Positions 1-63,196 of a stretch of DNA of 63,196 nt are shown here, in pieces. Where the stretch lies: assembly GCF_020177335.1 (NCBI RefSeq), contig NZ_JAIVMG010000018.1, positions 1 to 63,196 on the forward strand, given 5' to 3'. Positions within the stretch are counted from its first letter, which is position 1. Each line of letters opens with the position of its first letter. A model generated the notes under the pieces. That model was not told the origin of the DNA. It ran no database searches and saw nothing but the letters and a program-made list of their open reading frames with translations. The DNA is from Stappia indica (GTDB lineage: Bacteria; Pseudomonadota; Alphaproteobacteria; Rhizobiales; Stappiaceae). The position numbers and the translations under genes are program-made.

Positions 1-562
1 CTTCCGCAGCCTCGAGCTTGGCGCGCTCCGCCTCCTCGGCGGCCCGCTTGGCGGCCTCTTCGGCCTCGCGCTTGGCGCGCTCCTCGGCCTCGGCCTTGCG
101 GCGGGCCTCTTCCGCGATGCGGCGGCGTTCGTCTTCCTCGCGGCGCTTGCGGTCCTCGACCTCACGCAGCTGCGCCTCGCGCAGGGCGGCCTGACGCGCG
201 GCCGCTTCCTCGCTGGTCAGCGTGCGCAGGATATTGCCGCCACGCGGCCGCTGGCCGGAGGCCGCACGGCGCGCCGCTGCGGTATCGGCCTTGACCGAAC
301 CGCCCTTTTCGATGTCGGGACGGCGCTCGCGCTGCTGTTGCTGCTGAGCGGGCGCGCGCGGAGCCGGCGCTTCCGCCTCCGGCTTGCCTTCCTGCCCCGG
401 CAGGACGACCCGGCGCTTCTTCTTCTCCACGACGACAGCCTTGCTGCGCCCATGCGAGAAGCTCTGACGCACGGTGCCCTGCTCGACGCCGGGCCGCTTC
501 AGTCCAAGCGTCTTGCGTTCAACGCTGATTGTCTTGTCGCCGGGATTTTTCGTTTCGCTCAT
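1..562 (-). CDS. infB: translation initiation factor IF-2, N-terminal part (partial)
   Basis: The reading frame starts at an ATG at 562 and runs off the left edge, so only about 187 N-terminal residues are present. It opens with [10 protein letters not shown] and a segment typical of alphaproteobacterial IF-2 ([21 protein letters not shown]). A long charged stretch rich in Glu, Arg, Lys and Ala follows, the variable linker before the GTPase domain. The GTPase and fMet-tRNA binding domains lie outside the window. It follows ylxR by 7 bp in the rimP-nusA-ylxR-infB order, so it is probably the last gene of that operon. Confidence 0.9.
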
Positions 563-569
563 ATCGCCT

Positions 570-1217
570 TCAGTCCTGGGTCGCCGCACCGCCCGCAACG
601 CCGCCGGATTGCTCATCCGGGTTGGCTCGGAAACGCTCCAATGCGTCTATCCGCATCAGCGCATTTTCGCTCGCGGATCCCGCGAGCAGTGCAGCATGTA
701 TCACATTTGACCGACCCAATGCCAAATCCAATTGAGTCGACGCAAAACTCCGTAGCGTCCGGCACCCGCCGGACCCGGCGAATCGCGCCTTCGCGATCGC
801 CGACAACTTTCTGACACCGTCCTCGCCCGCGTCCGCCGCCAGGAGAAGCGCGATCACATCCGCGCTCTTCAGGGCCGCTTCGACCTTGGCAAACCCAGCA
901 AGGACCTGCCCCGCCTTGCGTGCCAGCGACACCGAATTCAGCGCCGCGCGTTCCAGCAGAGCGTCCACACGCTCCGCCAAGTCCTCATCGGCGGTCACCT
1001 GCTCCTTGAGGGAGCGGGCGAACACCCGTTTCTTCTGCGCGGCGGTGACCGCCGCATGTGTCGCACTCACCCATACACCGCGCCCGGGCAGCTGACGCTT
1101 GAGATCGGGAACGATCCTTCCGTCAGGGTCCGCGACAAACCGGATCAGTTCCGTCACCGGCCTGGTCTCGCGGGTCAGGGCGCAGCACCGCTCCAGCGGC
1201 TCGTTCCGTCTCGGCAC
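570..1217 (-). CDS. ylxR: YlxR-family RNA-binding protein with L7Ae-like C-terminal domain
   Basis: 215 residues. The N-terminal half is a YlxR (DUF448) domain with the expected Cys-containing start (ERCCALTRE) and the GRGVW motif near residue 45. The C-terminal half (about 90-190) resembles an L7Ae/L30e-type RNA-binding fold, with the ARKAGQ motif seen in such proteins. The two-domain form is usual in alphaproteobacteria, whereas YlxR of Firmicutes is single-domain. It lies between nusA and infB, the standard place, so a role with the transcription or translation machinery is likely. Its exact substrate is not known from sequence. Confidence 0.85.
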
Positions 1218-1276
1218 GTTTTTACTCCGCCGATCCCCACGCGCCCCGCCTCTGGCGGATCAGGCGCATCGGGACG

Positions 1277-2944
1277 TCACACCTCGTGCACGACACCTGC
1301 CGCAACGACTTCCTCGGACGCCGGCGCATCGGCTTCTTCGCCATCCGCCTCGTCGCCCTCGCCGGCCTCGTCATCTTCGGCCGCGGCCTGAAGCTCCTCG
1401 GCGCTGACCCAACCGGCCTCGACGCGCGCGGCCATGATCATCTCCTCGGCCTCGGCGCGGCTCAGATCGAACCCGGACAGCGCGCCCTCGTGGCGAACCG
1501 TCTCGCCCGCCGACCGCTCGGTCCAGCCGACCAGGTCATCGGTGGCGCAGCCGGCCAGATCCTCGACGGACCGAACCTCGTCCTTGCCGAGCGCGACCAT
1601 CATCGCGGTGGTCACGCCGGGGACCGCACGCAGGTCGTCGGCAACCCCGAGCGCCTTGCGCTCCTCGTCCAGCTTCGCCTCGACCTCTTCGAGATATTCG
1701 CGGGCACGCGCCTGGATTTCGTCGGCGGTGTCCTCATCGAAGCCCTCGATGGTCGCGACTTCGTCCCGCTCGACATACGCCACTTCCTCCACCGAGGCAA
1801 ATCCTTCGGAGGCAAGAAGCTGGCCGACGACCTCGTCCACATTGAGCGCATCGACGAAAAGCTGCGTCCGTTCAGCGAATTCACGCTGGCGGCGCTCCGA
1901 TTCATCATGCTCGGTCATGATGTCGATCGCCCAGCCGGTCAGCTGCGAGGCAAGCCGCACATTCTGACCGCGCCGGCCGATGGCCAGGGACAGCTGCTCG
2001 TCCGGAACCACCACCTCGATCCGCTCCGCATCCTCATCGAGCACCACCTTGGCGACCTCGGCCGGCTGCAGGGCGTTGACGATGAAGGTGGCCGCATCCG
2101 GGTTCCAGGGGATGATGTCGATCTTCTCGCCCTGCAACTCGCCGACCACCGCCTGGACGCGGCTGCCGCGCATGCCGACGCAGGCGCCGACCGGGTCGAT
2201 CGAGGAATCCTTGGAGATCACCGCGATCTTGGCGCGCGAGCCCGGATCGCGGGCCACGGCGCGGATCTCGATGATGCCATCGTAGATTTCCGGCACCTCC
2301 TGCGCGAACAACTTGGCCATGAACTGCGGATGGGTGCGCGACAGGAACACCTGGGGCCCACGCTGCTCGCGGCGCACGTCGTAGATATAGGCGCGGATGC
2401 GATCGCCGGTGCGGAACATTTCGCGCGGGATCAGCTCGTCGCGCCGGACCACGGCCTCGCCGCGACCGAGATCGACGACCACATTGCCGTATTCCACCCG
2501 CTTGACGACGCCGTTGATGACCTCGCCAATGCGGTCCTTGAACTCGTCGTACTGGCGATCGCGCTCGGCCTCACGGACCTTCTGCACGATCACCTGCTTG
2601 GCCGACTGGGCGGCGATGCGACCGAAATCGAGCGGCGGCAGCGGCTCGGCGATGTAATCGCCGATCTGCGCCAGCGGGTTGCGCTGCAGCGCCTCCTCAA
2701 GCCCGATCTCGGTGGCGACATTCTCCACCTCCTCGGCAACCAGCAGAAGCCGCTGAAGCTTGATCTCGCCGGTGCGCGGATTGATCTCGGCCCGAACCTC
2801 GGTCTCGGATCCGTAGCGGGAACGCGCCGCCTTCTGGATCGCGTCCTCCATCGCCGCGATCACGATCTGACGGTCGATCGACTTCTCCCGCGCCACCGCA
2901 TCGGCGATCTGCAGAAGTTCAAGCCGGTTCGCACTGATTGCCAT
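1277..2944 (-). CDS. nusA: transcription termination/antitermination factor NusA
   Basis: 555 residues. NusA binds RNA polymerase and nascent RNA and modulates pausing, termination and antitermination. In order there are an RNAP-binding N-domain (1 to about 130), an S1 domain (EVINGVVKRVEYGNVVVDLG), and KH domains with GMRGSRVQ and AIGRRGQNVRLAS motifs. C-terminal helix-hairpin-helix repeats and an acidic tail follow (EAGEGDEADGEEADAPASEE). I chose the ATG at 2944, with AGAGGAG nine bases upstream, over a TTG at 2953 that abuts the same Shine-Dalgarno. It is in the rimP-nusA-ylxR-infB operon. Confidence 0.95.
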   Translation of the reverse strand: MAISANRLELLQIADAVAREKSIDRQIVIAAMEDAIQKAARSRYGSETEVRAEINPRTGEIKLQRLLLVAEEVENVATEIGLEEALQRNPLAQIGDYIAEPLPPLDFGRIAAQSAKQVIVQKVREAERDRQYDEFKDRIGEVINGVVKRVEYGNVVVDLGRGEAVVRRDELIPREMFRTGDRIRAYIYDVRREQRGPQVFLSRTHPQFMAKLFAQEVPEIYDGIIEIRAVARDPGSRAKIAVISKDSSIDPVGACVGMRGSRVQAVVGELQGEKIDIIPWNPDAATFIVNALQPAEVAKVVLDEDAERIEVVVPDEQLSLAIGRRGQNVRLASQLTGWAIDIMTEHDESERRQREFAERTQLFVDALNVDEVVGQLLASEGFASVEEVAYVERDEVATIEGFDEDTADEIQARAREYLEEVEAKLDEERKALGVADDLRAVPGVTTAMMVALGKDEVRSVEDLAGCATDDLVGWTERSAGETVRHEGALSGFDLSRAEAEEMIMAARVEAGWVSAEELQAAAEDDEAGEGDEADGEEADAPASEEVVAAGVVHEV

Positions 2945-3028
2945 CTCGCTCAACTCCTCTGGCGCCGGAAACCGCGGCGCACCCTCTGTCTTTCCGACGG
3001 AACGCTTGACCGGCGCTCCGGATGTTCA

Positions 3029-3754
3029 CTATTCGCCCGGCTCGCGGCCGGATCCGCGATCCGTGTCAGTTGCCGCCGCAACCCCGGCGCGGGGCCCCTT
3101 GCCCCGCCCCCGGCGCGCGGCCCGCTCCGCCTGACGCGCCGCCTTCTCGGCCTGGCGCGCGGCCTTTTCCGCCTTCAGCGCCGCGTCGATCAGAAGATCG
3201 GTCAGGACAAGACGGGCATCGCCGACGTCGCGCAGCGCAAGCTCGACGTCCCGCTGTCCGTTGGGCAGTTCTTCCTCAAGCCGCAGCGTGACCGTATCCG
3301 CATCGGCGGCGGTCAGAACACCGCGAAAGCGCTTACGCCCATCGAGCGGCACCGAAAGTTCGATCTTCGCCAGATGACCGAGCCAGCGGCTGAAATCGCC
3401 GGCGCGCACCAGCGGCCGGTCGACCCCGGGCGAGGAGAGTTCGAGATTGTATTCCCGATCGATCGGATCCTCGACGTCGAGCACCGGCGTGATGCCACGG
3501 CTGACGGTCTCGCAATCGTCGATGGTCATGGTGCCGTCGGGGCGCTCGGCCATCACCTGCAACGTCAGCCCATCGACACCGGAGAGCTTGACCCGCACGA
3601 GGCGGAACCCGAGATCCTCGATGACGGGCTCGACGATGGCGGCGATCCTCGCCTCCAGTCCGGCCTCGCGGACAAGTCTTGGTTCGCTGTCCTGCACGAA
3701 ATCCTCATTTCCCTGGGTGCGGCACGGGGGCGACGGATCCTGCGATACCGCCAC
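3029..3754 (-). CDS. rimP: ribosome maturation factor RimP
   Basis: 241 residues; RimP assists 30S subunit maturation. The N-terminal domain has the family pattern ([18 protein letters not shown] and the DCETVSR region) and SSPGVDRPL, followed by the C-terminal SH3-like domain. The last 50 residues are a long basic Lys/Arg/Ala tail ([15 protein letters not shown]), longer than in E. coli RimP but common in rhizobia. The start is a GTG at 3754 with GGAG six bases upstream; no ATG in frame lies near. First gene of the nusA operon, with a terminator-containing leader upstream. Confidence 0.92.
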
Positions 3755-3813
3755 GCATCACTCCGGCGCCTTCGCCGGTCGGCGACACCCGCCGCGCGCC
3801 TGGCGGCACCCCT

Positions 3814-3848
3814 AAAACAAAAAGAGCGGGTCCCGGAGGGGCCCACTC
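3814..3848 (-). terminator. intrinsic terminator between trmB and rimP
   Basis: On the minus strand a GC-rich hairpin (arms GAGTGGG and CCCGCTC, with an inner CCC/GGG) is followed at once by TTTTTGTTTT. It would stop transcription from trmB/metK. It also lies between a possible rimP promoter (3875-3901) and the rimP start, so it may act as an attenuator in the rimP-nusA leader. Confidence 0.6.
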
Positions 3849-3874
3849 TCAAACTGCCCTTGATGAGCCGCCAG

Positions 3875-3901
3875 AGAATATTTGACGATCACTATAGTCA
3901 A
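3875..3901 (-). promoter_or_regulatory. possible promoter for the rimP-nusA operon
   Basis: Minus-strand TTGACT and TATTCT are separated by 15 bp, which is short. An alternative pairing is CTTGCC with CTATAG, 16 bp apart, slightly upstream. The element sits in an inverted repeat (ATTTGAC/GTCAAAT, 3880-3903), an AT-rich island in GC-rich DNA. Either promoter would start RNA upstream of the hairpin at 3814-3848. No experimental support. Confidence 0.35.
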
Positions 3902-3924
3902 ATCACCGGCCAAGGCAAGCGGAT

Positions 3925-4611
3925 TCACAGGCGGCGGAACTCCAGATAGCGGCCGACCCGCCCCTCGCGCACGGCCTTGCGCTCATAGCGTGTGCCGGAC
4001 CAGGGCGCCCAGGGACGGCGCCAGTCATCGGCCCGCTCGGCGGTCCATTCGAACGCCGGATGGTCGCGCAGGTGCCGCAGCGTCCAGTCCACATAGGTAT
4101 CGATGTCGCTGGCAAACCGCAGCAAGGCTCCCGGCTTCAGCACCCGGGCGTAACGGTCGAGATTGACCGGGTTGATGAACCGGCGCTTCCAGTGCCGGCG
4201 CTTCGGCCAGGGGTCCGGATAGAGCTGGTAGACACCGTCGAGGCAGGCCGGCGGCAACCAGTCCAAGAGCTTGATCGCATCGTCGCCATAGACCCGGACG
4301 TTCTCCAGGCCTTCGCTGTCGACCTCCGCCACCGCCTTGGCCAGGCTGCTGACGAAGGGCTCGACGCCAATGAACCCCACATCCGGCAGGCGCCGCGCCT
4401 CATGCAGCAGATGCTCGCCGCCGCCGAAACCGACCTCCAGCCAGACCGCGCTCACCGGCCGGGCGAACAGGGTCGTGACGTCTTCAGGCGCCGGAACCGA
4501 GAGATCCGGCTGCAACCGCTGCAACGCTGCGTCGAACTGTTCCTGCCGCCCCTTGCGCAGCGGCTTGCCCACGCGCCGGCCGAAAAAGGAACCCTTGGTG
4601 TGATCCGTCAT
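3925..4611 (-). CDS. trmB: tRNA (guanine-N7-)-methyltransferase TrmB
   Basis: 228 residues. TrmB methylates G46 of tRNA from SAM. The SAM-binding loop LEVGFGGGEHL is near residue 60 and the family signature YPDPWPKRRHWKRRF near residue 125. The FASD motif and C-terminal TRYERK motif are also present. The start is the ATG at 4611 (MTDHTKGS) with GGAAG seven bases upstream; an upstream extension to 4686 is open but has no homologous look. It lies 129 bp downstream of metK on the same strand and before an intrinsic terminator, so metK-trmB is probably one transcript. Confidence 0.93.
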   Translation of the reverse strand: MTDHTKGSFFGRRVGKPLRKGRQEQFDAALQRLQPDLSVPAPEDVTTLFARPVSAVWLEVGFGGGEHLLHEARRLPDVGFIGVEPFVSSLAKAVAEVDSEGLENVRVYGDDAIKLLDWLPPACLDGVYQLYPDPWPKRRHWKRRFINPVNLDRYARVLKPGALLRFASDIDTYVDWTLRHLRDHPAFEWTAERADDWRRPWAPWSGTRYERKAVREGRVGRYLEFRRL

Positions 4612-4740
4612 CGCATTCTTCCATCCCGCCGGCGCGGCACGTCCCGCGCGCGGGCAAATTTCCGGCTGCCGAAGGGCAGCGGACATGACAACGCCGCCGG
4701 AAGGCTCCGGCGGCGCTGTTCGTTGATCTGAAGCCCCGGA

Positions 4741-5913
4741 TCAGCCCGCGATGTCGCGCAGGGCGTGCACCAGGTCGATCTTTTCCCAGGAGAAGCCACC
4801 ATCGGCCTCCGGCTCCCGACCGAAGTGGCCGTAGGCCGCGGTGCGGGCGTAGATCGGACGGTTGAGCTGCAGGTGCTCGCGGATGCCGCGCGGCGTCAGG
4901 TTCATGACGTTGCGGATCCCCTTCTCGAGCTTGGCCTCGTCCACCTTGCCGGTGCCATGCAGGTCGACATAGACCGACAGGGGCTCGGCAACGCCGATGG
5001 CGTAGGACAGCTGGATGGTGCAACGGTCGGCGAGATCCGCCGCCACCACGTTCTTGGCGAGATAACGCGCCGCATAGGCCGCCGAACGGTCAACCTTGGT
5101 CGGATCCTTGCCGGAGAACGCGCCGCCGCCATGGGGCGCGGCACCGCCATAGGTGTCGACGATGATCTTGCGGCCGGTCAGGCCGCAGTCGCCGTCCGGA
5201 CCGCCGATGACGAAGGCACCGGTCGGATTGACGTGCCAGACCGTCTCGTCGGTGATCCAGCCGCCGGGCACGGCGGAAATGATGTAGGGCTCGACGATCG
5301 AGCGGATGTCATCGGAGGTCAGCGCCGGATCGAGATGCTGGGTCGACAGCACGATGGAGGTCAGCCCCACCGGCGCACCATTCTCGTAACGCACTGTAAC
5401 CTGGCTCTTGGCGTCCGGGCCGAGCGCCGGCTCCCGGCCGGTCTTGCGCGCCTCGGCGAGGAGCCGAAGGATCTTGTGCGAGTAGTAGATCGGCGCCGGC
5501 ATCAGCTCCGGGGTCTCGCGGCAGGCATAGCCGAACATGATGCCCTGATCGCCCGCGCCCTCGTCCTTGTTGTCCGCCGCATCGACGCCCTGGGCGATAT
5601 GCGCGGACTGGTCGTGCAGGTGAACCTGGATGTCGCAGGTTTCCCAGTGGAACCCTTCCTGCTCATAGCCGATGTCCTTCATCGCCAGCCGGGCAAGATG
5701 GGCGATGTAGTCATGGGTGATGTGCGAGGGACCGCGGGTTTCACCCGCAATCACGACCCTGTTGGTGGTGGCCAGCGTTTCGCATGCCACCCGCGCTTCC
5801 GGCATTTCGCCGAGAAACGCATCGACCACGGCATCGGAGATCCGGTCACAGACCTTGTCCGGATGACCCTCCGACACGGATTCAGAGGTAAACAGATAGT
5901 TTTGACGCGCCAC
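4741..5913 (-). CDS. metK: S-adenosylmethionine synthetase
   Basis: 390 residues; it makes SAM from methionine and ATP. Signatures are [16 protein letters not shown] at the N-terminus, the ATP/phosphate-binding GDCGLTGRK motif, and [20 protein letters not shown]. The start is a GTG at 5913 (VARQNYLF) with AAGGA nine bases upstream, preferred over a TTG at 5919 that is only three bases from the same site. Its neighbours are an HTH regulator upstream and trmB downstream, a conserved rhizobial order. A perfect 12-bp hairpin precedes it. Confidence 0.95.
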
Positions 5914-5932
5914 GAGCAATCGTCCTTCTGGG

Positions 5933-5971
5933 AAGAAAACAGTAAGAAGCGGCGGGAAATCCCGCCGCTTC
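5933..5971 (-). terminator. strong hairpin with T-rich tail upstream of metK
   Basis: On the minus strand GAAGCGGCGGGA pairs perfectly with TCCCGCCGCTTC (12 bp, two unpaired bases), followed by TTACTGTTTTCTT. It probably terminates the upstream HTH gene. Its end is only about 20 bp from the metK start, so it may also lie in the metK leader. No SAM riboswitch fold was recognised. Confidence 0.5.
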
Positions 5972-5978
5972 GGCTGAC

Positions 5979-6007
5979 TAAAGACAGTGTTTTGCGGAGC
6001 GCGTCAA
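5979..6007 (-). promoter_or_regulatory. possible metK promoter
   Basis: Minus-strand TTGACG (in CTTGACG) and TCTTTA are spaced 17 bp apart. The -35 is good and the -10 weak. If used, RNA would start just at the 12-bp hairpin. Confidence 0.25.
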
Positions 6008-6020
6008 GCCATTCGACCCG

Positions 6021-6437
6021 TCAGCCCTTGTCGGCTTCCTCGCCCGCCAGAGCGCGGACGAGTTCGACCACCCGGCGACGAACCTTCGCATCCTCGATCC
6101 GGACGAAGGCCTTGTTGAGCGACAGCCCTTCTGAAGAGGACAGGAAATCGACAACATAAGATGCCGGCTTTGCTTCACCGAAGCCGGTTGCTTCATCCGG
6201 TGTCCCAGGGGCATCTTCGAAGAAGAACGCAACCGGGACCTTCAGGACCGTCGCGATATGCTGCAAACGGCTCGCACCGATCCGGTTGGTGCCCTTCTCA
6301 TACTTCTGGATCTGCTGGAATGTAATCCCGAGGCTCTCACCAAGTTTTTCCTGGCTCATTCCAAGCATCATTCGGCGCAGCCGCACGCGGCTTCCGACAT
6401 GCACATCGATGGGGTTTGGTGCTTTCTTGCTGGGCAT
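6021..6437 (-). CDS. Cro/CI-type helix-turn-helix regulator beside metK
   Basis: 138 residues. Residues about 12-70 are an HTH_XRE domain (SRVRLRRMMLGMSQEKLGES, then GITFQQIQKYEKGTNRIGASRL). The C-terminal half is mostly acidic and helical with no recognised enzyme domain. The start is the ATG at 6437 (MPSKK) with AGAAG upstream, rather than a GTG at 6476. Such proteins occur between lnt and metK in many rhizobia, so it is a conserved family member, but its targets cannot be read from this sequence. A link to SAM or the cell envelope is only suggested by position. Confidence 0.85.
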   Translation of the reverse strand: MPSKKAPNPIDVHVGSRVRLRRMMLGMSQEKLGESLGITFQQIQKYEKGTNRIGASRLQHIATVLKVPVAFFFEDAPGTPDEATGFGEAKPASYVVDFLSSSEGLSLNKAFVRIEDAKVRRRVVELVRALAGEEADKG

Positions 6438-6643
6438 TTTTGATCTTCTTTCTCGCCTATCGGTTGCTGTGACCACGTCATTTATTCTCCGGAGGCTTTT
6501 TCACCGCCTCATCGAATGTCGCTCCGTTTCGCCCCGGAACATTCATCCATCGAGCCGGCAGCTTGCCATTTCCCGGTTTTTTCAACCCGCCGAACACGAC
6601 CAGCGGACGCAGCTGTCATGATGCCGTGCGACAGGACCCGGCG
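6438..6643. other. intergenic region lnt to HTH regulator
   Basis: About 205 bp with no gene I can support. It is more AT-rich than its surroundings near the HTH start, so the HTH promoter is probably here, but I found no clear -35/-10 pair. Confidence 0.4.
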
Positions 6644-8230
6644 TCAATCTTTACGCGCATACCCTACGTAACGCGATACCAGAAGGAGGCCAAGCAAAAC
6701 CGTAACAAGCAAGCCCAAGATGAGCGCACCCGTCCGTGAATAAACCGTCGGGGGAGCACTGGAGGGCAAGCGCAGGTCGATCACCCCCTGTTGCCCGAGC
6801 CCGAGCCGTGCCCGCACTCGTCCCTGAGCGTCGACCACGCCACTGATTCCGGTGTTCGCCACCCGCACCACCGGCACGCCCTGCTCAATCGCCCGCATCC
6901 GCGCCTGGACGAAATGCTGGACGGGGCCGGGGGTATCGCCGAACCAGGCATCATTGGTGACATTGAGAATCCAGCCCGGACGCCCATCGGCCGAGGTCGC
7001 GGCTTCAGGGAATATCGCCTCGTAGCAAATCAGCGGCAGCATCAAGGGACCGGTCACCGGTGCCAGCAGCCGGTGGCGATAGCCGGCGCGGAATTCCCCT
7101 GGCGTCGCAACGAGCTTGGTCAGGCCGATGGCCTCCAGCCAGTCGCCGAAGGGCAGGAACTCACCAAAGGGCACCAGGCGCACCTTGTCATAGGCATCGC
7201 GGATGGTGCCCGCGCCATCGACCACGTAAACGCTGTTGTAGAACGACCCCGTCGCCTCGCCTTGCCGCACCGCGCCGGTGGCCAATGTGTCTTCCGGGCC
7301 AAGCATCCGGGCAATCGCCGACAGAGCGCCGGGCTCGTTCGTCAGAAGAAAGGGCACGGCGGATTCCGGCCAGATCACCACCCGCGGCAAATCGCCGCCG
7401 TCCGCGCCCGTCCAGGGCTGATCGCTCATCTCAAGATAGGTGGCGAAAACGCGGGAGCGGTTTTCCGGCTTCCACTTCTCCTCCTGTGGCACCGAGGGCT
7501 GCACCAGCCGGAGGGCCACCGGCTCGGAGGTCGGCGGGCCGGCCTGCGTCAACCGGGCCGCGCCAAATCCGCCGATCGCCAGAAAGAGCAGGACGCCGGC
7601 CACCCCGGCGCGGCGCCCTCCGCCCGGCTCGGCAAAGCCTGCCAGGCTGCAGAACACCAGGGTGACCAGGAGCCCGAGACCATAGACGCCGACCAGCGCG
7701 GCGGGCTGGGCCAGCCAGAGCACGTCACCGAACGCATAGCCCCAGGTGTTCCAGGGAAAGCCCGACAGAACGTTGCCGCGCAGCGCATCGGCGCCGGCGA
7801 GCGCCAGCGCCAGCGCCAGCAGCCGTCCCCAGCCGTCACGCCAGATGGCGGCGGCGAGCGCAACGCCAAGCCCGGTGAAGATGGCAAGTCCGGCCGGCAG
7901 CAGCAGCACGGCGAGCGGGATCATCCAGGCATGCAGCTGCGCGTCGACCAGAAAGGCCCGGCCGATCCACCACAGGCCGGCCAGATGAAAGCCGAAGCCG
8001 AACCACCAGCCAAGGACAAAGCCGGCGCGGGCGCGCGCCGCCAGCCGCGCGCCCGGCGCGATTGCTCCATCGAGCAGCCAGACCAGTGCGGGGAAGGAGA
8101 GGGCGAGCACCGGGAACCAGCCGAAAGGCGGCATTGCCAGCGCGGCAAGCGCTCCGCCAAGCGCCGCAAGCAGCCAACGCTGCCAGCCGAAGGCCAGCAG
8201 AAACACATGGGACAGTCGCTGCAAGATCAC
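6644..8230 (-). CDS. lnt: apolipoprotein N-acyltransferase
   Basis: 528 residues; Lnt adds the third acyl chain to the N-terminus of lipoproteins in the inner membrane. The N-terminal half is a series of hydrophobic helices (for example LLAALGGALAALAMPPFG). The C-terminal half is the periplasmic nitrilase domain with the catalytic triad: Glu in WPESAVPFLL, Lys in YDKVRLVPFGEFLP, Cys in LICYEAIFPE. A final transmembrane helix lies near residue 505. The start given is a GTG at 8230; a TTG two codons later has better Shine-Dalgarno spacing. Downstream of corC in a conserved order. Confidence 0.95.
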   Translation of the reverse strand: MILQRLSHVFLLAFGWQRWLLAALGGALAALAMPPFGWFPVLALSFPALVWLLDGAIAPGARLAARARAGFVLGWWFGFGFHLAGLWWIGRAFLVDAQLHAWMIPLAVLLLPAGLAIFTGLGVALAAAIWRDGWGRLLALALALAGADALRGNVLSGFPWNTWGYAFGDVLWLAQPAALVGVYGLGLLVTLVFCSLAGFAEPGGGRRAGVAGVLLFLAIGGFGAARLTQAGPPTSEPVALRLVQPSVPQEEKWKPENRSRVFATYLEMSDQPWTGADGGDLPRVVIWPESAVPFLLTNEPGALSAIARMLGPEDTLATGAVRQGEATGSFYNSVYVVDGAGTIRDAYDKVRLVPFGEFLPFGDWLEAIGLTKLVATPGEFRAGYRHRLLAPVTGPLMLPLICYEAIFPEAATSADGRPGWILNVTNDAWFGDTPGPVQHFVQARMRAIEQGVPVVRVANTGISGVVDAQGRVRARLGLGQQGVIDLRLPSSAPPTVYSRTGALILGLLVTVLLGLLLVSRYVGYARKD

Positions 8231-8338
8231 CGCTCCGCTCTACCAGCCTTTCCGAATGCCCCGCACCAGAGGTGCGAATCGTCCCGCGCATGCGCCGACG
8301 TTCTCCGCTGCGGCGCGGCCGGTCAAGCAGGCCATGCC

Positions 8339-9478
8339 CTACCCTTCCGAGGATGGCGCGGCCTCGGGCCGGCGAAGCCGGCGCCGCGCGTCGCCGTGCC
8401 GCGGATCGATACGCTTGGCCCGGATCCGCAGCCGCTTGATGCGCCGCGGATCGGCGTCCAGAACCTCGAATTCGTAGCCGGGAAGCTCGCGGGCGGCGAT
8501 CAGCTCACCGCGCACCGGCACCCGTCCGACCAGCGTGAAGACAAGACCGCCAAGGGTATCCACTTCCTCGCCCAGTTCGCCGATCTGGAAACCGGTCCCC
8601 AGGGCCTGCTCCACGTCTTCCAGCGGAACCCGGGGATCGGCGGTCCAGGTGCCGTCGGAGACCCTGGAGATCATCGCCTCCTCGTCCTCGTCGTGCTCGT
8701 CCTCGATATCACCGACCACCGTCTCGACCACATCCTCCAGCGAGACCAGGCCGTCGGTGCCGCCATATTCGTCGATCACCAGCGCCATCTGCATGCGGTC
8801 CGCCTGCATCTTCGCCATCAGGTCGGCAGCCGGCATGGACGGAGGCACGAACAGCACCGGACGAATGATACCGGCCTCGTGCAGCGGCAACGACAAATCG
8901 ACCCGAGACAGATCGACATCCGCCTCCTGGTTGGACAGACGCGCGGCCTGCGCCTCGTCTTCATCCTTCCCGGCCCTGTCCTTGGCGTCGCTCTGTTCGC
9001 CCCCCTCCTCGGCGCCCGCCTTGACCGCGAAATAGGCCATCAGATCCTTGATGTGCACCATGCCGCGCGGGTCATCGAGACCTTCATGATAGACGGGCAT
9101 GCGGGAATGGCCGGATTCGCGGAACACCTCCATCAGCCGGCCAAGCGCGACCGTGTCCTCGATGGCGTCGATATCGGCGCGCGGCACCATGACATCGTCC
9201 ACCCGCACCTCGCGCAGGCGCAGGATATTCGACAGGAGCACGCGTTCCTCGGGGGTGAAACTGGCCCCCTCATCCGCGTCACGGGCTAATTCATCCTGGA
9301 GATTCTGGCGCAGTGTCATCGCGCCGGATCGGCGCAGGCCGGCAAGCCGCTTCACCTGCCGCAAACCCCAGCCGAACAGGGACCGATGTGATATCGGCGG
9401 CTGGTCGTCATGTTCGCCCACGGCGCTCGCATCGGATGCGGGCTGCCGTTCGGGACTTCGATCCTCTGAATCGTGCAT
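8339..9478 (-). CDS. CBS-domain CorC/HlyC-type transporter-associated protein
   Basis: 379 residues, starting at an ATG. It has paired CBS domains (MVPRADIDAIEDTVALGRLM; the second around MALVIDEYGGTDGLVSLED) and a C-terminal CorC_HlyC domain. An acidic insert rich in Glu/Asp/Lys lies between the CBS motifs. The family is tied to magnesium/cobalt homeostasis and was once called hemolysin-like. There is no transmembrane DUF21 part, so this is the short soluble form. It sits between ybeY and lnt, the normal place, and probably shares their operon. Confidence 0.88.
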   Translation of the reverse strand: MHDSEDRSPERQPASDASAVGEHDDQPPISHRSLFGWGLRQVKRLAGLRRSGAMTLRQNLQDELARDADEGASFTPEERVLLSNILRLREVRVDDVMVPRADIDAIEDTVALGRLMEVFRESGHSRMPVYHEGLDDPRGMVHIKDLMAYFAVKAGAEEGGEQSDAKDRAGKDEDEAQAARLSNQEADVDLSRVDLSLPLHEAGIIRPVLFVPPSMPAADLMAKMQADRMQMALVIDEYGGTDGLVSLEDVVETVVGDIEDEHDEDEEAMISRVSDGTWTADPRVPLEDVEQALGTGFQIGELGEEVDTLGGLVFTLVGRVPVRGELIAARELPGYEFEVLDADPRRIKRLRIRAKRIDPRHGDARRRLRRPEAAPSSEG

Positions 9479-9496
9479 ATCTGTTTTGCACCCGTC

Positions 9497-10027
9497 TCAG
9501 ACGGGCGTGTTGCTCTCCGTGGTGCCATTGGTCAAGGGCGGCTCCCGATAAGGATCCGCAATTCCGAGCCGGGACAGAATCCGACGCTCGGTCTCCTCCA
9601 TCTCCTCGGCCTCGTCCTCCATTTGGTGATCGTAGCCCAGAAGGTGAAGAAAACCGTGAACGACAAGATGAGAAAGATGATCGGAAAATGCAATTTCCAG
9701 CTCAGCCGCCTCGCGGGTGACGGTCTCCTCAGCGAACACCAGATCGCCGAGCAGCGGTCCGAACGGCGGCTCGGTCTCGTCGCCGCCGGGAAAGGACAGG
9801 ACATTGGTCGCCGTGTCCTTGCCGCGCCATTCGCCGTTCAGCTCGCGCACATGCGCATCGTCGGTGAACACCAGCGACAGTTCCGTTCCCGGCACAAGCT
9901 CCAGAGCGAGATGGTCGCAGGCCATGCCCACCACCCGCTCGACCAGATCATGCAGCTCGGTTTCGCCCGGCCAGTTGCCCGCCTCGATGGACAGATCGAG
10001 TTCGGGCCGGTTCACCGTGGCGCTCAT
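9497..10027 (-). CDS. ybeY: endoribonuclease YbeY
   Basis: 176 residues. YbeY is a zinc-dependent RNase involved in 16S rRNA 3' end maturation and ribosome quality control. The metal-binding signature HGFLHLLGYDH is present near residue 130. The ATG start overlaps the phoH stop by four bases (ATGA), so the two are translationally coupled. The C-terminus has an acidic Glu-rich segment after the motif. Confidence 0.94.
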   Translation of the reverse strand: MSATVNRPELDLSIEAGNWPGETELHDLVERVVGMACDHLALELVPGTELSLVFTDDAHVRELNGEWRGKDTATNVLSFPGGDETEPPFGPLLGDLVFAEETVTREAAELEIAFSDHLSHLVVHGFLHLLGYDHQMEDEAEEMEETERRILSRLGIADPYREPPLTNGTTESNTPV

Positions 10028-11205
10028 CGCCCCCGTCCCTCATTGGGGCTCCGGTCCGCATTGGCGCGACCGGGTGCGCTTGCCGCAAGCGCCTCGCGCT
10101 CCTGCGAGGCCTCGCGCGCGGCATCGTCATAGGCCTTGACGATGCGCGCCACCAGTTCATGACGGACCACATCGACCTCGGTGAAGGCCACATGGGCGAC
10201 CCCTTCGACGCCCTGCAGCAGGGCCAGCGCCTCGCGCAGGCCCGATTGCTGGCCGGCGGGAAGGTCGATCTGGCTCGGATCACCGGTGACGATCATGCGG
10301 GAGTTCTCGCCCAGACGGGTCAGGAACATCTTCATCTGCATGGTGGTGGTGTTCTGCGCCTCGTCGAGGATCGCCACCGCATTGGAGAGGGTCCGCCCAC
10401 GCATGAAGGCGAGCGGCGCCACCTCGATCATGCCGGACTGAAGGCCGCGATCGACCTTTTCCGCCGGCATCATCTCATAAAGCGCGTCATAGAGCGGGCG
10501 CAGGTAGGGATCGACCTTTTCCTTCATATCGCCTGGCAGGAAGCCGAGCCGCTCGCCCGCCTCCACCGCCGGACGCGACAGGATCAGCCGGGTGACGTCG
10601 CCGCGCTCCAGCAGCGCCGCGGCATAGGCCACCGCGAGAAAGGTCTTGCCGGTGCCGGCCGGGCCGGTGCCGAAGGTCAGGTCCGAGCGGTCCATCGCCC
10701 GGATATAGGCATCCTGCGCGGGCGTGCGCGCCAGCACCGTCTTGCGGCGGGTGGAAATCTGGGCGAAGGCCAGATGGGATTTCGGTTCGATGGTCGGCAG
10801 GTCGAGCTGCGCCTCTTCGGCCACCGCCATGCGCAGCGCCCCTTCCACATCGCCCGGGTGAAGCTCATGCCCCTGCTGCAGGCGAATGTAGAGCGCCTCC
10901 AGCGCCCGCCGCGCCTGTTCGCAGGCCGAATGCGGCCCCTTGATGATCACCTGATTGCCACGCGCGACCGCATCGACGGACAGCCGTTGCTCGATCAGGG
11001 CAAGGTTCTGGTCGAACTGGCCGAACAGATCGCCGACCAGGCGATTGTCATCGAAGGCCAGAACCACATGGGTCATGTCCGAGGCGGGGACCGCCGCGCG
11101 GCGCCCTCCTCGCGGCTGGGTCCGGCTGTCACCCGTCAAACGGCTTCTCCTGGCATCGCCTCTCCTGGCACCCCTCGCCGGCACCGTGGTTGCTGGCCCC
11201 GCCAC
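10024..11205 (-). CDS. phoH: PhoH-family ATPase
   Basis: 393 residues from a GTG at 11205, or 350 from an ATG at 11076 (MTHVVLAFDDNRL). The shorter form fits the family length better, since the first 40 residues are low-complexity Arg/Gly/Pro; the choice is unsettled. The Walker A motif is FGTGPAGTGKTFLA and Walker B AILDEAQNTT, followed by TGDPSQIDLP. PhoH proteins are cytoplasmic ATPases linked to RNA metabolism and usually sit with ybeY, as here. Confidence 0.92.
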   Translation of the reverse strand: MAGPATTVPARGARRGDARRSRLTGDSRTQPRGGRRAAVPASDMTHVVLAFDDNRLVGDLFGQFDQNLALIEQRLSVDAVARGNQVIIKGPHSACEQARRALEALYIRLQQGHELHPGDVEGALRMAVAEEAQLDLPTIEPKSHLAFAQISTRRKTVLARTPAQDAYIRAMDRSDLTFGTGPAGTGKTFLAVAYAAALLERGDVTRLILSRPAVEAGERLGFLPGDMKEKVDPYLRPLYDALYEMMPAEKVDRGLQSGMIEVAPLAFMRGRTLSNAVAILDEAQNTTTMQMKMFLTRLGENSRMIVTGDPSQIDLPAGQQSGLREALALLQGVEGVAHVAFTEVDVVRHELVARIVKAYDDAAREASQEREALAASAPGRANADRSPNEGRGR

Positions 11206-11274
11206 CGGGCGGGTGCCAGATTGTCAGACACCGCAGTTCCGCCGCAGCGGAGCCATGCCGGTCGGCGCGCCCTG

Positions 11275-12720
<1,446 letters not shown>

Positions 12721-12801
12721 GAATTCCTCGGATCTCGCCGACGGCACCTGATGCCGTCCGCCGGCCGTCACGGGCCGGATCGCGATTGCTTTAACGGTTT
12801 T

Positions 12802-13614
12802 TCACCGGTTTGAGAATAGCGCGGATGCCGACGCCCGTCCCGCCAGCGCTTCGGCGGACAGGGCGCGCACCGTCTCCTCAAGCTGCCGGGTCAGCGCCTT
12901 GCGGTCGGCATCGGCAGGCACCTTGACCGGTTCGCCCCAGACGACCCAGACGTCAATCGCCCCCTGCTTCACCACTTCCATGAAGTGCGGCACCATCTCC
13001 ATGTCGCCATACCAGGCCACATGCGGGCGGAACTGGCGCCCCATCGGCAGGCCGTGCAGGCCGGTATAGGCGATCGCCAGCGGCTGGATCCAGACATCGC
13101 CCTCCTCGCCGGCGACCGCGTGGCGCGCCGCGCCGATCAACGCCGAGCGGAACGGCAACACATAGTTGCCGCTGTTGGAGGTGCCTTCGGCAAACAGCAC
13201 CATCGCATCGCCGGAGGCCATGCGCGTGCCGATCTCCTCGGCGGTGCGGGCGGTGGCGCTGCGCCGCTGCCGGTCGACGAACACCGAACGCTGCAGCTTG
13301 GCGAAAAGGCCGAACACCGGCCAGTTCGCCACCTCGGTCTTGGCGATGAAGGACAGGGGCGCGCGGCTGCCCAGCACCGTGATGTCGATCCAGGAGGCGT
13401 GATTGGCGGTAATCAGCAGCGGCCGCTCGGCCGCGGGCTGGCCCACCTCATGTACCTTGATGCCGACCATGCGGCAGGCGATCCGGTGCCAGACCACCGG
13501 CAGGCGGCGCTTCAGGTTGCCGTTGCCGCGCAGCGCCAGCCACTGCAGCGGAATGAGCGGCAGGGTCACCGCCGTCAGGGCCAGAAGAACGATCGCGGCC
13601 CGGGCGCGGGACAT
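12802..13614 (-). CDS. 1-acyl-sn-glycerol-3-phosphate acyltransferase-type enzyme (PlsC/OlsA family)
   Basis: 270 residues. A membrane anchor at the N-terminus (IVLLALTAVTLPLIPLQWLAL) is followed by the acyltransferase motifs NHASWID (catalytic His and Asp), FVDRQRR and FAEGTSN. The family makes phosphatidic acid from lysophosphatidate; in rhizobia a close paralogue (OlsA) makes ornithine lipids, and sequence alone does not separate them here. Its start lies two bases from the fur stop, so both are probably cotranscribed. Confidence 0.85.
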   Translation of the reverse strand: MSRARAAIVLLALTAVTLPLIPLQWLALRGNGNLKRRLPVVWHRIACRMVGIKVHEVGQPAAERPLLITANHASWIDITVLGSRAPLSFIAKTEVANWPVFGLFAKLQRSVFVDRQRRSATARTAEEIGTRMASGDAMVLFAEGTSNSGNYVLPFRSALIGAARHAVAGEEGDVWIQPLAIAYTGLHGLPMGRQFRPHVAWYGDMEMVPHFMEVVKQGAIDVWVVWGEPVKVPADADRKALTRQLEETVRALSAEALAGRASASALFSNR

Positions 13615-13616
13615 GT

Positions 13617-14096
13617 CTAGCCGGCCTCCCCGTCGGGCTCCGAACCGGCTTCGCTGTCCGCCTCCACGGGCTGCCCGCCGAGCGGAATGCCGTAGAGTTC
13701 CAGCCGATGATCGACCAGCCGGAAGCCGAGCTTGCGGGCGATCGCCTCCTGCAACCGTTCGATTTCCTCGTTGCGGAACTCGATCACCCGACCGCTCTTC
13801 AGGTCGATCAGATGATCGTGATGCTCTTCCGGCACGGTTTCGTAGCGGGCGCGCCCGTCGCGGAAATCGTGACGCTCGATGATACCCGCATCCTCGAACA
13901 GCTTGACCGTACGATAAACGGTGGAAATGGAGATGCGCGGATCGTTCTCCACCGCCCGGCGGTAGAGCTCTTCCACATCCGGATGGTCGCTGGCCCCCTC
14001 GATCACCCGGGCGATGATGCGCCGCTGCTCGGTCATGCGCATGCCCTTCGCGACGCAGATGTCCTCCAGCGACTGGGGGCTGTCGTGTTGGGTCAT
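13617..14096 (-). CDS. Fur-family metalloregulator (probably Mur/Fur)
   Basis: 159 residues. The winged-helix DNA-binding half has RMTEQRRIIARVIEG and ISISTVYRTVKLFEDAGII. The dimerisation half has the metal-site HHDHLIDLKSGRVIEF motif. In rhizobia the protein in this position is usually the manganese-responsive Mur, while iron is handled by RirA and Irr. I see no C-terminal CxxC zinc motif. This agrees with the TGA-N9-TCA sites of the heme locus being RirA-type rather than Fur boxes. Confidence 0.88.
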   Translation of the reverse strand: MTQHDSPQSLEDICVAKGMRMTEQRRIIARVIEGASDHPDVEELYRRAVENDPRISISTVYRTVKLFEDAGIIERHDFRDGRARYETVPEEHHDHLIDLKSGRVIEFRNEEIERLQEAIARKLGFRLVDHRLELYGIPLGGQPVEADSEAGSEPDGEAG

Positions 14097-14165
14097 TTCG
14101 CCTTGTCCCTCCTTGCGAGGCGAGCCGCGCCTGGGTCCAGACCCTAACGCCTGATAGTCAGCCGA

Positions 14166-14654
14166 TTACGCCAGATCGGCGCGCATGACAAGCGCACCGC
14201 CGCCGCCATCCCCGGTCTGATAATAGCCGCGCCGTTCCCCGACCTTGCGAAACCCGAGCCCGCGATAGAGCCGCAATGCCGGCTCGTTGGCCTCATCGAC
14301 CTCCAGGAACAGCATTTTCGTACGCTCCGCGTAAAGCCGGCGCATGGCCGCGCGCATCAGCTGTACACCGATGCCCCGGCCACGCTGGCGTGGATCCACC
14401 GCAAGGGTCAGGATCTCCGCCTCGTCGGCAACCGAGCGCAGGATCACGAAGCCAAGCGGATTGCGGCTGCCGAACGCATTGGCGCGGCGGGCGAGCAGAA
14501 TCACCACTCCAGTCTGCGCCCGCAGAGCGGCCAGTTCCTCACTGCTCCACACTCCGTCGAAGGAGCGGGCATGGATCTCGGCGAGCTGGTCGAGATCTTC
14601 CGCCGTCGCCTCCTCCACCACCGGAGGCGGCGCCCAGAACCACCAGAAGGTCAT
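14166..14654 (-). CDS. rimI: ribosomal-protein-S18-alanine N-acetyltransferase (GNAT)
   Basis: 162 residues, a single GNAT domain. The acetyl-CoA loop is RQRGRGIGVQLM and the C-terminal part LFLEVDEANEPALRLYRGLGF matches RimI. Its ATG overlaps the tsaB stop by four bases, and tsaB-rimI pairing is the usual arrangement. RimI acetylates the N-terminal alanine of ribosomal protein S18 in E. coli; other substrates are possible. Confidence 0.88.
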   Translation of the reverse strand: MTFWWFWAPPPVVEEATAEDLDQLAEIHARSFDGVWSSEELAALRAQTGVVILLARRANAFGSRNPLGFVILRSVADEAEILTLAVDPRQRGRGIGVQLMRAAMRRLYAERTKMLFLEVDEANEPALRLYRGLGFRKVGERRGYYQTGDGGGGALVMRADLA

Positions 14655-15340
14655 GCCAACAACCCCGGGGCGCGTACCGCCGGCTTGGCATCGGGCGGAC
14701 GCAGGTAGAGCGGCTCCGGCGCGCTCTCAGGCGTCTCCGCCCGGGCGCCGAGCCGGGCCACCGCGCCGATCTCGGGAAAACCCGCCCGATCCAGGATCAC
14801 CGGCGCCGGACCGGTCATCGCCGCCGCCAGCTTGTCGGCGCCGCTGCCGGCCAGCAGGGTTCCGGCGGTGAGCTCGGCGGCAAGCGCCTCCACTGCGACC
14901 ACCCGCGCCGGGGTCAGGGCCGAACCATCGGCGGCAAAGCTCTGGGCATAGACATCCGGCCCACGCGCATCGATGACGGCGCAGATCGCTGCGTCTGCCG
15001 CAGCCTCCCCGCCGCTCTGACGGGCGGCCTCGCCAATCGCCTCCAGCGTCGAGATGCCCACCGCCGGGACGCCAACCACCAGCGCCAGCCCGCGCGCGGC
15101 GGACAGGCCGACCCGCAACCCGGTGAAACTGCCCGGCCCGATGGTGACGGCGATCCGGTCAAGCTCGGAAAAAGCCAGCCCCGCCTCGGCCATCACCTCG
15201 CCGATCATGTCCATCAGCCGCTCCGCATGGCCACGCTTCAGCAGTTCGCTGGCAGCGGTCAGGCGCGCGCCCTCCCCCTCTCCGTCAAGGACGGCGACCG
15301 AGCAGGCCTCAAGGGCGGTATCAATGGCAAGCAGGCGCAT
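14651..15340 (-). CDS. tsaB: tRNA threonylcarbamoyladenosine biosynthesis protein TsaB
   Basis: 229 residues, ASKHA fold. The N-terminal MRLLAIDTALEACSVAV and the core motif TIGPGSFTGLRVGLSAARGLA are diagnostic. TsaB is the non-catalytic partner of TsaD in making t6A37 in tRNA. It overlaps rimI and is cotranscribed with it. Confidence 0.93.
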   Translation of the reverse strand: MRLLAIDTALEACSVAVLDGEGEGARLTAASELLKRGHAERLMDMIGEVMAEAGLAFSELDRIAVTIGPGSFTGLRVGLSAARGLALVVGVPAVGISTLEAIGEAARQSGGEAAADAAICAVIDARGPDVYAQSFAADGSALTPARVVAVEALAAELTAGTLLAGSGADKLAAAMTGPAPVILDRAGFPEIGAVARLGARAETPESAPEPLYLRPPDAKPAVRAPGLLA

Positions 15341-15459
15341 GAAGAGACTAAACCGTGCGGGGGAAGAAAGGTCGACTCGCCCTTTCGGCTAACAGCCGGG
15401 CCGGAGAAACGCAAGGACACGGGCGGCGGAGCCAATATGCTCCCTCCGCCACGCGAAAC

Positions 15460-15480
15460 GGCCCGGTCGATGACCGGGCC
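15460..15480 (-). terminator. hairpin downstream of the NifU-like gene
   Basis: A perfect 9-bp stem (GGCCCGGTC/GACCGGGCC, loop of three) lies 25 bp after the stop. The tail on the minus strand is only GTTTCG, so termination would be weak. Its position fits a terminator. Confidence 0.35.
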
Positions 15481-15505
15481 GGTCCCTGCGTCTGGCGATA
15501 CCGCG

Positions 15506-16060
15506 TCAGAGCGCGCGCACTTCCTCCACTTCCGGAACGAAATGGCGCAACAGGTTCTGGATGCCGTGCTTCAGTGTCGCTGTCGAGGACGGGCAGCCGG
15601 AGCAGGCGCCGCGCATGGACAGGTAGACGACACCGTCGCGGAAGCCCCGGAACGTAATGTCGCCGCCATCCTGGGCCACCGCCGGGCGCACCCGGGTCTC
15701 GATCAGTTCCTTGATGGTCTCGACCGTTTCCGCATCATCGGCCTCGAAGAACTCCTCGTCGCCCACCGCCTCGGTGTCCATCCGGGTCACCGGCGCGCCG
15801 GACATGAAATGCTCCATGATGGCACCGAGGATCGCCGGCTTGATATGCTGCCAGTCGGCGTCGCCCTTGGTCACGGAGATGAAGTCGTGGCCGAAAAAGA
15901 TCCCCTCGACCCCCTCGACCTCGAACAGTTTCTCCGCCAGCGGCGAAGCCGCCGCATCCTCGCTCTTGCGAAAATCCATGGTGCCTTCCGGCAGCACGAT
16001 CCGGCCGGGCAGGAACTTGAGGGTCGCGGGGTTCGGCGTTGCCTCGGTCTGAATGAACAT
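15506..16060 (-). CDS. NifU-like Fe-S scaffold/carrier protein (Nfu type)
   Basis: 184 residues. An Nfu N-terminal domain (FIQTEATPNPATLKFLPG) is followed by a C-terminal NifU domain with the cluster-binding GACSGCPSS motif (CxxC). Such proteins carry Fe-S clusters to target enzymes. I chose the ATG at 16060 with GAGG nine bases upstream; a GTG one codon earlier is also open. It stands between tsaB and a UspA gene, the common rhizobial order. Confidence 0.92.
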   Translation of the reverse strand: MFIQTEATPNPATLKFLPGRIVLPEGTMDFRKSEDAAASPLAEKLFEVEGVEGIFFGHDFISVTKGDADWQHIKPAILGAIMEHFMSGAPVTRMDTEAVGDEEFFEADDAETVETIKELIETRVRPAVAQDGGDITFRGFRDGVVYLSMRGACSGCPSSTATLKHGIQNLLRHFVPEVEEVRAL

Positions 16061-16196
16061 CACTCTTGTCCTCTTGTCGCGCGGCGGGTGGCCTTGCTTG
16101 GCCCCGGCCCGCGATCGGTGTTGGCCCCAGTATACAGGCAGGAGGCGGCCTGCACCAGATTGGAATTGTTCCAGAGTGGCGACGGCCGCTGCCCGC

Positions 16197-16691
16197 TCAG
16201 GCCAGCGCCGCGATCGCCTCGTCGTCGAGCGTGCCGGGCACGATGGTCACCGGGATCGGGAAACTGGCAGCGGCCTTGCCGGCAATCGCGGTGACCAGCG
16301 GCCCCGGGCCTTCGGTGCTGTTTCCCGCCGCCAGCACCAGGATGGCAATATCGGCATCTTCCTCGATCAGATTGACGATCTCGTCGGCGCGGTTTCCTTC
16401 CCGCACCACCGGTTCGGGATCGGTGCGGGCGACCGAGCGCACCCGGTCGGCGGCGCGCGCCAGACAGTTGTCCGCTTCCTCGCGCGCTTCCGCCCGCATG
16501 ATGTTCTCCACCCCCAGCCAATGCTGGAAATCGCCGGGGGCGATGACATAGAGCAGGATGACCACACCATTGGTGCGTTCCGCCCGCTTGGCGGCATAGA
16601 CGATGGCCCGATCGCATTCCGCCGTCTCATCGACGACGACCAGGAATTTCCGTCGATGCCCGACCTCGAAACTTTTTCGTATAGCGACCAT
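16197..16691 (-). CDS. universal stress protein, single UspA domain
   Basis: 164 residues from the ATG at 16691; an upstream extension to 16733 is open but unlike the family. The UspA fold is shown by KFLVVVDETAECDRAIVYAA at the N-terminus and the ILVLAAGNST region, which corresponds to the ATP-binding GxxG loop in degenerate form. The C-terminal FPIPVTIVPG strand is typical. It follows hslU by about 30 bp in the opposite sense of gene order only; all are on the minus strand. Function is a general stress role by family only. Confidence 0.85.
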   Translation of the reverse strand: MVAIRKSFEVGHRRKFLVVVDETAECDRAIVYAAKRAERTNGVVILLYVIAPGDFQHWLGVENIMRAEAREEADNCLARAADRVRSVARTDPEPVVREGNRADEIVNLIEEDADIAILVLAAGNSTEGPGPLVTAIAGKAAASFPIPVTIVPGTLDDEAIAALA

Positions 16692-16763
16692 GGTCACATG
16701 CTGCCATCGGCTTGGCCGGCCGGCAAGCGGCAAGGCGCCGCAGTGTCCGCGCGGCGCATCGGG

Positions 16764-18068
16764 TTACAGGATGAAGCGCGACAGGTCGACGTTCTTCGCC
16801 AACTCGCCAATGTTCTTGCGCACATATTCCGCGTCGATCACCCGCGTTTCGTTGAACAGGTCCGGCGCCGAGAAGGACACCTCGTCCAGCACCCGCTCCA
16901 TCACCGTCTGCAGACGGCGCGCGCCGATGTTCTCGATGGTCGCGTTGAGATCGACGGCGATCGAGGCGATCTCGTCGATCGCATCGTCGGTAAACTCGAG
17001 CGTGACGTCTTCCGTTCCCAACAGGGCGACATACTGCTTGATGAGGCTGGCCTCGGTGTCGGTGAGGATCGCCCGGAAGTCGTCCTTGGTCAGCGCCTTC
17101 AGCTCGACCCGGATCGGCAGACGGCCCTGCAGCTCGGGCAGAAGGTCCGAAGGCTTGGCGACATGAAAAGCGCCGGAGGCGATGAACAGGATGTGGTCGG
17201 TGTTGACCGGCCCGTGCTTGGTGGAGACCACCGTGCCCTCGATCAGCGGCAGCAGATCGCGCTGCACGCCTTCGCGCGACACGTCCCCGCCCTGACGCTC
17301 GGACCGCACGCAGATCTTGTCGATCTCATCGAGAAAGACGATGCCGGCGTTCTCCACCAGATGGATCGCCTCTTCCACCACCTTGTCCTCGTCGAGCAGG
17401 CTGTCGGCCTCCTGTTCGATCAGGATCTGGTAGCTGTCGCGCACGCTGGTGCGGCGGGTCTTGGTGGCCCCGCCCAGCGCCTTGCCGAGCATGTCGGACA
17501 GGTTCATCACGCCGATGCTGCCGCCGGGCATGCCCGGCATGTCGAAGCTGGGCATCTGTGGCTGCGCCCGCACCTCGATGTCGATTTCCTTGTCGTCCAG
17601 TTCGCCTTCGCGCAGCTTCTTGCGGAAGCTCTCCCTGGTGGAGGGGCTGGCGCTCTTGCCCACCAGCGCTTCCAGCACGCGCTCCTCGGCCTGAAGATGG
17701 GCCTTGGCCTCGACCGACTTGCGCTTGGCGGTGCGCACCAGCAGGATCCCGGCCTCGACCAGATCGCGCACGATCTGCTCCACGTCCCGGCCGACATAGC
17801 CCACCTCGGTGAACTTGGTCGCCTCGACCTTGACGAAGGGCGCGTTGGCGAGCTTGGCCAGACGGCGGGAAATCTCCGTCTTGCCGACGCCGGTCGGGCC
17901 GATCATCAGGATGTTCTTCGGCATCACCTCCTCGCGCAGACTCTCGTCGAGCTGCTGCCGGCGCCAGCGGTTGCGCAGGGCAATGGCGACCGCGCGCTTG
18001 GCATCCTTCTGACCGATGATGTGGCGGTCGAGTTCAGAGACAATCTCGCGCGGAGACAGATTGGTCAT
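16764..18068 (-). CDS. hslU: HslU, ATPase subunit of the HslVU protease
   Basis: 434 residues, AAA+ unfoldase. The Walker A motif is [17 protein letters not shown], Walker B is [11 protein letters not shown], and the C-terminal tail ends in NVDLSRFIL, the part that docks into HslV. An I-domain insertion lies in the middle. It is 66 bp downstream of hslV and cotranscribed. Confidence 0.96.
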
Positions 18069-18134
18069 GGAAAGTTGGCCCCTCGGTTGACGGGATCAGA
18101 AATCAGGAACGGGTGGGCGTGCCGGCGCCGACGA

Positions 18135-18695
18135 TCAGCCGTCGCACTCCAGCGTTTCCACTGTCAGGTTGCCGTTGGTGTAGACGCAGATATCGGCGGC
18201 GATGGCCATTGCCTTGCGCGCCACCGCCTCGGCGTCGAGGTCGCTGTCGATCATCGCCCGGGCGGCGGCCAGCGCGTAATTGCCGCCGGAGCCGATCGCC
18301 ATCACCCCGCCTTCCGGCTCCAGAACGTCGCCGGTGCCGGTCAGCACCAGCGAGACCGAGCGGTCGGCGACCAGCATCATCGCCTCCAGCCGGCGCAGAT
18401 AGCGATCGGTGCGCCATTCCTTGGCCAGTTCGACACAGGCGCGCATGAGCTGGTCCGGGTACTGCTCCAGCTTGGCCTCAAGCCGTTCGAACAGGGTGAA
18501 GGCATCGGCGGTCGCCCCGGCGAAGCCGCCGATGACATCGCCCTTGGCGAGCGGACGGACCTTGCGGGCGGTGTTCTTGATCACCGTCTGACCGAGGGAG
18601 ACCTGACCATCGCCGGCGATTACCACCCGTCCGCCCTTGCGAACACCGAGGATCGTCGTTCCATGCCAGCCGGTCGGATCGTTCTGCGCGCTCAT
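18135..18695 (-). CDS. hslV: HslV, peptidase subunit of the HslVU protease
   Basis: 186 residues from the ATG at 18695 ([18 protein letters not shown]) with GAGAGG upstream; an ATG at 18710 is also in frame. The Thr-Thr of GTTILGV gives the N-terminal nucleophile region after processing. [19 protein letters not shown] and the [11 protein letters not shown] motif are diagnostic of this proteasome-like peptidase. A promoter-like element lies about 80 bp upstream. Confidence 0.95.
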
Positions 18696-18775
18696 TCCGC
18701 CTCTCAACATCTTTCATTTCGTGTCTGCCGCCCGGCCGCCACCGAAAAGGAGGACCGCGCGCGGCAGGTCTCGCC

Positions 18776-18804
18776 TATGTAGGCGGTTGGCGGTGGATTG
18801 CCAA
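18776..18804 (-). promoter_or_regulatory. probable hslVU promoter
   Basis: Minus-strand TTGGCA and TACATA are spaced exactly 17 bp apart. The -10 region (CCTACATAG) also partly resembles RpoH-type -10 elements of alphaproteobacteria, but CTTG is absent from the -35. Confidence 0.4.
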
Positions 18805-18828
18805 CAGGGCGCGGATCATGCCCCAGCG

Positions 18829-19410
18829 TCACGCCCTGAGCCGGACCTCCTCGATCAGGCGGCGAACCATCACCTGCAACAGCTCGGCGGAGCGCTCGTT
18901 CTTCAACTCGCCGCGCTCATCGAAGGCATGCGCCGCCGATGGCACCACCGCCATATCCGGAATCACCAGCGCGCCAAGACCGATCTCCAGGATCGTCCGC
19001 AAGCCCATCAGGCCGCGCATGCCGCCGAACTGCCCGGGGGAGGCGGCGCCGAGCGCGAACACCCGGTCCTTGAACACCGACGTCGGCGCTTCGCCCTCGT
19101 CTGACCGGCGCGACACCCAGTCGATCGTGTTCTTCAAGAGCGGGGTGACGGCCGTGTTGTACTCCGGGCTGGCGATGAACACCCCATTGTGCTTGCGCAT
19201 CAAGGCTTTCAGCCGCCGGGCGGTCTCCGGAACGCCCTTTTCCCGCTCCAGGTCCCCATCGTAGATCGGCATCGGATAGTCGGCGAGCGAAACCCGGGTG
19301 ACCTCGGCATCGGCCAGCGCCAGCGATTTGGCGACCAGCTCGGCAAGCCGGGTGTTCAGCGAACCGGCCCGGATCGAGCCGGACATGACCAGTATGCGAA
19401 CGTCCTGCAT
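18829..19410 (-). CDS. NADPH-dependent FMN reductase family protein
   Basis: 193 residues from the ATG at 19410 (MQDVRILVMSGSIR) with GAAAGG seven bases upstream. The flavodoxin-like fold has the FMN-phosphate loop SGSIRAGSLNTRLA, the SPEYNTAVTPLLKNTIDW motif and the GQFGGMRG loop. Members reduce FMN, quinones or chromate with NAD(P)H; the substrate is not set by sequence. It is divergent from the MmcQ/YjbR-like gene. Confidence 0.88.
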   Translation of the reverse strand: MQDVRILVMSGSIRAGSLNTRLAELVAKSLALADAEVTRVSLADYPMPIYDGDLEREKGVPETARRLKALMRKHNGVFIASPEYNTAVTPLLKNTIDWVSRRSDEGEAPTSVFKDRVFALGAASPGQFGGMRGLMGLRTILEIGLGALVIPDMAVVPSAAHAFDERGELKNERSAELLQVMVRRLIEEVRLRA

Positions 19411-19568
19411 GATGCACCTTTCGAGGGGGCCGGGACCGGGGACAGCCGCGCCCTCGCCCCATCCCGGTGGTAAGTGATAAGGTGATATATTGCCCGCCCC
19501 GCCCGTGACCAGCAGACCGTGCCCCTCTGGCATAGCCGATCCGCCGCCCGTCCCGAAAGAGCCTTGCC

Positions 19569-19988
19569 GTGACCCGTGCCGAGTTCGATGCCTTCTGCCA
19601 GACCCTCACCGGTGCGACCCATGTGATCCAGTGGGGCGGGGCCTCGGTGTGGAAGGTCGGCGGCAAGATCTTCGCGATCTGCTCGCACTGGCGCGCGGGC
19701 GAGACGGACCGGATCAGCTTCAAATGCAGCGACCTCAGCTACCGGATCCTCACCGACCTGCCGGGCATTTCGCCCGCCCCCTATCTCGCCCGGGCAAAAT
19801 GGGTGCTGGTGGAAACCGGCGAGGCGCTGGATGACGAGGATACCCGCGCGCATATCACCGCCGCGCATGAGATCATCGCCGGCAAGCTGACCCGCGCCCG
19901 GCGGGCGGAACTGGGTCTTCCGGTCAAGAGCGCGGCACGCAAGGCAACAACGGGCAAGCCTAGCCGGGCAGGACCTGGCTGCGCTTGA
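19569..19988 (+). CDS. MmcQ/YjbR-family protein
   Basis: 139 residues starting at a GTG. The family pattern is visible (AEFDAFCQTLTGATHVIQWG, SFKCSDLSYRIL, PYLARAKWVLVE). These are small CyaY-like-fold proteins called DNA-binding by homology; the function is unknown. Its last 29 bases overlap the convergent lrp gene end. The tail after residue 115 is basic and variable. Confidence 0.82.
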   Translation: MTRAEFDAFCQTLTGATHVIQWGGASVWKVGGKIFAICSHWRAGETDRISFKCSDLSYRILTDLPGISPAPYLARAKWVLVETGEALDDEDTRAHITAAHEIIAGKLTRARRAELGLPVKSAARKATTGKPSRAGPGCA

Positions 19989-20421
19989 CCACGCCGAAGG
20001 CGAAGCTGGAATCGAGCGAGGCAATGCCCGGGATCTTGTGGATCCGCCGGCGGATGAACTCCTCGTAGTCGGCCAGCGAGGCGACCACCACCCTGAGCAG
20101 ATAATCCCGGTCGCCGGCCATCAGGTAGCATTCCATGATCTCGTCGATGCCGGCCACCGCCGTCTCGAAGGCGGTGACGTTTTCCTGGGAATGCCGGTCG
20201 AGGCGAACTTGCAGGAAGACCGTGACCGGCAGGCCATAGGCTTCCTGGTCGACGATCGCCGCATAGCCGTCGATCACCCCGGCGCGCTCCAGGTTGCGCA
20301 CCCGGCGCAGGCAGGGCGAGGGCGACAGGTTGACCCGCTGCGACAGGTCCTGATTGCTCAGGCGCCCCTCGCGCTGCAGGGCGCGAATGATCTTGCGGTC
20401 CGTCTCGTCCAGTTTTGTCAT
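19960..20421 (-). CDS. Lrp/AsnC-family regulator of the methionine gamma-lyase locus (MdeR-like)
   Basis: 153 residues. It has an N-terminal winged HTH (LDETDRKIIRALQREGRLSN, then LSQRVNLSPSPCLRRVRNLE) and a C-terminal RAM ligand-binding domain (VAGIDEIMECYLMAGDRDYLLRVVV). The position divergent from methionine gamma-lyase matches mdeR of Pseudomonas putida, an Lrp-type activator of mdeAB. The ATG at 20421 is only seven bases from an inverted repeat that overlaps its own Shine-Dalgarno, suggesting autoregulation. Confidence 0.9.
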   Translation of the reverse strand: MTKLDETDRKIIRALQREGRLSNQDLSQRVNLSPSPCLRRVRNLERAGVIDGYAAIVDQEAYGLPVTVFLQVRLDRHSQENVTAFETAVAGIDEIMECYLMAGDRDYLLRVVVASLADYEEFIRRRIHKIPGIASLDSSFAFGVVKRSQVLPG

Positions 20422-20427
20422 TATTCC

Positions 20428-20442
20428 TGGCAGAATCTACCA
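20428..20442. promoter_or_regulatory. putative Lrp-type operator 1
   Basis: The 15-bp inverted repeat TGGCAGAATCTACCA overlaps the ribosome-binding region of the lrp gene. It matches operator 2 in sequence, and its centre is 31 bp (about three helical turns) away. Confidence 0.5.
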
Positions 20443-20458
20443 ATATTGTTCGGATGAT

Positions 20459-20473
20459 TGGCAAAATAAGCCA
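20459..20473. promoter_or_regulatory. putative Lrp-type operator 2, over the lrp -10 element
   Basis: The 15-bp inverted repeat TGGCAAAATAAGCCA has perfect TGGC/GCCA arms. It covers a possible minus-strand -10 (TTATTT, 20464-20469) whose -35 is TTGGCG (20486-20491), 16 bp away. Binding here would be expected to block lrp transcription and could act on the divergent lyase gene. Confidence 0.5.
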
Positions 20474-20562
20474 GATTTGCGCAGACGCCAACCGCTATCG
20501 TCGATCCATCCGCCGCCCCGGTTTTCCGGCGCGGCCCGTTCGTTCGATCGAGGATCCGCATC

Positions 20563-21774
20563 ATGAGCACCCGCACCACCGGACAGCTTGGTTTCGCCAC
20601 CCGCGCCATCCACCATGGCTATCAGCCCGCCGACCATGAGGGCGCACTGACGCCGCCCTTGCATCTCACCTCCACCTTTGCCTTCGAAACCGCCGAGCAG
20701 GGCGGCGAGATCTTCGCCGGCGAGCGGTCCGGCCATGTCTATTCGCGCATTTCCAACCCGACGCTTGAGCTGCTGGAAGCGCGGATGGCGCTGCTGGAAG
20801 AGGGCGAGGCGGCGATCAGCTTCGCCTCGGGCATGGGCGCCATCACAGCGGTGATGTGGACGTTCCTCTCCCCCGGCGACGAAATCCTCGTCGACAAGAC
20901 CCTTTACGGCTGCACCTTCGCCTTCTTCCGGCACGGGCTGGCGAAATTCGGCATCACCATCACCCATGTGGACATGCGCGATCCGCAGAACGTCGCGGCG
21001 GCGATCACCCCGCGGACGAAGATCGTCTATTTCGAAACGCCGGCGAACCCGAACATGCGGCTGGTCGATATTGCCGCCGTCGCCGAGATCGCCCATCACC
21101 ATGGCGCCCGGGTGGTCGTCGACAACACCTATGCCACCCCGGTGCTGACCCGGCCGCTGGCGCTCGGGGCGGACATCGTTGTCCACTCGGCGACCAAGTA
21201 TCTGGGCGGTCACGGCGATCTGCTCGCCGGCATCGCCGTCGGCAATGCCGAGGACATGCAGGAGGTACGCCTTGTCGGGTTGAAGGACATGACCGGTGCG
21301 GTGCTCGCCCCGCTCAACGCTCATCTGATCCTGCGCGGGCTGAAGACGCTGGAGTTGCGGATGGAGCGCCATTGCTCCAGCGCGAAGGTGGTGGCGGAGA
21401 TGCTGGAGGCGCATCCGGCGGTCGCCCAGGTCCACTACCCCGGCCTTGCGAGCTTCCCGCAGCACGAGCTGGCGCAGCGCCAGATGCCCGGCTTCGGCGG
21501 CATGATCGCCTTCGAGCTGGCCGGCGGCATGGCCGCCGGCATCGACTTCCTCAACCGGCTGACCCTGATCAAGCGGGCGGTCAGCCTCGGCGATGCGGAA
21601 ACCCTGATCCAGCATCCGGCCAGCATGACCCACTCCACCTACACGGCGGAGGAGCGGCAGGCCCACGACATTTCCGACGGACTGATCCGCCTGTCGGTCG
21701 GTCTGGAAACGCCTGAGGACGTGATCGCCGATCTTGTGGCCGCCCTGCCGGACGCCTCCCGCGCGGCGGCTTGA
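20563..21774 (+). CDS. mdeA: L-methionine gamma-lyase
   Basis: 403 residues, Cys/Met-metabolism PLP enzyme. It splits methionine into methanethiol, 2-oxobutanoate and ammonia. The PLP-binding lysine is in HSATKYLGGHGDLLAG, and YSRISNPT and the substrate-side VYSRISNPTLE region are conserved. The sequence LYGCTFAFF contains the Cys (Cys116 in the P. putida enzyme) that marks true methionine gamma-lyases over cystathionine synthases and lyases. The next gene encodes an E1-type oxoacid dehydrogenase that could consume the 2-oxobutanoate. Confidence 0.92.
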   Translation: MSTRTTGQLGFATRAIHHGYQPADHEGALTPPLHLTSTFAFETAEQGGEIFAGERSGHVYSRISNPTLELLEARMALLEEGEAAISFASGMGAITAVMWTFLSPGDEILVDKTLYGCTFAFFRHGLAKFGITITHVDMRDPQNVAAAITPRTKIVYFETPANPNMRLVDIAAVAEIAHHHGARVVVDNTYATPVLTRPLALGADIVVHSATKYLGGHGDLLAGIAVGNAEDMQEVRLVGLKDMTGAVLAPLNAHLILRGLKTLELRMERHCSSAKVVAEMLEAHPAVAQVHYPGLASFPQHELAQRQMPGFGGMIAFELAGGMAAGIDFLNRLTLIKRAVSLGDAETLIQHPASMTHSTYTAEERQAHDISDGLIRLSVGLETPEDVIADLVAALPDASRAAA

Positions 21775-21955
21775 GGGACGCACGAAAGATTCTTTCCGAT
21801 CTCGCCGCTCCAGCGGTATCTTTTTGCATCGCGGCGGCATTTTCCGTTCAGAACGATCTGAAAATGCCGCCACCCCTGCCTATCGTCGCGGGGTCCGGCG
21901 ATGCCGGCACCTACCCCGGCCCCAGGCCCCACGAACCGACAGGATGAGGAGCATG

Positions 21956-24346
21956 ATGGACACCTCCCGCAAGGCCGACCTGAAAGCCATTGAACAGAAG
22001 CTGCTCTGGCTCGCCTGCTGGACGGTCCACAATGCCAATCACCTGCGCGAGAAGACCGACGGCATGAAGGTCGGCGGCCACCAGGCGTCCTGCGCCTCGA
22101 TGGTGTCGATCATGACGGCGCTGTATTTCCACATCCTGCGGCCCGAAGACCGGGTGGCGGTCAAGCCGCACGCCTCGCCGGTGTTCCATGCCATGCAGTA
22201 TCTGGCCGGCAACCAGACCCGGGAAAAGCTGGAGGCCTTCCGCGCCTATGGCGGTGCCCAGTCCTACCCCAGCCGCACCAAGGACATCGACGACGTGGAC
22301 TTCTCCACCGGCTCGGTCGGCCTCGGCGTGGCGATCACCGCCTTTGCCTCGATGATCCAGGACTATCTTGTCGCCAAGCCGTTTGCCGCCGACCGCCCGG
22401 AAGGGCGGATGATCGCGCTGGTCGGCGATGCGGAGCTGGACGAGGGCAATGTCTACGAGGCCCTGCAGGAGGGCTGGAAACACGATCTGCGCAACACCTG
22501 GTGGATCATCGACTACAACCGCCAGAGCCTCGATGGGGTCGTGCGCGAGGGGCTGGCCGGTCGGATCGAGGCGATCTTCGGCGCCTTCGGCTGGGATGTG
22601 GTGCGGATCAAATACGGCGCGTTGCAGCGGGCGGCCTTCACCGAACCGGGCGGCGAGGCCCTGCGCGACTGGATCGACACCTGCCCGAACGCGCTCTATT
22701 CGGCGCTCTCCTTTCAGGGCGGTGCGGCCTGGCGCAAGCGGCTCCTCGACGATATCGGCGACCAGGGCGCCGTCACCCGGCTGATCGACAGCCGCTCCGA
22801 CGACGAATTGCAGGAGCTGATGAGCAATCTGGGCGGCCACTGCCTCGAAACCCTTGCCGACACCTTCGCCGAACAGGCCCGGCATGACCGGCCGGTCGCC
22901 TTCGTCGCCTACACCATCAAGGGCTGGAACACCCCGCTCGCCGGCCACAAGGACAATCACGCCGGGCTGATGACCCCGGCGCAGATGGAGGCCTTCCGCA
23001 CCCAGATGGGCGTGCGCGAGGGGCATGAATGGGAGCCGGCGGAAGGGCTCGCGCTTGACGCGAGCACCCTGTCGCGCCTCGTTGCCGAAACCCCGTTCTT
23101 CGCCGCCGGCCGCCGCCGCCATCAGGCCGCGACGGTCGCCACCCCCGGTCCGGTGCTGCTCGACGACCGGACGCTGTCGACGCAGGCCGGCTTTGGCAAG
23201 ATCCTCGACCAGCTCGCCAAATCGGATCACCCGCTGGCCGACCGGATCCTGACCACCTCGCCCGATGTCACGGTCTCGACCAATCTCGGCCCGTTCGTCA
23301 ACCGGCGCGGCCTGTTCGCCCGCGACACGCTGGCCGACACGTTCCGCGACCAGCGTATTCCCTCAGCGCAGAAATGGGCGTTCTCCCCCACCGGGCAGCA
23401 TATCGAACTGGGCATCGCCGAGATGAACCTGTTCCTGCTGCTGGGTGCCGCCGGCCTGTCCCATTCGCTGTTCGGCGAACGGCTGATCCCGGTCGGCACG
23501 CTCTACGATCCGTTCATCTCACGCGGGCTCGATGCGCTCAACTACGCCTGCTATCAGGACGCCCGCTTCATGGTGGTGGCCACCCCGTCCGGGGTGACGC
23601 TGGCGCCGGAGGGCGGCGCGCATCAGTCGGTCGCCACCCCGCTGATCGGCATGAGCCAGGACGGGCTGGCCGCGTTCGAGCCGGCCTGGCTCGACGAGCT
23701 GTCGGTGCTGATGGACTGGAGCTTCGACTATCTGCAGCGGGACGGTGACAGCGTTCCGGACGAACGCACCTGGCTGCGCGACGAGACCGGTGGCTCGGTC
23801 TACCTGCGCCTGTCAACCCGCGCGCTGGAGCAGCCGGCGCGGCGCGAGGACGATGCCTTCCGCCAAGGGGTGATCGACGGCGCCTACTGGCTGCGCGAAC
23901 CTGGACCGAACTGCGAGCTGGTGATTGCCTATCAGGGGGCGGTGGCGCCGGAGGCAATCGAGGCGGCGGGGCGGATCGGCACCGACCGGCGCGATATCGG
24001 CGTGCTTGCGGTCACCTCCGCCGACCGGCTCAACGCCGGCTGGCACGCGGCGATGCGCATGCGCAAGCGTGGCCATCGCGGCGCCCGCAGCCATATCGAA
24101 CGGCTGCTCGGCGGCCTGCCGTCCCATTGCACGCTGATCACCGTGCTTGACGGCCATCCGGCAACGCTGGCCTGGCTCGGCGGGGTGGCCGGCCATCGCA
24201 CGGCGGCGCTCGGGGTGGAGCATTTCGGCCAGACCGGCACGGTCGCCGATCTCTACCATCATTTCGGGATCGATACCGACGCCATCGTCGCCGCCGCCTC
24301 CGAAATCGCGCCGGGACGGCCGGTGCGGCTGGTCAATCCGATTTGA
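21956..24346 (+). CDS. thiamine-diphosphate E1-type 2-oxoacid dehydrogenase / transketolase-like protein (MdeB-like)
   Basis: 796 residues from the ATG at 21956 (MDTSRKADLKAIEQKLLW); ATGs one codon and four codons earlier share the GAGGAG site. The ThDP-binding motif is GDAELDEGNVYEAL... ending at IIDYNRQSLDG, as in homodimeric pyruvate dehydrogenase E1 (AceE). The second half has the pyrimidine-binding domain (GIAEMNLFLLLGAAG) and a transketolase C-terminal domain. In P. putida the same position holds mdeB, reported as a 2-oxobutanoate dehydrogenase E1-like protein. It is shorter than AceE (about 890), and no E2 or E3 gene is nearby, so which complex it serves is open. Confidence 0.82.
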   Translation: MDTSRKADLKAIEQKLLWLACWTVHNANHLREKTDGMKVGGHQASCASMVSIMTALYFHILRPEDRVAVKPHASPVFHAMQYLAGNQTREKLEAFRAYGGAQSYPSRTKDIDDVDFSTGSVGLGVAITAFASMIQDYLVAKPFAADRPEGRMIALVGDAELDEGNVYEALQEGWKHDLRNTWWIIDYNRQSLDGVVREGLAGRIEAIFGAFGWDVVRIKYGALQRAAFTEPGGEALRDWIDTCPNALYSALSFQGGAAWRKRLLDDIGDQGAVTRLIDSRSDDELQELMSNLGGHCLETLADTFAEQARHDRPVAFVAYTIKGWNTPLAGHKDNHAGLMTPAQMEAFRTQMGVREGHEWEPAEGLALDASTLSRLVAETPFFAAGRRRHQAATVATPGPVLLDDRTLSTQAGFGKILDQLAKSDHPLADRILTTSPDVTVSTNLGPFVNRRGLFARDTLADTFRDQRIPSAQKWAFSPTGQHIELGIAEMNLFLLLGAAGLSHSLFGERLIPVGTLYDPFISRGLDALNYACYQDARFMVVATPSGVTLAPEGGAHQSVATPLIGMSQDGLAAFEPAWLDELSVLMDWSFDYLQRDGDSVPDERTWLRDETGGSVYLRLSTRALEQPARREDDAFRQGVIDGAYWLREPGPNCELVIAYQGAVAPEAIEAAGRIGTDRRDIGVLAVTSADRLNAGWHAAMRMRKRGHRGARSHIERLLGGLPSHCTLITVLDGHPATLAWLGGVAGHRTAALGVEHFGQTGTVADLYHHFGIDTDAIVAAASEIAPGRPVRLVNPI

Positions 24347-24414
24347 GGGGGCCGATCTGAAGGCGTCGACCTGAGGGCGCCGACCTGGGGCGGCGTTCTG
24401 AGGGGGCCGACCTG
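24346..24414 (+). repeat. five imperfect 14-bp tandem repeats starting at the mdeB stop codon
   Basis: Units run 24346-24359, 24360-24373, 24374-24387, 24388-24400 (13 bp) and 24401-24414. The consensus is AGGGSGCCGACCTG. The array begins with the last base of the TGA stop. The unit length is not a multiple of three. Confidence 0.85.
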
Positions 24415-24434
24415 ATATTCGACATCAGACACCA

Positions 24435-24460
24435 CCCGGGCGGCAGGACGGCTGCCCGGG
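24435..24460. terminator. hairpin between convergent mdeB and pmtA
   Basis: A 10-bp stem (CCCGGGCGGC with GCTGCCCGGG, one G-T pair; loop of six) lies between two convergent genes. No T-run follows on either strand, so it may be a weak or Rho-assisted terminator. Confidence 0.35.
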
Positions 24461-24472
24461 AGCGCATCGGCC

Positions 24473-25078
24473 TCAGACGGTCTTGCGATAGACCCAGACC
24501 CGGGCGGGCGGCAGGTTCTTCAGGATCCAGCCGCTGCGCTCGACGGTAAAGACGCCGGGCTCCAGCGCGATCGGCGCAACCATGGCATAGGAAAACTGGA
24601 TGAAGGGCGCGCCCGGCTGCAGCAGCTCGAACGCCTGGAACAGCAGGCTGCGCCGTTCCTCCTTCGGCCGCGAAAACAGCGGCATCGACGAGACGATGCT
24701 GGCGAGCGAACCGGCGGGAACATCGGCCAGCGTTTCGCGCAGCCGATAGGCGTCCCCTTCCACCACCTGCATGTCCGGATAGCGCCGGCGCAGAAGACGG
24801 CAGAAATTGTCATTGTATTCCAGCGCGATCACTCGTTCCGGGCCGATGCCCCGTTCCAGGATCGAATGGGTCACGACACCAGTGCCCGGACCGATTTCCA
24901 GCACCTGTCCGGGACGCTCGGCCTCGATGTAGGCGGCCATCCGCCGGGTGAGGTCCGGCCCGGAGGGGCTCACCGCCCCGGTGGTCAGCGGGTTTTCCGC
25001 CCAGCTACGGATGAAGCGGATTTCATCGGCCATCTTGGCGGTGAACCCACGGACCTTGCGGGTGGAGACCTCGAGCAT
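24473..25078 (-). CDS. PmtA-type phospholipid N-methyltransferase
   Basis: 201 residues, class I SAM methyltransferase. The SAM loop is VLEIGPGTGVVTHSIL and the acidic strand VIALEYN. The start EIRFIRSWAENPLTTGAVSPSG and the end LPPARVWVYRK match the Sinorhizobium PmtA family, which makes phosphatidylcholine by methylating phosphatidylethanolamine at the inner membrane. It lies downstream of dnaJ on the same strand, as in many rhizobia. It could instead methylate another lipid or a ribosomal RNA, but family similarity favours the lipid role. Confidence 0.82.
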   Translation of the reverse strand: MLEVSTRKVRGFTAKMADEIRFIRSWAENPLTTGAVSPSGPDLTRRMAAYIEAERPGQVLEIGPGTGVVTHSILERGIGPERVIALEYNDNFCRLLRRRYPDMQVVEGDAYRLRETLADVPAGSLASIVSSMPLFSRPKEERRSLLFQAFELLQPGAPFIQFSYAMVAPIALEPGVFTVERSGWILKNLPPARVWVYRKTV

Positions 25079-25171
25079 CGTTTATCCTAGGTTGGAGCGT
25101 TACCCAGAAAATGCGAGCGGGCGATGGCGAATTCAAGGCGCCCGCCCTCGTCCGCTCGCATTCGTTTCCGG

Positions 25172-26299
25172 TTATCCGCTCAAATTGTCCAGAAAATCCT
25201 TCACCTTGGAGAAAAACCCGTGCGATTCAGGATGGGTCGCGCCGGAGGATTCCTGTTCGAACTCGGTCAGCAGCTCACGCTGCCGCTTGGTGAGATTGGC
25301 CGGGGTTTCGACCGTCACCTGAATGTAGATGTCGCCGAACTGCTGCGAGCGCATCACCGGCATGCCCTTGCCGCGCAGGCGGAACTGCTTGCCGGTCTGG
25401 GTGCCTTCCGGGATCTTCACCCGGGCCGTGTCGCCGCTCAGGGTTGGCACCTCGATCTGCCCGCCAAGCGCGGCGGTGGTCATCGAAATCGGCACCCGGC
25501 TGTAAAGATCCGCGCCATCGCGCTGGAAGAACGCATGGGGGCGGATCGACAGGAAGATATAAAGGTCTCCGGACGGACCGCCGCGCACGCCCGCTTCCCC
25601 CTCACCGCCGAGGCGGATGCGGGTGCCATCCTCGATGCCGGCCGGAATGCTGACCGACAGGGTGCGGTTGACGGTCTTGCGGCCATTGCCGCCACAGTCC
25701 TCGCAAGGGTCGGAAATCACCTGGCCCCGCCCCTGACAGGCGGCGCAGGCGCGCTCCAGCGTGAAGAAGCCCTGGGAGGCGCGCACCCGACCCGAGCCGC
25801 CGCAAGTGCGGCAGGTGACGGGCGCGCTGCCAGGCTTGGCGCCGGAGCCTGAACAGCTTTCGCAGGTGACCGAGGTCGGCACCTCGATCTCCACCGACTT
25901 GCCGGTGAAGGCCTCTTCCAGCGAGATTTCCAGATTGTAGCGCAGGTCCGCGCCGCGATCGCGGCCGGCCGACCGGCGGCCACCACCGCCCATGCCGAAG
26001 AACTCGTCGAAGATATCCGACATGGCGGAGGCGAAATCGCCCGGATGGCCGCCCTGGGCGCCAAAGCCACCATTTTCGAAGGCGGCATGACCGAAGCGGT
26101 CATAGGCCGCCCGTTTCTGCCCGTCCTTCAGGGTGTCATAGGCTTCGCTGACATCCTTGAACCGGGCCTCGGCGTCCGCATCGCCCGGATTGCGGTCCGG
26201 GTGGTATTTCATGGCCAGCTTGCGATAGGCGCTCTTCAGCGCCTTTTCGTCGGCATCGCGCGCCACTCCGAGCACGTCGTAGTAATCGCGTTTTTCCAT
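25172..26299 (-). CDS. dnaJ: chaperone DnaJ (Hsp40)
   Basis: 375 residues. The J domain (1-70) has the HPD motif in [10 protein letters not shown] Gly/Phe-rich linker follows with [11 protein letters not shown]. The zinc-binding domain has four CxxCxGxG repeats ([32 protein letters not shown]). The C-terminal substrate-binding domain completes a full-length type A DnaJ. It stimulates DnaK, whose gene lies one gene upstream with fkbM between them. A 9-bp hairpin lies 27 bp before its start. Confidence 0.96.
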
Positions 26300-26325
26300 C
26301 CAGCTTTCACCTGCTCACGGAACCT

Positions 26326-26353
26326 GATCCTCGTCTCACGGGAAACGAGGATC
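26326..26353 (-). other. hairpin in the dnaJ 5' leader
   Basis: A perfect 9-bp stem (GATCCTCGT/ACGAGGATC) with a 10-base loop sits between fkbM and dnaJ. No T-run follows on the minus strand, so an intrinsic terminator is unlikely; RNA processing or stability is possible. Confidence 0.45.
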
Positions 26354-26371
26354 GGCTCCGACCATTTGTCG

Positions 26372-27274
26372 TCATGCGGCTCCGGCGGGAGCGCCAGGGC
26401 TCCCGTCACGCGAAGCGGCTGTCGAGGGAGCCCGCCGGAGCAGCGCGTTCAGCCGCGTGCGCCGGTCGAGCGAATACCCATGATCGAGGCATAGGCGCAC
26501 GGCCGGCGGCAACTCCGCCCCCTTGCCCACTTCCACCACGATCAGGTCCGGCCAGAGCGTCTCCGGCGCCGCGGCGAACATGCCGCGCAGCGCCGCCTCG
26601 TCATGGCCCTCAAGGTCGATCTTCATTGCGTCGATGCGGGAAATGCCATTGCGCCGGCAGATCTCGCCGATCGGCAGGATCTCGACGCCTGCACCATCGC
26701 CGTCGTCACTGGCGCGCACCCGGTTCTCGCCGCGATTGCCGTCATGTTCGACCATCGCCCCGAAACCGGCGGTCTCGCTGACCGCGCAAGGGGAGACCGC
26801 GACCATATCGGCCGAGGACGCGGCCAGATTGGCCTCCAGCCGGGCGCGGGTGACCGGGTCCGGCTCCACCGCCAGCACCTCCACCTTGCGCCCCAGGGCG
26901 CGGGCGGCGGACACCAGCCACAGGCTGTACAGCCCGACATTGGCGCCAAGATCGACGAAGACGAAGGGATCGGACGGCGATCCGGCCAGCGCCTCGCTGA
27001 GCGCCAGCCGCTCCTCGCGGTCGAAGAACTGCACGCCGGCCAGCGCCCGCTTCTCGCAGCGGTTGGACTGCGGATGCAATCGGGCGAAGACGGTCGGATA
27101 CACCTCGACATCGAAGGGGCCGGGGCGGCTGCCGACACAGAGCTTGCGAATGAGGGAAACGCCGATCCGGCCGATGCGGTTCACCGGCATGGCGGCGGCG
27201 CGGCGGCGCAGGGCCTCAAGCGGCCCGGGAAGGGCGCAGGTCCCGAAAGGGGGATCGAGCGAACGCGCGGTCAT
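26372..27274 (-). CDS. FkbM-family SAM-dependent methyltransferase
   Basis: 300 residues from the ATG at 27274 (MTARSLDPPF). The SAM-binding motif FVDLGANVGLYSLWLVSAA is followed by EVLAVEPDPVTRARLEANL. The MKIDLEGHDEAALRGM motif in the second half is the hallmark of FkbM O-methyltransferases. Substrates in the family are polysaccharide or small-molecule hydroxyls; this one is unknown. It is wedged between dnaK and dnaJ on the same strand, where most related genomes have the two chaperone genes adjacent. Confidence 0.82.
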   Translation of the reverse strand: MTARSLDPPFGTCALPGPLEALRRRAAAMPVNRIGRIGVSLIRKLCVGSRPGPFDVEVYPTVFARLHPQSNRCEKRALAGVQFFDREERLALSEALAGSPSDPFVFVDLGANVGLYSLWLVSAARALGRKVEVLAVEPDPVTRARLEANLAASSADMVAVSPCAVSETAGFGAMVEHDGNRGENRVRASDDGDGAGVEILPIGEICRRNGISRIDAMKIDLEGHDEAALRGMFAAAPETLWPDLIVVEVGKGAELPPAVRLCLDHGYSLDRRTRLNALLRRAPSTAASRDGSPGAPAGAA

Positions 27275-27350
27275 GATCCGGCCCAAACCTTTCGTCGAAA
27301 CGCGAACTGGCGCGGCACCGGAGGGCGCCGCGCCAGGTCAGGGGACCCGA

Positions 27351-29267
<1,917 letters not shown>

Positions 29268-29394
29268 ATTGTCCTCTCTTTCCAGCAGACCGGTCAGACC
29301 CGTTGTGGCATCGGGCCGGCCCCTTTTCGATACGCATGACTTGTCCCCGCGAACGCCCGCATCCAATGCAGCTCCGCAGCAGAACGTGACCGCT

Positions 29395-29423
29395 ATATAA
29401 GTGGCGCGCCGACACACCGCAAG
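29395..29423 (-). promoter_or_regulatory. RpoH (sigma-32) type heat-shock promoter of dnaK
   Basis: Minus-strand CTTG, 18 bp, then CTTATAT matches the alphaproteobacterial RpoH consensus CTTG-N17/18-CYTATNT. The leader to the dnaK ATG would be about 120 bases. Confidence 0.65.
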
Positions 29424-29578
29424 GCTGCCGCGCCGCCTGCTTCAGGCGCCCCTGTTGTTGCATCGCAAAACAAACTCCCCTATCGAACGGGCGACACATT
29501 CTCCAGACCCTTGAGACCCTCGCATGCGGACGTCGGCCGGCAGGCCCGCCGCATGCGAACAGGAAAGCCCCGAACCCC

Positions 29579-31063
29579 ATGACCTCAGCCTTTGCCTATC
29601 GCGACCAGTGGACCGGCAACATCCGCCGCGACCTCCTGTCCGGCCTGGTCGTGGCGCTGGCGCTCATTCCCGAAGCCATCGCCTTTTCGATCATCGCCGG
29701 CGTCGACCCGAAGGTCGGCCTCTACGCTTCCTTCTCCATCGCCGTGATCACCGCGATCACCGGCGGGCGTCCGGGCATGATCTCGGCGGCGACGGCCGCC
29801 ACCGCCGTCCTGATGGTGACGCTGGTCAAGGACCACGGGCTGCAGTACCTGCTCGCCGCCACGGTGCTGGCCGGTCTGTTGCAGATCGGCGCCGGGCTCC
29901 TGCGGCTCGGTAATGTGATGCGCTTCGTCTCCCGCTCGGTGATGACCGGCTTCGTCAACGCGCTCGCCATCCTGATCTTCATGGCGCAGTTGCCGGAGCT
30001 GATCGGCGTGCCGTGGCTGACCTACGTGATGGTCGCCGCCGGCCTCGCGATCATCTATCTGTTCCCGTACCTGACCAAGGCGGTGCCCTCGCCGCTGATC
30101 TGCATCCTGATCCTCACCGCGGTGGCGATCGGCTTCGGCCTCGACGTGCGCACGGTCGGCGACATGGGCGAATTGCCCTCCACCCTGCCGATCTTCCTGA
30201 TCCCCGACATTCCGCTCACCCTTGAGACGCTGCTGATCATCCTGCCCTATTCGGCGGGCGTCGCCGCCGTCGGCCTCCTGGAATCGCTGATGACCGCGAG
30301 CATCGTCGACGATCTCACCGACACCCCCAGCGACAAGAACCAGGAGTGCATCGGCCAGGGCATCGCCAACACCGCCACCGGCTTCATCGGCGGCATGGCC
30401 GGCTGCGCCATGATCGGCCAGTCGATGATCAACGTGAAATCGGGCGGTCGCGGCCGGCTCTCCACCTTTGCCGCCGGCGTGATCCTCCTGTTCCTGATCG
30501 TCGTGCTCGGCGACTGGGTGCGGCAGATCCCGATGCCCGCGCTGGTGGCGATCATGATCATGGTGTCGATCGGCACGTTCAGCTGGTCCTCGATCCGCGA
30601 TCTGAAGGATCACCCGCGCTCCTCCTCCATCGTCATGCTGGCGACGGTGATCTGCGTCGTCGTCACCCACAACCTGGCCATCGGCGTCCTGGTCGGCGTG
30701 CTCCTGTCGAGCATCTTCTTCGCCTGGAAGATCGCCCAAATCTTCCGCGTCACCTCGACCCTGTCGGAGGATGGGCGCGCCCGCACCTATGTGGTGGAAG
30801 GCCAGGTGTTCTTCGCCTCGGCCGATGCGTTCACCGCCGCCTTCGACTTCCGCGAGGTGCTGGAGAAGGTCACCATCGACGTCAGCCGCGCGCATATCTG
30901 GGATATTTCCAGCGTTGCCGCGCTCGACATGATCGTGCTGAAATTCCGCCGCGAGGGCGCCGAGGTGGAGATCGTCGGCATCAACGAGGCGAGCGAGACC
31001 ATCGTCGACAAGCTGGCCATCCACGACAAGCCCGGCGCGCTCGAACGACTGATGGGCCACTGA
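29579..31063 (+). CDS. SulP-family anion transporter with STAS domain (SulP-1)
   Basis: 494 residues. About 12 hydrophobic helices start with [23 protein letters not shown], and [14 protein letters not shown] near residue 235 is the SulP signature. A C-terminal STAS domain follows ([15 protein letters not shown] to [16 protein letters not shown]). SulP proteins carry sulfate, bicarbonate, dicarboxylates or other anions; this sequence does not fix which. It is followed at 88 bp by a tandem UspA protein on the same strand, probably one operon. Confidence 0.88.
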
Positions 31064-31078
31064 GACCGCCCCTCCGCG

Positions 31079-31098
31079 CCCGCTTCTCCCGAAGCGGG
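31079..31098 (+). other. hairpin between sulP-1 and uspA
   Basis: A perfect 8-bp stem (CCCGCTTC/GAAGCGGG) with a TCCC loop lies in the 88-bp gap. There is no T-run, so it is more likely a stability element than a terminator. Confidence 0.4.
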
Positions 31099-31151
31099 CC
31101 ATTCACAAGACTGACGACAACCGGGCGACAGGCCGCCCAAGAGGACAGACA

Positions 31152-32006
31152 ATGACCAAACTCATCGCCCTGGTCGACGGATCGGTCTATTCGCACAGCG
31201 TGTGCGACCATGCCGCCTGGATCGCCGGACGCACCGGCGCGGCGGTGGAAATCCTGCATGTGCTCAGCCCCCGGCAGGCCGCCGGGGGCGAGGCCAACCT
31301 GTCGGGCAACATCGCCCTTGGCGCACGCACCGCGCTCCTGCAGGAACTGTCCAGCCTCGACGAACAGATGGCCAAGCTGGCGCAGAAAAAGGGTCGGGCG
31401 ATTCTGGAGGATGCCAAGGCGGTGGTCGAGGCGGCGGGCGCCGAGACGGTCACCACCCGGCTGCGCGCCGGCGACATCGTCGAGACCGTGACTGAGAGCG
31501 AGGCCGACGCGGCGCTGATCGTCATCGGCAAGCGCGGCGAGGCGGCGGATTTCGCCAAGCTGCATCTGGGTTCAAACCTGGAGCGGATCGTCCGCTCCAG
31601 CCACAAGCCGGTGTTCGTCACCTCCCGCGCCTTCCAGCCGATCGAGCGTTTCCTGATCGCCTTCGACGGTGGCCCGAGCGCACAGAAGGCGGTGGAGTAT
31701 GTGGCCCGCAGCCCGCTGTTCGCCGGGCTCGACTGCCACCTGCTGATGGTCGGCGGCGAGAGCGCGGAGGCGCGCGCCAAGCTCGATGCGGCGCGGGCGA
31801 CGCTGGAAGGCGGCGGCCTGTCGGTGACCGCGACGCTGATCCCGGGCCAGCCCGAAGCGGTGATCACCCGGACCGTGGAAGAAGAGAACATCGATCTGCT
31901 GATCATGGGCGCCTATGGGCACTCCAAGATCCGCACGCTGATCATCGGCTCGACCACGTCCGAGATGGTCCGCTCGTGCAAGACGCCGGTCTTGATGTTC
32001 CGCTGA
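31152..32006 (+). CDS. tandem universal stress protein (two UspA domains)
   Basis: 284 residues. The first domain starts TKLIALVDGSVYSHSVCDHA; the second starts ERFLIAFDGGPSAQKAVEYVA. The second domain ends with the ATP-binding loop MGAYGHSKIRTLIIGSTTSEM, close to the consensus GxxG-9x-GS. The first domain has IGKRGEAADFAKLHLGSNLERI. UspA plus SulP pairs suggest regulation of anion transport by stress or nucleotide state, but that is inference from context. Confidence 0.88.
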   Translation: MTKLIALVDGSVYSHSVCDHAAWIAGRTGAAVEILHVLSPRQAAGGEANLSGNIALGARTALLQELSSLDEQMAKLAQKKGRAILEDAKAVVEAAGAETVTTRLRAGDIVETVTESEADAALIVIGKRGEAADFAKLHLGSNLERIVRSSHKPVFVTSRAFQPIERFLIAFDGGPSAQKAVEYVARSPLFAGLDCHLLMVGGESAEARAKLDAARATLEGGGLSVTATLIPGQPEAVITRTVEEENIDLLIMGAYGHSKIRTLIIGSTTSEMVRSCKTPVLMFR

Positions 32007-32022
32007 CGCGCGGAACCGCTGC

Positions 32023-32045
32023 CGGCGGCGGATCGCGCCGCCGGA
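32023..32045. terminator. bidirectional hairpin between convergent uspA and sulP-2
   Basis: A perfect 9-bp stem (CCGGCGGCG/CGCCGCCGG, loop GATCG) lies between convergent genes. A second, shorter hairpin (AGCCGG/CCGGCT, 32059-32075) overlaps the sulP-2 stop codon. The plus-strand tail is pyrimidine-rich (ACATCTTCTCTTC). Confidence 0.45.
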
Positions 32046-32063
32046 CATCTTCTCTTCAGCCGG

Positions 32064-33776
32064 TCACGCCGGCTGATTCACCATTGTCAGGGCGCGGGCA
32101 ATCGTCTCCTCGTAGCGCACCAGCGGCGGCTTGATGCCGTGGGCGAACAGATCCTTGCGCAGATCGTGCGAGGTGCCGGTCAGGACCACCCGAACCCCGC
32201 GCCGCGTCGCCTTGCGCACCAACCCCTCGATGGTGTGCGCGGCGGTGGAATCGACAAAGGGCACCGCCGCGAAGTCGATCACCAGCGCCCGATGGGTGTC
32301 GGAAATCCGGTCGAGCACGGCCCCGATCGACGCCGCCGCACCGAAGAAGAACACCCCGGAAATCCGATAAACCACCACATTCGGATCCGCCGCATCCGCC
32401 TCGTCATAGGGCTGGCGTTCGCCATTGGCGTCGTCCGCCCGGTCTTCGGCGACAAACGGCGTGTGCGTATCGATCGCCGTGGTCTTCGACATGCGGTGGA
32501 TGAACAGCACCGAGCCCAGCGCGAAGCCGACGATGATCGCCTCGGTCAGGTCGCGGAACACGGTCAGCAGGAAGGTGGCCAGCAGCACCGCCGCATCGCC
32601 GCGCGAAACCCGCAGCAAGGTGGCGAAGGCCTGCCGCTCGAACATGTTCCAGGCCACCACCAGCAGCACGCCGGCGAGACAGGCGAGCGGAATGAAACGA
32701 GCCAGCGGCGCGGCGACCAGCACGAACAGCAGGAGGAACAGCGAATGCAGCATGCCGGCGACCGGGCCATGGGCACCGGCGCGCACATTGGTCGCCGTGC
32801 GAGCGATGGTGCCGGTGACACAGAAGCCGCCGAACAGGCCGGAGGCGATATTGGCCACCCCCTGGCCGACCAGCTCGCAATTGGAACGGTGCCGGCGGCC
32901 GGTCATGCCATCGGCGACCACCGCCGAGAGCAGCGATTCAATCGACCCCAGGAGGGCGAAGGCCACCGCGCTCGGCAGCACGGCTATGACCTTGGCCATG
33001 TCCGGAACCGGCAGCGAGGGCAGCGGCAGACTGTCGGGAATGCCTCCGAACCGGCTGCCGATGGTGGCCACCGGCAGGTCGAACAGGGCAACGGCGGCTC
33101 CGGCGCCAACCACGGCAACCAGCATGCCCGGCGCGTTGGGGGACAGCCGTTTCAGACCGAGAATAACCCCGATGGTCGCCAGCGCCAGGGCGACGCTGGC
33201 CGGATCGAGGCTGGGCAAGGCCTGCCACAGCACCGGTAGCTTTTCCAGAAGAGGCCCGGGCTCGGGACCGGCCAGTGTCAGGCCAAACAGCTCCTTGATC
33301 TGGCTGGCGGCGATGATCACCGCGATGCCGGCGGTAAACCCGACGGTCACCGGATAGGGAATGAACTTGATGTAGGTGCCGAGCCGCAGGAACCCGACCA
33401 CGATGAGGATCAGCCCGGAGAGGATGGTTGCCAGGATCAGTCCGTCCATCCCATGGAGCTGCACGGTGGTGGCGACCAGCACGATAAACGCCCCGGCCGG
33501 TCCGCCGATCTGGAACCGGCTGCCGCCAAGAGCAGAAACCAGAAAGCCGCCGATGATCGCCGTATAAAGACCGGCGGCGGGCGGCGCCCCGGAGGCGATG
33601 GCAATCGCCATGGACAGGGGAAGGGCGACAATGGCCACCGTCAATCCGGCAATCGCATCGGCGCGCAGGTTCGCCAATGTGTAGCCTTCCCGCAGGACGG
33701 TGATCAGCTTGGGGGTGAAAAGCTCGGCGAAGCTTGGTTCGGCGCGCTGCGGCGCCAGGGAATTCGTCGTGCTCAT
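32064..33776 (-). CDS. SulP-family transporter with STAS domain (SulP-2)
   Basis: 570 residues from the ATG at 33776 (MSTTNSLAPQRAEPSF); no strong Shine-Dalgarno is visible. The membrane part starts AIAGLTVAIVALPLSMAIAIASG and has the signature FALLGSIESLLSAVVADGMTG. The C-terminal STAS domain has LVIDFAAVPFVDSTAAHTIEG with the usual Asp-Ser pair. It belongs to a different SulP branch from SulP-1 (typical SulP with a canonical STAS). The two genes face each other around uspA. Confidence 0.88.
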   Translation of the reverse strand: MSTTNSLAPQRAEPSFAELFTPKLITVLREGYTLANLRADAIAGLTVAIVALPLSMAIAIASGAPPAAGLYTAIIGGFLVSALGGSRFQIGGPAGAFIVLVATTVQLHGMDGLILATILSGLILIVVGFLRLGTYIKFIPYPVTVGFTAGIAVIIAASQIKELFGLTLAGPEPGPLLEKLPVLWQALPSLDPASVALALATIGVILGLKRLSPNAPGMLVAVVGAGAAVALFDLPVATIGSRFGGIPDSLPLPSLPVPDMAKVIAVLPSAVAFALLGSIESLLSAVVADGMTGRRHRSNCELVGQGVANIASGLFGGFCVTGTIARTATNVRAGAHGPVAGMLHSLFLLLFVLVAAPLARFIPLACLAGVLLVVAWNMFERQAFATLLRVSRGDAAVLLATFLLTVFRDLTEAIIVGFALGSVLFIHRMSKTTAIDTHTPFVAEDRADDANGERQPYDEADAADPNVVVYRISGVFFFGAAASIGAVLDRISDTHRALVIDFAAVPFVDSTAAHTIEGLVRKATRRGVRVVLTGTSHDLRKDLFAHGIKPPLVRYEETIARALTMVNQPA

Positions 33777-33960
33777 GACTGCTGGCGCCGGGCGCCGCAA
33801 AGCGTAAGGCTCATGGTCCGCTAAGATCCCGAAACAGGTCGTGCCCCGGCGGGCCGACGGCGCACCAGGGACAGACTCAGACGCAAGTGATGCCTCAAAG
33901 CATGCACATGCGCCCCCCCGCCGTCGAGGGGCGAGCGGCGGAAAGAGCGCAGATGGGACG

Positions 33961-34587
33961 TTATTGCGCGGCCACGCAGGCAAGATCCTCATCCGGCTGC
34001 CAGGTCAGCAGCGCGTCCGAGCCCTTGGTCCAGAAGACCACGCCGAACGGAGCTTCGTAGCGCGCGCCCGACGCGCTCCTGGTCAACACGCCGGCGACGG
34101 TGCGGTCGCCACGCTCCATGCGCACGCTCGGCCGCTCGGTATCGAAGAAGCTGGTGACGATCTCGTTCGCCGGATTGCCGCCACAGGTCCAGGAGGTGAC
34201 CGCGGTCGGTTTCTCCAGCATGTAGCCTGCGACCAGCTCCCCTTCGCGGCGGCTGTAGGCATCCTCCACGCAGGACCGCAGATCGTCCGCCTTCCAGCAC
34301 TCGTCGCGCCCCTTGACCCAGCCGCGCTGGGTCGCCTTCAGGAGTTTGAGCGCCTCGTCCGCCCCCGTGTCATAGGCTTTCACCGCCGTCACCGCCGCCG
34401 CATAGCGCGCCGTCAACCGGCGGTCGAGGCTTGCCAGGGCCGCATCCTCACACACCAGCTTTTCCGCGGAGCTGCCGGCCTTGGCGCAATCGAAGGACGG
34501 CCCCTCCTCCGCCTGAGCCGGCAGCGCCGCCCCGGCGATCAGCATGGGCAAGGAAAAGACCACGGCAAGGATAAAGGGGCGACGCAT
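33961..34587 (-). CDS. secreted LprI/MliC-like lysozyme-inhibitor-type protein
   Basis: 208 residues from the ATG at 34587 (MRRPFILAVVFSLPM) with GGAG upstream. A signal peptide ending near AQA precedes FDCAKAGSSAEKLVCEDAALASLDRRL, an LprI (DUF1311) domain with paired cysteines. The C-terminal half resembles MliC lysozyme inhibitors (SWTCGGNPANEIVTSFF, SASGARYEAPFGVVFWTKG). Two inhibitor-like domains in one protein suggests periplasmic defence against lysozyme. Activity is inferred from family only. It follows the tonB gene of the B12 operon by about 100 bp on the same strand. Confidence 0.75.
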   Translation of the reverse strand: MRRPFILAVVFSLPMLIAGAALPAQAEEGPSFDCAKAGSSAEKLVCEDAALASLDRRLTARYAAAVTAVKAYDTGADEALKLLKATQRGWVKGRDECWKADDLRSCVEDAYSRREGELVAGYMLEKPTAVTSWTCGGNPANEIVTSFFDTERPSVRMERGDRTVAGVLTRSASGARYEAPFGVVFWTKGSDALLTWQPDEDLACVAAQ

Positions 34588-34686
34588 CGGGCTCTCCATC
34601 AGATGTTCGGCCCTGCCGGCGGTCGGCACGGGCTCCCAGTCTCGTTCTAGCGGGCGGTTGTGACGCAAATACGCCCACTCGGGGCG

Positions 34687-35679
34687 CTACTTCCTCTTCC
34701 CGAACCGCACCGGCACGGTGAAGGTCAGGGTCGGGCCGGCAATGCTCTCGGGGATGGCGGGAAAAGGCGAGGCGCGGCGGGCAAGCTTGCGCAATTCGCG
34801 ATCAAGGGCGGCAACACCGGTCTTGCGCACCAGGCTCGCCCGTTTCACCCGGCCCGTGCGGTCGATGGTGATCTTCAGTTTGCCGACACCGTGCAAGGTG
34901 CCCGGCGTCGCACCGGGCGGGTAGCGTTTGTAGCGCTCCACCCGGCGCCGCAGCTTCAGCGCATAGGACGCCCTCTCGCCTTTCTTGCCCCCGGCCGCCG
35001 CGCGCTTGCCGGCGCCCACGTCGCCCTTGCGGGTGGAGACCTGCGCATCGCCGCGCCGGGAGGTACTGGCACGGGAGGCAGTCTTGCGCGGCGGCGCCTT
35101 CTCTGTTTCGCGAACAGGTTTGTGAACGGGGCGTTCGGGCGCCGGGCGCGGCAGCGGAGTTGTCTGAGGAGGTGTTGAGGTTTGCGCCATCTGCGCAACT
35201 CGCGTTGCGGCAGGATCAGGCAGAGCGTCCGTTGCAGGTTCTGAAGGAGCTTCCGGCACCTGTTGCGGCTCTGGCTGCGCCTCCGGCTCCGGCACGGGCG
35301 CGAGATCCGGGAGCGGCTCCGGTTCCGGCTGGGGCGCAGGTTTCGCCGGCGCTGCCGCCTCAGGACGAGGCTCCGAAGGCACGACCGAATCGGGCTCGGC
35401 CGCTCGCTCCGGTTCCGGCTGGCGCTCCGGCTCGGCTTGGGGCGTTTCCGGCTTCTCCTCGCCGGTCTCCGTCCCGGCGGTACGGTCCGCATCAGCACCG
35501 GCGGCACCCTCGCCAGCGTCTTCCAGAACCAGCACCGTCATCTCACCGGCGAGCGTGCCGCCGCTGTCCGTCTGGCCGGTGCCATCATCCGCCGTCGGCC
35601 AGAACACCGCCAGCCCGATGCCCAGATGCAGCAGCAGGGCGAGCACCAGCCCCACCCCCCAGGTCAGCGCCTCCCTCAT
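34687..35679 (-). CDS. tonB: TonB energy transducer of the B12 operon
   Basis: 330 residues. A single N-terminal membrane anchor (LVLALLLHLGIGLAVFW) includes the His of the TonB helix. A long Pro/Glu-rich periplasmic spacer (about 60-190) and a basic stretch follow. The C-terminal domain has YPPGATPGTLHGVGKLKITIDR and the ending TLTFTVPVRFGKRK. The ATG overlaps the exbD2 stop by four bases. Last gene of the btuB-tonB operon; it should power B12 import through BtuB with ExbB/ExbD. Confidence 0.9.
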   Translation of the reverse strand: MREALTWGVGLVLALLLHLGIGLAVFWPTADDGTGQTDSGGTLAGEMTVLVLEDAGEGAAGADADRTAGTETGEEKPETPQAEPERQPEPERAAEPDSVVPSEPRPEAAAPAKPAPQPEPEPLPDLAPVPEPEAQPEPQQVPEAPSEPATDALPDPAATRVAQMAQTSTPPQTTPLPRPAPERPVHKPVRETEKAPPRKTASRASTSRRGDAQVSTRKGDVGAGKRAAAGGKKGERASYALKLRRRVERYKRYPPGATPGTLHGVGKLKITIDRTGRVKRASLVRKTGVAALDRELRKLARRASPFPAIPESIAGPTLTFTVPVRFGKRK

Positions 35680-36101
35680 CTTGTCCGGACCTCCAGCATG
35701 ACGGCGCTGGCGCCGGCACCGCGCACCGCGCGGGCCAGCCGCAACACCTTGGCAAGATCCGCCCCGGCATCCGCCCGGATCGCCACGGGACGCGCTGGCC
35801 CCCCCTTCGACAGGTCGCCATCGGCCGAAATCCCATCGACAAGAGCGGTTGCCAGCGCCGCCAACACCGCCTCCTCGCCCAGAGCCGCGCCAAAGGCCAC
35901 CTCTCCGGCCGCATCCACATGCAGTCGCAACACCGCCCGGGCCGGCTCGGTTTGCGTAGCCTCGGCCGGCGTCACGGTGATCTTCGCCCGCTCCTCCACA
36001 CGGCCCATCAGCAACAGGAAGATCAACAGCAGAAAGACCACATTGATCAGCGGCAGCATCGGTTCCACCGGGCGCCGCCGCGCCTCCGGCGCGATCCTCA
36101 T
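35676..36101 (-). CDS. exbD2: ExbD-like protein 2 of the B12 operon; Asn replaces the membrane Asp
   Basis: 141 residues, single N-terminal helix and periplasmic domain. The helix reads LPLINVVFLLLIFLLLMG, so residue 20 is Asn where canonical ExbD/TolR/MotB have the proton-carrying Asp. The rest has a normal ExbD shape (VLRLHVDAAGEVAFGAA). The start ATG is the last of a chain of tandem-repeated ATG codons between exbD1 and this gene. It probably pairs with ExbD1 in an asymmetric complex with ExbB; this is inference. Confidence 0.85.
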   Translation of the reverse strand: MRIAPEARRRPVEPMLPLINVVFLLLIFLLLMGRVEERAKITVTPAEATQTEPARAVLRLHVDAAGEVAFGAALGEEAVLAALATALVDGISADGDLSKGGPARPVAIRADAGADLAKVLRLARAVRGAGASAVMLEVRTR

Positions 36102-36160
36102 GGCACGGCCCTCATGGCATGACCCTCATGTCCTGGGCCTCATGGCACGACCCTCAAGGC
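36096..36160 (-). repeat. 14-bp tandem repeat forming a start-stop minicistron relay
   Basis: Four full units (36096-36109, 36110-36123, 36124-36137, 36138-36151) and a partial one cover the exbD1 stop to the exbD2 start. On the minus strand each full unit carries ATGAGG. The ATGs at 36143, 36129 and 36115 each open five codons (MRPRT, MRVMP, MRAVP) and stop at a TGA that overlaps the next ATG (ATGA). The last ATG at 36101 is exbD2. Each GAGG lies about seven or eight bases before the next ATG, an ideal Shine-Dalgarno spacing. Confidence 0.9.
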
Positions 36161-36528
36161 TTTGCCTCCGGCTGCAGCGCGGCGCTCGCCGCGCCGGCCT
36201 CGCGCAGACGGTCCAGTGCATCGAGCCCCTGCTGCACGGCAACACCAGTGCCGATCCGCAGGACAATCGGCCGCTCGGCCGCAATCGCCGCCGCAATGCG
36301 CGCCTCATCTTCGGCCCCGCCGGCGAAACCGCCATCTTCGGCGAGACGCAGGATCAAGGGTTCGGTCTGGGGCGGCGTTGCCGCCGACCCGCCGCCGGCC
36401 AGCGGCAACAGCTGCAGCCGGTCGAAGCTGGAGACCAGCATGAAGAAGACGATCAGCAGGAAGATCACGTCGATCAGCGACGTCAGACCGACGCCGGGAC
36501 GGCGCGCCCTGTCCTCCTCCAGCCTCAC
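36154..36528 (-). CDS. exbD1: ExbD protein 1 of the B12 operon (canonical Asp)
   Basis: 124 residues. The N-terminal helix LTSLIDVIFLLIVFFMLVSSF keeps the conserved Asp (residue 20) that carries protons across the membrane. The periplasmic domain follows (EPLILRLAEDGGFAGG). The ATG overlaps the exbB stop by four bases. Its stop is followed by the 14-bp repeat relay that leads to exbD2. Confidence 0.9.
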   Translation of the reverse strand: MRLEEDRARRPGVGLTSLIDVIFLLIVFFMLVSSFDRLQLLPLAGGGSAATPPQTEPLILRLAEDGGFAGGAEDEARIAAAIAAERPIVLRIGTGVAVQQGLDALDRLREAGAASAALQPEAKP

Positions 36529-37166
36529 TGCGCCGCCGCCTGCCGGGCGGCTTCCGCCTTCGCCGGCTCAGTGACCGCATGCGGCGGTTCCGGTTCGGTC
36601 TCCAGCGCCTCGGTCGCCGCGACCTCCAACCGGAAGCGGAACCGGTCGACCAGAGCGTCGAGCAGGGCATGCAGCGCCAGCGCCAGAAGGGCGATCACCA
36701 TGCCCGCCGCCGTGGTGATCAGCGCTTCCCAGATGCCGCCGGCAAGATCCGCCGGTTTTACCGCCTCTCCGGAGGACTGCATCGCCTGAAAGGCGTCGAT
36801 CATGCCGAGCACCGTGCCGAGCAGCCCCAGCAGCGGCGCGGTGGTGACGATCAGCTCCAGCAGGCGAAAGCCGGTGCGCGCCTGGCGCAGATAGCCGCGC
36901 GCCAGAAGGGCCGCCTCCTCCGCAACCAGCGCGCGGTCGTCGCCGCGCAGCAGCCGGCGACGCAGATGGGCGGCAAGGCTTGCCGCCGCGCCGTGACCGG
37001 AGGCCGGGTCCTGAAAGGGGCGAAGCGCGGCAAGGCGCAGGACCGAGACGATGGCCGCCATCAGCGCGGCAACGGACAGGGCGAAGAGCGCCGCCATGGT
37101 CCAGCCGCCCCGGTCGAGCAACAACGCCGCCGCCGCGCCGAGCTGATCCATCAGGGCGCTGCTCAC
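36525..37166 (-). CDS. exbB: ExbB/TolQ-family proton channel subunit of the B12 operon
   Basis: 213 residues with three hydrophobic helices: WTMAALFALSVAALMAAIVSV, LIVTTAPLLGLLGTVLGMIDAF and LITTAAGMVIALLALALHALLDA. The APLLGLLGTVLGM signature is that of MotA/TolQ/ExbB channels. It overlaps the upstream gene's stop by four bases and exbD1's start by four. Together with ExbD it turns the proton motive force into TonB movement. Confidence 0.92.
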   Translation of the reverse strand: MSSALMDQLGAAAALLLDRGGWTMAALFALSVAALMAAIVSVLRLAALRPFQDPASGHGAAASLAAHLRRRLLRGDDRALVAEEAALLARGYLRQARTGFRLLELIVTTAPLLGLLGTVLGMIDAFQAMQSSGEAVKPADLAGGIWEALITTAAGMVIALLALALHALLDALVDRFRFRLEVAATEALETEPEPPHAVTEPAKAEAARQAAAQ

Positions 37167-38227
37167 GAGGCCTCTCCCTCATGGCCCGGATTGTCGGCGT
37201 CCATCTCCTCTGCATGCTGTCCGCTGCGGTCGAACACCGCCTGCCAGTCCCGCGCCCAGACAAGGCGGGCCGCATCGCCGGTGCTTTCCGCAGCACGGGC
37301 GATCTGGCGCAAGGTGTTGCGCAGGCCGATGCGCCCGGTCCGGGTCGTCGGTTCGGTGAAGGAGGCGGGATCCTCGCTGGCGACACAGGCAGCCAGCACC
37401 GCGCCGCGCACCGCCAGATACCCGTCCGGCCCATAGGCGGCCAGCAGCTCCTCGAACGCCGCCTGCCGGGAGGCGTCATAGGCAATGTCCTCGCCCGCCG
37501 GCCCCGCCACCGGACTTGCCGGGTGCAGATAGGCGCAAGGCACGAATCCCTCCGGCACGGGGATATTGGCCGAATGGCTCCTCCCACTCTTCAGCAGCTT
37601 GGGTAGGACATGGGTGTGCGGCCCGTCCGGCGATACCCCGCCGGTCGCCGGTCCGCCGATCTTCTGATAGACCTCGACCCGGCCGAGCCGGGAGATCACC
37701 ACCCGGTGCGGGTGCGCCTCAAGGATCGCCGCCATCGCCGCATTGCCCGGCGCCATCACGGAGGTGCCTGCACCTGCGCGCAAGGTGGCGACCAGCTCCG
37801 GATCCCGGGTGCGGATGCAGAAATCCACCTGCAACTGCCCCAGCCCCATGTCGAACAGCAGCGCGCCCCGGTCCTCGGCACGCAAGGCGTCCTCATCAGG
37901 CCCCAGTTCCGTCAGGACACTGCGCCCGGACATGGCCGCCTGCGGCGCGGGCAGGCACAGCGCCAGCCCAAGCCCCCAGCGATGGGCGCGCGGGCTCAGG
38001 GTCTCGTAAGCCAAGGCGTGCGCGCCGGCCAGCGCCGCACCGTCAAGGCGGATGCCGCCCTTCTCGCTCACCCGGGTGAGCTTTTCGGGGGCATCGACAA
38101 GGCGGATGTCGTCCGGCCGCTGGTGAAACTCGCCGATCGCGCCGAAGGAGCCGATGCTCCAGCCGGCGTCGATATCGCGCAAGGCAGCGCTCAGGTGATC
38201 ATGCAATGCGCGGCAGGCAGCATTCAT
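37163..38227 (-). CDS. uncharacterised conserved protein in the B12 uptake operon
   Basis: 354 residues from the ATG at 38227 (MNAACRALHDHL), with AAGGAG six bases upstream. No family is recognised with certainty. No signal peptide or membrane segment is seen, so it is probably cytoplasmic. A polar, strongly conserved-looking core is DGPHTHVLPKLL, then SANIPVPEGFVPCAYLHP, which has an HxH and later Cys and His residues that could bind a metal or cofactor. It overlaps btuD by 29 bases and exbB by four, so it is made together with the transporter. A role in B12 handling is inference only. Confidence 0.8.
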   Translation of the reverse strand: MNAACRALHDHLSAALRDIDAGWSIGSFGAIGEFHQRPDDIRLVDAPEKLTRVSEKGGIRLDGAALAGAHALAYETLSPRAHRWGLGLALCLPAPQAAMSGRSVLTELGPDEDALRAEDRGALLFDMGLGQLQVDFCIRTRDPELVATLRAGAGTSVMAPGNAAMAAILEAHPHRVVISRLGRVEVYQKIGGPATGGVSPDGPHTHVLPKLLKSGRSHSANIPVPEGFVPCAYLHPASPVAGPAGEDIAYDASRQAAFEELLAAYGPDGYLAVRGAVLAACVASEDPASFTEPTTRTGRIGLRNTLRQIARAAESTGDAARLVWARDWQAVFDRSGQHAEEMDADNPGHEGEAS

Positions 38228-39053
38228 TTCCCTCTCCTTCTTCCTCGATTGGCGTGACTTCGGAGGTTTGTGCGGAGGCAGATGGGGCAAGCCCCTCCGG
38301 CACCACGGCGAAGCCGCCGCCGATGGTAAGCGGACGCACGGCAATGCCGTAGACCCGTGCCATGCGGTCGGCCGTCATCACCTCTTCCGGCGCGCCATCG
38401 GCGACGAGCCGCGCCCGGTCCATCAGCAGCAACCGGTCGCACCAGCGGCTGGCAAGGGTGAGATCATGCAAGGACACGAGCACGCTGCGCCCACCGGCGA
38501 CAATGTCGCGAAACATCTGCATCAGGGCGATCTGATGCGCCGGATCGAGCCCGCTCGCCGGCTCGTCGGCGATCAGCACCTCCGGGTCCTGCGCCAGCAT
38601 GCGGGCGATCAGCACCCGCGCCTGCTCGCCGCCGGACAAGGTATCGAAGGCACGTTCCGCGAAACCGTCCACCGACATGGCCGCAAGCGCCTCGGCAACC
38701 TTGCGCCGATCCACCGCCGAAGGCCCGGCAAAGCGGCCCTGATGCGGAAGACGCGCCAGCATCACCACGTCGCGGCAGGCGAGCGGCCAGTGCACCATGC
38801 GCTCCTGCGGCATGAAGGCGAGCGCCCGCGCCCGGCGCGCCGGGCTCATTGCCGCCAGATCCTCGCCGTTCCAGACCGCTGTGCCGCTGGCCGGCAGCAG
38901 GCCGGCGATGGCCCGCATCAGGGTCGATTTCCCTGCGCCATTGGGGCCGATCAGGCCAATGAGCTGCGGCCGGGGGGCGGCAAAGGAAACGCTATCGACG
39001 GTCAGCCGGTCGCCGCGCCGCACCGTGATCCGATCACACACCAGCCCGCTCAT
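38199..39053 (-). CDS. btuD: ABC transporter ATPase, probable cobalamin importer BtuD
   Basis: 284 residues from the ATG at 39053 (MSGLVCDRITVRRGD), preceded by AAGGAGG. Walker A is LIGPNGAGKSTLMRAI, the signature LSGGEQARVLIARM, Walker B EVLIADEPASGLD, H-loop VSLHDL. It belongs to the FepC/BtuD class of iron- or B12-importers. The B12 role rests on the riboswitch and btuB in the same operon. The ATG overlaps the permease stop by four bases. Confidence 0.88.
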   Translation of the reverse strand: MSGLVCDRITVRRGDRLTVDSVSFAAPRPQLIGLIGPNGAGKSTLMRAIAGLLPASGTAVWNGEDLAAMSPARRARALAFMPQERMVHWPLACRDVVMLARLPHQGRFAGPSAVDRRKVAEALAAMSVDGFAERAFDTLSGGEQARVLIARMLAQDPEVLIADEPASGLDPAHQIALMQMFRDIVAGGRSVLVSLHDLTLASRWCDRLLLMDRARLVADGAPEEVMTADRMARVYGIAVRPLTIGGGFAVVPEGLAPSASAQTSEVTPIEEEGEGNECCLPRIA

Positions 39054-40048
39054 GCCGCCCTCCTTTTCAGTCCGAGCAACAGCCACAGAAAGAACGGCGC
39101 GCCGATGATCGCGGTGACGACGCCCAGCTTCAGATCCCGTCCCGGCAGGATCACCCGCACGAGAAGATCGGCGGCGAGCAGGAACGCGGCCCCGCCGAGC
39201 GCGCTGACCGGCAGGAGCCGGCCGGGCCGATGACCGACCAGCGGACGGAGCAGATGGGGAACGATCAGGCCGACAAAGCCGATGGCGCCGCTGACGGCGG
39301 TGGCCGCGCCAACCCCGAGCGCGGTGCCCAGCACCGCCAGCGCCCGGGTCCGGCCCATGCGGATGCCGAGGCTGCGGGCCACCTCCTGCCCGAGACTAAG
39401 CGCCTCCAGCGCCCGGCCGGTCATAAAGAGCAGCCCGGCGCCCACGAGAATGAACGGCCCGGCAAGCCCCACATGAACCATGCTGCGATCGGTCAACGAG
39501 CCGAGCATCCAGAAGACGATTTCCATCGCCGCGAACGGGTTGGGCGAGAGGTTCAGCACCAGCGAGGTCAGGGCGCCGGCCAGCGAGGTCAAGGCGACGC
39601 CGGCAAGGATCAAGGTCAGGATCTCAGCCGAGCGGCCAACCAGCGCCTGTAGCAGCACAACGGAGAGCAACGCACCGACAAGGGCGCTGAGCGGCAAGGC
39701 ATAGGCATGGACCGCGACCAGACCGCCATGGATCGCCAGCACCGCGCCCAGCGAAGCCGAGGCGGAGACGCCAAGAAGCCCGGGTTCTGCCAACGGATTG
39801 CGCAACAGCCCCTGCAACACCGCGCCGGACAGACCGAGGATTGCCCCGACCATCAACCCGAGCAAGGCGCGGGGGAGGCGGATTTCGGCCATGATCAACC
39901 GGTCGGCGGCGCTGCCGCCGGTGAGAGTGGAAACCGGATCGATCCAGACCTGACCAACCGCCAGCGACAGAAAGAACAGCCCGGCGACCAGAGCGGCCAG
40001 ACCGGCGACAAGCAGGGGAAAGCGGAGGCCCCGCCGCCCGCCGGTCAT
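39050..40048 (-). CDS. btuC: FecCD-family permease, probable cobalamin importer BtuC
   Basis: 332 residues with about 10 hydrophobic helices. LPRALLGLMVGAILGLSGAVLQGLLRNPLAEPG is split over helices 2-3 as in BtuC/FecCD. The GAIGFVGLIVPHLLRPLVGH motif, the ATPase-contact loop, is intact. It forms the inner-membrane channel with BtuD; BtuF delivers the substrate. Four-base overlaps with btuF and btuD. Confidence 0.9.
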   Translation of the reverse strand: MTGGRRGLRFPLLVAGLAALVAGLFFLSLAVGQVWIDPVSTLTGGSAADRLIMAEIRLPRALLGLMVGAILGLSGAVLQGLLRNPLAEPGLLGVSASASLGAVLAIHGGLVAVHAYALPLSALVGALLSVVLLQALVGRSAEILTLILAGVALTSLAGALTSLVLNLSPNPFAAMEIVFWMLGSLTDRSMVHVGLAGPFILVGAGLLFMTGRALEALSLGQEVARSLGIRMGRTRALAVLGTALGVGAATAVSGAIGFVGLIVPHLLRPLVGHRPGRLLPVSALGGAAFLLAADLLVRVILPGRDLKLGVVTAIIGAPFFLWLLLGLKRRAA

Positions 40049-40929
40049 GATCCGCCTCCAGGCACTGCGGCGACCAGCGCCGCGACCGCTTCCACGGTGA
40101 AGGGGGCGCCGCAGATCCAGTAGCGGTCATCCGACCAGAGCCGGCGTTCCGGTCCGAACCATTTTTGCAAGGCCGGATGGGTCAGGATCTCGCCGGAGCG
40201 CGCCGGGGTGGCGGTCCAGCGGCGCCAGGACATCACATAGTCCGGATTGGCGACAATCAGGCTTTCCAGCGGCAGGCGCGTTGCCCCGGACAAGCCGAGC
40301 TCGGTGCCCAGATGACGAAAGCCGGCGGCCGTGACGATCTCAGCTTCCAGCGTGCCGCCGCCGGTGGTGTAGCTGTTTGCGGCATAGGAGCCGAGCACCG
40401 GGCGGCGCGTGTCCCGCGTACCTGTCCGCAGCCGCGCCAGTTCCCGGTCGAAGGTGGCGGCGAGCGCCCGTGCCCGCTCCTCGCGCTGCAACAGCGCGCC
40501 CATCCGCGTCAGATTTTCGCGAATATCGGCAAAGCTGCGGGCCGGGGCGAACTCCGCGACCCGCACGCCGAGCCGCTTCAGGAGATTGACCGTCGCCCGG
40601 GTGGTGTAGGTGCCGGCGATCACCAGATCCGGGTCAAGACGCAGGATTTCCTCCGCCAGACCGTGATTGCGCGGCAGGGCGCGGGCGCGGGCGCTGAGGA
40701 CCGAGACGGTTTCATCGGAGGCCAGATGGGACAGCGCCCGGAGCTGCCCGGGCGCGGCCACCAGCAGGGCGAGCTGGTCGGTACACAGATTCATCGACAC
40801 CACCCGCTCTGGCGGCGGGCCGACTTCTCCGGAGCCCCCGGCCACCCCGGCCGACTCGCCAGCCCAAACACCGGCGCCGGAGAGCGCAAGCAGGACGGCG
40901 GCAAGCAGGGAGGCGGCCGGGCTGCTCAT
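40045..40929 (-). CDS. btuF: periplasmic substrate-binding protein, probable cobalamin-binding BtuF
   Basis: 294 residues. A signal peptide (LLAAVLLALSGAGVWAG) precedes a helical-backbone binding protein of the BtuF/FepB type: RVVSMNLCTDQLALLVAAP, PDLVIAGTYTTRATVNLLKRLG, then TLEAEIVTAAGFRH. It would pass the vitamin from BtuB to BtuC/D. The start overlaps the btuB stop by one base (TGATG). Confidence 0.88.
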   Translation of the reverse strand: MSSPAASLLAAVLLALSGAGVWAGESAGVAGGSGEVGPPPERVVSMNLCTDQLALLVAAPGQLRALSHLASDETVSVLSARARALPRNHGLAEEILRLDPDLVIAGTYTTRATVNLLKRLGVRVAEFAPARSFADIRENLTRMGALLQREERARALAATFDRELARLRTGTRDTRRPVLGSYAANSYTTGGGTLEAEIVTAAGFRHLGTELGLSGATRLPLESLIVANPDYVMSWRRWTATPARSGEILTHPALQKWFGPERRLWSDDRYWICGAPFTVEAVAALVAAVPGGGS

Positions 40930-42863
40930 CAGAAGGTGCCCTTGAGGCCGACGAAGGCGGTCAGCCCTTGCGTATTATAGCCATAGACCTCCTGGTAGTC
41001 CTGATCGAACAGATTTTCCACCCGGCCGAACAGCTGCACGTGATCGCTCAGTTGGTAATCGGCACCGACATTGACCAGCCAGTACTGATCGAGGGTAACC
41101 CGGGTCCAGGGCGTCGAGGGGATGAACTCCAGATCCTGCATCCGGCCGTTGTAGACCGCATCGAGGAACAGGTTGCCCCGCCCCTCGTCGAAGCCATAGA
41201 CGAGACCGAGCGAGCCGGAATGACGCGGCCGGCGCACCTCCTCCAGCCCGGACGGCTCGGTCGCATCGAGATAGGTGTAGCTCACCTTGGCATGCAGGTT
41301 TTCCGTGAGGTCGACGCCGAGCGCCACTTCCACGCCCTGGCGCCGGCTGGTGCCGTCGAGGTTGACGGGAGTGCTGACCCAGCCGGGCAGGTAGCGGGTC
41401 TGGATTTCATCCTCCAGCCGCTCGTTGAAATAGGTGACATCGGCGACCAGCCGGTCCTCCCAGAACTTCTGTTCGATGCCGATGTCCCAGCCGAAGTTCT
41501 TCTCCGGCCGCAGGTTCGGATTGCCGATGAAGGAGGAGGGAATGAAGCCGAACTGCTCGAAGAAGGTCGGGTTGGTGACGCCGGTGCCGATCGAGGCGTG
41601 GAACCGGGTTCCCGTCTCCGGCACCAGATAGGCGGCGCTGGCACTGTAGGTCAGGGCATTCTTGAAGTCGTCGTTCTGGTCGAAGCGCAGCGCCCCGCTG
41701 ATGAACAGATTGTCGTAGAACTCGCCCCGGTATTCCGCCACATAGCCGAAAAGATCGCGGCTGCGGGTCGGCACCTGCGAGGGGGTGCCGGGATGGGTAT
41801 TGCGGAAGGTCTCCTGTTCCCATTCCACGGCGCCGGTCAGACTGTGCGCGGCGGAGAGAAACTCCGGCGTCTCGAAGGCGAAGGTGCCCTGATAGCTGGC
41901 ATGATAGCGGCGGTCGTGGTTGCCGTTTTCGCTGCCGCTGCCATAGCCGCGCCGCTCCACATCGGTCAGCTCGAACCGGGTCTTCTGAACGAACCGGTCC
42001 TCGAACAGCGACCAGGAGGCGCCGACCCCACCAGAAAACTCACGGGTGGCATTGTAGCCGGGCGTATCGATCACCTGCCCCTCGGTCGGGGTCGGCGGGA
42101 ATCTGTAGTCCTGATCGTCCGTGTCGGACTTGCGGTCGACATAGCGCAGGTTGGCATCGAGCCGGAAGGTTTCCGACAGGTCCCAGGCGCCCTTGCCGTA
42201 GAGGTTCAGGTTCCGGTCGCCATCCTTTTCCGAGCCGTAGTCGGACAGGTTGAATCCGTCGGTACGCCGGAAGGCGCCGGACAGGGCCAGATCGAAATTC
42301 TCGCCGCCACCGCGCAGATCGACGGCACCAAGCCAGGTGCGGTCGGTGCCGACCTCGGTGCGGCCGCTGACCTCGTAACCGTCACGAACACCGCCCTTGG
42401 TGATGATATGGATCACACCGGAGGCGGCATTGGAGCCATAAAGCGCGCTTTGCGGCCCGCGCAGCACCTCGATCCGCTCCACATCGGCGACCTGCAGGCC
42501 GCCAAAGTCGAACTCGCCGCTGGAGGAGGAGGAGACCTCGACCCCGTCGATCAGCACCAGCACGTGATTGGCTTCCGAGCCGCGCAGACGGACCTGGGTC
42601 AGGCCGCCGACCGAGCCGGTGCGCGAGACGGAAACGCCCGGCACCTTGCGCAAGGCGTCGGCGAGGTAGCGGGTCTGGCTCCGCTCCAGATCCTCGCCGG
42701 TGATCACCGTATAGGCCCGGCCGACCTTTTCCGCGCCAAGCGGCGTGCGCCCGGCGGAGACCACCACCTCTTCCAGTTCCAGATCCTGCGCCAGCGCCGG
42801 CGCCGTCGCGGCACAGAATAGTCCCAGTCCAAACATGCCGATCCGGCAGGCAGTTGCAGTCAT
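40929..42863 (-). CDS. btuB: TonB-dependent vitamin B12 outer-membrane receptor BtuB
   Basis: 644 residues from the ATG at 42863. A signal peptide ends near ALAQ. A TonB box-like LEEVVVSAG is followed by the plug (RYLADALRKVPGVSVSRTGSVGG, RIEVLRGPQSALYGSNAASG). A 22-strand barrel ends in GLKGTF. The cobalamin riboswitch 225 bp upstream and the BtuFCD-like genes downstream give the substrate. An upstream ATG (MSGDAKRC) is open but the signal peptide favours 42863. Confidence 0.93.
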   Translation of the reverse strand: MTATACRIGMFGLGLFCAATAPALAQDLELEEVVVSAGRTPLGAEKVGRAYTVITGEDLERSQTRYLADALRKVPGVSVSRTGSVGGLTQVRLRGSEANHVLVLIDGVEVSSSSSGEFDFGGLQVADVERIEVLRGPQSALYGSNAASGVIHIITKGGVRDGYEVSGRTEVGTDRTWLGAVDLRGGGENFDLALSGAFRRTDGFNLSDYGSEKDGDRNLNLYGKGAWDLSETFRLDANLRYVDRKSDTDDQDYRFPPTPTEGQVIDTPGYNATREFSGGVGASWSLFEDRFVQKTRFELTDVERRGYGSGSENGNHDRRYHASYQGTFAFETPEFLSAAHSLTGAVEWEQETFRNTHPGTPSQVPTRSRDLFGYVAEYRGEFYDNLFISGALRFDQNDDFKNALTYSASAAYLVPETGTRFHASIGTGVTNPTFFEQFGFIPSSFIGNPNLRPEKNFGWDIGIEQKFWEDRLVADVTYFNERLEDEIQTRYLPGWVSTPVNLDGTSRRQGVEVALGVDLTENLHAKVSYTYLDATEPSGLEEVRRPRHSGSLGLVYGFDEGRGNLFLDAVYNGRMQDLEFIPSTPWTRVTLDQYWLVNVGADYQLSDHVQLFGRVENLFDQDYQEVYGYNTQGLTAFVGLKGTF

Positions 42864-43087
42864 CCTGACACACCCCAGGTGTTTGCCGGAGCACCTTTTG
42901 GCGTCTCCGGACATCACGTGTTCCAGGTCCCGGATGGCAGAGCGCACGGTTTGCCGCGCGCGAACACCTTGTGGGGTCACCGTGCGAGCGAAACCGAGGC
43001 CCCGCCAGGCGGGTCCTGATTTTCGGGTGTCACCTCAACGGAAAGCCGCACCTCGACACACCCCGTATCGAAGGTCGGGTGACCGAG

Positions 43088-43276
43088 AGCGGCAGGTCTC
43101 CTGGCTTGCGGGTCAGAGCCGGGCATCCACCTTCCCAACACCATGCCAAGGCAGGTGTCAGTGGCCTTTTCAGATGCCGGCTATCCGCTCACAGTTGCGG
43201 GGGCAGCCACGGTTTTGGCCCCTGATGGGTACGCCTCACCGTGTTCCCTATTCATCCGTTTTTACGGAACCACTCT
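43088..43276 (-). promoter_or_regulatory. cobalamin (B12) riboswitch upstream of btuB
   Basis: On the minus strand the aptamer landmarks occur in order: TAGGGAA with CGGTG, GCAACTGTGAGCGG, the B12-box-like GGCCACTGACACC, and AAGCCAGGAGACCTGCC. The expression platform between the aptamer and the btuB start (about 225 bp) is not clear; a GC hairpin (GACCCGCC/GGCGGGGCC type) near 43000 might be a terminator or a translation sequester. Adenosylcobalamin binding should turn btuB off. Confidence 0.93.
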
Positions 43277-43286
43277 CAAGGGTTAA

Positions 43287-43315
43287 CTATGTCCTAACCC
43301 GCAAGGGGGCGTCAA
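43287..43315 (-). promoter_or_regulatory. probable btuB operon promoter
   Basis: Minus-strand TTGACG and ACATAG are 17 bp apart. The start site would be near 43280, a few bases before the riboswitch aptamer. A GGGTTA/TAACCC inverted repeat (43280-43300) covers the -10. Confidence 0.5.
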
Positions 43316-43349
43316 TGCGGCCAAACGAAGACCTTGAAAGATATACACG

Positions 43350-44204
43350 TCAAACGGGCGGCGCCTCCCGGGTTGCCTGTGGCAGGACGAAGGGCATTCC
43401 GCGCGCCGGCAGCGCCCCCACCCGCAAGGGATGGTCGAAGGCCTCGGAGATCAACTCGTCCCGCAACACCGCATCCGGCGGACCGTCCGCCAAGAGGCGG
43501 CCCGATTTCATCACCAGCAACCGGTCGGCGAACATCGCCGTCAGATTCAGATCATGCATCACCGCGACGACACCGCCGCCGCGCGCGGCGAAATCTGCGG
43601 CAATGCGCATGATCAGGATCTGGTGGCGGATATCGAGGCTCGACACCGGCTCATCGAGGAAGAGCCAGCGGGCGGTTCCCTCGCAGCTGGGTTCCCAGAC
43701 CTGGCACAGCACCCGGGCGAGCTGGACCCGCTGCTGCTCGCCGCCGGACAGGCTTTGGTAGGCCCGACCCTCGAAGCCGGCAAGGTCGACCCGCCTCAGG
43801 GCGGCATGCACCCGGGCGTCCCGGCCCGGCCCAGATCCGGCAGGAGACAGCAGACCGAGCCGCACCACCTCCATCACGCTCAGGGGGAAGGACAGGCTGG
43901 TGTGCTGCGGCAGCACACCGCGCAAGGCGGCCAGTTCCGCCGGCGTCAGCGCCGACAACGGCGCGCCGTTGATCCGCACAAGGCCGGCATGGGCCACCTC
44001 CCCGGTCACCGCCCGCATCACCGTGCTCTTGCCGGACCCGTTCGGCCCGACGATCGCCGTGAGGGTGCCGGCGGGAACCGAAAAGCCGACACCGGAGACA
44101 ATCCGCGTGCCGGACAGGGTGACGGCGAGGTCGCGCACCTCCAGCCGGCTCCGGTCCTCCGTCGTTTCAACAGTCTCGGGCATCGCAAGGGTCTCTGGCT
44201 TCAT
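43350..44204 (-). CDS. hmuV: heme ABC transporter ATPase HmuV
   Basis: 284 residues from the ATG at 44204, which overlaps the hmuU stop by four bases. Walker A IVGPNGSGKSTVMRAV, signature LSGGEQQRVQLARVL, Walker B ARWLFLDEPVSSLD and H-loop AVMHDL are all intact. The insert QVWEPSCEGTARW before Walker B is typical of HmuV. Last gene of hmuSTUV. It energises heme import through HmuU. Confidence 0.92.
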   Translation of the reverse strand: MKPETLAMPETVETTEDRSRLEVRDLAVTLSGTRIVSGVGFSVPAGTLTAIVGPNGSGKSTVMRAVTGEVAHAGLVRINGAPLSALTPAELAALRGVLPQHTSLSFPLSVMEVVRLGLLSPAGSGPGRDARVHAALRRVDLAGFEGRAYQSLSGGEQQRVQLARVLCQVWEPSCEGTARWLFLDEPVSSLDIRHQILIMRIAADFAARGGGVVAVMHDLNLTAMFADRLLVMKSGRLLADGPPDAVLRDELISEAFDHPLRVGALPARGMPFVLPQATREAPPV

Positions 44205-45304
44205 AGGGAGGTCAGGCCTTTCCGCCGCAGCAGGATCCACAGGAAGAACGGCGCTCCGGCAAGCGCCGTGACGATGCCGATGGGCAATTCGGCCGGAGCG
44301 ACGATGGTCCGGCTCACCGTATCGGCGAGGATCAGCAGGCTGGCGCCGAGCAAGGCGCAGGCCGGCAGGAGATAGCGATGATCCGGACCGATGGTCAGAC
44401 GCAGGAGATGCGGCACGACGATGCCGACGAAGCCGATGCCGCCGCTGACGGCAACCGCCGCGCCGGTGGCGGCGGCAACGGCGACGATGGCCACGGTCTT
44501 CAGCCGCTGCACCCGGACGCCGATGTGGCTCGCCGCCGCCTCGCCCAGCACCAGCGCGTTGAGCCCGCCGGCGAGAAACGGCACCGCCGCCAGCACCAGC
44601 GCGATCACCGGGCCGGCGGCCAGGATCTTGTCCCAATTGGCGCCGGCGAGCGACCCGAGGCCCCAGAAGGTCAGGTCGCGCAATTGCCGGTCATCGGCGA
44701 CATAGACCAGCAGTCCGGTCAGCGCTCCGGCCAGCGCGCCGAGGGCGATGCCGGCCAGCAGCATGGTCGGGATCGAGGTCATGCCACCGCGCGTGCCGAT
44801 GCGGTAAAGGGCGAAGGTGGTCACAAGACCGCCGAAAAACGCGGCGACCGGCAGGGCATAGATGCCGGCAAGGGCGACCACCGGCGCCAGCGCCCCGCCG
44901 CCGAGCACGATCAGCCCAGCGGCGGCGAGCCCCGCGCCGGCGGAGACGCCAACGATGCCGGGATCGGCCAGCGGGTTGCGGAAGATCCCCTGCATGACCG
45001 CGCCGGAGACGGCAAGCGCGGCCCCGACCAACGCCCCGAGCAGCACCCGGGGCAGGCGCACCTCGGTGAGCACAATCCGGTCGCGCAAGTCGGTGGCGGT
45101 GAGTGCGTCCCGCCCCTCCACCCAGGAACCAAGCGCCGACAACACCGGGATGTCCAGCGCCCCGGTCGCCAGCGAGAACAACGCGGTGCCGGCCAGAGCC
45201 ACGGCCAGGGCGGCGATCACCGCCCGGGCCATCGGGCCGCGATCGCCGGCGCGGGCGGCGGCGCGCCAGCCGCCAGCGGGACGTTCCAGAACGGTTTCGC
45301 TCAT
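44201..45304 (-). CDS. hmuU: heme ABC transporter permease HmuU
   Basis: 367 residues from the ATG at 45304 (MSETVLERPAGG). About 10 helices, with LPRVLLGALVGAALAVSGAVMQG and GGIGFVGIVVPHLLRL motifs of the FecCD family. An N-terminal hydrophilic extension of about 35 residues precedes the first helix. It is 19 bp after hmuT. Confidence 0.92.
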   Translation of the reverse strand: MSETVLERPAGGWRAAARAGDRGPMARAVIAALAVALAGTALFSLATGALDIPVLSALGSWVEGRDALTATDLRDRIVLTEVRLPRVLLGALVGAALAVSGAVMQGIFRNPLADPGIVGVSAGAGLAAAGLIVLGGGALAPVVALAGIYALPVAAFFGGLVTTFALYRIGTRGGMTSIPTMLLAGIALGALAGALTGLLVYVADDRQLRDLTFWGLGSLAGANWDKILAAGPVIALVLAAVPFLAGGLNALVLGEAAASHIGVRVQRLKTVAIVAVAAATGAAVAVSGGIGFVGIVVPHLLRLTIGPDHRYLLPACALLGASLLILADTVSRTIVAPAELPIGIVTALAGAPFFLWILLRRKGLTSL

Positions 45305-45323
45305 GATCGGCCGTTCCCTCTTG

Positions 45324-46208
45324 TCAAAGACCGTAGTCGGTGAGCGCGGCGGAAAGATCCCCGACCGCTGCGGCGGTGCGCGGACCGAAGCCGAGCAGGT
45401 AGAGCCCATCCATGCGGATCAACCGCCGATTTTCCCCGGCAGGCGTGCGGGCGATTCCCGGATGGGCCAGCACCTCCGCCTCCCCGGTCTGATGGTCGCC
45501 GCCCCGGCTGATCATCAGGATCACATCCGGCGCTGCGGCCATCGCCGCCTCATCGCTGATCTGCTTGTAGCCGGAAAGCCCCTCGATGGCGTTGCGGGCG
45601 CCGGCCAGGCGAATCACCCCAGCGGCGGCCGTCTCGTCGCCGGCAGCGAGAATGCGCCCGCCGCTGAGCGAGAGGATGAACAACACCCGCGCCTCGCGCC
45701 CACGAGCTTTGGCCTCGGCGGTCGCCGCCTGAAGCTCTGCCTCGATCCGCCGTATCAGCTCAGCGCCCTTTTCCGGCACGCCCAGCGCGGTGCTCACCCG
45801 GCGCACCTTCTCCGCGATGCCGGCCGCGTCGAAGCGTTCCGGCACGGTGACGAAATCGACCCCTGCGCCCTTCAGCACGGCAAGCGCCTCCGGCGGGCCG
45901 CTGCCCTCGATTGCCAGGATGGCATCGGGCTTCACCGACAGCACCCCTTCCGGCGACAGGGCGCGCATGTAGCCGACATCGGGCAGGGCTTCCGCCGCCG
46001 GCGGATATCCGCTGGTGGTGTCGCGGGCAACCAGCCGGCCTTCCTCGCCCAGCGCATGGACGATCTCGGTCACCGCACCGCCAATGGAGACGATCCGCCG
46101 GGCATCCTGGAGGGCCGCCGTCTCGGCTCGGGCCGCACCGGCGGCAAGGATCAGAGCCAGAACGAGGGGCGCGGCGGTCCGTGTAAGCATGAGCAAGAGG
46201 ATTGGCAT
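45324..46208 (-). CDS. hmuT: periplasmic heme-binding protein HmuT
   Basis: 294 residues from the ATG at 46208 with GAGG six bases upstream. Signal peptide LVLALILAAGAARA. The HmuT core is RIVSIGGAVTEIVHALGEEGRLVARDTTSGYPP, seen here in pieces, then VGYMRALSPEGVLSVKPD and GDETAAAGVIRLAGARNAIEG. Carries heme from HmuR to HmuUV. Confidence 0.92.
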   Translation of the reverse strand: MPILLLMLTRTAAPLVLALILAAGAARAETAALQDARRIVSIGGAVTEIVHALGEEGRLVARDTTSGYPPAAEALPDVGYMRALSPEGVLSVKPDAILAIEGSGPPEALAVLKGAGVDFVTVPERFDAAGIAEKVRRVSTALGVPEKGAELIRRIEAELQAATAEAKARGREARVLFILSLSGGRILAAGDETAAAGVIRLAGARNAIEGLSGYKQISDEAAMAAAPDVILMISRGGDHQTGEAEVLAHPGIARTPAGENRRLIRMDGLYLLGFGPRTAAAVGDLSAALTDYGL

Positions 46209-46216
46209 GGCGGACC

Positions 46217-47278
46217 TCACTGCGCGGGAACCAGCGACAGGCGGGGCAGGTTCTCCACCAGCGCGCGCCAGTCGCCGCGTTCGTCCGCACCTTCCTTGCG
46301 CAGGCCGAAGAACTGGATCACCAGCGTGCCGTCCGCGTCATAGGCCTCGATGGAGGTGACATGCCCCTCGGCCGTCGGCTTGCGCACCGCCCAGGCCTCG
46401 TGAATCTGATCGGTGCGCAGATGCAGATGAAAGCCCGGATCCATCACGTTGATCCACGGCCCGCGCAGCGCCACGGTCTCCACCGGACCGGAATGGATCT
46501 GGATACAGCCACGGCTGCCGACGAAGCACATGATCGGCAGCTTCTCGTTGGCGGCAAGGCGCAGGGTGGCGGAGACCGCATCGGGCTGCAACTGCCAGGC
46601 ATGAGGCTCGCCGGCCAGTTCCAGCGCGTCCAGCCGGTGCAACTTGAACTTGCGCAAGAGGCCATGGAACTGGTGCGGATCGGTCATCGCCGCCCAGCTG
46701 GCGCGCAAGGATGTGCGCACGGAGGTATCCAGCGGCGGCCGGACAGGCAGCACCGCCGGTTCCGGGCGAACGCCAAGGCCGGGCGTCTGGTCCTCGGCAA
46801 GATGGCTTGTCACCAGCGCGTCCCAGGCGGCGATATCCGTCGCCTCGCGGGCATGGATCTTGTGGACCGCATCGCCATGCCGGTCGAAGACCTGCAGGCT
46901 GCGGCGCACCGACCCATCCTGCTGCGGCCGCTCGACGGCAAAGCCATGGACCCAATGGGAGGGAAACATGCGCATGTCGATGTCGGCGCCAAGCATCATC
47001 GCCGCCATCTTGCCATCGATGAACCGGTCGTAGACGCCAACCTTTTCATGCACGGCGCTTTCGTTGCGGGTCAGCGCCAGCACCTCGCCCACCGCCTCCA
47101 GCGCGGGAAACAGCGTGTCGAAGCGCACGTCGATGCGGCGCACGGTCTCGCCGCAGAACGCGGCCACCAGCTCCGCCTCGCTGATGCCCATCATTTTGGC
47201 CAGGTCGCGCTCGCGCATCTTCGGATTGCCATCGCGCATCCGCCGGATCTGATCGATGTCGAAAGAGGTGTCTGTCAT
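46217..47278 (-). CDS. hmuS: heme-degrading/heme-trafficking protein HmuS
   Basis: 353 residues from the ATG at 47278 (MTDTSFDIDQIRRM). Two ChuX/HemS-like repeats make up the protein. Motifs GVYDRFIDGKMAAMMLG and FVGSRGCIQIHSG are typical, and the C-terminal VMDPGFHLHLRTDQI includes the conserved His-x-His region. HmuS releases iron from heme or delivers it to an oxygenase. First gene of hmuSTUV; its promoter lies in a region with two RirA-type sites. No HmuP/HemP-like small gene was found beside it. Confidence 0.93.
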   Translation of the reverse strand: MTDTSFDIDQIRRMRDGNPKMRERDLAKMMGISEAELVAAFCGETVRRIDVRFDTLFPALEAVGEVLALTRNESAVHEKVGVYDRFIDGKMAAMMLGADIDMRMFPSHWVHGFAVERPQQDGSVRRSLQVFDRHGDAVHKIHAREATDIAAWDALVTSHLAEDQTPGLGVRPEPAVLPVRPPLDTSVRTSLRASWAAMTDPHQFHGLLRKFKLHRLDALELAGEPHAWQLQPDAVSATLRLAANEKLPIMCFVGSRGCIQIHSGPVETVALRGPWINVMDPGFHLHLRTDQIHEAWAVRKPTAEGHVTSIEAYDADGTLVIQFFGLRKEGADERGDWRALVENLPRLSLVPAQ

Positions 47279-47503
47279 AGCCATTGTCCGTGATTGGGCC
47301 GCCCCGCGAAATGGGGTGCCGCCGCAGGAAGCACAGGCACGCCTCAATGAGGCGCGCGCGGCGGGGGCTCGGCTGTGCTTGCGCTCCACTCGGCCACCGG
47401 TCGGAGAAGGGCAGGCATTGGCCCGCCGCGACAGGGCGGCCCGGAGTGTGCTGGCTTTGCATCGCACCCGGGTCATGACGGTCGAAACCGCCGATCAATA
47501 TCT

Positions 47504-47532
47504 TGACTCAAATACTCATGTTTCGTATCCAC
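47504..47532 (+). promoter_or_regulatory. probable hmuR promoter
   Basis: TTGACT and TATCCA are 17 bp apart. The -35 is inside iron operator 1; the predicted start (about 47539) lies just before operator 2. Confidence 0.45.
47505..47519. promoter_or_regulatory. RirA-type iron operator 1 (TGA-N9-TCA)
   Basis: TGACTCAAATACTCA fits the rhizobial iron-responsive operator consensus exactly. It overlaps the -35 of the hmuR promoter and the -10 of the opposing hmuS promoter. Confidence 0.6.
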
Positions 47533-47538
47533 ATCAAT
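47510..47538 (-). promoter_or_regulatory. probable hmuSTUV promoter
   Basis: Minus-strand TTGATG and TATTTG are 17 bp apart and overlap the hmuR promoter on the other strand, so one bound repressor could close both. Confidence 0.4.
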
Positions 47539-47542
47539 ACCT

Positions 47543-47557
47543 GAGTTGTTAACTCAT
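47543..47557. promoter_or_regulatory. RirA-type iron operator 2 (TGA-N9-TCA)
   Basis: TGAGTTGTTAACTCA has perfect 5-bp arms (TGAGT/ACTCA). Its centre is 38 bp from operator 1. It would lie over the first transcribed bases of hmuR. Confidence 0.6.
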
Positions 47558-47624
47558 ATTTCACCCACCGAAAAGCGAGCAAGCCGATGCCAGCGAGCAG
47601 ACGAGGAATGTCTGGAGACCGGAA

Positions 47625-49721
47625 ATGCATATGGCCGCTGGCAAACTTGCGGTTTGGAAGAACGGTGTCGCGCTCGGCGCGCTTTTTATCGCGCTAGCGC
47701 CGCAGGCGCGGGCGCAGGACGCGGCAACGGTCAACGCGCCCGGCGCCTCGACCCTGTTGCAACGGCTGGTGATCGGCGCCGGCGTGGAAAAGGTGGCGAT
47801 CGACACGCCCCAGGCGGTCACGGTCCTCGACCAGGAGGCGATCGACGAAGAACAGCCGATGGTGATCGGCGACATCCTGCGCCAGGTGCCGGGCATTACC
47901 GTCATCGGCAGCGAGCGGACCACCGGCCAGTCCTTCAACATTCGCGGCATCGGCGGCCTTGAGGCTTCCGACGAATCGAAGATCGTCGTCACCGTCGACG
48001 GCGCGGTGAAATTCTACGAGCAATACCGGCTCGGCTCGTTCTTCAGCGATCCGGAGCTCTACAAGCGGGTGGAGGTGCTGCGCGGCCCGGCCTCCTCCAC
48101 GCTCTATGGTTCCGGCGCGCTCGGCGGCGTGATCAACTTCACCACCAAGGACGCGGCCGATTTCCTCAAGGAGGGGCAGACCACCGCCGTCCAGCTCAAG
48201 TCCATGTATGATTCCAACAAGGACGGGGTGCTGGCCTCGATCTCCGCCGCCCATGCCTTTTCCAACGGCACGGAGGTGCTATTGAACGGCAACTTCCGCC
48301 GCTCCAGCGAATACGAGAACGGCAATGGTGTGCCGGTGCCCGGCTCCGACTTCTCTTCTTTTTCCGGGTTGGCCAAGCTGACCCACCGTTTCGGCGAGAA
48401 CGACGAACAGGCGGTGCGGCTGTCCTACCAGCGCTGGCAGAGCGATGCGGATGACACCGAGTATTCGCAGACCGGCACCCAGGCCTTCGGCACCATCGAC
48501 CGCAAGATCACCGACCAGACGGTGGTGCTGAGCTACGAGAACCCGGCCAGCAGCAACCCGCTGCTCGATTTCAAGCTGAACCTGTCCCTGTCCGATACCA
48601 AGGTGCGGCAGGAAAACTCCTCGTTCAGCTTCGTTCCCTCGCCGCTGTTCGCCGATTCCGACTACGGCTACCGCACCTGGGCGGCGAAGGCGGAAAACAC
48701 CTTCGAGCACAGCGGCGACGGCTTTGAGAACTTCCTCACCGTCGGCGGCCAGCTCAGCCACCAGCAGCGCTTCGCCGAGGCGAGCACAGGTCCGATCGGC
48801 TTCCACCCGGAAGGAACGGACACCAAATACGGCGTGTTCTTCCAGAATGAGTTCATCTGGAACGAGAAGCTCACCGTCATTCCCGGCGCCCGGCTCGACT
48901 TCGTCAACCTGCGTCCGGACGCATTGGTGCCCGGCGCCAAGACCACCAACGACATCGCCTTTTCGCCGAAACTGGCGGTGATGTACCAGATCAACGAGAC
49001 CTTCTCGCTGTTCGGCTCCGTTGCCCATACCCAGCGGGTGCCGACCCTCGACGAAATGTTCTCCAGTGCCGGCCCGAACGCGGACTATCCCGGCGGGCGC
49101 CTGCCCAGCCTCAACCTGAAGAAGGAAACTTCCAACTCCGTCGAGCTGGGCTTTGCCATCTCCACCCAGGATCTGATCACCGACGGGGACAGCCTGCAGC
49201 TCAAGACCACCGGCTTCTACAACGACCTGCACGACCTGATCACCACCAACCCGAACAAAGGCGCGGGCGTGCCGGTGGTCTATTACGTCAATGTGGACGA
49301 GGCGGAGATCTACGGCGTGGAGGTCGAGGCCGCCTATGAGATGGACTACGCCTTCGCCAGCCTCGCCTACAGCCTGACGCGCGGCGAAGACAAGGCGACC
49401 GGCGAGACCCTGACGACGATCCCGGCCGACACGCTGGCGGTCACCCTCGGCGGCCGTCTGCCCGAGCATGACCTGTCGTTCGGCTGGCGCGGCCTGTTCG
49501 CCGCCTCGATTTCCACCGGCGCCACCACCGGCCCGTTCGGCGGCTATGCCGTGCATGACCTGTTCATGAACTGGACGCCGGATGAGGGGCGCTTTGCCGG
49601 CCTGCAGGTGCGGGCCGCCGTGGAGAACCTGTTCGACAAGCAGTACCGGGCGAACCTGTCCGGCGACGATGGCCGGGGCCGCACCTTCAAGCTGACCCTG
49701 GCGAAAACCTTCGGATGGTAG
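47625..49721 (+). CDS. hmuR: TonB-dependent heme/hemoglobin receptor HmuR
   Basis: 698 residues, ATG with GGAG seven bases upstream; a second ATG two codons on is less well spaced. A signal peptide (GALFIALAPQARAQ) precedes the plug: DILRQVPGITVIGSERTTGQ, RVEVLRGPASSTLYGSGALGG. The barrel includes the NPNK/VPVVYYVNVDEAEIYGVEVE strand typical of the hemoglobin/heme receptor class, and ends LTLAKTFGW. It is divergent from hmuSTUV and heads an operon with its own TonB module. Confidence 0.92.
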   Translation: MHMAAGKLAVWKNGVALGALFIALAPQARAQDAATVNAPGASTLLQRLVIGAGVEKVAIDTPQAVTVLDQEAIDEEQPMVIGDILRQVPGITVIGSERTTGQSFNIRGIGGLEASDESKIVVTVDGAVKFYEQYRLGSFFSDPELYKRVEVLRGPASSTLYGSGALGGVINFTTKDAADFLKEGQTTAVQLKSMYDSNKDGVLASISAAHAFSNGTEVLLNGNFRRSSEYENGNGVPVPGSDFSSFSGLAKLTHRFGENDEQAVRLSYQRWQSDADDTEYSQTGTQAFGTIDRKITDQTVVLSYENPASSNPLLDFKLNLSLSDTKVRQENSSFSFVPSPLFADSDYGYRTWAAKAENTFEHSGDGFENFLTVGGQLSHQQRFAEASTGPIGFHPEGTDTKYGVFFQNEFIWNEKLTVIPGARLDFVNLRPDALVPGAKTTNDIAFSPKLAVMYQINETFSLFGSVAHTQRVPTLDEMFSSAGPNADYPGGRLPSLNLKKETSNSVELGFAISTQDLITDGDSLQLKTTGFYNDLHDLITTNPNKGAGVPVVYYVNVDEAEIYGVEVEAAYEMDYAFASLAYSLTRGEDKATGETLTTIPADTLAVTLGGRLPEHDLSFGWRGLFAASISTGATTGPFGGYAVHDLFMNWTPDEGRFAGLQVRAAVENLFDKQYRANLSGDDGRGRTFKLTLAKTFGW

Positions 49722-49729
49722 GCCCGCGC

Positions 49730-50188
49730 ATGAAACTCGCCGTCTCGATCCTGGCTGCCGCCGCCCTGTCGGCGGCGGCGCTCCTCCCCGCGTTCGCCTC
49801 GGCGACGGAGGCAGCCCCGCCCGCCGACGCGGACAAGGGGCTGGCCCTTGAGCTCAACCGGGTCGCGCGCGGTTCAGCCGGGTGCCTCTTCACCTTCGTC
49901 ATCCGCAACGACACGGGCGGCGTCATCGACGCCGCCCGCTACGAAGTGGTCCTGTTCAACAAGGCGGGGCTGGTGGAGCAGCTCACCACCCTCGATTTCG
50001 GCGCGCTGGCACCGGCGAAAACCGTCGTCCGCCAATTCGACCTTCCCGGGGTGTCCTGCCCGAACCTTAGCCGGCTGCTGGTCAATGGTCCGGCCGGCTG
50101 CTCCGGTGGCGGCGACGGCACTGCCGCCGCGCTGTGCACCGCGCCGCTGCACCTTTCCAGCCGGACCGACATTTCCGTTCTCAACTAG
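49730..50188 (+). CDS. small exported Cys-containing protein between hmuR and exbB
   Basis: 152 residues from the ATG at 49730, nine bases after the hmuR stop. A clear signal peptide (LAVSILAAAALSAAALLPAFASA) suggests export. The mature part reads as a beta-rich domain (CLFTFVIRNDTGGVIDAARY, LTTLDFGALAPAKTVVRQFD) with four cysteines (GSAGC, GVSC, PAGC, AALC), perhaps two disulfides. I do not recognise the family. Its place in the operon suggests a periplasmic part of heme uptake or of the TonB machine. Confidence 0.8.
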   Translation: MKLAVSILAAAALSAAALLPAFASATEAAPPADADKGLALELNRVARGSAGCLFTFVIRNDTGGVIDAARYEVVLFNKAGLVEQLTTLDFGALAPAKTVVRQFDLPGVSCPNLSRLLVNGPAGCSGGGDGTAAALCTAPLHLSSRTDISVLN

Positions 50189-50200
50189 GAGTTTTCGCCC

Positions 50201-50902
50201 ATGTCCGCCCCTGATCTGTTGCAGCCCGTCCTTGCCCTGATCGAACTGGGCGGGCCGGTGGTGGCGCTGCTTGCCGGCCTGTCGATCATCGCCCTTGCCC
50301 TCCTCATGCTGAAGCTCGGCCAGTTCCTGCAAGCCCGGGTCGGCCGCCCGACCCGGGCGCGCGCCGCCGTGCTGCACTGGAGCCACGGCCGGCGCGGCGA
50401 TGCCTGGCGGGCCCTGAGCGGGGCGACGAGCGCGGCGGAGGAAGCGGTGGCCATGGCCATGCGCTTTGCCGAGCGCCCCGAGGGCGAGAAAGCAACGGTC
50501 GAGGAAGACATCGCCCGGGTCGCCGGCGAGCGCTTCCACCAGCTTGGCCGGGGGCTGAAGGCGCTCGATTCCATTGCCCAGATCGCGCCGCTGCTCGGTC
50601 TGTTCGGCACGGTGCTGGGCATGATCGAGGCCTTCCAGCAGCTCCAATTGGCGGGCAATGCGGTCGATCCATCGGCGCTGGCCGGCGGCATCTGGGTGGC
50701 GCTGTTGACCACCGCCGCAGGGCTTGCGGTCGCCATGCCGGTGTCGCTCGCCGTCACCTATCTGGAAGAACGCCTGGAAAGCGAGCGGGTGGCGGTGGAA
50801 ACCCTGCCCATGGCCATCCTCTTGCACGGGATCGGTGCCCCCGCGCTGCCGCTGACCGATGAGGTTGCGGCACTTGCCCCCCGGGTGGCCCATGCGCGTT
50901 GA
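50201..50902 (+). CDS. exbB: ExbB/TolQ-family proton channel subunit of the heme operon
   Basis: 233 residues with three helices: VVALLAGLSIIALALLMLKL, IAPLLGLFGTVLGMIEAFQQ, and a third at WVALLTTAAGLAVAMPVSLAV. The signature APLLGLFGTVLGM matches its B12-operon paralogue. It has the same neighbours (exbD1, exbD2, tonB) and overlaps exbD1 by 11 bases. Confidence 0.92.
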   Translation: MSAPDLLQPVLALIELGGPVVALLAGLSIIALALLMLKLGQFLQARVGRPTRARAAVLHWSHGRRGDAWRALSGATSAAEEAVAMAMRFAERPEGEKATVEEDIARVAGERFHQLGRGLKALDSIAQIAPLLGLFGTVLGMIEAFQQLQLAGNAVDPSALAGGIWVALLTTAAGLAVAMPVSLAVTYLEERLESERVAVETLPMAILLHGIGAPALPLTDEVAALAPRVAHAR

Positions 50903-51269
50903 CCGACCCATGGCGCGGCGGCGGCCCTTGTCCCTGACGTCCCTGATCGACGTCATCTTCCTGTTGCTGCTGTTCTTCATGCTGTCCTCGACCTTCTCCC
51001 GGTTCGGGAAGGTCGACCTGGCCGCTGGAGGACAGGGCGGCGCAGGCCCTGCCCCGGATATCTTCCTGACCGTCGATGGGCAGGGTCTGCGCCTCAACGG
51101 CCTGGCCATGGACCTTGAGGGTGCGGCCGAGGCGGTCACCGATCTCGTCGGCAAGGGCGCGAAGACCGCGCTGCTCCTGCCCGGCGGCGATGCCTCCACC
51201 CAGGATCTCGTGGCCGCGCTCGACCGGCTGGGCGCCATCGCTCCCTTGCAGATCACCGTGGCGAGGTGA
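50892..51269 (+). CDS. exbD1: ExbD protein 1 of the heme operon (canonical Asp)
   Basis: 125 residues from the ATG at 50892. The helix LTSLIDVIFLLLLFFMLSS has the conserved Asp at residue 20, the same place as in the B12 paralogue. The periplasmic part is APDIFLTVDGQGLRLNGLA. The start is inside the end of exbB. Confidence 0.9.
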   Translation: MRVDRPMARRRPLSLTSLIDVIFLLLLFFMLSSTFSRFGKVDLAAGGQGGAGPAPDIFLTVDGQGLRLNGLAMDLEGAAEAVTDLVGKGAKTALLLPGGDASTQDLVAALDRLGAIAPLQITVAR

Positions 51270-51273
51270 GGCG

Positions 51274-51708
51274 ATGATCCAGATGGCGCGCGTCCGTCCG
51301 AAACGACCGCAGGAAAACACCCTGTCGCTGATCAACATCGTCTTCCTGATGCTGATCTTCTTCCTGATTGCCGGCCAGTTGTCGCCGCCGGTCGACCCAA
51401 GCGTGTCGCTGGCGCAGACAACCGGCGCGCCGCCGCTGCCGCCGCCCGATGCGCTGTTCGCAGATGCTGAAGGGGTGTTGCGCTATCGCGGACAGGTCCT
51501 CAGCGCCGAAGCGTTCATGGCCGATCATGCGCAAGGAAGGGAAACAGCGGGAGCCGAAGGAGCGGCGGACGACGCGCCCGCACGCCCCGCCATCCGCCTT
51601 GCCGCCGACCGGGCCTTGCCGGCGGTGCGCCTGCTGACGCTGGTGGATGCGCTTTACGCCGCCGGCGCCGGCAGCGTGTCGGTGGTGACCGTACGGGCTA
51701 CCCCATGA
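51274..51708 (+). CDS. exbD2: ExbD-like protein 2 of the heme operon; Asn replaces the membrane Asp
   Basis: 144 residues from the ATG at 51274, four bases after exbD1. The helix TLSLINIVFLMLIFFLIAG has Asn (residue 21) in place of Asp. The same change is found in the second ExbD of the B12 operon, so it is probably not an error. The periplasmic part (DALFADAEGVLRYRGQVLSA) is of normal ExbD type. Confidence 0.87.
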   Translation: MIQMARVRPKRPQENTLSLINIVFLMLIFFLIAGQLSPPVDPSVSLAQTTGAPPLPPPDALFADAEGVLRYRGQVLSAEAFMADHAQGRETAGAEGAADDAPARPAIRLAADRALPAVRLLTLVDALYAAGAGSVSVVTVRATP

Positions 51709-52664
51709 CCGAACACCGCGCCTTTCGCCCGCCCTACCGGCTGCTGGCGGTGGCCGCCTCGCTGGCGGTCCATCTCGGCGCCGCTGCCTTCGCCCTGAAC
51801 GGACGGGCGCCGGAGGAGCAGCTTGCCGGTGCCGGCGCACGCGCCTCGGTGCAGATCGGTCAGGCCTTTGCCAGCAGCATCGCCGCCGGTGCACAGGCCG
51901 GGGGCGGGGCGGTTCCTCCCAGGCAGAGCCCGACACAAACGGCGGCAACGACGGAGCCGACACAGGCGGTCACGCCAGCGCCCCCACAGACCACCGCGCA
52001 GGCGGTCTCACCGGCGATCCAACCCGTGGTCAAACCCAGTGCGGCGCAAGCGGCGCAAACCGCAATGGCTCGCCCCACAGAGGCAAAACCGGTGGCGGCA
52101 ACGCCTGCCAGGGCAGCCGAAAGCCAGGCAACGACACAGACCCCGGCGGTGCCGCGTCCCATCGCCCGCCCGCCGGAAATCACCCGGATCGCCGCAGCAA
52201 CGCCCACGACGAAAAAGCCGGAGCGGAAACAGGCTCAGAAACAGGTGGAGCCGAAGCGGCGCGACACGGCGGCCAGGACAGCACGCGCGAAAAGCGCGCC
52301 CGGCGCTGGCGGCAAGGGGCGGCAGACCGTGCAAAAGGGCGGCTCACGCGGCGGGGCAAAGACCCGCGAGGCGGGCAACGCCGCCAGCTCCAACTATCCC
52401 GGCCTGGTCCGGCGCAAGCTCGGCCGCTCCTTGCGCTATCCGCGCTCGGCCCGGCGCAAGGGGCTCACCGGCGAGGTCACGGTCGGCTTTACCGTGCAAA
52501 GCTCCGGGGTGGCGACCGGCGTGCGCGTCGTCCGCAGTTCCGGCTCCCCCATCCTCGACCGGGCAGCGCTGGAGACCGTCGGCCGCGCCGCGCCCTTCCC
52601 GCGCATTCCGGCCAATGCCGGCAAGACCCGCTGGCGCTTCACCATCCCACTGACCTTCCGCTGA
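51705..52664 (+). CDS. tonB: TonB energy transducer of the heme operon
   Basis: 319 residues. Anchor LLAVAASLAVHLGAAAFAL has the TonB His. A long Pro/Ala/Thr-rich, then basic, spacer follows. The C-terminal TonB domain has NYPGLVRRKLGRSLRYPRSA and GEVTVGFTVQSSG, ending RWRFTIPLTFR. Its ATG overlaps exbD2 by four bases. A strong terminator follows. Confidence 0.92.
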   Translation: MTEHRAFRPPYRLLAVAASLAVHLGAAAFALNGRAPEEQLAGAGARASVQIGQAFASSIAAGAQAGGGAVPPRQSPTQTAATTEPTQAVTPAPPQTTAQAVSPAIQPVVKPSAAQAAQTAMARPTEAKPVAATPARAAESQATTQTPAVPRPIARPPEITRIAAATPTTKKPERKQAQKQVEPKRRDTAARTARAKSAPGAGGKGRQTVQKGGSRGGAKTREAGNAASSNYPGLVRRKLGRSLRYPRSARRKGLTGEVTVGFTVQSSGVATGVRVVRSSGSPILDRAALETVGRAAPFPRIPANAGKTRWRFTIPLTFR

Positions 52665-52695
52665 TCCCGGCGGGCGGCGGGCGGCTGCGGCGGAA

Positions 52696-52730
52696 CTGGT
52701 TCCTTGCAAATATTGGAACCGGCTCTTTTT
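52696..52730 (+). terminator. intrinsic terminator of the hmuR-tonB operon
   Basis: An 8-bp stem (CTGGTTCC/GGAACCGG, one T-G pair) with an 11-base loop is followed by CTCTTTTT. Confidence 0.7.
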
Positions 52731-52809
52731 GCGAGACCAGATTTCCCCTAACACCGGCCACGGGCCGGGCGCGACCGGCACGATGCAACAGCAAGAGGGG
52801 CCGCATGTC

Positions 52810-53508
52810 ATGACCGTTCATCTCGATCACCTGCTGGTCGGGGCGTTGGCGGACCTGGGACCGAAGGCCGTCCCCAGCGGCATCGCCAAGCTGCCGGTGG
52901 ATCGCCCCTTGCACCTTGGCCGCGAAGGTCTTGACGGCGATGCGCAAGGCGACCGCAAGCATCACGGCGGTCCGGACAAGGCGGTGCATCACTATCCGTT
53001 CGAGCATTACGACGCCTGGCGGCGGGAGCTGGGGGCAACGCCGCTGCTGGCCGCCCCGGGCGCCTTTGGCGAGAACCTCTCCACCTCGGGCATGACCGAA
53101 GCAACCGTTGCCCTTGGCGACCGGTTTCGCCTCGGCACGGCCCTGATCGAGGTGTCGCAGGGGCGCCAGCCCTGCTGGAAGCTGAATTTCCGGCATGACG
53201 TGCCGGACATGGCCTTGCGCGTGCAGAAGAGCGGACGGACCGGCTGGTACTACCGGGTGCTGGAAGAAGGCACCGTGGAAGCGGGCGCATCGTTTACGCT
53301 GGTGGACCGGCGTTCGCCGGACTGGACCTTGCACCGGCTGTGGCACACGCTCTACGTCGATACGCTCAACTTCGACGAACTGGCGGCGATGGCCGCGCTT
53401 GAGCACCTGCCCGATGGCTGGCGCCGCTATGCGCGCCGGCGCCTCGAAAACCGGCGGGTGGAAAGCTGGGACAGCCGCCTGCAAGGAACGCCCGAGACAA
53501 CCGCCTGA
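52810..53508 (+). CDS. MOSC-domain protein (YiiM-like)
   Basis: 232 residues from the ATG at 52810. The MOSC core is DGDAQGDRKHHGGPDKAVHHY, GENLSTSGM, and the conserved Cys in QGRQPCWKLNFR. This is close to E. coli YiiM, which protects against N-hydroxylated bases via the molybdenum cofactor. The C-terminal tail is helical and basic. Next to pyridoxal kinase on the same strand, with 45 bp between them. Confidence 0.87.
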   Translation: MTVHLDHLLVGALADLGPKAVPSGIAKLPVDRPLHLGREGLDGDAQGDRKHHGGPDKAVHHYPFEHYDAWRRELGATPLLAAPGAFGENLSTSGMTEATVALGDRFRLGTALIEVSQGRQPCWKLNFRHDVPDMALRVQKSGRTGWYYRVLEEGTVEAGASFTLVDRRSPDWTLHRLWHTLYVDTLNFDELAAMAALEHLPDGWRRYARRRLENRRVESWDSRLQGTPETTA

Positions 53509-53553
53509 GGCATCTTCGCCGTCGATCTTCCCCCAACCTAGAAGACCCTGATC

Positions 53554-54408
53554 ATGAGTGCGCCCAGAACGCCCGCCCCGCTCGTCCTGTCGATCCAGAG
53601 CCAGGTGGTGCATGGCCATGTCGGCAACAGCGCGGCCGTGTTTCCCATGCAGGCCGCCGGCCTGACGGTGGCCGCGGTGCCGACCACCCTCTTGTCGAAC
53701 AACCCGCATTACCCGACCATGCGCGGACAGGTGCTCGATGCGGAGCTGGTGGAGGACCTCCTGCTCGGCCTCACCGAACGCGGGCTGATCGAAAAGGCGC
53801 GGTTTCTCGTTACCGGCTATCTCGGTTCGGCGGAAATCGGCGCGGCAGTCGCCCGCTTCGTCCGGCTGGCAAAGGCGCGCAACCCGGATCTCGTCTATAT
53901 CTGCGACCCGGTGATGGGCGACATCGACCTCGGCGTCTATGTGAAACCGGGCATTCCGGAACTGATGCGCGACGAGCTGGTGCCGCTGGCCGACCTGCTC
54001 ACCCCGAACCAGTTCGAACTGGGGCTCCTGACCGGCCATCCGGCCGGCACGGCCGGGGAGCTCTCCGGCGCTTTTCAAGCCCTGTGCGACGCACGGCCGA
54101 CGGGCGCCACCGCACCGACGGGCGTGATCGCCACCGGCTGCGTGCTGGCCGATACGCCGCAGAACCATCTGGACACGGTGCTGGTGCAGGCGAGCGGCCT
54201 GCATCGCTGTCCGGTGCCGCGCCTGCCGGTGCGCCCGGCGGGGACCGGCGATCTGTTCACCGCCCTGATGATCGGCCGGTTGGCGGCGGGCACCCCACTG
54301 CCAGCCGCCGTGGCCCATGCGGTGGGCAAGATGCAGAAGGTGCTGGCCCGCACCGCCGAGGCCGGCGCGGAGGAAATGGTGCTGAACGGGTTTGCCGCCG
54401 CCGGTTGA
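53554..54408 (+). CDS. pdxY: pyridoxal kinase
   Basis: 284 residues, ribokinase-like. SIQSQVVHGHVGNSAAVFPMQ is the PdxK/PdxY N-terminal signature; CDPVMGD and PNQFELGLLTG are the phosphate/substrate loops; RPAGTGDLFTALMIG holds the catalytic Asp. It salvages pyridoxal to PLP. A PLP enzyme (methionine gamma-lyase) is in the window but distant. Confidence 0.93.
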   Translation: MSAPRTPAPLVLSIQSQVVHGHVGNSAAVFPMQAAGLTVAAVPTTLLSNNPHYPTMRGQVLDAELVEDLLLGLTERGLIEKARFLVTGYLGSAEIGAAVARFVRLAKARNPDLVYICDPVMGDIDLGVYVKPGIPELMRDELVPLADLLTPNQFELGLLTGHPAGTAGELSGAFQALCDARPTGATAPTGVIATGCVLADTPQNHLDTVLVQASGLHRCPVPRLPVRPAGTGDLFTALMIGRLAAGTPLPAAVAHAVGKMQKVLARTAEAGAEEMVLNGFAAAG

Positions 54409-54432
54409 GCGGCTGGAGGCCCGCCGCGAGCG

Positions 54433-55002
54433 CTATTCGGGGACCGGTTGCGGCGCCAGCCCGAGATGCGCGCGCACGAAACGGACGCGTTCCTCGACGC
54501 TGACCCGTGGCAACTCGACCAGCCGATAGCCGAGCCGGCGGTAGACCCGCGCCATCGCCTCATAGGTCCGGCAGGCCTCGGCGAAGTCCTGACGGCGTTC
54601 CGCGTCCCGGTGAAAGATCTCCCGCCAGGGCGGGGCGATGAAGACCTGCGGGTGATAGCGAAACCGGCGCGCCGCCGCCTCCATATGCACGGGCACGGCG
54701 AGGCCCGAGAGCTCCAGAAATCCAAGCACATCCGGAACAGCGCGGTCGAACAGCACCGGCCCGGGGAGATCCTGCGCCATGTGATGCGAGCGCATGTCCC
54801 ATGCGAGCATCTGTTCGGCGAAGGCGGCCGGATCGCACCAGGGCAGCGCCGAACCGCCAATCGCCACCTGATCCTGAATGATCGCCCGGCCGGCCTCGAC
54901 CGTCCGGGACAGGCCGGCCCCCGCCAGGGCATCGAGCAGGGTGCTCTTGCCGGAGCCCGGCCCGCCGGTAACCACATGAAACCGCATCGTGGATTGCGCC
55001 AT
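54433..55002 (-). CDS. small AAA-family ATPase/kinase-like protein
   Basis: 189 residues from the ATG at 55002 (MAQSTMRFHVVTGGPGSGKST). The P-loop GGPGSGKST is clear. DRAVPDVLGFLELSG and IAPPWREIFHRDAERR are typical of the AAA_28 family of small P-loop NTPases of unknown role. It stands alone on the minus strand and is divergent from the TRAP transporter genes. Confidence 0.85.
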   Translation of the reverse strand: MAQSTMRFHVVTGGPGSGKSTLLDALAGAGLSRTVEAGRAIIQDQVAIGGSALPWCDPAAFAEQMLAWDMRSHHMAQDLPGPVLFDRAVPDVLGFLELSGLAVPVHMEAAARRFRYHPQVFIAPPWREIFHRDAERRQDFAEACRTYEAMARVYRRLGYRLVELPRVSVEERVRFVRAHLGLAPQPVPE

Positions 55003-55268
55003 GACATGACCTTTCTCGTCCAAAGGTTAAGAAACGGGGGAGCGCGCGGACGGGAAACCGTCCGTTCCATGCGGAGACGGACGCAGGACACGCGCCCCGA
55101 GGGAGCGTTTGAAAAAAGCGGGAGATGGGGAAAGGGGCTGTTGGACGGCCCCGAGGGCTCGCCGGTGTGGCGCGCTTCGGCTAAGGGACCCTGGAGGTTC
55201 CGATCATCGACCGGACTTCAACCGCCGGCCACATCTCTACGAGATCAACCACCTGAAGGCAAGGTTTC

Positions 55269-55282
55269 AACGTCGCGACGTT
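55269..55282. promoter_or_regulatory. perfect 14-bp palindrome next to the IclR site
   Basis: AACGTCGCGACGTT is its own reverse complement. It overlaps the IclR-type site by three bases. Confidence 0.35.
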
Positions 55283-55294
55283 CTCAGTGCGAAC
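55280..55294. promoter_or_regulatory. IclR-type operator upstream of the TRAP operon
   Basis: GTTCTCAGTGCGAAC matches 13 of 15 bases of the perfect palindrome at 60894-60908 in the iclR/mhpB intergenic region. It is 167 bp upstream of the dctP start. Confidence 0.55.
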
Positions 55295-55460
55295 ATTTCT
55301 TCTTTCCGCCTTGTTCCAACCTGACGCAACGACCTATCCAGATAGGAACTGGAGGCATTTTGTTCCGGCACCGGACATGACCCGCCGGTGCGGCGACGGA
55401 GCGGATGCATGCGGTTGCGGGATACATCCACATAAATCTCGACAATTGGGGAGGAAACCC

Positions 55461-56477
55461 ATGACTGAACTGACCAAACGGCAATTCCTCGGACTTGCCG
55501 CCGGCGCCGCTGCCTTGTGCGCCCCCTCGATCCTGCGCGCGGCCGGCCCGACCAAGCTGCGCTTCACCAATTTCGCCGGACCGACGTCCTTCCTGACCAA
55601 TGGCATTTTCCGCCCCGCCTTCGACGCGATCGAAGCGGCCTCCGACGGCACGCTGAAGATCGACATCTATTCCGGCGGGTCGCTGGCCAGCGCCGCCGAC
55701 ACCTATGACGCGGTGCGGCGCGGCATCGCCGACATGGGCTGGGGCGTGACCAGCTACACCCCGGGCCGGTTCAAGACCGCGACGCTCGTGGAACTGCCGT
55801 TCGAGGCGCTGACCTCCAAATCCGCCTCGCAAGGGCTGTGGAAGCTCTACCAGGAAGACCTTCTCGACGGGTTCAAGGGCGTGGAAGTGTTCTCGGTGAT
55901 GTCTTCCGGCATCCAGCACTGTCACAGCACCAAGGAGATCGACAGCCTCGACGGCCTGGCCGGCGAGCGGGTGCGCGCCGCCGGATCGACAGCAGCGATG
56001 ATGTGGGAAGCCTTTGGCGCGATCCCGGTTTCCCTGCCGGTGTCGACCATCGCCGAGAGCCTGTCGAAGAACACCCTGCACGGCTCGATGAACGACTGGA
56101 ACGCGCTGGAGACCTGGGGCATCCTCGATTTCGTCAAATGGCATATCGATGTGCCGCTGGGGTCCTCCCCCTGCTTCCTGACGATCAACAAGAAGGTGTT
56201 CGACAGCCTGCCGGAGGTCGCCCAGACCGCCCTTCGCGAGCATGGCGGCCAGCGCTTCAACGACTTCTGGGGCGAACAGCTCGACGGCGAAAACCGTAGG
56301 CTGCGCGCGGTCGTCGCCGAAATGACCGACCATCACATCCTCGTCCCCACCGCCGAACAGCTTGGCGAGTGGAAAAAGCGGATTGCCCCGGTCACCGAAA
56401 AATGGGTTGCCGAGAACCCCAATGGCGAACGCGCCCTTGAGCTTTACACCGCCACCCTCAACGAGGCGCGGGGATGA
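55461..56477 (+). CDS. TRAP transporter periplasmic substrate-binding protein (DctP type)
   Basis: 338 residues from the ATG at 55461 with GGGGAGG upstream. A signal peptide (TKRQFLGLAAGAAALCAPSILRAAG, seen here in pieces) precedes the binding protein. Motifs are IYSGGSLASAADTYDAVRRGIADMGW and MMWEAFGAIPVSLPVSTIAESL, as in TRAP binding proteins of the C4/organic acid class. Substrate not given by sequence; neighbours suggest an aromatic or phenylpropanoid-type acid. Confidence 0.88.
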   Translation: MTELTKRQFLGLAAGAAALCAPSILRAAGPTKLRFTNFAGPTSFLTNGIFRPAFDAIEAASDGTLKIDIYSGGSLASAADTYDAVRRGIADMGWGVTSYTPGRFKTATLVELPFEALTSKSASQGLWKLYQEDLLDGFKGVEVFSVMSSGIQHCHSTKEIDSLDGLAGERVRAAGSTAAMMWEAFGAIPVSLPVSTIAESLSKNTLHGSMNDWNALETWGILDFVKWHIDVPLGSSPCFLTINKKVFDSLPEVAQTALREHGGQRFNDFWGEQLDGENRRLRAVVAEMTDHHILVPTAEQLGEWKKRIAPVTEKWVAENPNGERALELYTATLNEARG

Positions 56478-58402
56478 GCAACAATCGCGGCGAAGTGATT
56501 GACCGCGCCGCCAGCGTTCCCGGTCCGGCCTTTTCGCCGGACCGGGAGGTTCTGCGGATCGCCTTTCTCGCGCTGCATGTTGCCATGATCGCCCTCGGCT
56601 GCCTCGCCTTCGCGACGGTGGTCGATGTGATCGGCCGCAACACGCCGGCCGGCTTCACCGTGCGCGGCATCTACGAGGTCAGCGGCCTGGTCATGGCAGT
56701 GATCATCGCCGCCGCCGCAGCGCCCGCCTTCCTGCTCCGGCGCAATGTGGGCATGGAGCTGCTGGTGCCGCTGCTCGGCGAGCGCTCCCTGCTGACCGCC
56801 GTCGCCTCGATCGCCGAAACGGCGTTTCTTCTGCTTCTGGCCTGGCGGCTCCATGCCAAGGCCGCCGATGCGCTGGAGTTCCAGGACACCACCAGCCTGC
56901 TCGGCCTGTCCATCGCCCCGTTCTGGTTTGCCGCCAGCTACTGCCTATTCTTTGCCGGCACCGCCACCTTGTGGAAGACCGGTGGCCATCTTCTGGCACT
57001 GCGCAAGACGGATCCCCGCCGGCTGCTGCGGCCCGCTCTCATCCTCACGCTGATCGGCGCCGCTGTCGCCGGCATCCTCGCCTCGCTGGTGGCCGCCGAT
57101 GCCACCCCCGGCTGGCAGGCCGGTGCCGCCTTTCTCGCGCTCTATCTTCTGATCGTCGCCGGCATCCCCATCGGCATCAGCCTCGGCCTCACCGGCTTCG
57201 GTTTCCTCTATCTGGTGATCGGCGAGCCGCAGGCGCTCGCCATCGTCGAAAACGAAACCGCGCGCGCCCTGTCGAGCGACAGCCTCGCCGCCATTCCGCT
57301 GTTCCTGCTGATGGGCAGTCTTGCGGTGCAGGCCGGCCTTGCCGGCGACATCTTCAAGGCCGCCAGCCGCTTCACCGCCGGCTTCCGGGGCGGGCTGTCG
57401 ATCGCCAGCGTCATCGGCTGCGGTGCCTTTGGCGCCATTTCCGGATCCTCGATCGCCACCACCGCCACCTTCGGCAAGGTCGCCTTCTCGGAGATGAAAC
57501 AGCGCGGCTACGATTCCGGTCTGGCCACCGGCACGCTGGCGGCGGGCGGCACGCTCGGCGCGCTGATCCCGCCCTCGGTCGTCTTGATCATCTATTGCGT
57601 GCTGGTCGAGGTCTCGATCCAGGAAGCCTTCATCGCCAGCCTCATTCCCGGCCTGCTGGCCATGGGCCTCTATCTGGTGGCCGTGGTGGTTCAGGTCCGG
57701 CTCCGGCCGGATCTGGCGCCGCAGGCCGAGGGCTTTGACGCGCGCGAAGCCATGCGCAGCATGGCCGTCGCCTGGCGGCCGATCCTGCTGTTCCTGATGG
57801 TGCTCGGCGGGCTTTACGGCGGGGTGTTCACCACCCAGGAAGCGGCTGCGGTCGGTGCCGTTCTCGCCTTCGCCTTCGCCGTCACCAGCAAGGGGTTCTC
57901 GCTGCGGGCGCTGCTCGACGGGTTTGCAGAGACCGCCGTCAACACGGTGGTGATCTACGTGATCGTCATCGGCGCCAATATCTTCGCCGCCTATCTGACC
58001 CTGACCGACATCACCACCAGCGTGCTCAGCGTCGTCGATCTGGAAACCACGCCGCACTGGCTGATCCTGCTGGTGATCATGGCGATGTATCTCGTGCTCG
58101 GCAGCGTGTTCGACACGGTCGCCGCGGTTCTGGTCACCGCCCCGTTCGTCATCCCGCTGATCAGCGGCATGGGCTATGACCTGATCTGGTGGGGCGTGAT
58201 CACCCTGTCGCTGGTGGAGATCGGCATGATCACGCCGCCGATCGGCGTCAATGTCTTCGTCATGAAATCGGTGATCGGCACCGCCGCGCCGATCAAGACG
58301 ATCTTCAAGGGCATCGTGCCGTTCCTCGCCGCCGATCTCATCCGGCTGGCGGTGCTGACGCTCTTCCCGATCCTGACCCTCTGGCTGCCGAAGGTTCTGT
58401 GA
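56474..58402 (+). CDS. fused TRAP transporter membrane protein (DctQ-DctM)
   Basis: 642 residues. The first 180 are a four-helix DctQ part (IAFLALHVAMIALGCLAFATV through FWFAASYCLFFAGTATLW); the rest is the DctM permease with GIPIGISLGLTGFGFLYLVIG, GCGAFGAISGSSIATTATFG and TPPIGVNVFVMKSV motifs. Fused QM proteins are known in this family. The ATG overlaps the dctP stop by four bases. Confidence 0.9.
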   Translation: MSNNRGEVIDRAASVPGPAFSPDREVLRIAFLALHVAMIALGCLAFATVVDVIGRNTPAGFTVRGIYEVSGLVMAVIIAAAAAPAFLLRRNVGMELLVPLLGERSLLTAVASIAETAFLLLLAWRLHAKAADALEFQDTTSLLGLSIAPFWFAASYCLFFAGTATLWKTGGHLLALRKTDPRRLLRPALILTLIGAAVAGILASLVAADATPGWQAGAAFLALYLLIVAGIPIGISLGLTGFGFLYLVIGEPQALAIVENETARALSSDSLAAIPLFLLMGSLAVQAGLAGDIFKAASRFTAGFRGGLSIASVIGCGAFGAISGSSIATTATFGKVAFSEMKQRGYDSGLATGTLAAGGTLGALIPPSVVLIIYCVLVEVSIQEAFIASLIPGLLAMGLYLVAVVVQVRLRPDLAPQAEGFDAREAMRSMAVAWRPILLFLMVLGGLYGGVFTTQEAAAVGAVLAFAFAVTSKGFSLRALLDGFAETAVNTVVIYVIVIGANIFAAYLTLTDITTSVLSVVDLETTPHWLILLVIMAMYLVLGSVFDTVAAVLVTAPFVIPLISGMGYDLIWWGVITLSLVEIGMITPPIGVNVFVMKSVIGTAAPIKTIFKGIVPFLAADLIRLAVLTLFPILTLWLPKVL

Positions 58403-58405
58403 CCG

Positions 58406-59224
58406 ATGACCCCACACACTTCAATGGACGCGCCGTCTGACGGCGGTGTCCCCACGCCGGAAAACCGCACCGCCATCGTTGTCGGCGGTGGGCGCGGCAT
58501 CGGTGCCGCCACGGCCCGAAAGCTGGCGGCACAAGGGCTCAAGGTCCTTGTCGCCGACCGGGACGCGGCGGCGGCGCGCGATATCTGTGCCGAGCTCGAT
58601 GGAGAGCACGGCCATCATGCCCTCGACATCCGCGATCCGGAGGCGGTGGAAGCGCTGTTCGACCACGCCGAGGCACAGTTCGGCCCGGTGTCGGTGCTGG
58701 TCAACACCGCCGCGATCTCGCCGATGCCCGCCGATGGCTCCCGGCTGGCGATCGCCGACACGGACACCGCCCTTCTGCGCGACGTGCTCGACATCAACAC
58801 CCTGGGCACGATCCTGCTCGGGCGTGAATACGCCCGGCGGGCCGCAAAGGCGGGCGCCGGCATCGGCGCCCATGGCCGGGTGGTGTTCCTGTCCTCGGCC
58901 GCGGCGCAGCTTGGCGGGCACAAATCCTCGGTGATCTACATCGCCAGCAAGGCGGCGGTGATCGGCTTCGCCAAGGGGCTGGCGCGGGAACTCGCGCCGC
59001 ACGGGATCACCGTCAACTGCGTGGCGCCGGGCCTGATCGACACGCCGATGCTGCGCGCGGGCCTGCGCGCCGAACAGGACGCGGAAGCAAGCGCCGCCGT
59101 GCCGCTGGCACGGATCGGCCAGCCGGAGGAGGTCGCCGCCGCCGTCGCCTATCTGGTGTCGCCGGACGCGGCCTATGTCACCGGCGCCACCCTCGACATC
59201 AACGGCGGCTATCACATGGGCTGA
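58406..59224 (+). CDS. short-chain dehydrogenase/reductase
   Basis: 272 residues. The NAD-binding motif is VVGGGRGIGAATARKLA, NTAAIS follows, and the catalytic Ser/Tyr/Lys are in FLSSAAAQ and YIASKAAV. The C-terminal CVAPGLIDTPML is typical. Starts three bases after dctQM. The substrate is unknown; in a ring-cleavage cluster it might be a dihydrodiol or side-chain alcohol dehydrogenase. Confidence 0.88.
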   Translation: MTPHTSMDAPSDGGVPTPENRTAIVVGGGRGIGAATARKLAAQGLKVLVADRDAAAARDICAELDGEHGHHALDIRDPEAVEALFDHAEAQFGPVSVLVNTAAISPMPADGSRLAIADTDTALLRDVLDINTLGTILLGREYARRAAKAGAGIGAHGRVVFLSSAAAQLGGHKSSVIYIASKAAVIGFAKGLARELAPHGITVNCVAPGLIDTPMLRAGLRAEQDAEASAAVPLARIGQPEEVAAAVAYLVSPDAAYVTGATLDINGGYHMG

Positions 59225-59268
59225 CCCGCCCGCCCACACCGCCCAGCTATTCAGGAAAGCGAGACATC

Positions 59269-60063
59269 TTGCGCATCTGGCATCAGTCCAGCGTCGATCT
59301 GGAAAACTACCCCCACTACCACGCATCCATGCTGCGCCATTACGAGAAGATCCTGCATCCGGACACGCAGATGACCTTCGTCGGCGTTCCCGTCGACACC
59401 TGGGGCGGCCTGTCGCCGAGCGATTTCATCGGCTCGCCCTATCTCTACCAGCAGACCCTCAGCAATCTGCTCTACACCAACTGCCTGACGGCGGAGCGCG
59501 AAGGCTACGACGCCTTCGTCATCGGCAGCTACACCGCGCCGTTCCTGCGCGAGTGCCGCTCGCTGGTGAACATCCCGGTGATCTCCATGCCGGAAAGCAC
59601 CATCCTCGTCGGCTGCTCGATGGCGCAGAAGATCGGCCTCGTCACCCTCAACGACGAGAACCGCTGGTTCCTGCAGACCATGGTCTCCTCCAACAAGTTC
59701 GAAGGCCGGATCGCCGGCATCGAGGTGGTGGAACCGGCGCTGAACGAAAAGGAGCTGGAGGACGCCTTCGCCGACCCGACCGACTACATCGCCCGCTTCA
59801 CCGAGGTGTCGCGCCGGGTGATCGCCATGGGCGCAGATGTGATCGTGCCGGCGGAAGGGATCGTCGCGGAGATCGTCTACAAGGCCGGACTGACGGAAAT
59901 CGACGGGGTCTGCGTGATGGACGGCATCGGCATTCCGCTTGCCTATGCGCAGATGCTGGGCAGCCTGCACCGCAGCACCGGCCTGCATGCCGGGCGCAAG
60001 TGGCACTACGTCTCGCCGGGCGCCGAAGCGCTTTCCCGCTTCCCGCCCCTGCAGCGCGGCTGA
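59269..60063 (+). CDS. Asp/Glu/hydantoin racemase-superfamily protein lacking both catalytic cysteines
   Basis: 264 residues from a TTG start (MRIWHQSS). The family fold is visible (RIWHQSSVDLENYPHY, PVISMPESTILVGCSMAQKIGLVTL, GADVIVPAEGIVAEIV). The first catalytic loop, normally GCFGDP-like, is IGSYTAPFL with Ser in place of Cys; the second, normally GCAGM-like, is PAEGIV without Cys. Two-base racemisation by the usual cysteines is therefore not possible. An isomerase, lyase or hydrolase role is open. It ends the TRAP-SDR operon. Confidence 0.85.
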   Translation: MRIWHQSSVDLENYPHYHASMLRHYEKILHPDTQMTFVGVPVDTWGGLSPSDFIGSPYLYQQTLSNLLYTNCLTAEREGYDAFVIGSYTAPFLRECRSLVNIPVISMPESTILVGCSMAQKIGLVTLNDENRWFLQTMVSSNKFEGRIAGIEVVEPALNEKELEDAFADPTDYIARFTEVSRRVIAMGADVIVPAEGIVAEIVYKAGLTEIDGVCVMDGIGIPLAYAQMLGSLHRSTGLHAGRKWHYVSPGAEALSRFPPLQRG

Positions 60064-60074
60064 CCTTCCGCCGG

Positions 60075-60875
60075 TCACGTGGCGGAGGGGCGCTCCAGAT
60101 TGACCCGCAGCTCCGCTTCGATCCGCGCCACACAACGGAGCAGGTCATCGAGATAGCGCTCGGCGGCCTCCGCCGGCGTCATGGCGCTGCGAAAGAAGAT
60201 GATATTGACCGCGCCGACCACGCTTTCGGGGCCCATCACCGGCGCGGCAATGGCCCCGACCTTGGGGTCCGCCTGCCCGGCGGAGCCGGCATAGCCGGCT
60301 CCCCGGGTCTCCGCGATCAACCGGTCGAGATAAGGCCGATTGGCAATGTCGGCGGCATCCTCGCCACCAAGGTTCTGGACGATGGCCAGAGCCGTTTCCA
60401 GCTCGTCCCGCGTCATCGCCGACAGGATCGCCCGCCCCAGCGCGGAGCGCACCAGATGGCGTTTCTTGCCGACCACGCTGCGGTGGATCGACATGGGACT
60501 GATGCGGTGGGTGGAATACTGGATCTCCAGCGCCCCGGAGGTGAGGCTCGCGAAGTCGCACGGCCATAGCACCTTGCGCGTCAACGCCCGCAGATGCGGC
60601 GCCACGGTCTGGCCGACGATGTCATTGTCCTTCAGCCCATCGGCCAGTTGGGCAATCTTCTCGGTCAATGAGATCGCCCCGTCCTCGCTGCGGCGGGCGA
60701 CATAGCCCAGCTCCACCAGCGTGTTGACGATCCGGTAGAGCGACGAGCGGTCGATCCCGGCATACTCGCTGAGCGCGCCGATCTTCACCCAGCCCAGCTC
60801 CCCCAGTGCTTCCAGCACCTTCAGGCCCCGGCCGATCGAACTGACATTCCGGTAGGTCGCCCGGGGTTCCTGCAT
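60075..60875 (-). CDS. IclR-family regulator of the mhp/TRAP genes
   Basis: 266 residues. N-terminal winged HTH: VSSIGRGLKVLEALGELGWV and YAGIDRSSLYRIVNTLVELGYV. The C-terminal IclR effector domain has VRSALGRAILSAM and AAPVMGPESVVGAVNIIFFR. It resembles MhpR-type regulators of hydroxyphenylpropionate degradation. It is divergent from mhpB; its ATG is preceded by AAGGAG directly next to a perfect palindrome, so it probably controls itself. Confidence 0.9.
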   Translation of the reverse strand: MQEPRATYRNVSSIGRGLKVLEALGELGWVKIGALSEYAGIDRSSLYRIVNTLVELGYVARRSEDGAISLTEKIAQLADGLKDNDIVGQTVAPHLRALTRKVLWPCDFASLTSGALEIQYSTHRISPMSIHRSVVGKKRHLVRSALGRAILSAMTRDELETALAIVQNLGGEDAADIANRPYLDRLIAETRGAGYAGSAGQADPKVGAIAAPVMGPESVVGAVNIIFFRSAMTPAEAAERYLDDLLRCVARIEAELRVNLERPSAT

Positions 60876-60893
60876 TCCGCTCCGCTCCTTCGC

Positions 60894-60908
60894 GTTCGCA
60901 ATGCGAAC
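60894..60908. promoter_or_regulatory. IclR-type operator between iclR and mhpB
   Basis: GTTCGCAATGCGAAC is a perfect palindrome with one central base. It lies over the predicted iclR start site and next to its Shine-Dalgarno, and is nearly the same as the site at 55280-55294. Confidence 0.6.
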
Positions 60909-60909
60909 A

Positions 60910-60938
60910 TTCTAGGGATCCGTGTTGTTCCCGGTCAA
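60910..60938 (-). promoter_or_regulatory. probable iclR promoter
   Basis: Minus-strand TTGACC and CTAGAA are 17 bp apart. The start would fall inside the palindrome at 60894-60908. Confidence 0.45.
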
Positions 60939-61051
60939 GGGATACGCCAATCGGGACAGGAGCGGCCATGCCCGCCGGCGCCCGACAGACGGCAGATGCC
61001 GCAGCGGCGCGCGGAGCTGGCCCGGCAGAACAACACAGGGAGCATCGCATC

Positions 61052-61987
61052 ATGATCGTCGGCACAATGTGCATGTCGCACAGTCCATTGATGGACCGGA
61101 ACCGGGCGGACCCGGGCGCCGAACAGCGCTTCGGCGAAGCGCTTTCCCGCGCCGAACGCCTGGTGGAGCAGGCACAGCCCGACCTGACCATCGTCTTCTA
61201 CCCCGATCACATCAACGGTTTCTTCTACAAGCTGCTGCCGTCCTTCTGCGTCGGGGCGGCGGGCACCTCGATCGGTGATTTCGGCACGGTTCAGGGGGCG
61301 CTCGACATCCCCGAGGCAGCCGCCTTCTCGCTGACCCGCAGCCTGCTCGACCAGGGGATCGACACCGCCGTCTCCCTCGACATGGAGGTCGACCACGGCG
61401 CCATGCAGCCGCTGGAACTGCTTTCTGCCCGCCATTCCCTGTCGCGGATCATTCCCGTCTTCATCAACTGCGCCGCCGCGCCGCGCCCCACCTTCGAGCG
61501 GGTGCGCGCCCTTGGTCGTGCCGTCGGCGACTGGGCGCAGGCCCTGCCGGAGCGGGTGCTGATGATCGGCTCCGGCGGGCTGTCGCACGATCCGCCGATC
61601 CCCAACCTGACGACCGCGCCGCAGCCGGTGCGCGAGCAGTTGATCGCCGGCCGTCCGCTCAATCACAGCCAGCGGCTGGCGCGGCAGAACCGGGCGATCA
61701 ACGAGGGCTACGCACTGGCCGCCGGCACCTCGGAGATCCTTCCGCTCAATCCGGAGTGGGACGAAAAGCTGATGACCGCCTTCACCGCCGGCGATCTGAC
61801 CGTGCTCGACGACATGTCGGACGAGACCCTTTCGGCAACCGGCGGCCGGGGCGGCCACGAAGTCCGGGCCTGGGTCGCCGCGCTCGCCGCCCTTGGCCCC
61901 GACTATCGGGCCGAGCAGCTGTTCTACGAACCGATCGACGAGTGGATCACCGGCATGGGCATCCTGCATGCCAGCCGCGCCGCCTGA
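61052..61987 (+). CDS. mhpB: 2,3-dihydroxyphenylpropionate 1,2-dioxygenase-like extradiol dioxygenase
   Basis: 311 residues from the ATG at 61052 (MIVGTMCMSHSPLMD); upstream extension has no family similarity. LigB-type extradiol dioxygenase: FYPDHINGFFYKLLP and SLDMEVDHGAMQPLEL include the iron-site His and Glu/Asp, and GSGGLSHDPPIP is the C-terminal signature. It opens a catechol-type ring with O2 next to the hydroxyl pair. The exact catechol substrate cannot be fixed. Confidence 0.88.
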   Translation: MIVGTMCMSHSPLMDRNRADPGAEQRFGEALSRAERLVEQAQPDLTIVFYPDHINGFFYKLLPSFCVGAAGTSIGDFGTVQGALDIPEAAAFSLTRSLLDQGIDTAVSLDMEVDHGAMQPLELLSARHSLSRIIPVFINCAAAPRPTFERVRALGRAVGDWAQALPERVLMIGSGGLSHDPPIPNLTTAPQPVREQLIAGRPLNHSQRLARQNRAINEGYALAAGTSEILPLNPEWDEKLMTAFTAGDLTVLDDMSDETLSATGGRGGHEVRAWVAALAALGPDYRAEQLFYEPIDEWITGMGILHASRAA

Positions 61988-62110
61988 CGCGGCATCTCCC
62001 AGGGCAAATGGCAGGGCGCCCTGGCAAGGCGCGCCCACCGTATGAGCCCACCGAGCGTTCCCATTTCGTGAAAACGGGCCGAAGGCCTGCACTCAGCAAG
62101 GGCAACACCC

Positions 62111-62986
62111 ATGAGCAAACAGCATTTCTCCGTCTGGTCGGATCTGACCGGCGTCTCCTTCTCCCAGGGCTTTCTCGATGCCGGCGGCATCCGCACCCGC
62201 TACCTCTCCTCCGGGTCGCCGGACAAGCCGCTGCTGATCCTCATTCACGGCACCGGTGGCCACGCGGAAGCCTACAGCCGGAACCTGGCGGCCCATGGCG
62301 AGCATTTCTGGACCGTGGCCATCGACCTGATCGGCCATGGCTGGTCGGACAAGCCGGCCGGCAGCTATGAAATCGCCGATTATGCCAACCACGTTCTGGC
62401 GGTGATCAAGGCGCTTGGCCGGGAGCGGGCGCATATCTCCGGCGAGTCCCTCGGCGGCTGGGTCGCCGCCCATCTGGCGATCCATCACCCGGAGGCGGTC
62501 GACCGGATCGTTCTCAACACCTCCGGCGGCTGGACCGCCCATCCGGAGGTGATGGCGCGGATCAAGCGGCTGTCGATGGAAGCGGTCAACGACCCGAACC
62601 CGGAGCGGATCCGTGGCCGGCTCGAATTCCTGATGCATGACACCTCCAAGGTGAACGACGACCTGGTGGAGACCCGCCGGGCGATCTACGCCCAGGACGG
62701 GTTCGCCGAAACCATGGAACGGGTCCTCTGCCTGCAGGAGATGGACATCCGCCGCCGCAACATGTTCTCCGACGAAGACACCCGGCGCATCGCCGCGCCG
62801 ACGCTGGTGCTGTGGACCTCGCACGATCCGACGGCAACGCCGGAGGAAGGCCAGAAGATCGCCGACCTGATCCCGGGTGCGCAATATGTGGTGATGAACG
62901 CCTGCGGTCACTGGCCGCAGTTCGAGGATGCGGCGCTGTTCAACCAGTTGCACCTCGACTTCCTGCTGGACCGCAAGAGCGCCTGA
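62111..62986 (+). CDS. mhpC: meta-cleavage product hydrolase (MhpC-type alpha/beta hydrolase)
   Basis: 291 residues. The oxyanion loop is LIHGTGGHAEAYSRN, the nucleophile elbow ISGESLGGWVAAHLA, the acid Asp in TSHDPTATPEEG and the His in NACGHWPQFED. The family cleaves the C-C bond of the ring-fission product. It stands between mhpB and mhpD as in the E. coli mhp operon. Confidence 0.88.
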   Translation: MSKQHFSVWSDLTGVSFSQGFLDAGGIRTRYLSSGSPDKPLLILIHGTGGHAEAYSRNLAAHGEHFWTVAIDLIGHGWSDKPAGSYEIADYANHVLAVIKALGRERAHISGESLGGWVAAHLAIHHPEAVDRIVLNTSGGWTAHPEVMARIKRLSMEAVNDPNPERIRGRLEFLMHDTSKVNDDLVETRRAIYAQDGFAETMERVLCLQEMDIRRRNMFSDEDTRRIAAPTLVLWTSHDPTATPEEGQKIADLIPGAQYVVMNACGHWPQFEDAALFNQLHLDFLLDRKSA

Positions 62987-63071
62987 GCGCTTCGGCTTCC
63001 TGTCTCCCCAAGCCCCCGCGCCGCGCCCTTTCAGGCCCCTGCGCGGGGGCACTGGCTTCATTGGGATGAAA

Positions 63072-63196
63072 ATGGCAATGACCCTTGATGACATCGCCCG
63101 TGCGCTGCGGGAGGCGGACGCCGCCGGCGCGCCGATCCTGCCGGTGCGCGAGAAGATCGCCACGGCGGAAGACGCCTATGCGGTTCAGGAAATCAA
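63072..63196 (+). CDS. mhpD: 2-keto-4-pentenoate hydratase (MhpD-type), 5' part only
   Basis: About 41 residues are present before the window ends (MAMTLDDIARALREA, then PILPVREKIATAEDAYAVQEI), which matches the start of fumarylacetoacetate-hydrolase-like hydratases such as MhpD. Nearby ATGs at 63066, 63072 and 63078 are all in frame. With mhpB and mhpC upstream the assignment is likely, but most of the protein is outside the window. Confidence 0.75.
   Translation, partial: MAMTLDDIARALREADAAGAPILPVREKIATAEDAYAVQEI

Follow-up and report, generated by a model that had tools for sequence, protein, structure and literature searches.

The 52-nt gap between the two ExbD genes of a B12 operon in Stappia indica is occupied, on the minus strand, by a 14-bp tandem repeat, which we interpret, with a probability of about 0.6, as a translation-coupling bridge that arose by local tandem expansion, whose minicistrons would be translated and would hand ribosomes over, with an effect on ExbD2. 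The layout of the array, its ancestral state, its recurrence elsewhere and its dependence on period and motif were established at the level of sequence, starting from a window that comprises the whole 63,196-nt stretch of DNA analyzed.

The exbD array and its operon

The repeat lies in an operon headed by a cobalamin riboswitch (43074..43289, minus strand; Rfam RF00174, 120 bits), located upstream of the operon's TonB-dependent receptor gene (40929-42980, assigned with Pfam). Besides this receptor, the operon encodes a periplasmic binding protein, FecCD and ABC proteins, a DUF6925 protein, ExbB, two ExbD proteins and TonB. The DUF6925 gene (37163-38344) is placed between the ABC ATPase gene and exbB (36525..37166; Pfam PF01618), which overlaps by 4 nt the GTG-initiated exbD1 (36154..36528; ExbD/TolR family, PF02472, E 5.7e-12; 3' end GCA AAG CCT TGA). 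Beyond the gap follow exbD2 (35676..36101; ExbD/TolR family, PF02472, E 2.1e-14; 5' end ATG AGG ATC GCG CC) and tonB (34687..35679; PF03544), which shares 4 nt with exbD2, all of these from DUF6925 onward being on the minus strand. The original prediction that most genes of the operon overlap by one to four bases stood for four pairs with 4-nt overlaps in the ORF coordinates (DUF6925/exbB, exbB/exbD1, exbD2/tonB and BtuF-like/FecCD), but not for FecCD/ABC and ABC/DUF6925, whose overlaps exceed 4 nt in the ORFs as listed. When the minicistrons described below are counted, a continuous chain of 4-nt overlaps extends from DUF6925 to tonB. A further ExbB-like gene was observed on the plus strand of the window, at about 50426-50800.

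Both the coordinates and TRF, which reported a repeat of period 14 and 5.2 copies at 36088-36160, agree with the claim that the repeat fills the gap. Its five units (36157..36088, minus strand) are TTGAGGGTCGTGCC, ATGAGGCCCAGGAC, ATGAGGGTCATGCC, ATGAGGGCCGTGCC and ATGAGGATCGCGCC; they differ pairwise at 2 to 6 of 14 positions, and the fifth consists of the first 14 nt of exbD2. The ATGs at 36143, 36129 and 36115 had each been predicted to open five codons closed by a TGA that shares bases with the following ATG, the final one being the start of exbD2. Translation gave exactly this, with overlaps of 4 nt, for the minicistrons at 36126..36143 (ATG AGG CCC AGG ACA TGA, MRPRT), 36112..36129 (ATG AGG GTC ATG CCA TGA, MRVMP) and 36098..36115 (ATG AGG GCC GTG CCA TGA, MRAVP; all minus strand), the stop of the last overlapping the exbD2 start at 36101. 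An alternative start for exbD2 was ruled out, since the sister species G013 uses the same one. These three minicistrons are not the full number, which is four: a TTG at 36157 had been overlooked, and it opens a minicistron ahead of the others (36140..36157, minus strand; TTG AGG GTC GTG CCA TGA, LRVVP) that overlaps the exbD1 stop by 4 nt. Because the TTG minicistron begins in exbD1's own stop, the chain of overlaps has no break, and sequence and translation give five successive 4-nt overlaps from exbD1 to exbD2.

A scan for Shine-Dalgarno (SD) motifs located GAGG ahead of each of the ATGs at 36143, 36129 and 36115 and of the exbD2 ATG, as anticipated, at a spacing of 8 nt rather than about seven, and GGAGG at 7 nt ahead of TTG 36157, inside the 3' end of exbD1. 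Each unit does therefore combine, in its layout, a ribosome-binding site, a start codon and a stop codon. That the period equals the repeat length is likewise true, yet it is a tautology and no independent coincidence, as an 18-nt cistron with a 4-nt overlap is by itself a 14-nt unit. The units also contain short self-complementary stretches (CATG, TCATGCCATGA), as might be expected of an RNA structure or of a protein-binding repeat in DNA or RNA; however, the spacers differ among units, Rfam at gathering thresholds recovered only the riboswitch in the window, and we hold such a role to be very improbable. RNA structure in particular was rejected when the array folded no better than its shuffles (z 0.55).

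Origin and age of the array

The patterns ATGAN10ATGAN10ATGA and ATGAGGN8ATGAGGN8ATGAGG have their sole occurrence in the 4.66-Mb genome at the exbD array, and the repeat is therefore not due to chance. Outside the array, a unit with at most one mismatch was found at two other places in the 4.66 Mb, close to the chance expectation by our own estimate, and this count rules out a MIRU-like dispersed family for this genome. Relatives of DUF6925 are present in 12 of the 87 genomes of the family, and in the stretches around them that the gene-order comparison covered, DUF6925 is followed by exbB, exbD1 and exbD2 in three genomes, namely that of the window, G013 (same genus) and G080 (another genus). 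In both G013 and G080, exbD1 and exbD2 meet in a direct ATGA overlap with no repeat, which indicates that the array was derived in the window's lineage; by this comparison, the first 14 nt of exbD2 are the segment from which it expanded. The flanking genes differ from those of G013 at 16 to 26% of third codon positions, and this divergence, together with that among the units, implies that the array is not brand new. With the repeat absent from both other operon-bearing species, the proposal that its copy number tunes the ExbD1:ExbD2 ratio found no support. Plasmid records searched for strain-level copy numbers returned a single match, of 81 bp within exbB.

Once a tandem duplication has taken place at an ATGA overlap, the relay layout would be almost automatic, as a period of 2 modulo 3 and the lack of an early stop would suffice, which we estimate for roughly 1 in 3 to 4 duplications. 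This frequency favors the main rival of our interpretation, in which neutral slippage left a tolerated duplication, exbD2 initiates independently at its own GAGG in the last unit, and the upstream minicistrons are idle. On its own, the last unit has a GAGG that resembles an SD, 8 nt ahead of the start (-6.1 kcal/mol with the anti-SD), and the window harbors a second array, located at a stop codon but lacking a gene that it could couple. The stop codon of an 870-aa ORF marks the exact start of this period-14 TGAGG array (24344-24415, plus strand; units TGAGGGGGCCGATC, TGAAGGCGTCGACC, TGAGGGCGCCGACC and so on), beyond which comes a convergent ORF; in a search for three copies of TGARGN9, the two arrays of the window were the only ones in the genome. 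Given that no co-directed gene lies downstream of it, such arrays can arise without coupling, which speaks against a pure coupling role. The origin of an array by slippage and its retention by coupling are nevertheless separate matters. Neutral slippage also has to account for upstream units that hold their core while the spacers drift. In the exbD array, one of the 10 minority letters falls in the core columns of start, stop and GG (P 0.047), a result that is no more than suggestive. Considering this and the dependence on period presented below, we regard neutral slippage with independent initiation as unlikely.

Relay arrays at other gene junctions

A pattern scan of a collection of genome contigs for three copies of ATGAGGN8 detected at least 117 stretches (L048-L164), and 122 arrays were placed from the matches listed. 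Among these listed matches, 79 of the 122 arrays were 7-bp ATGAGGN repeats, eight passed a junction test based on ORFs only (some of them doubtful, in GC-rich DNA), and several resemble 14-bp relays between genes. Many of the 7-bp arrays were in Bacteroidota records, two such units giving a period of 14. In Sinosporangium album, three units run into a glycosyltransferase family 4 gene. Within the class of the window's genome, three ATGAGG motifs at short spacing occurred in 34 of 385 genomes; from this class 10 loci were hand-picked, the other matches being viewed on one strand or left out, and three of the 10 are complete relays, leading from HATPase to SpoIIE (L614, from the same order as the window's genome), from MlaD to DUF2155 (L615) and from tetrapyrrole methylase/RsmI_C to UPF0102 (L504). 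A viral collection gave few junction arrays at periods 11-17 (for period 12, among the matches listed), too few for a frame test.

The prediction that arrays at junctions would have 2-modulo-3 periods was recorded ahead of the main scan. In the Actinomycete set (the class of S. album), 91 of 394 genomes had an ATGAGG array match, and 68 equal-gap arrays were placed, comprising all 40 whose period is not divisible by 3 and 28 of the 31 whose period is. For a relay to be called, the coding frame was taken from codon-position GC on both sides, with GC3 minus GC2 above 0.2 on each, and the chain was traced from the upstream stop to the downstream start; the exbD1 end of the window scores 0.17, so that the exbD array falls below this threshold and stands outside the Actinomycete counts. 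At period 14, 13 of 18 arrays were complete relays, against one of 10 at the other 2-modulo-3 periods (one of four at period 17), none of 12 at 1-modulo-3 periods and none of 28 at multiples of 3. Fisher tests, which are exploratory, gave P 0.003 for 2 versus 1 modulo 3 and P 0.004 for period 14 versus the other 2-modulo-3 periods, both values being unchanged when one of the orthologous loci L554 and L556 was removed; the reading in terms of 14 bp and SD was formed after the first relay results. Periods 13 and 16 would also leave a usable SD spacing, yet none of the four arrays with these periods is a relay, which argues against neutral slippage when set beside the proportion at period 14. Taken together, these counts suggest that the chain of start-stop overlaps matters. 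Almost all of the complete relays have a period, 14 bp, that maintains the frame as well as the SD spacing.

The Actinomycete relays contain two to six minicistrons and join gene pairs as diverse as response regulator/histidine kinase, two ABC permeases, NAD kinase/SMC_N protein, alanyl-tRNA synthetase/RuvX and an ABC ATPase with MacB/FtsX. As for the five period-14 arrays that are not relays, L551 has a direct overlap inside the array, the upstream stop of L577 (S. album) is 7 nt ahead of it, L559 and L578 are devoid of a clear upstream gene, and at L564 the coding is on the opposite strand. Leader-like positions, with period-14 ATGAGG directly ahead of a gene and no clear overlapping upstream gene, were seen at L559, L578 and L616. 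Relays of period 17, with six-codon minicistrons, were noted on a viral contig (L349) and in an Actinomycete genome (L575), and at L585, L589 and L598 a repeat of period 15 or 18 at a 4-nt junction forms no minicistrons but adds an in-frame N-terminal extension to the downstream protein.

Motif controls pointed in the same direction as the period counts. With ATGACC, which keeps the start-stop but not the GG, 28 arrays whose gaps are equal and whose period is not divisible by 3 were chosen by eye from the matches listed, with one too close to a contig end for placement; among these listed matches, relays made up one of 17 arrays at 2-modulo-3 periods and none of 11 at 1-modulo-3 periods, and three of the 28 arrays fetched had period 14. 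This control was run after the period-14/SD reading had arisen. With ATCAGG, which contains neither ATG nor TGA, at least seven of 87 arrays among the matches listed had period 14, the control counts being lower bounds, and none of those seven was at a co-directed junction. Both controls indicate that complete relays are associated with a start-stop, GG and a length of about 14 bp, the features that a unit would require in order to serve as SD, start and stop at the same time. Two of the 11 ATGACC arrays with 1-modulo-3 periods (L673 and L680) sit at a gene junction with an incomplete chain, hence the chain does not strictly have to be intact. The outcome for the crude period distribution varies with the control set, P 0.03 becoming P 1.0 without four genomes that carry a 19-bp clade repeat, and period 14 had P 0.078 after the same four were dropped; these period counts omit additional entries for an array already counted, many entries with unequal gaps and, despite its equal gaps, G602 (period 15, with a string identical to that of G776).

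The relay between alaS and ruvX was followed within one genus, where 47 of 49 genomes matched and 30 loci were read. Three species with DNA 90-91% identical each have a gap of 38 nt, equivalent to three minicistrons, and a fourth (80%) has a gap of 10 nt with one minicistron starting from GTG, a form shared by two more loci with 10-nt gaps; the remaining 24 gaps were -4 (10 loci), -1 (3), 2 (9), 14 (1) and 20 nt (1). The three-species array shows variation in 0 of 18 core columns compared with 11 of 24 spacer columns (P 0.0008), the core including the alaS stop, which is constrained in any case. The simplest reading of this pattern is that start, stop and SD are under some constraint in the other units as well.

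Unit number could also have a role of its own if the array were an attenuating ladder, in which a fraction of the ribosomes is lost at each minicistron and the number of units sets the ExbD1:ExbD2 ratio. Serial loss would be expected wherever re-initiation is below 100%, and minicistron number does vary, both across the Actinomycete relays and between the three and the one of alaS-ruvX. Nevertheless, a comparison of repeat number across relatives, here at alaS-ruvX, gave 3, 3 and 3 before the 1 of the more distant species, so that all three species with the array have the same number; an SD in each unit could offset the loss by fresh initiation; and the gene pairs connected by relays are of many kinds, subunit pairs being only a part of them. 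We therefore consider the ladder improbable, more so than neutral slippage.

A proposed coupling bridge and its known counterparts

Our preferred interpretation, the coupling bridge, starts from an ancestral exbD1/exbD2 pair with an ATGA overlap, at which a 14-bp segment (ATGA, GG and 8 nt, the 5' end of exbD2) would have been duplicated repeatedly in the window's lineage. Since 14 is 2 modulo 3, the stop of every copy again overlaps the start of the following one, and every copy's GAGG would be placed 8 nt ahead of the following start. Ribosomes ending exbD1 may re-initiate at TTG 36157, or at ATG 36143 after a further 10 nt, translate five codons and go through the same cycle again until they reach exbD2, with two possible routes at each step, either the overlapping start or a 10-nt hop by way of the GAGG that overlaps the stop. 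Through such stepwise re-initiation, the added DNA would leave the DUF6925-to-tonB chain of 4-nt overlaps intact. From this arrangement we infer that the minicistrons are translated, that single ribosomes are handed over and that the level of ExbD2 is affected. Arrays of this kind recur at many junctions and would be retained when their period preserves the chain, and the similar repeats in unrelated bacteria suggest that the array keeps the translation of neighboring genes linked.

Bicistronic designs place a short leader ORF with an internal SD so that its stop is next to the target start. Engineered short ORFs with an internal SD and their own start and stop are described as delivering ribosomes (PMC13255528), and E. 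coli reporters in PMC10666635 are described as losing 80-90% of coupling with a 38-nt gap in two gene pairs and all of it in a third. The 52-nt gap would likewise be expected to weaken exbD1-exbD2 coupling, and the chain of 4-nt overlaps would not; these published effects of gaps and of short ORFs underlie our reading of the array as a bridge by which coupling is maintained. Other studies, as summarized in PMC12548453, observed coupling across gaps of 25 nt and more, and the exbD gap need not, therefore, have been harmful.

Among known systems, the closest in kind is the mycobacterial interspersed repetitive unit (MIRU) of operon junctions, whose internal ORF couples to the neighboring gene by a 4-nt overlap (Supply 1997, via the review PMC12548453), a -4 nt spacing that is also found here. 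MIRUs are portrayed in PMC12548453 and PMC2734929 as repeats of 40-100 bp at 41 places on one chromosome, apparently mobile, whose copy number can vary and whose effect on expression of the gene is considered small. The exbD unit differs from them in its length of 14 bp (against 40-100 bp in PMC2734929), in being non-dispersed and drawn from a local gene start, and in having its own GAGG; the array is not a MIRU but would work alike. Termination-reinitiation coupling, as treated in PMC6728339 and PMC10666635, commonly involves cistrons spaced by -4 nt and an SD that lies within the upstream one, both of which are present here; these papers deal with direct gene pairs, unlike the several minimal cistrons in series of the exbD array. 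The nfORF of PMC13255528, a short ORF that carries an SD within it and ends beside the target start, has its counterpart in the GAGG at 8 nt in each of four steps of the array, and its first construct is reported there to require both start and stop. Both nfORF and bicistronic designs are engineered and single, whereas the exbD array is natural and tandem.

A wider proposition, for which we judge the odds to be even, is that these arrays form a recurrent class, in which 14-bp start/stop/SD units grow at 4-nt overlaps and are kept if the period preserves the frame chain and the SD spacing, with ribosomes passing through serial five-codon cistrons. The class is apparently undescribed, as no account of 14-bp start-stop-SD arrays was found in the titles and abstract openings that a search of open-access papers covered. 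If the proposition is true, serial re-initiation would have left its trace in genomes as the period rule. Whether coupling proceeds by re-initiation of the same ribosome or by unfolding and fresh initiation is, according to PMC12548453, a question still open, and an array of minimal cistrons would provide a natural multi-step test of it, given that its unit number, its period and its SD can each be altered separately and that the models predict distinct outputs. The period rule also suggests a route by which an operon may gain tens of bp between its genes without uncoupling them, and gaps of this kind would probably be annotated as plain intergenic DNA.
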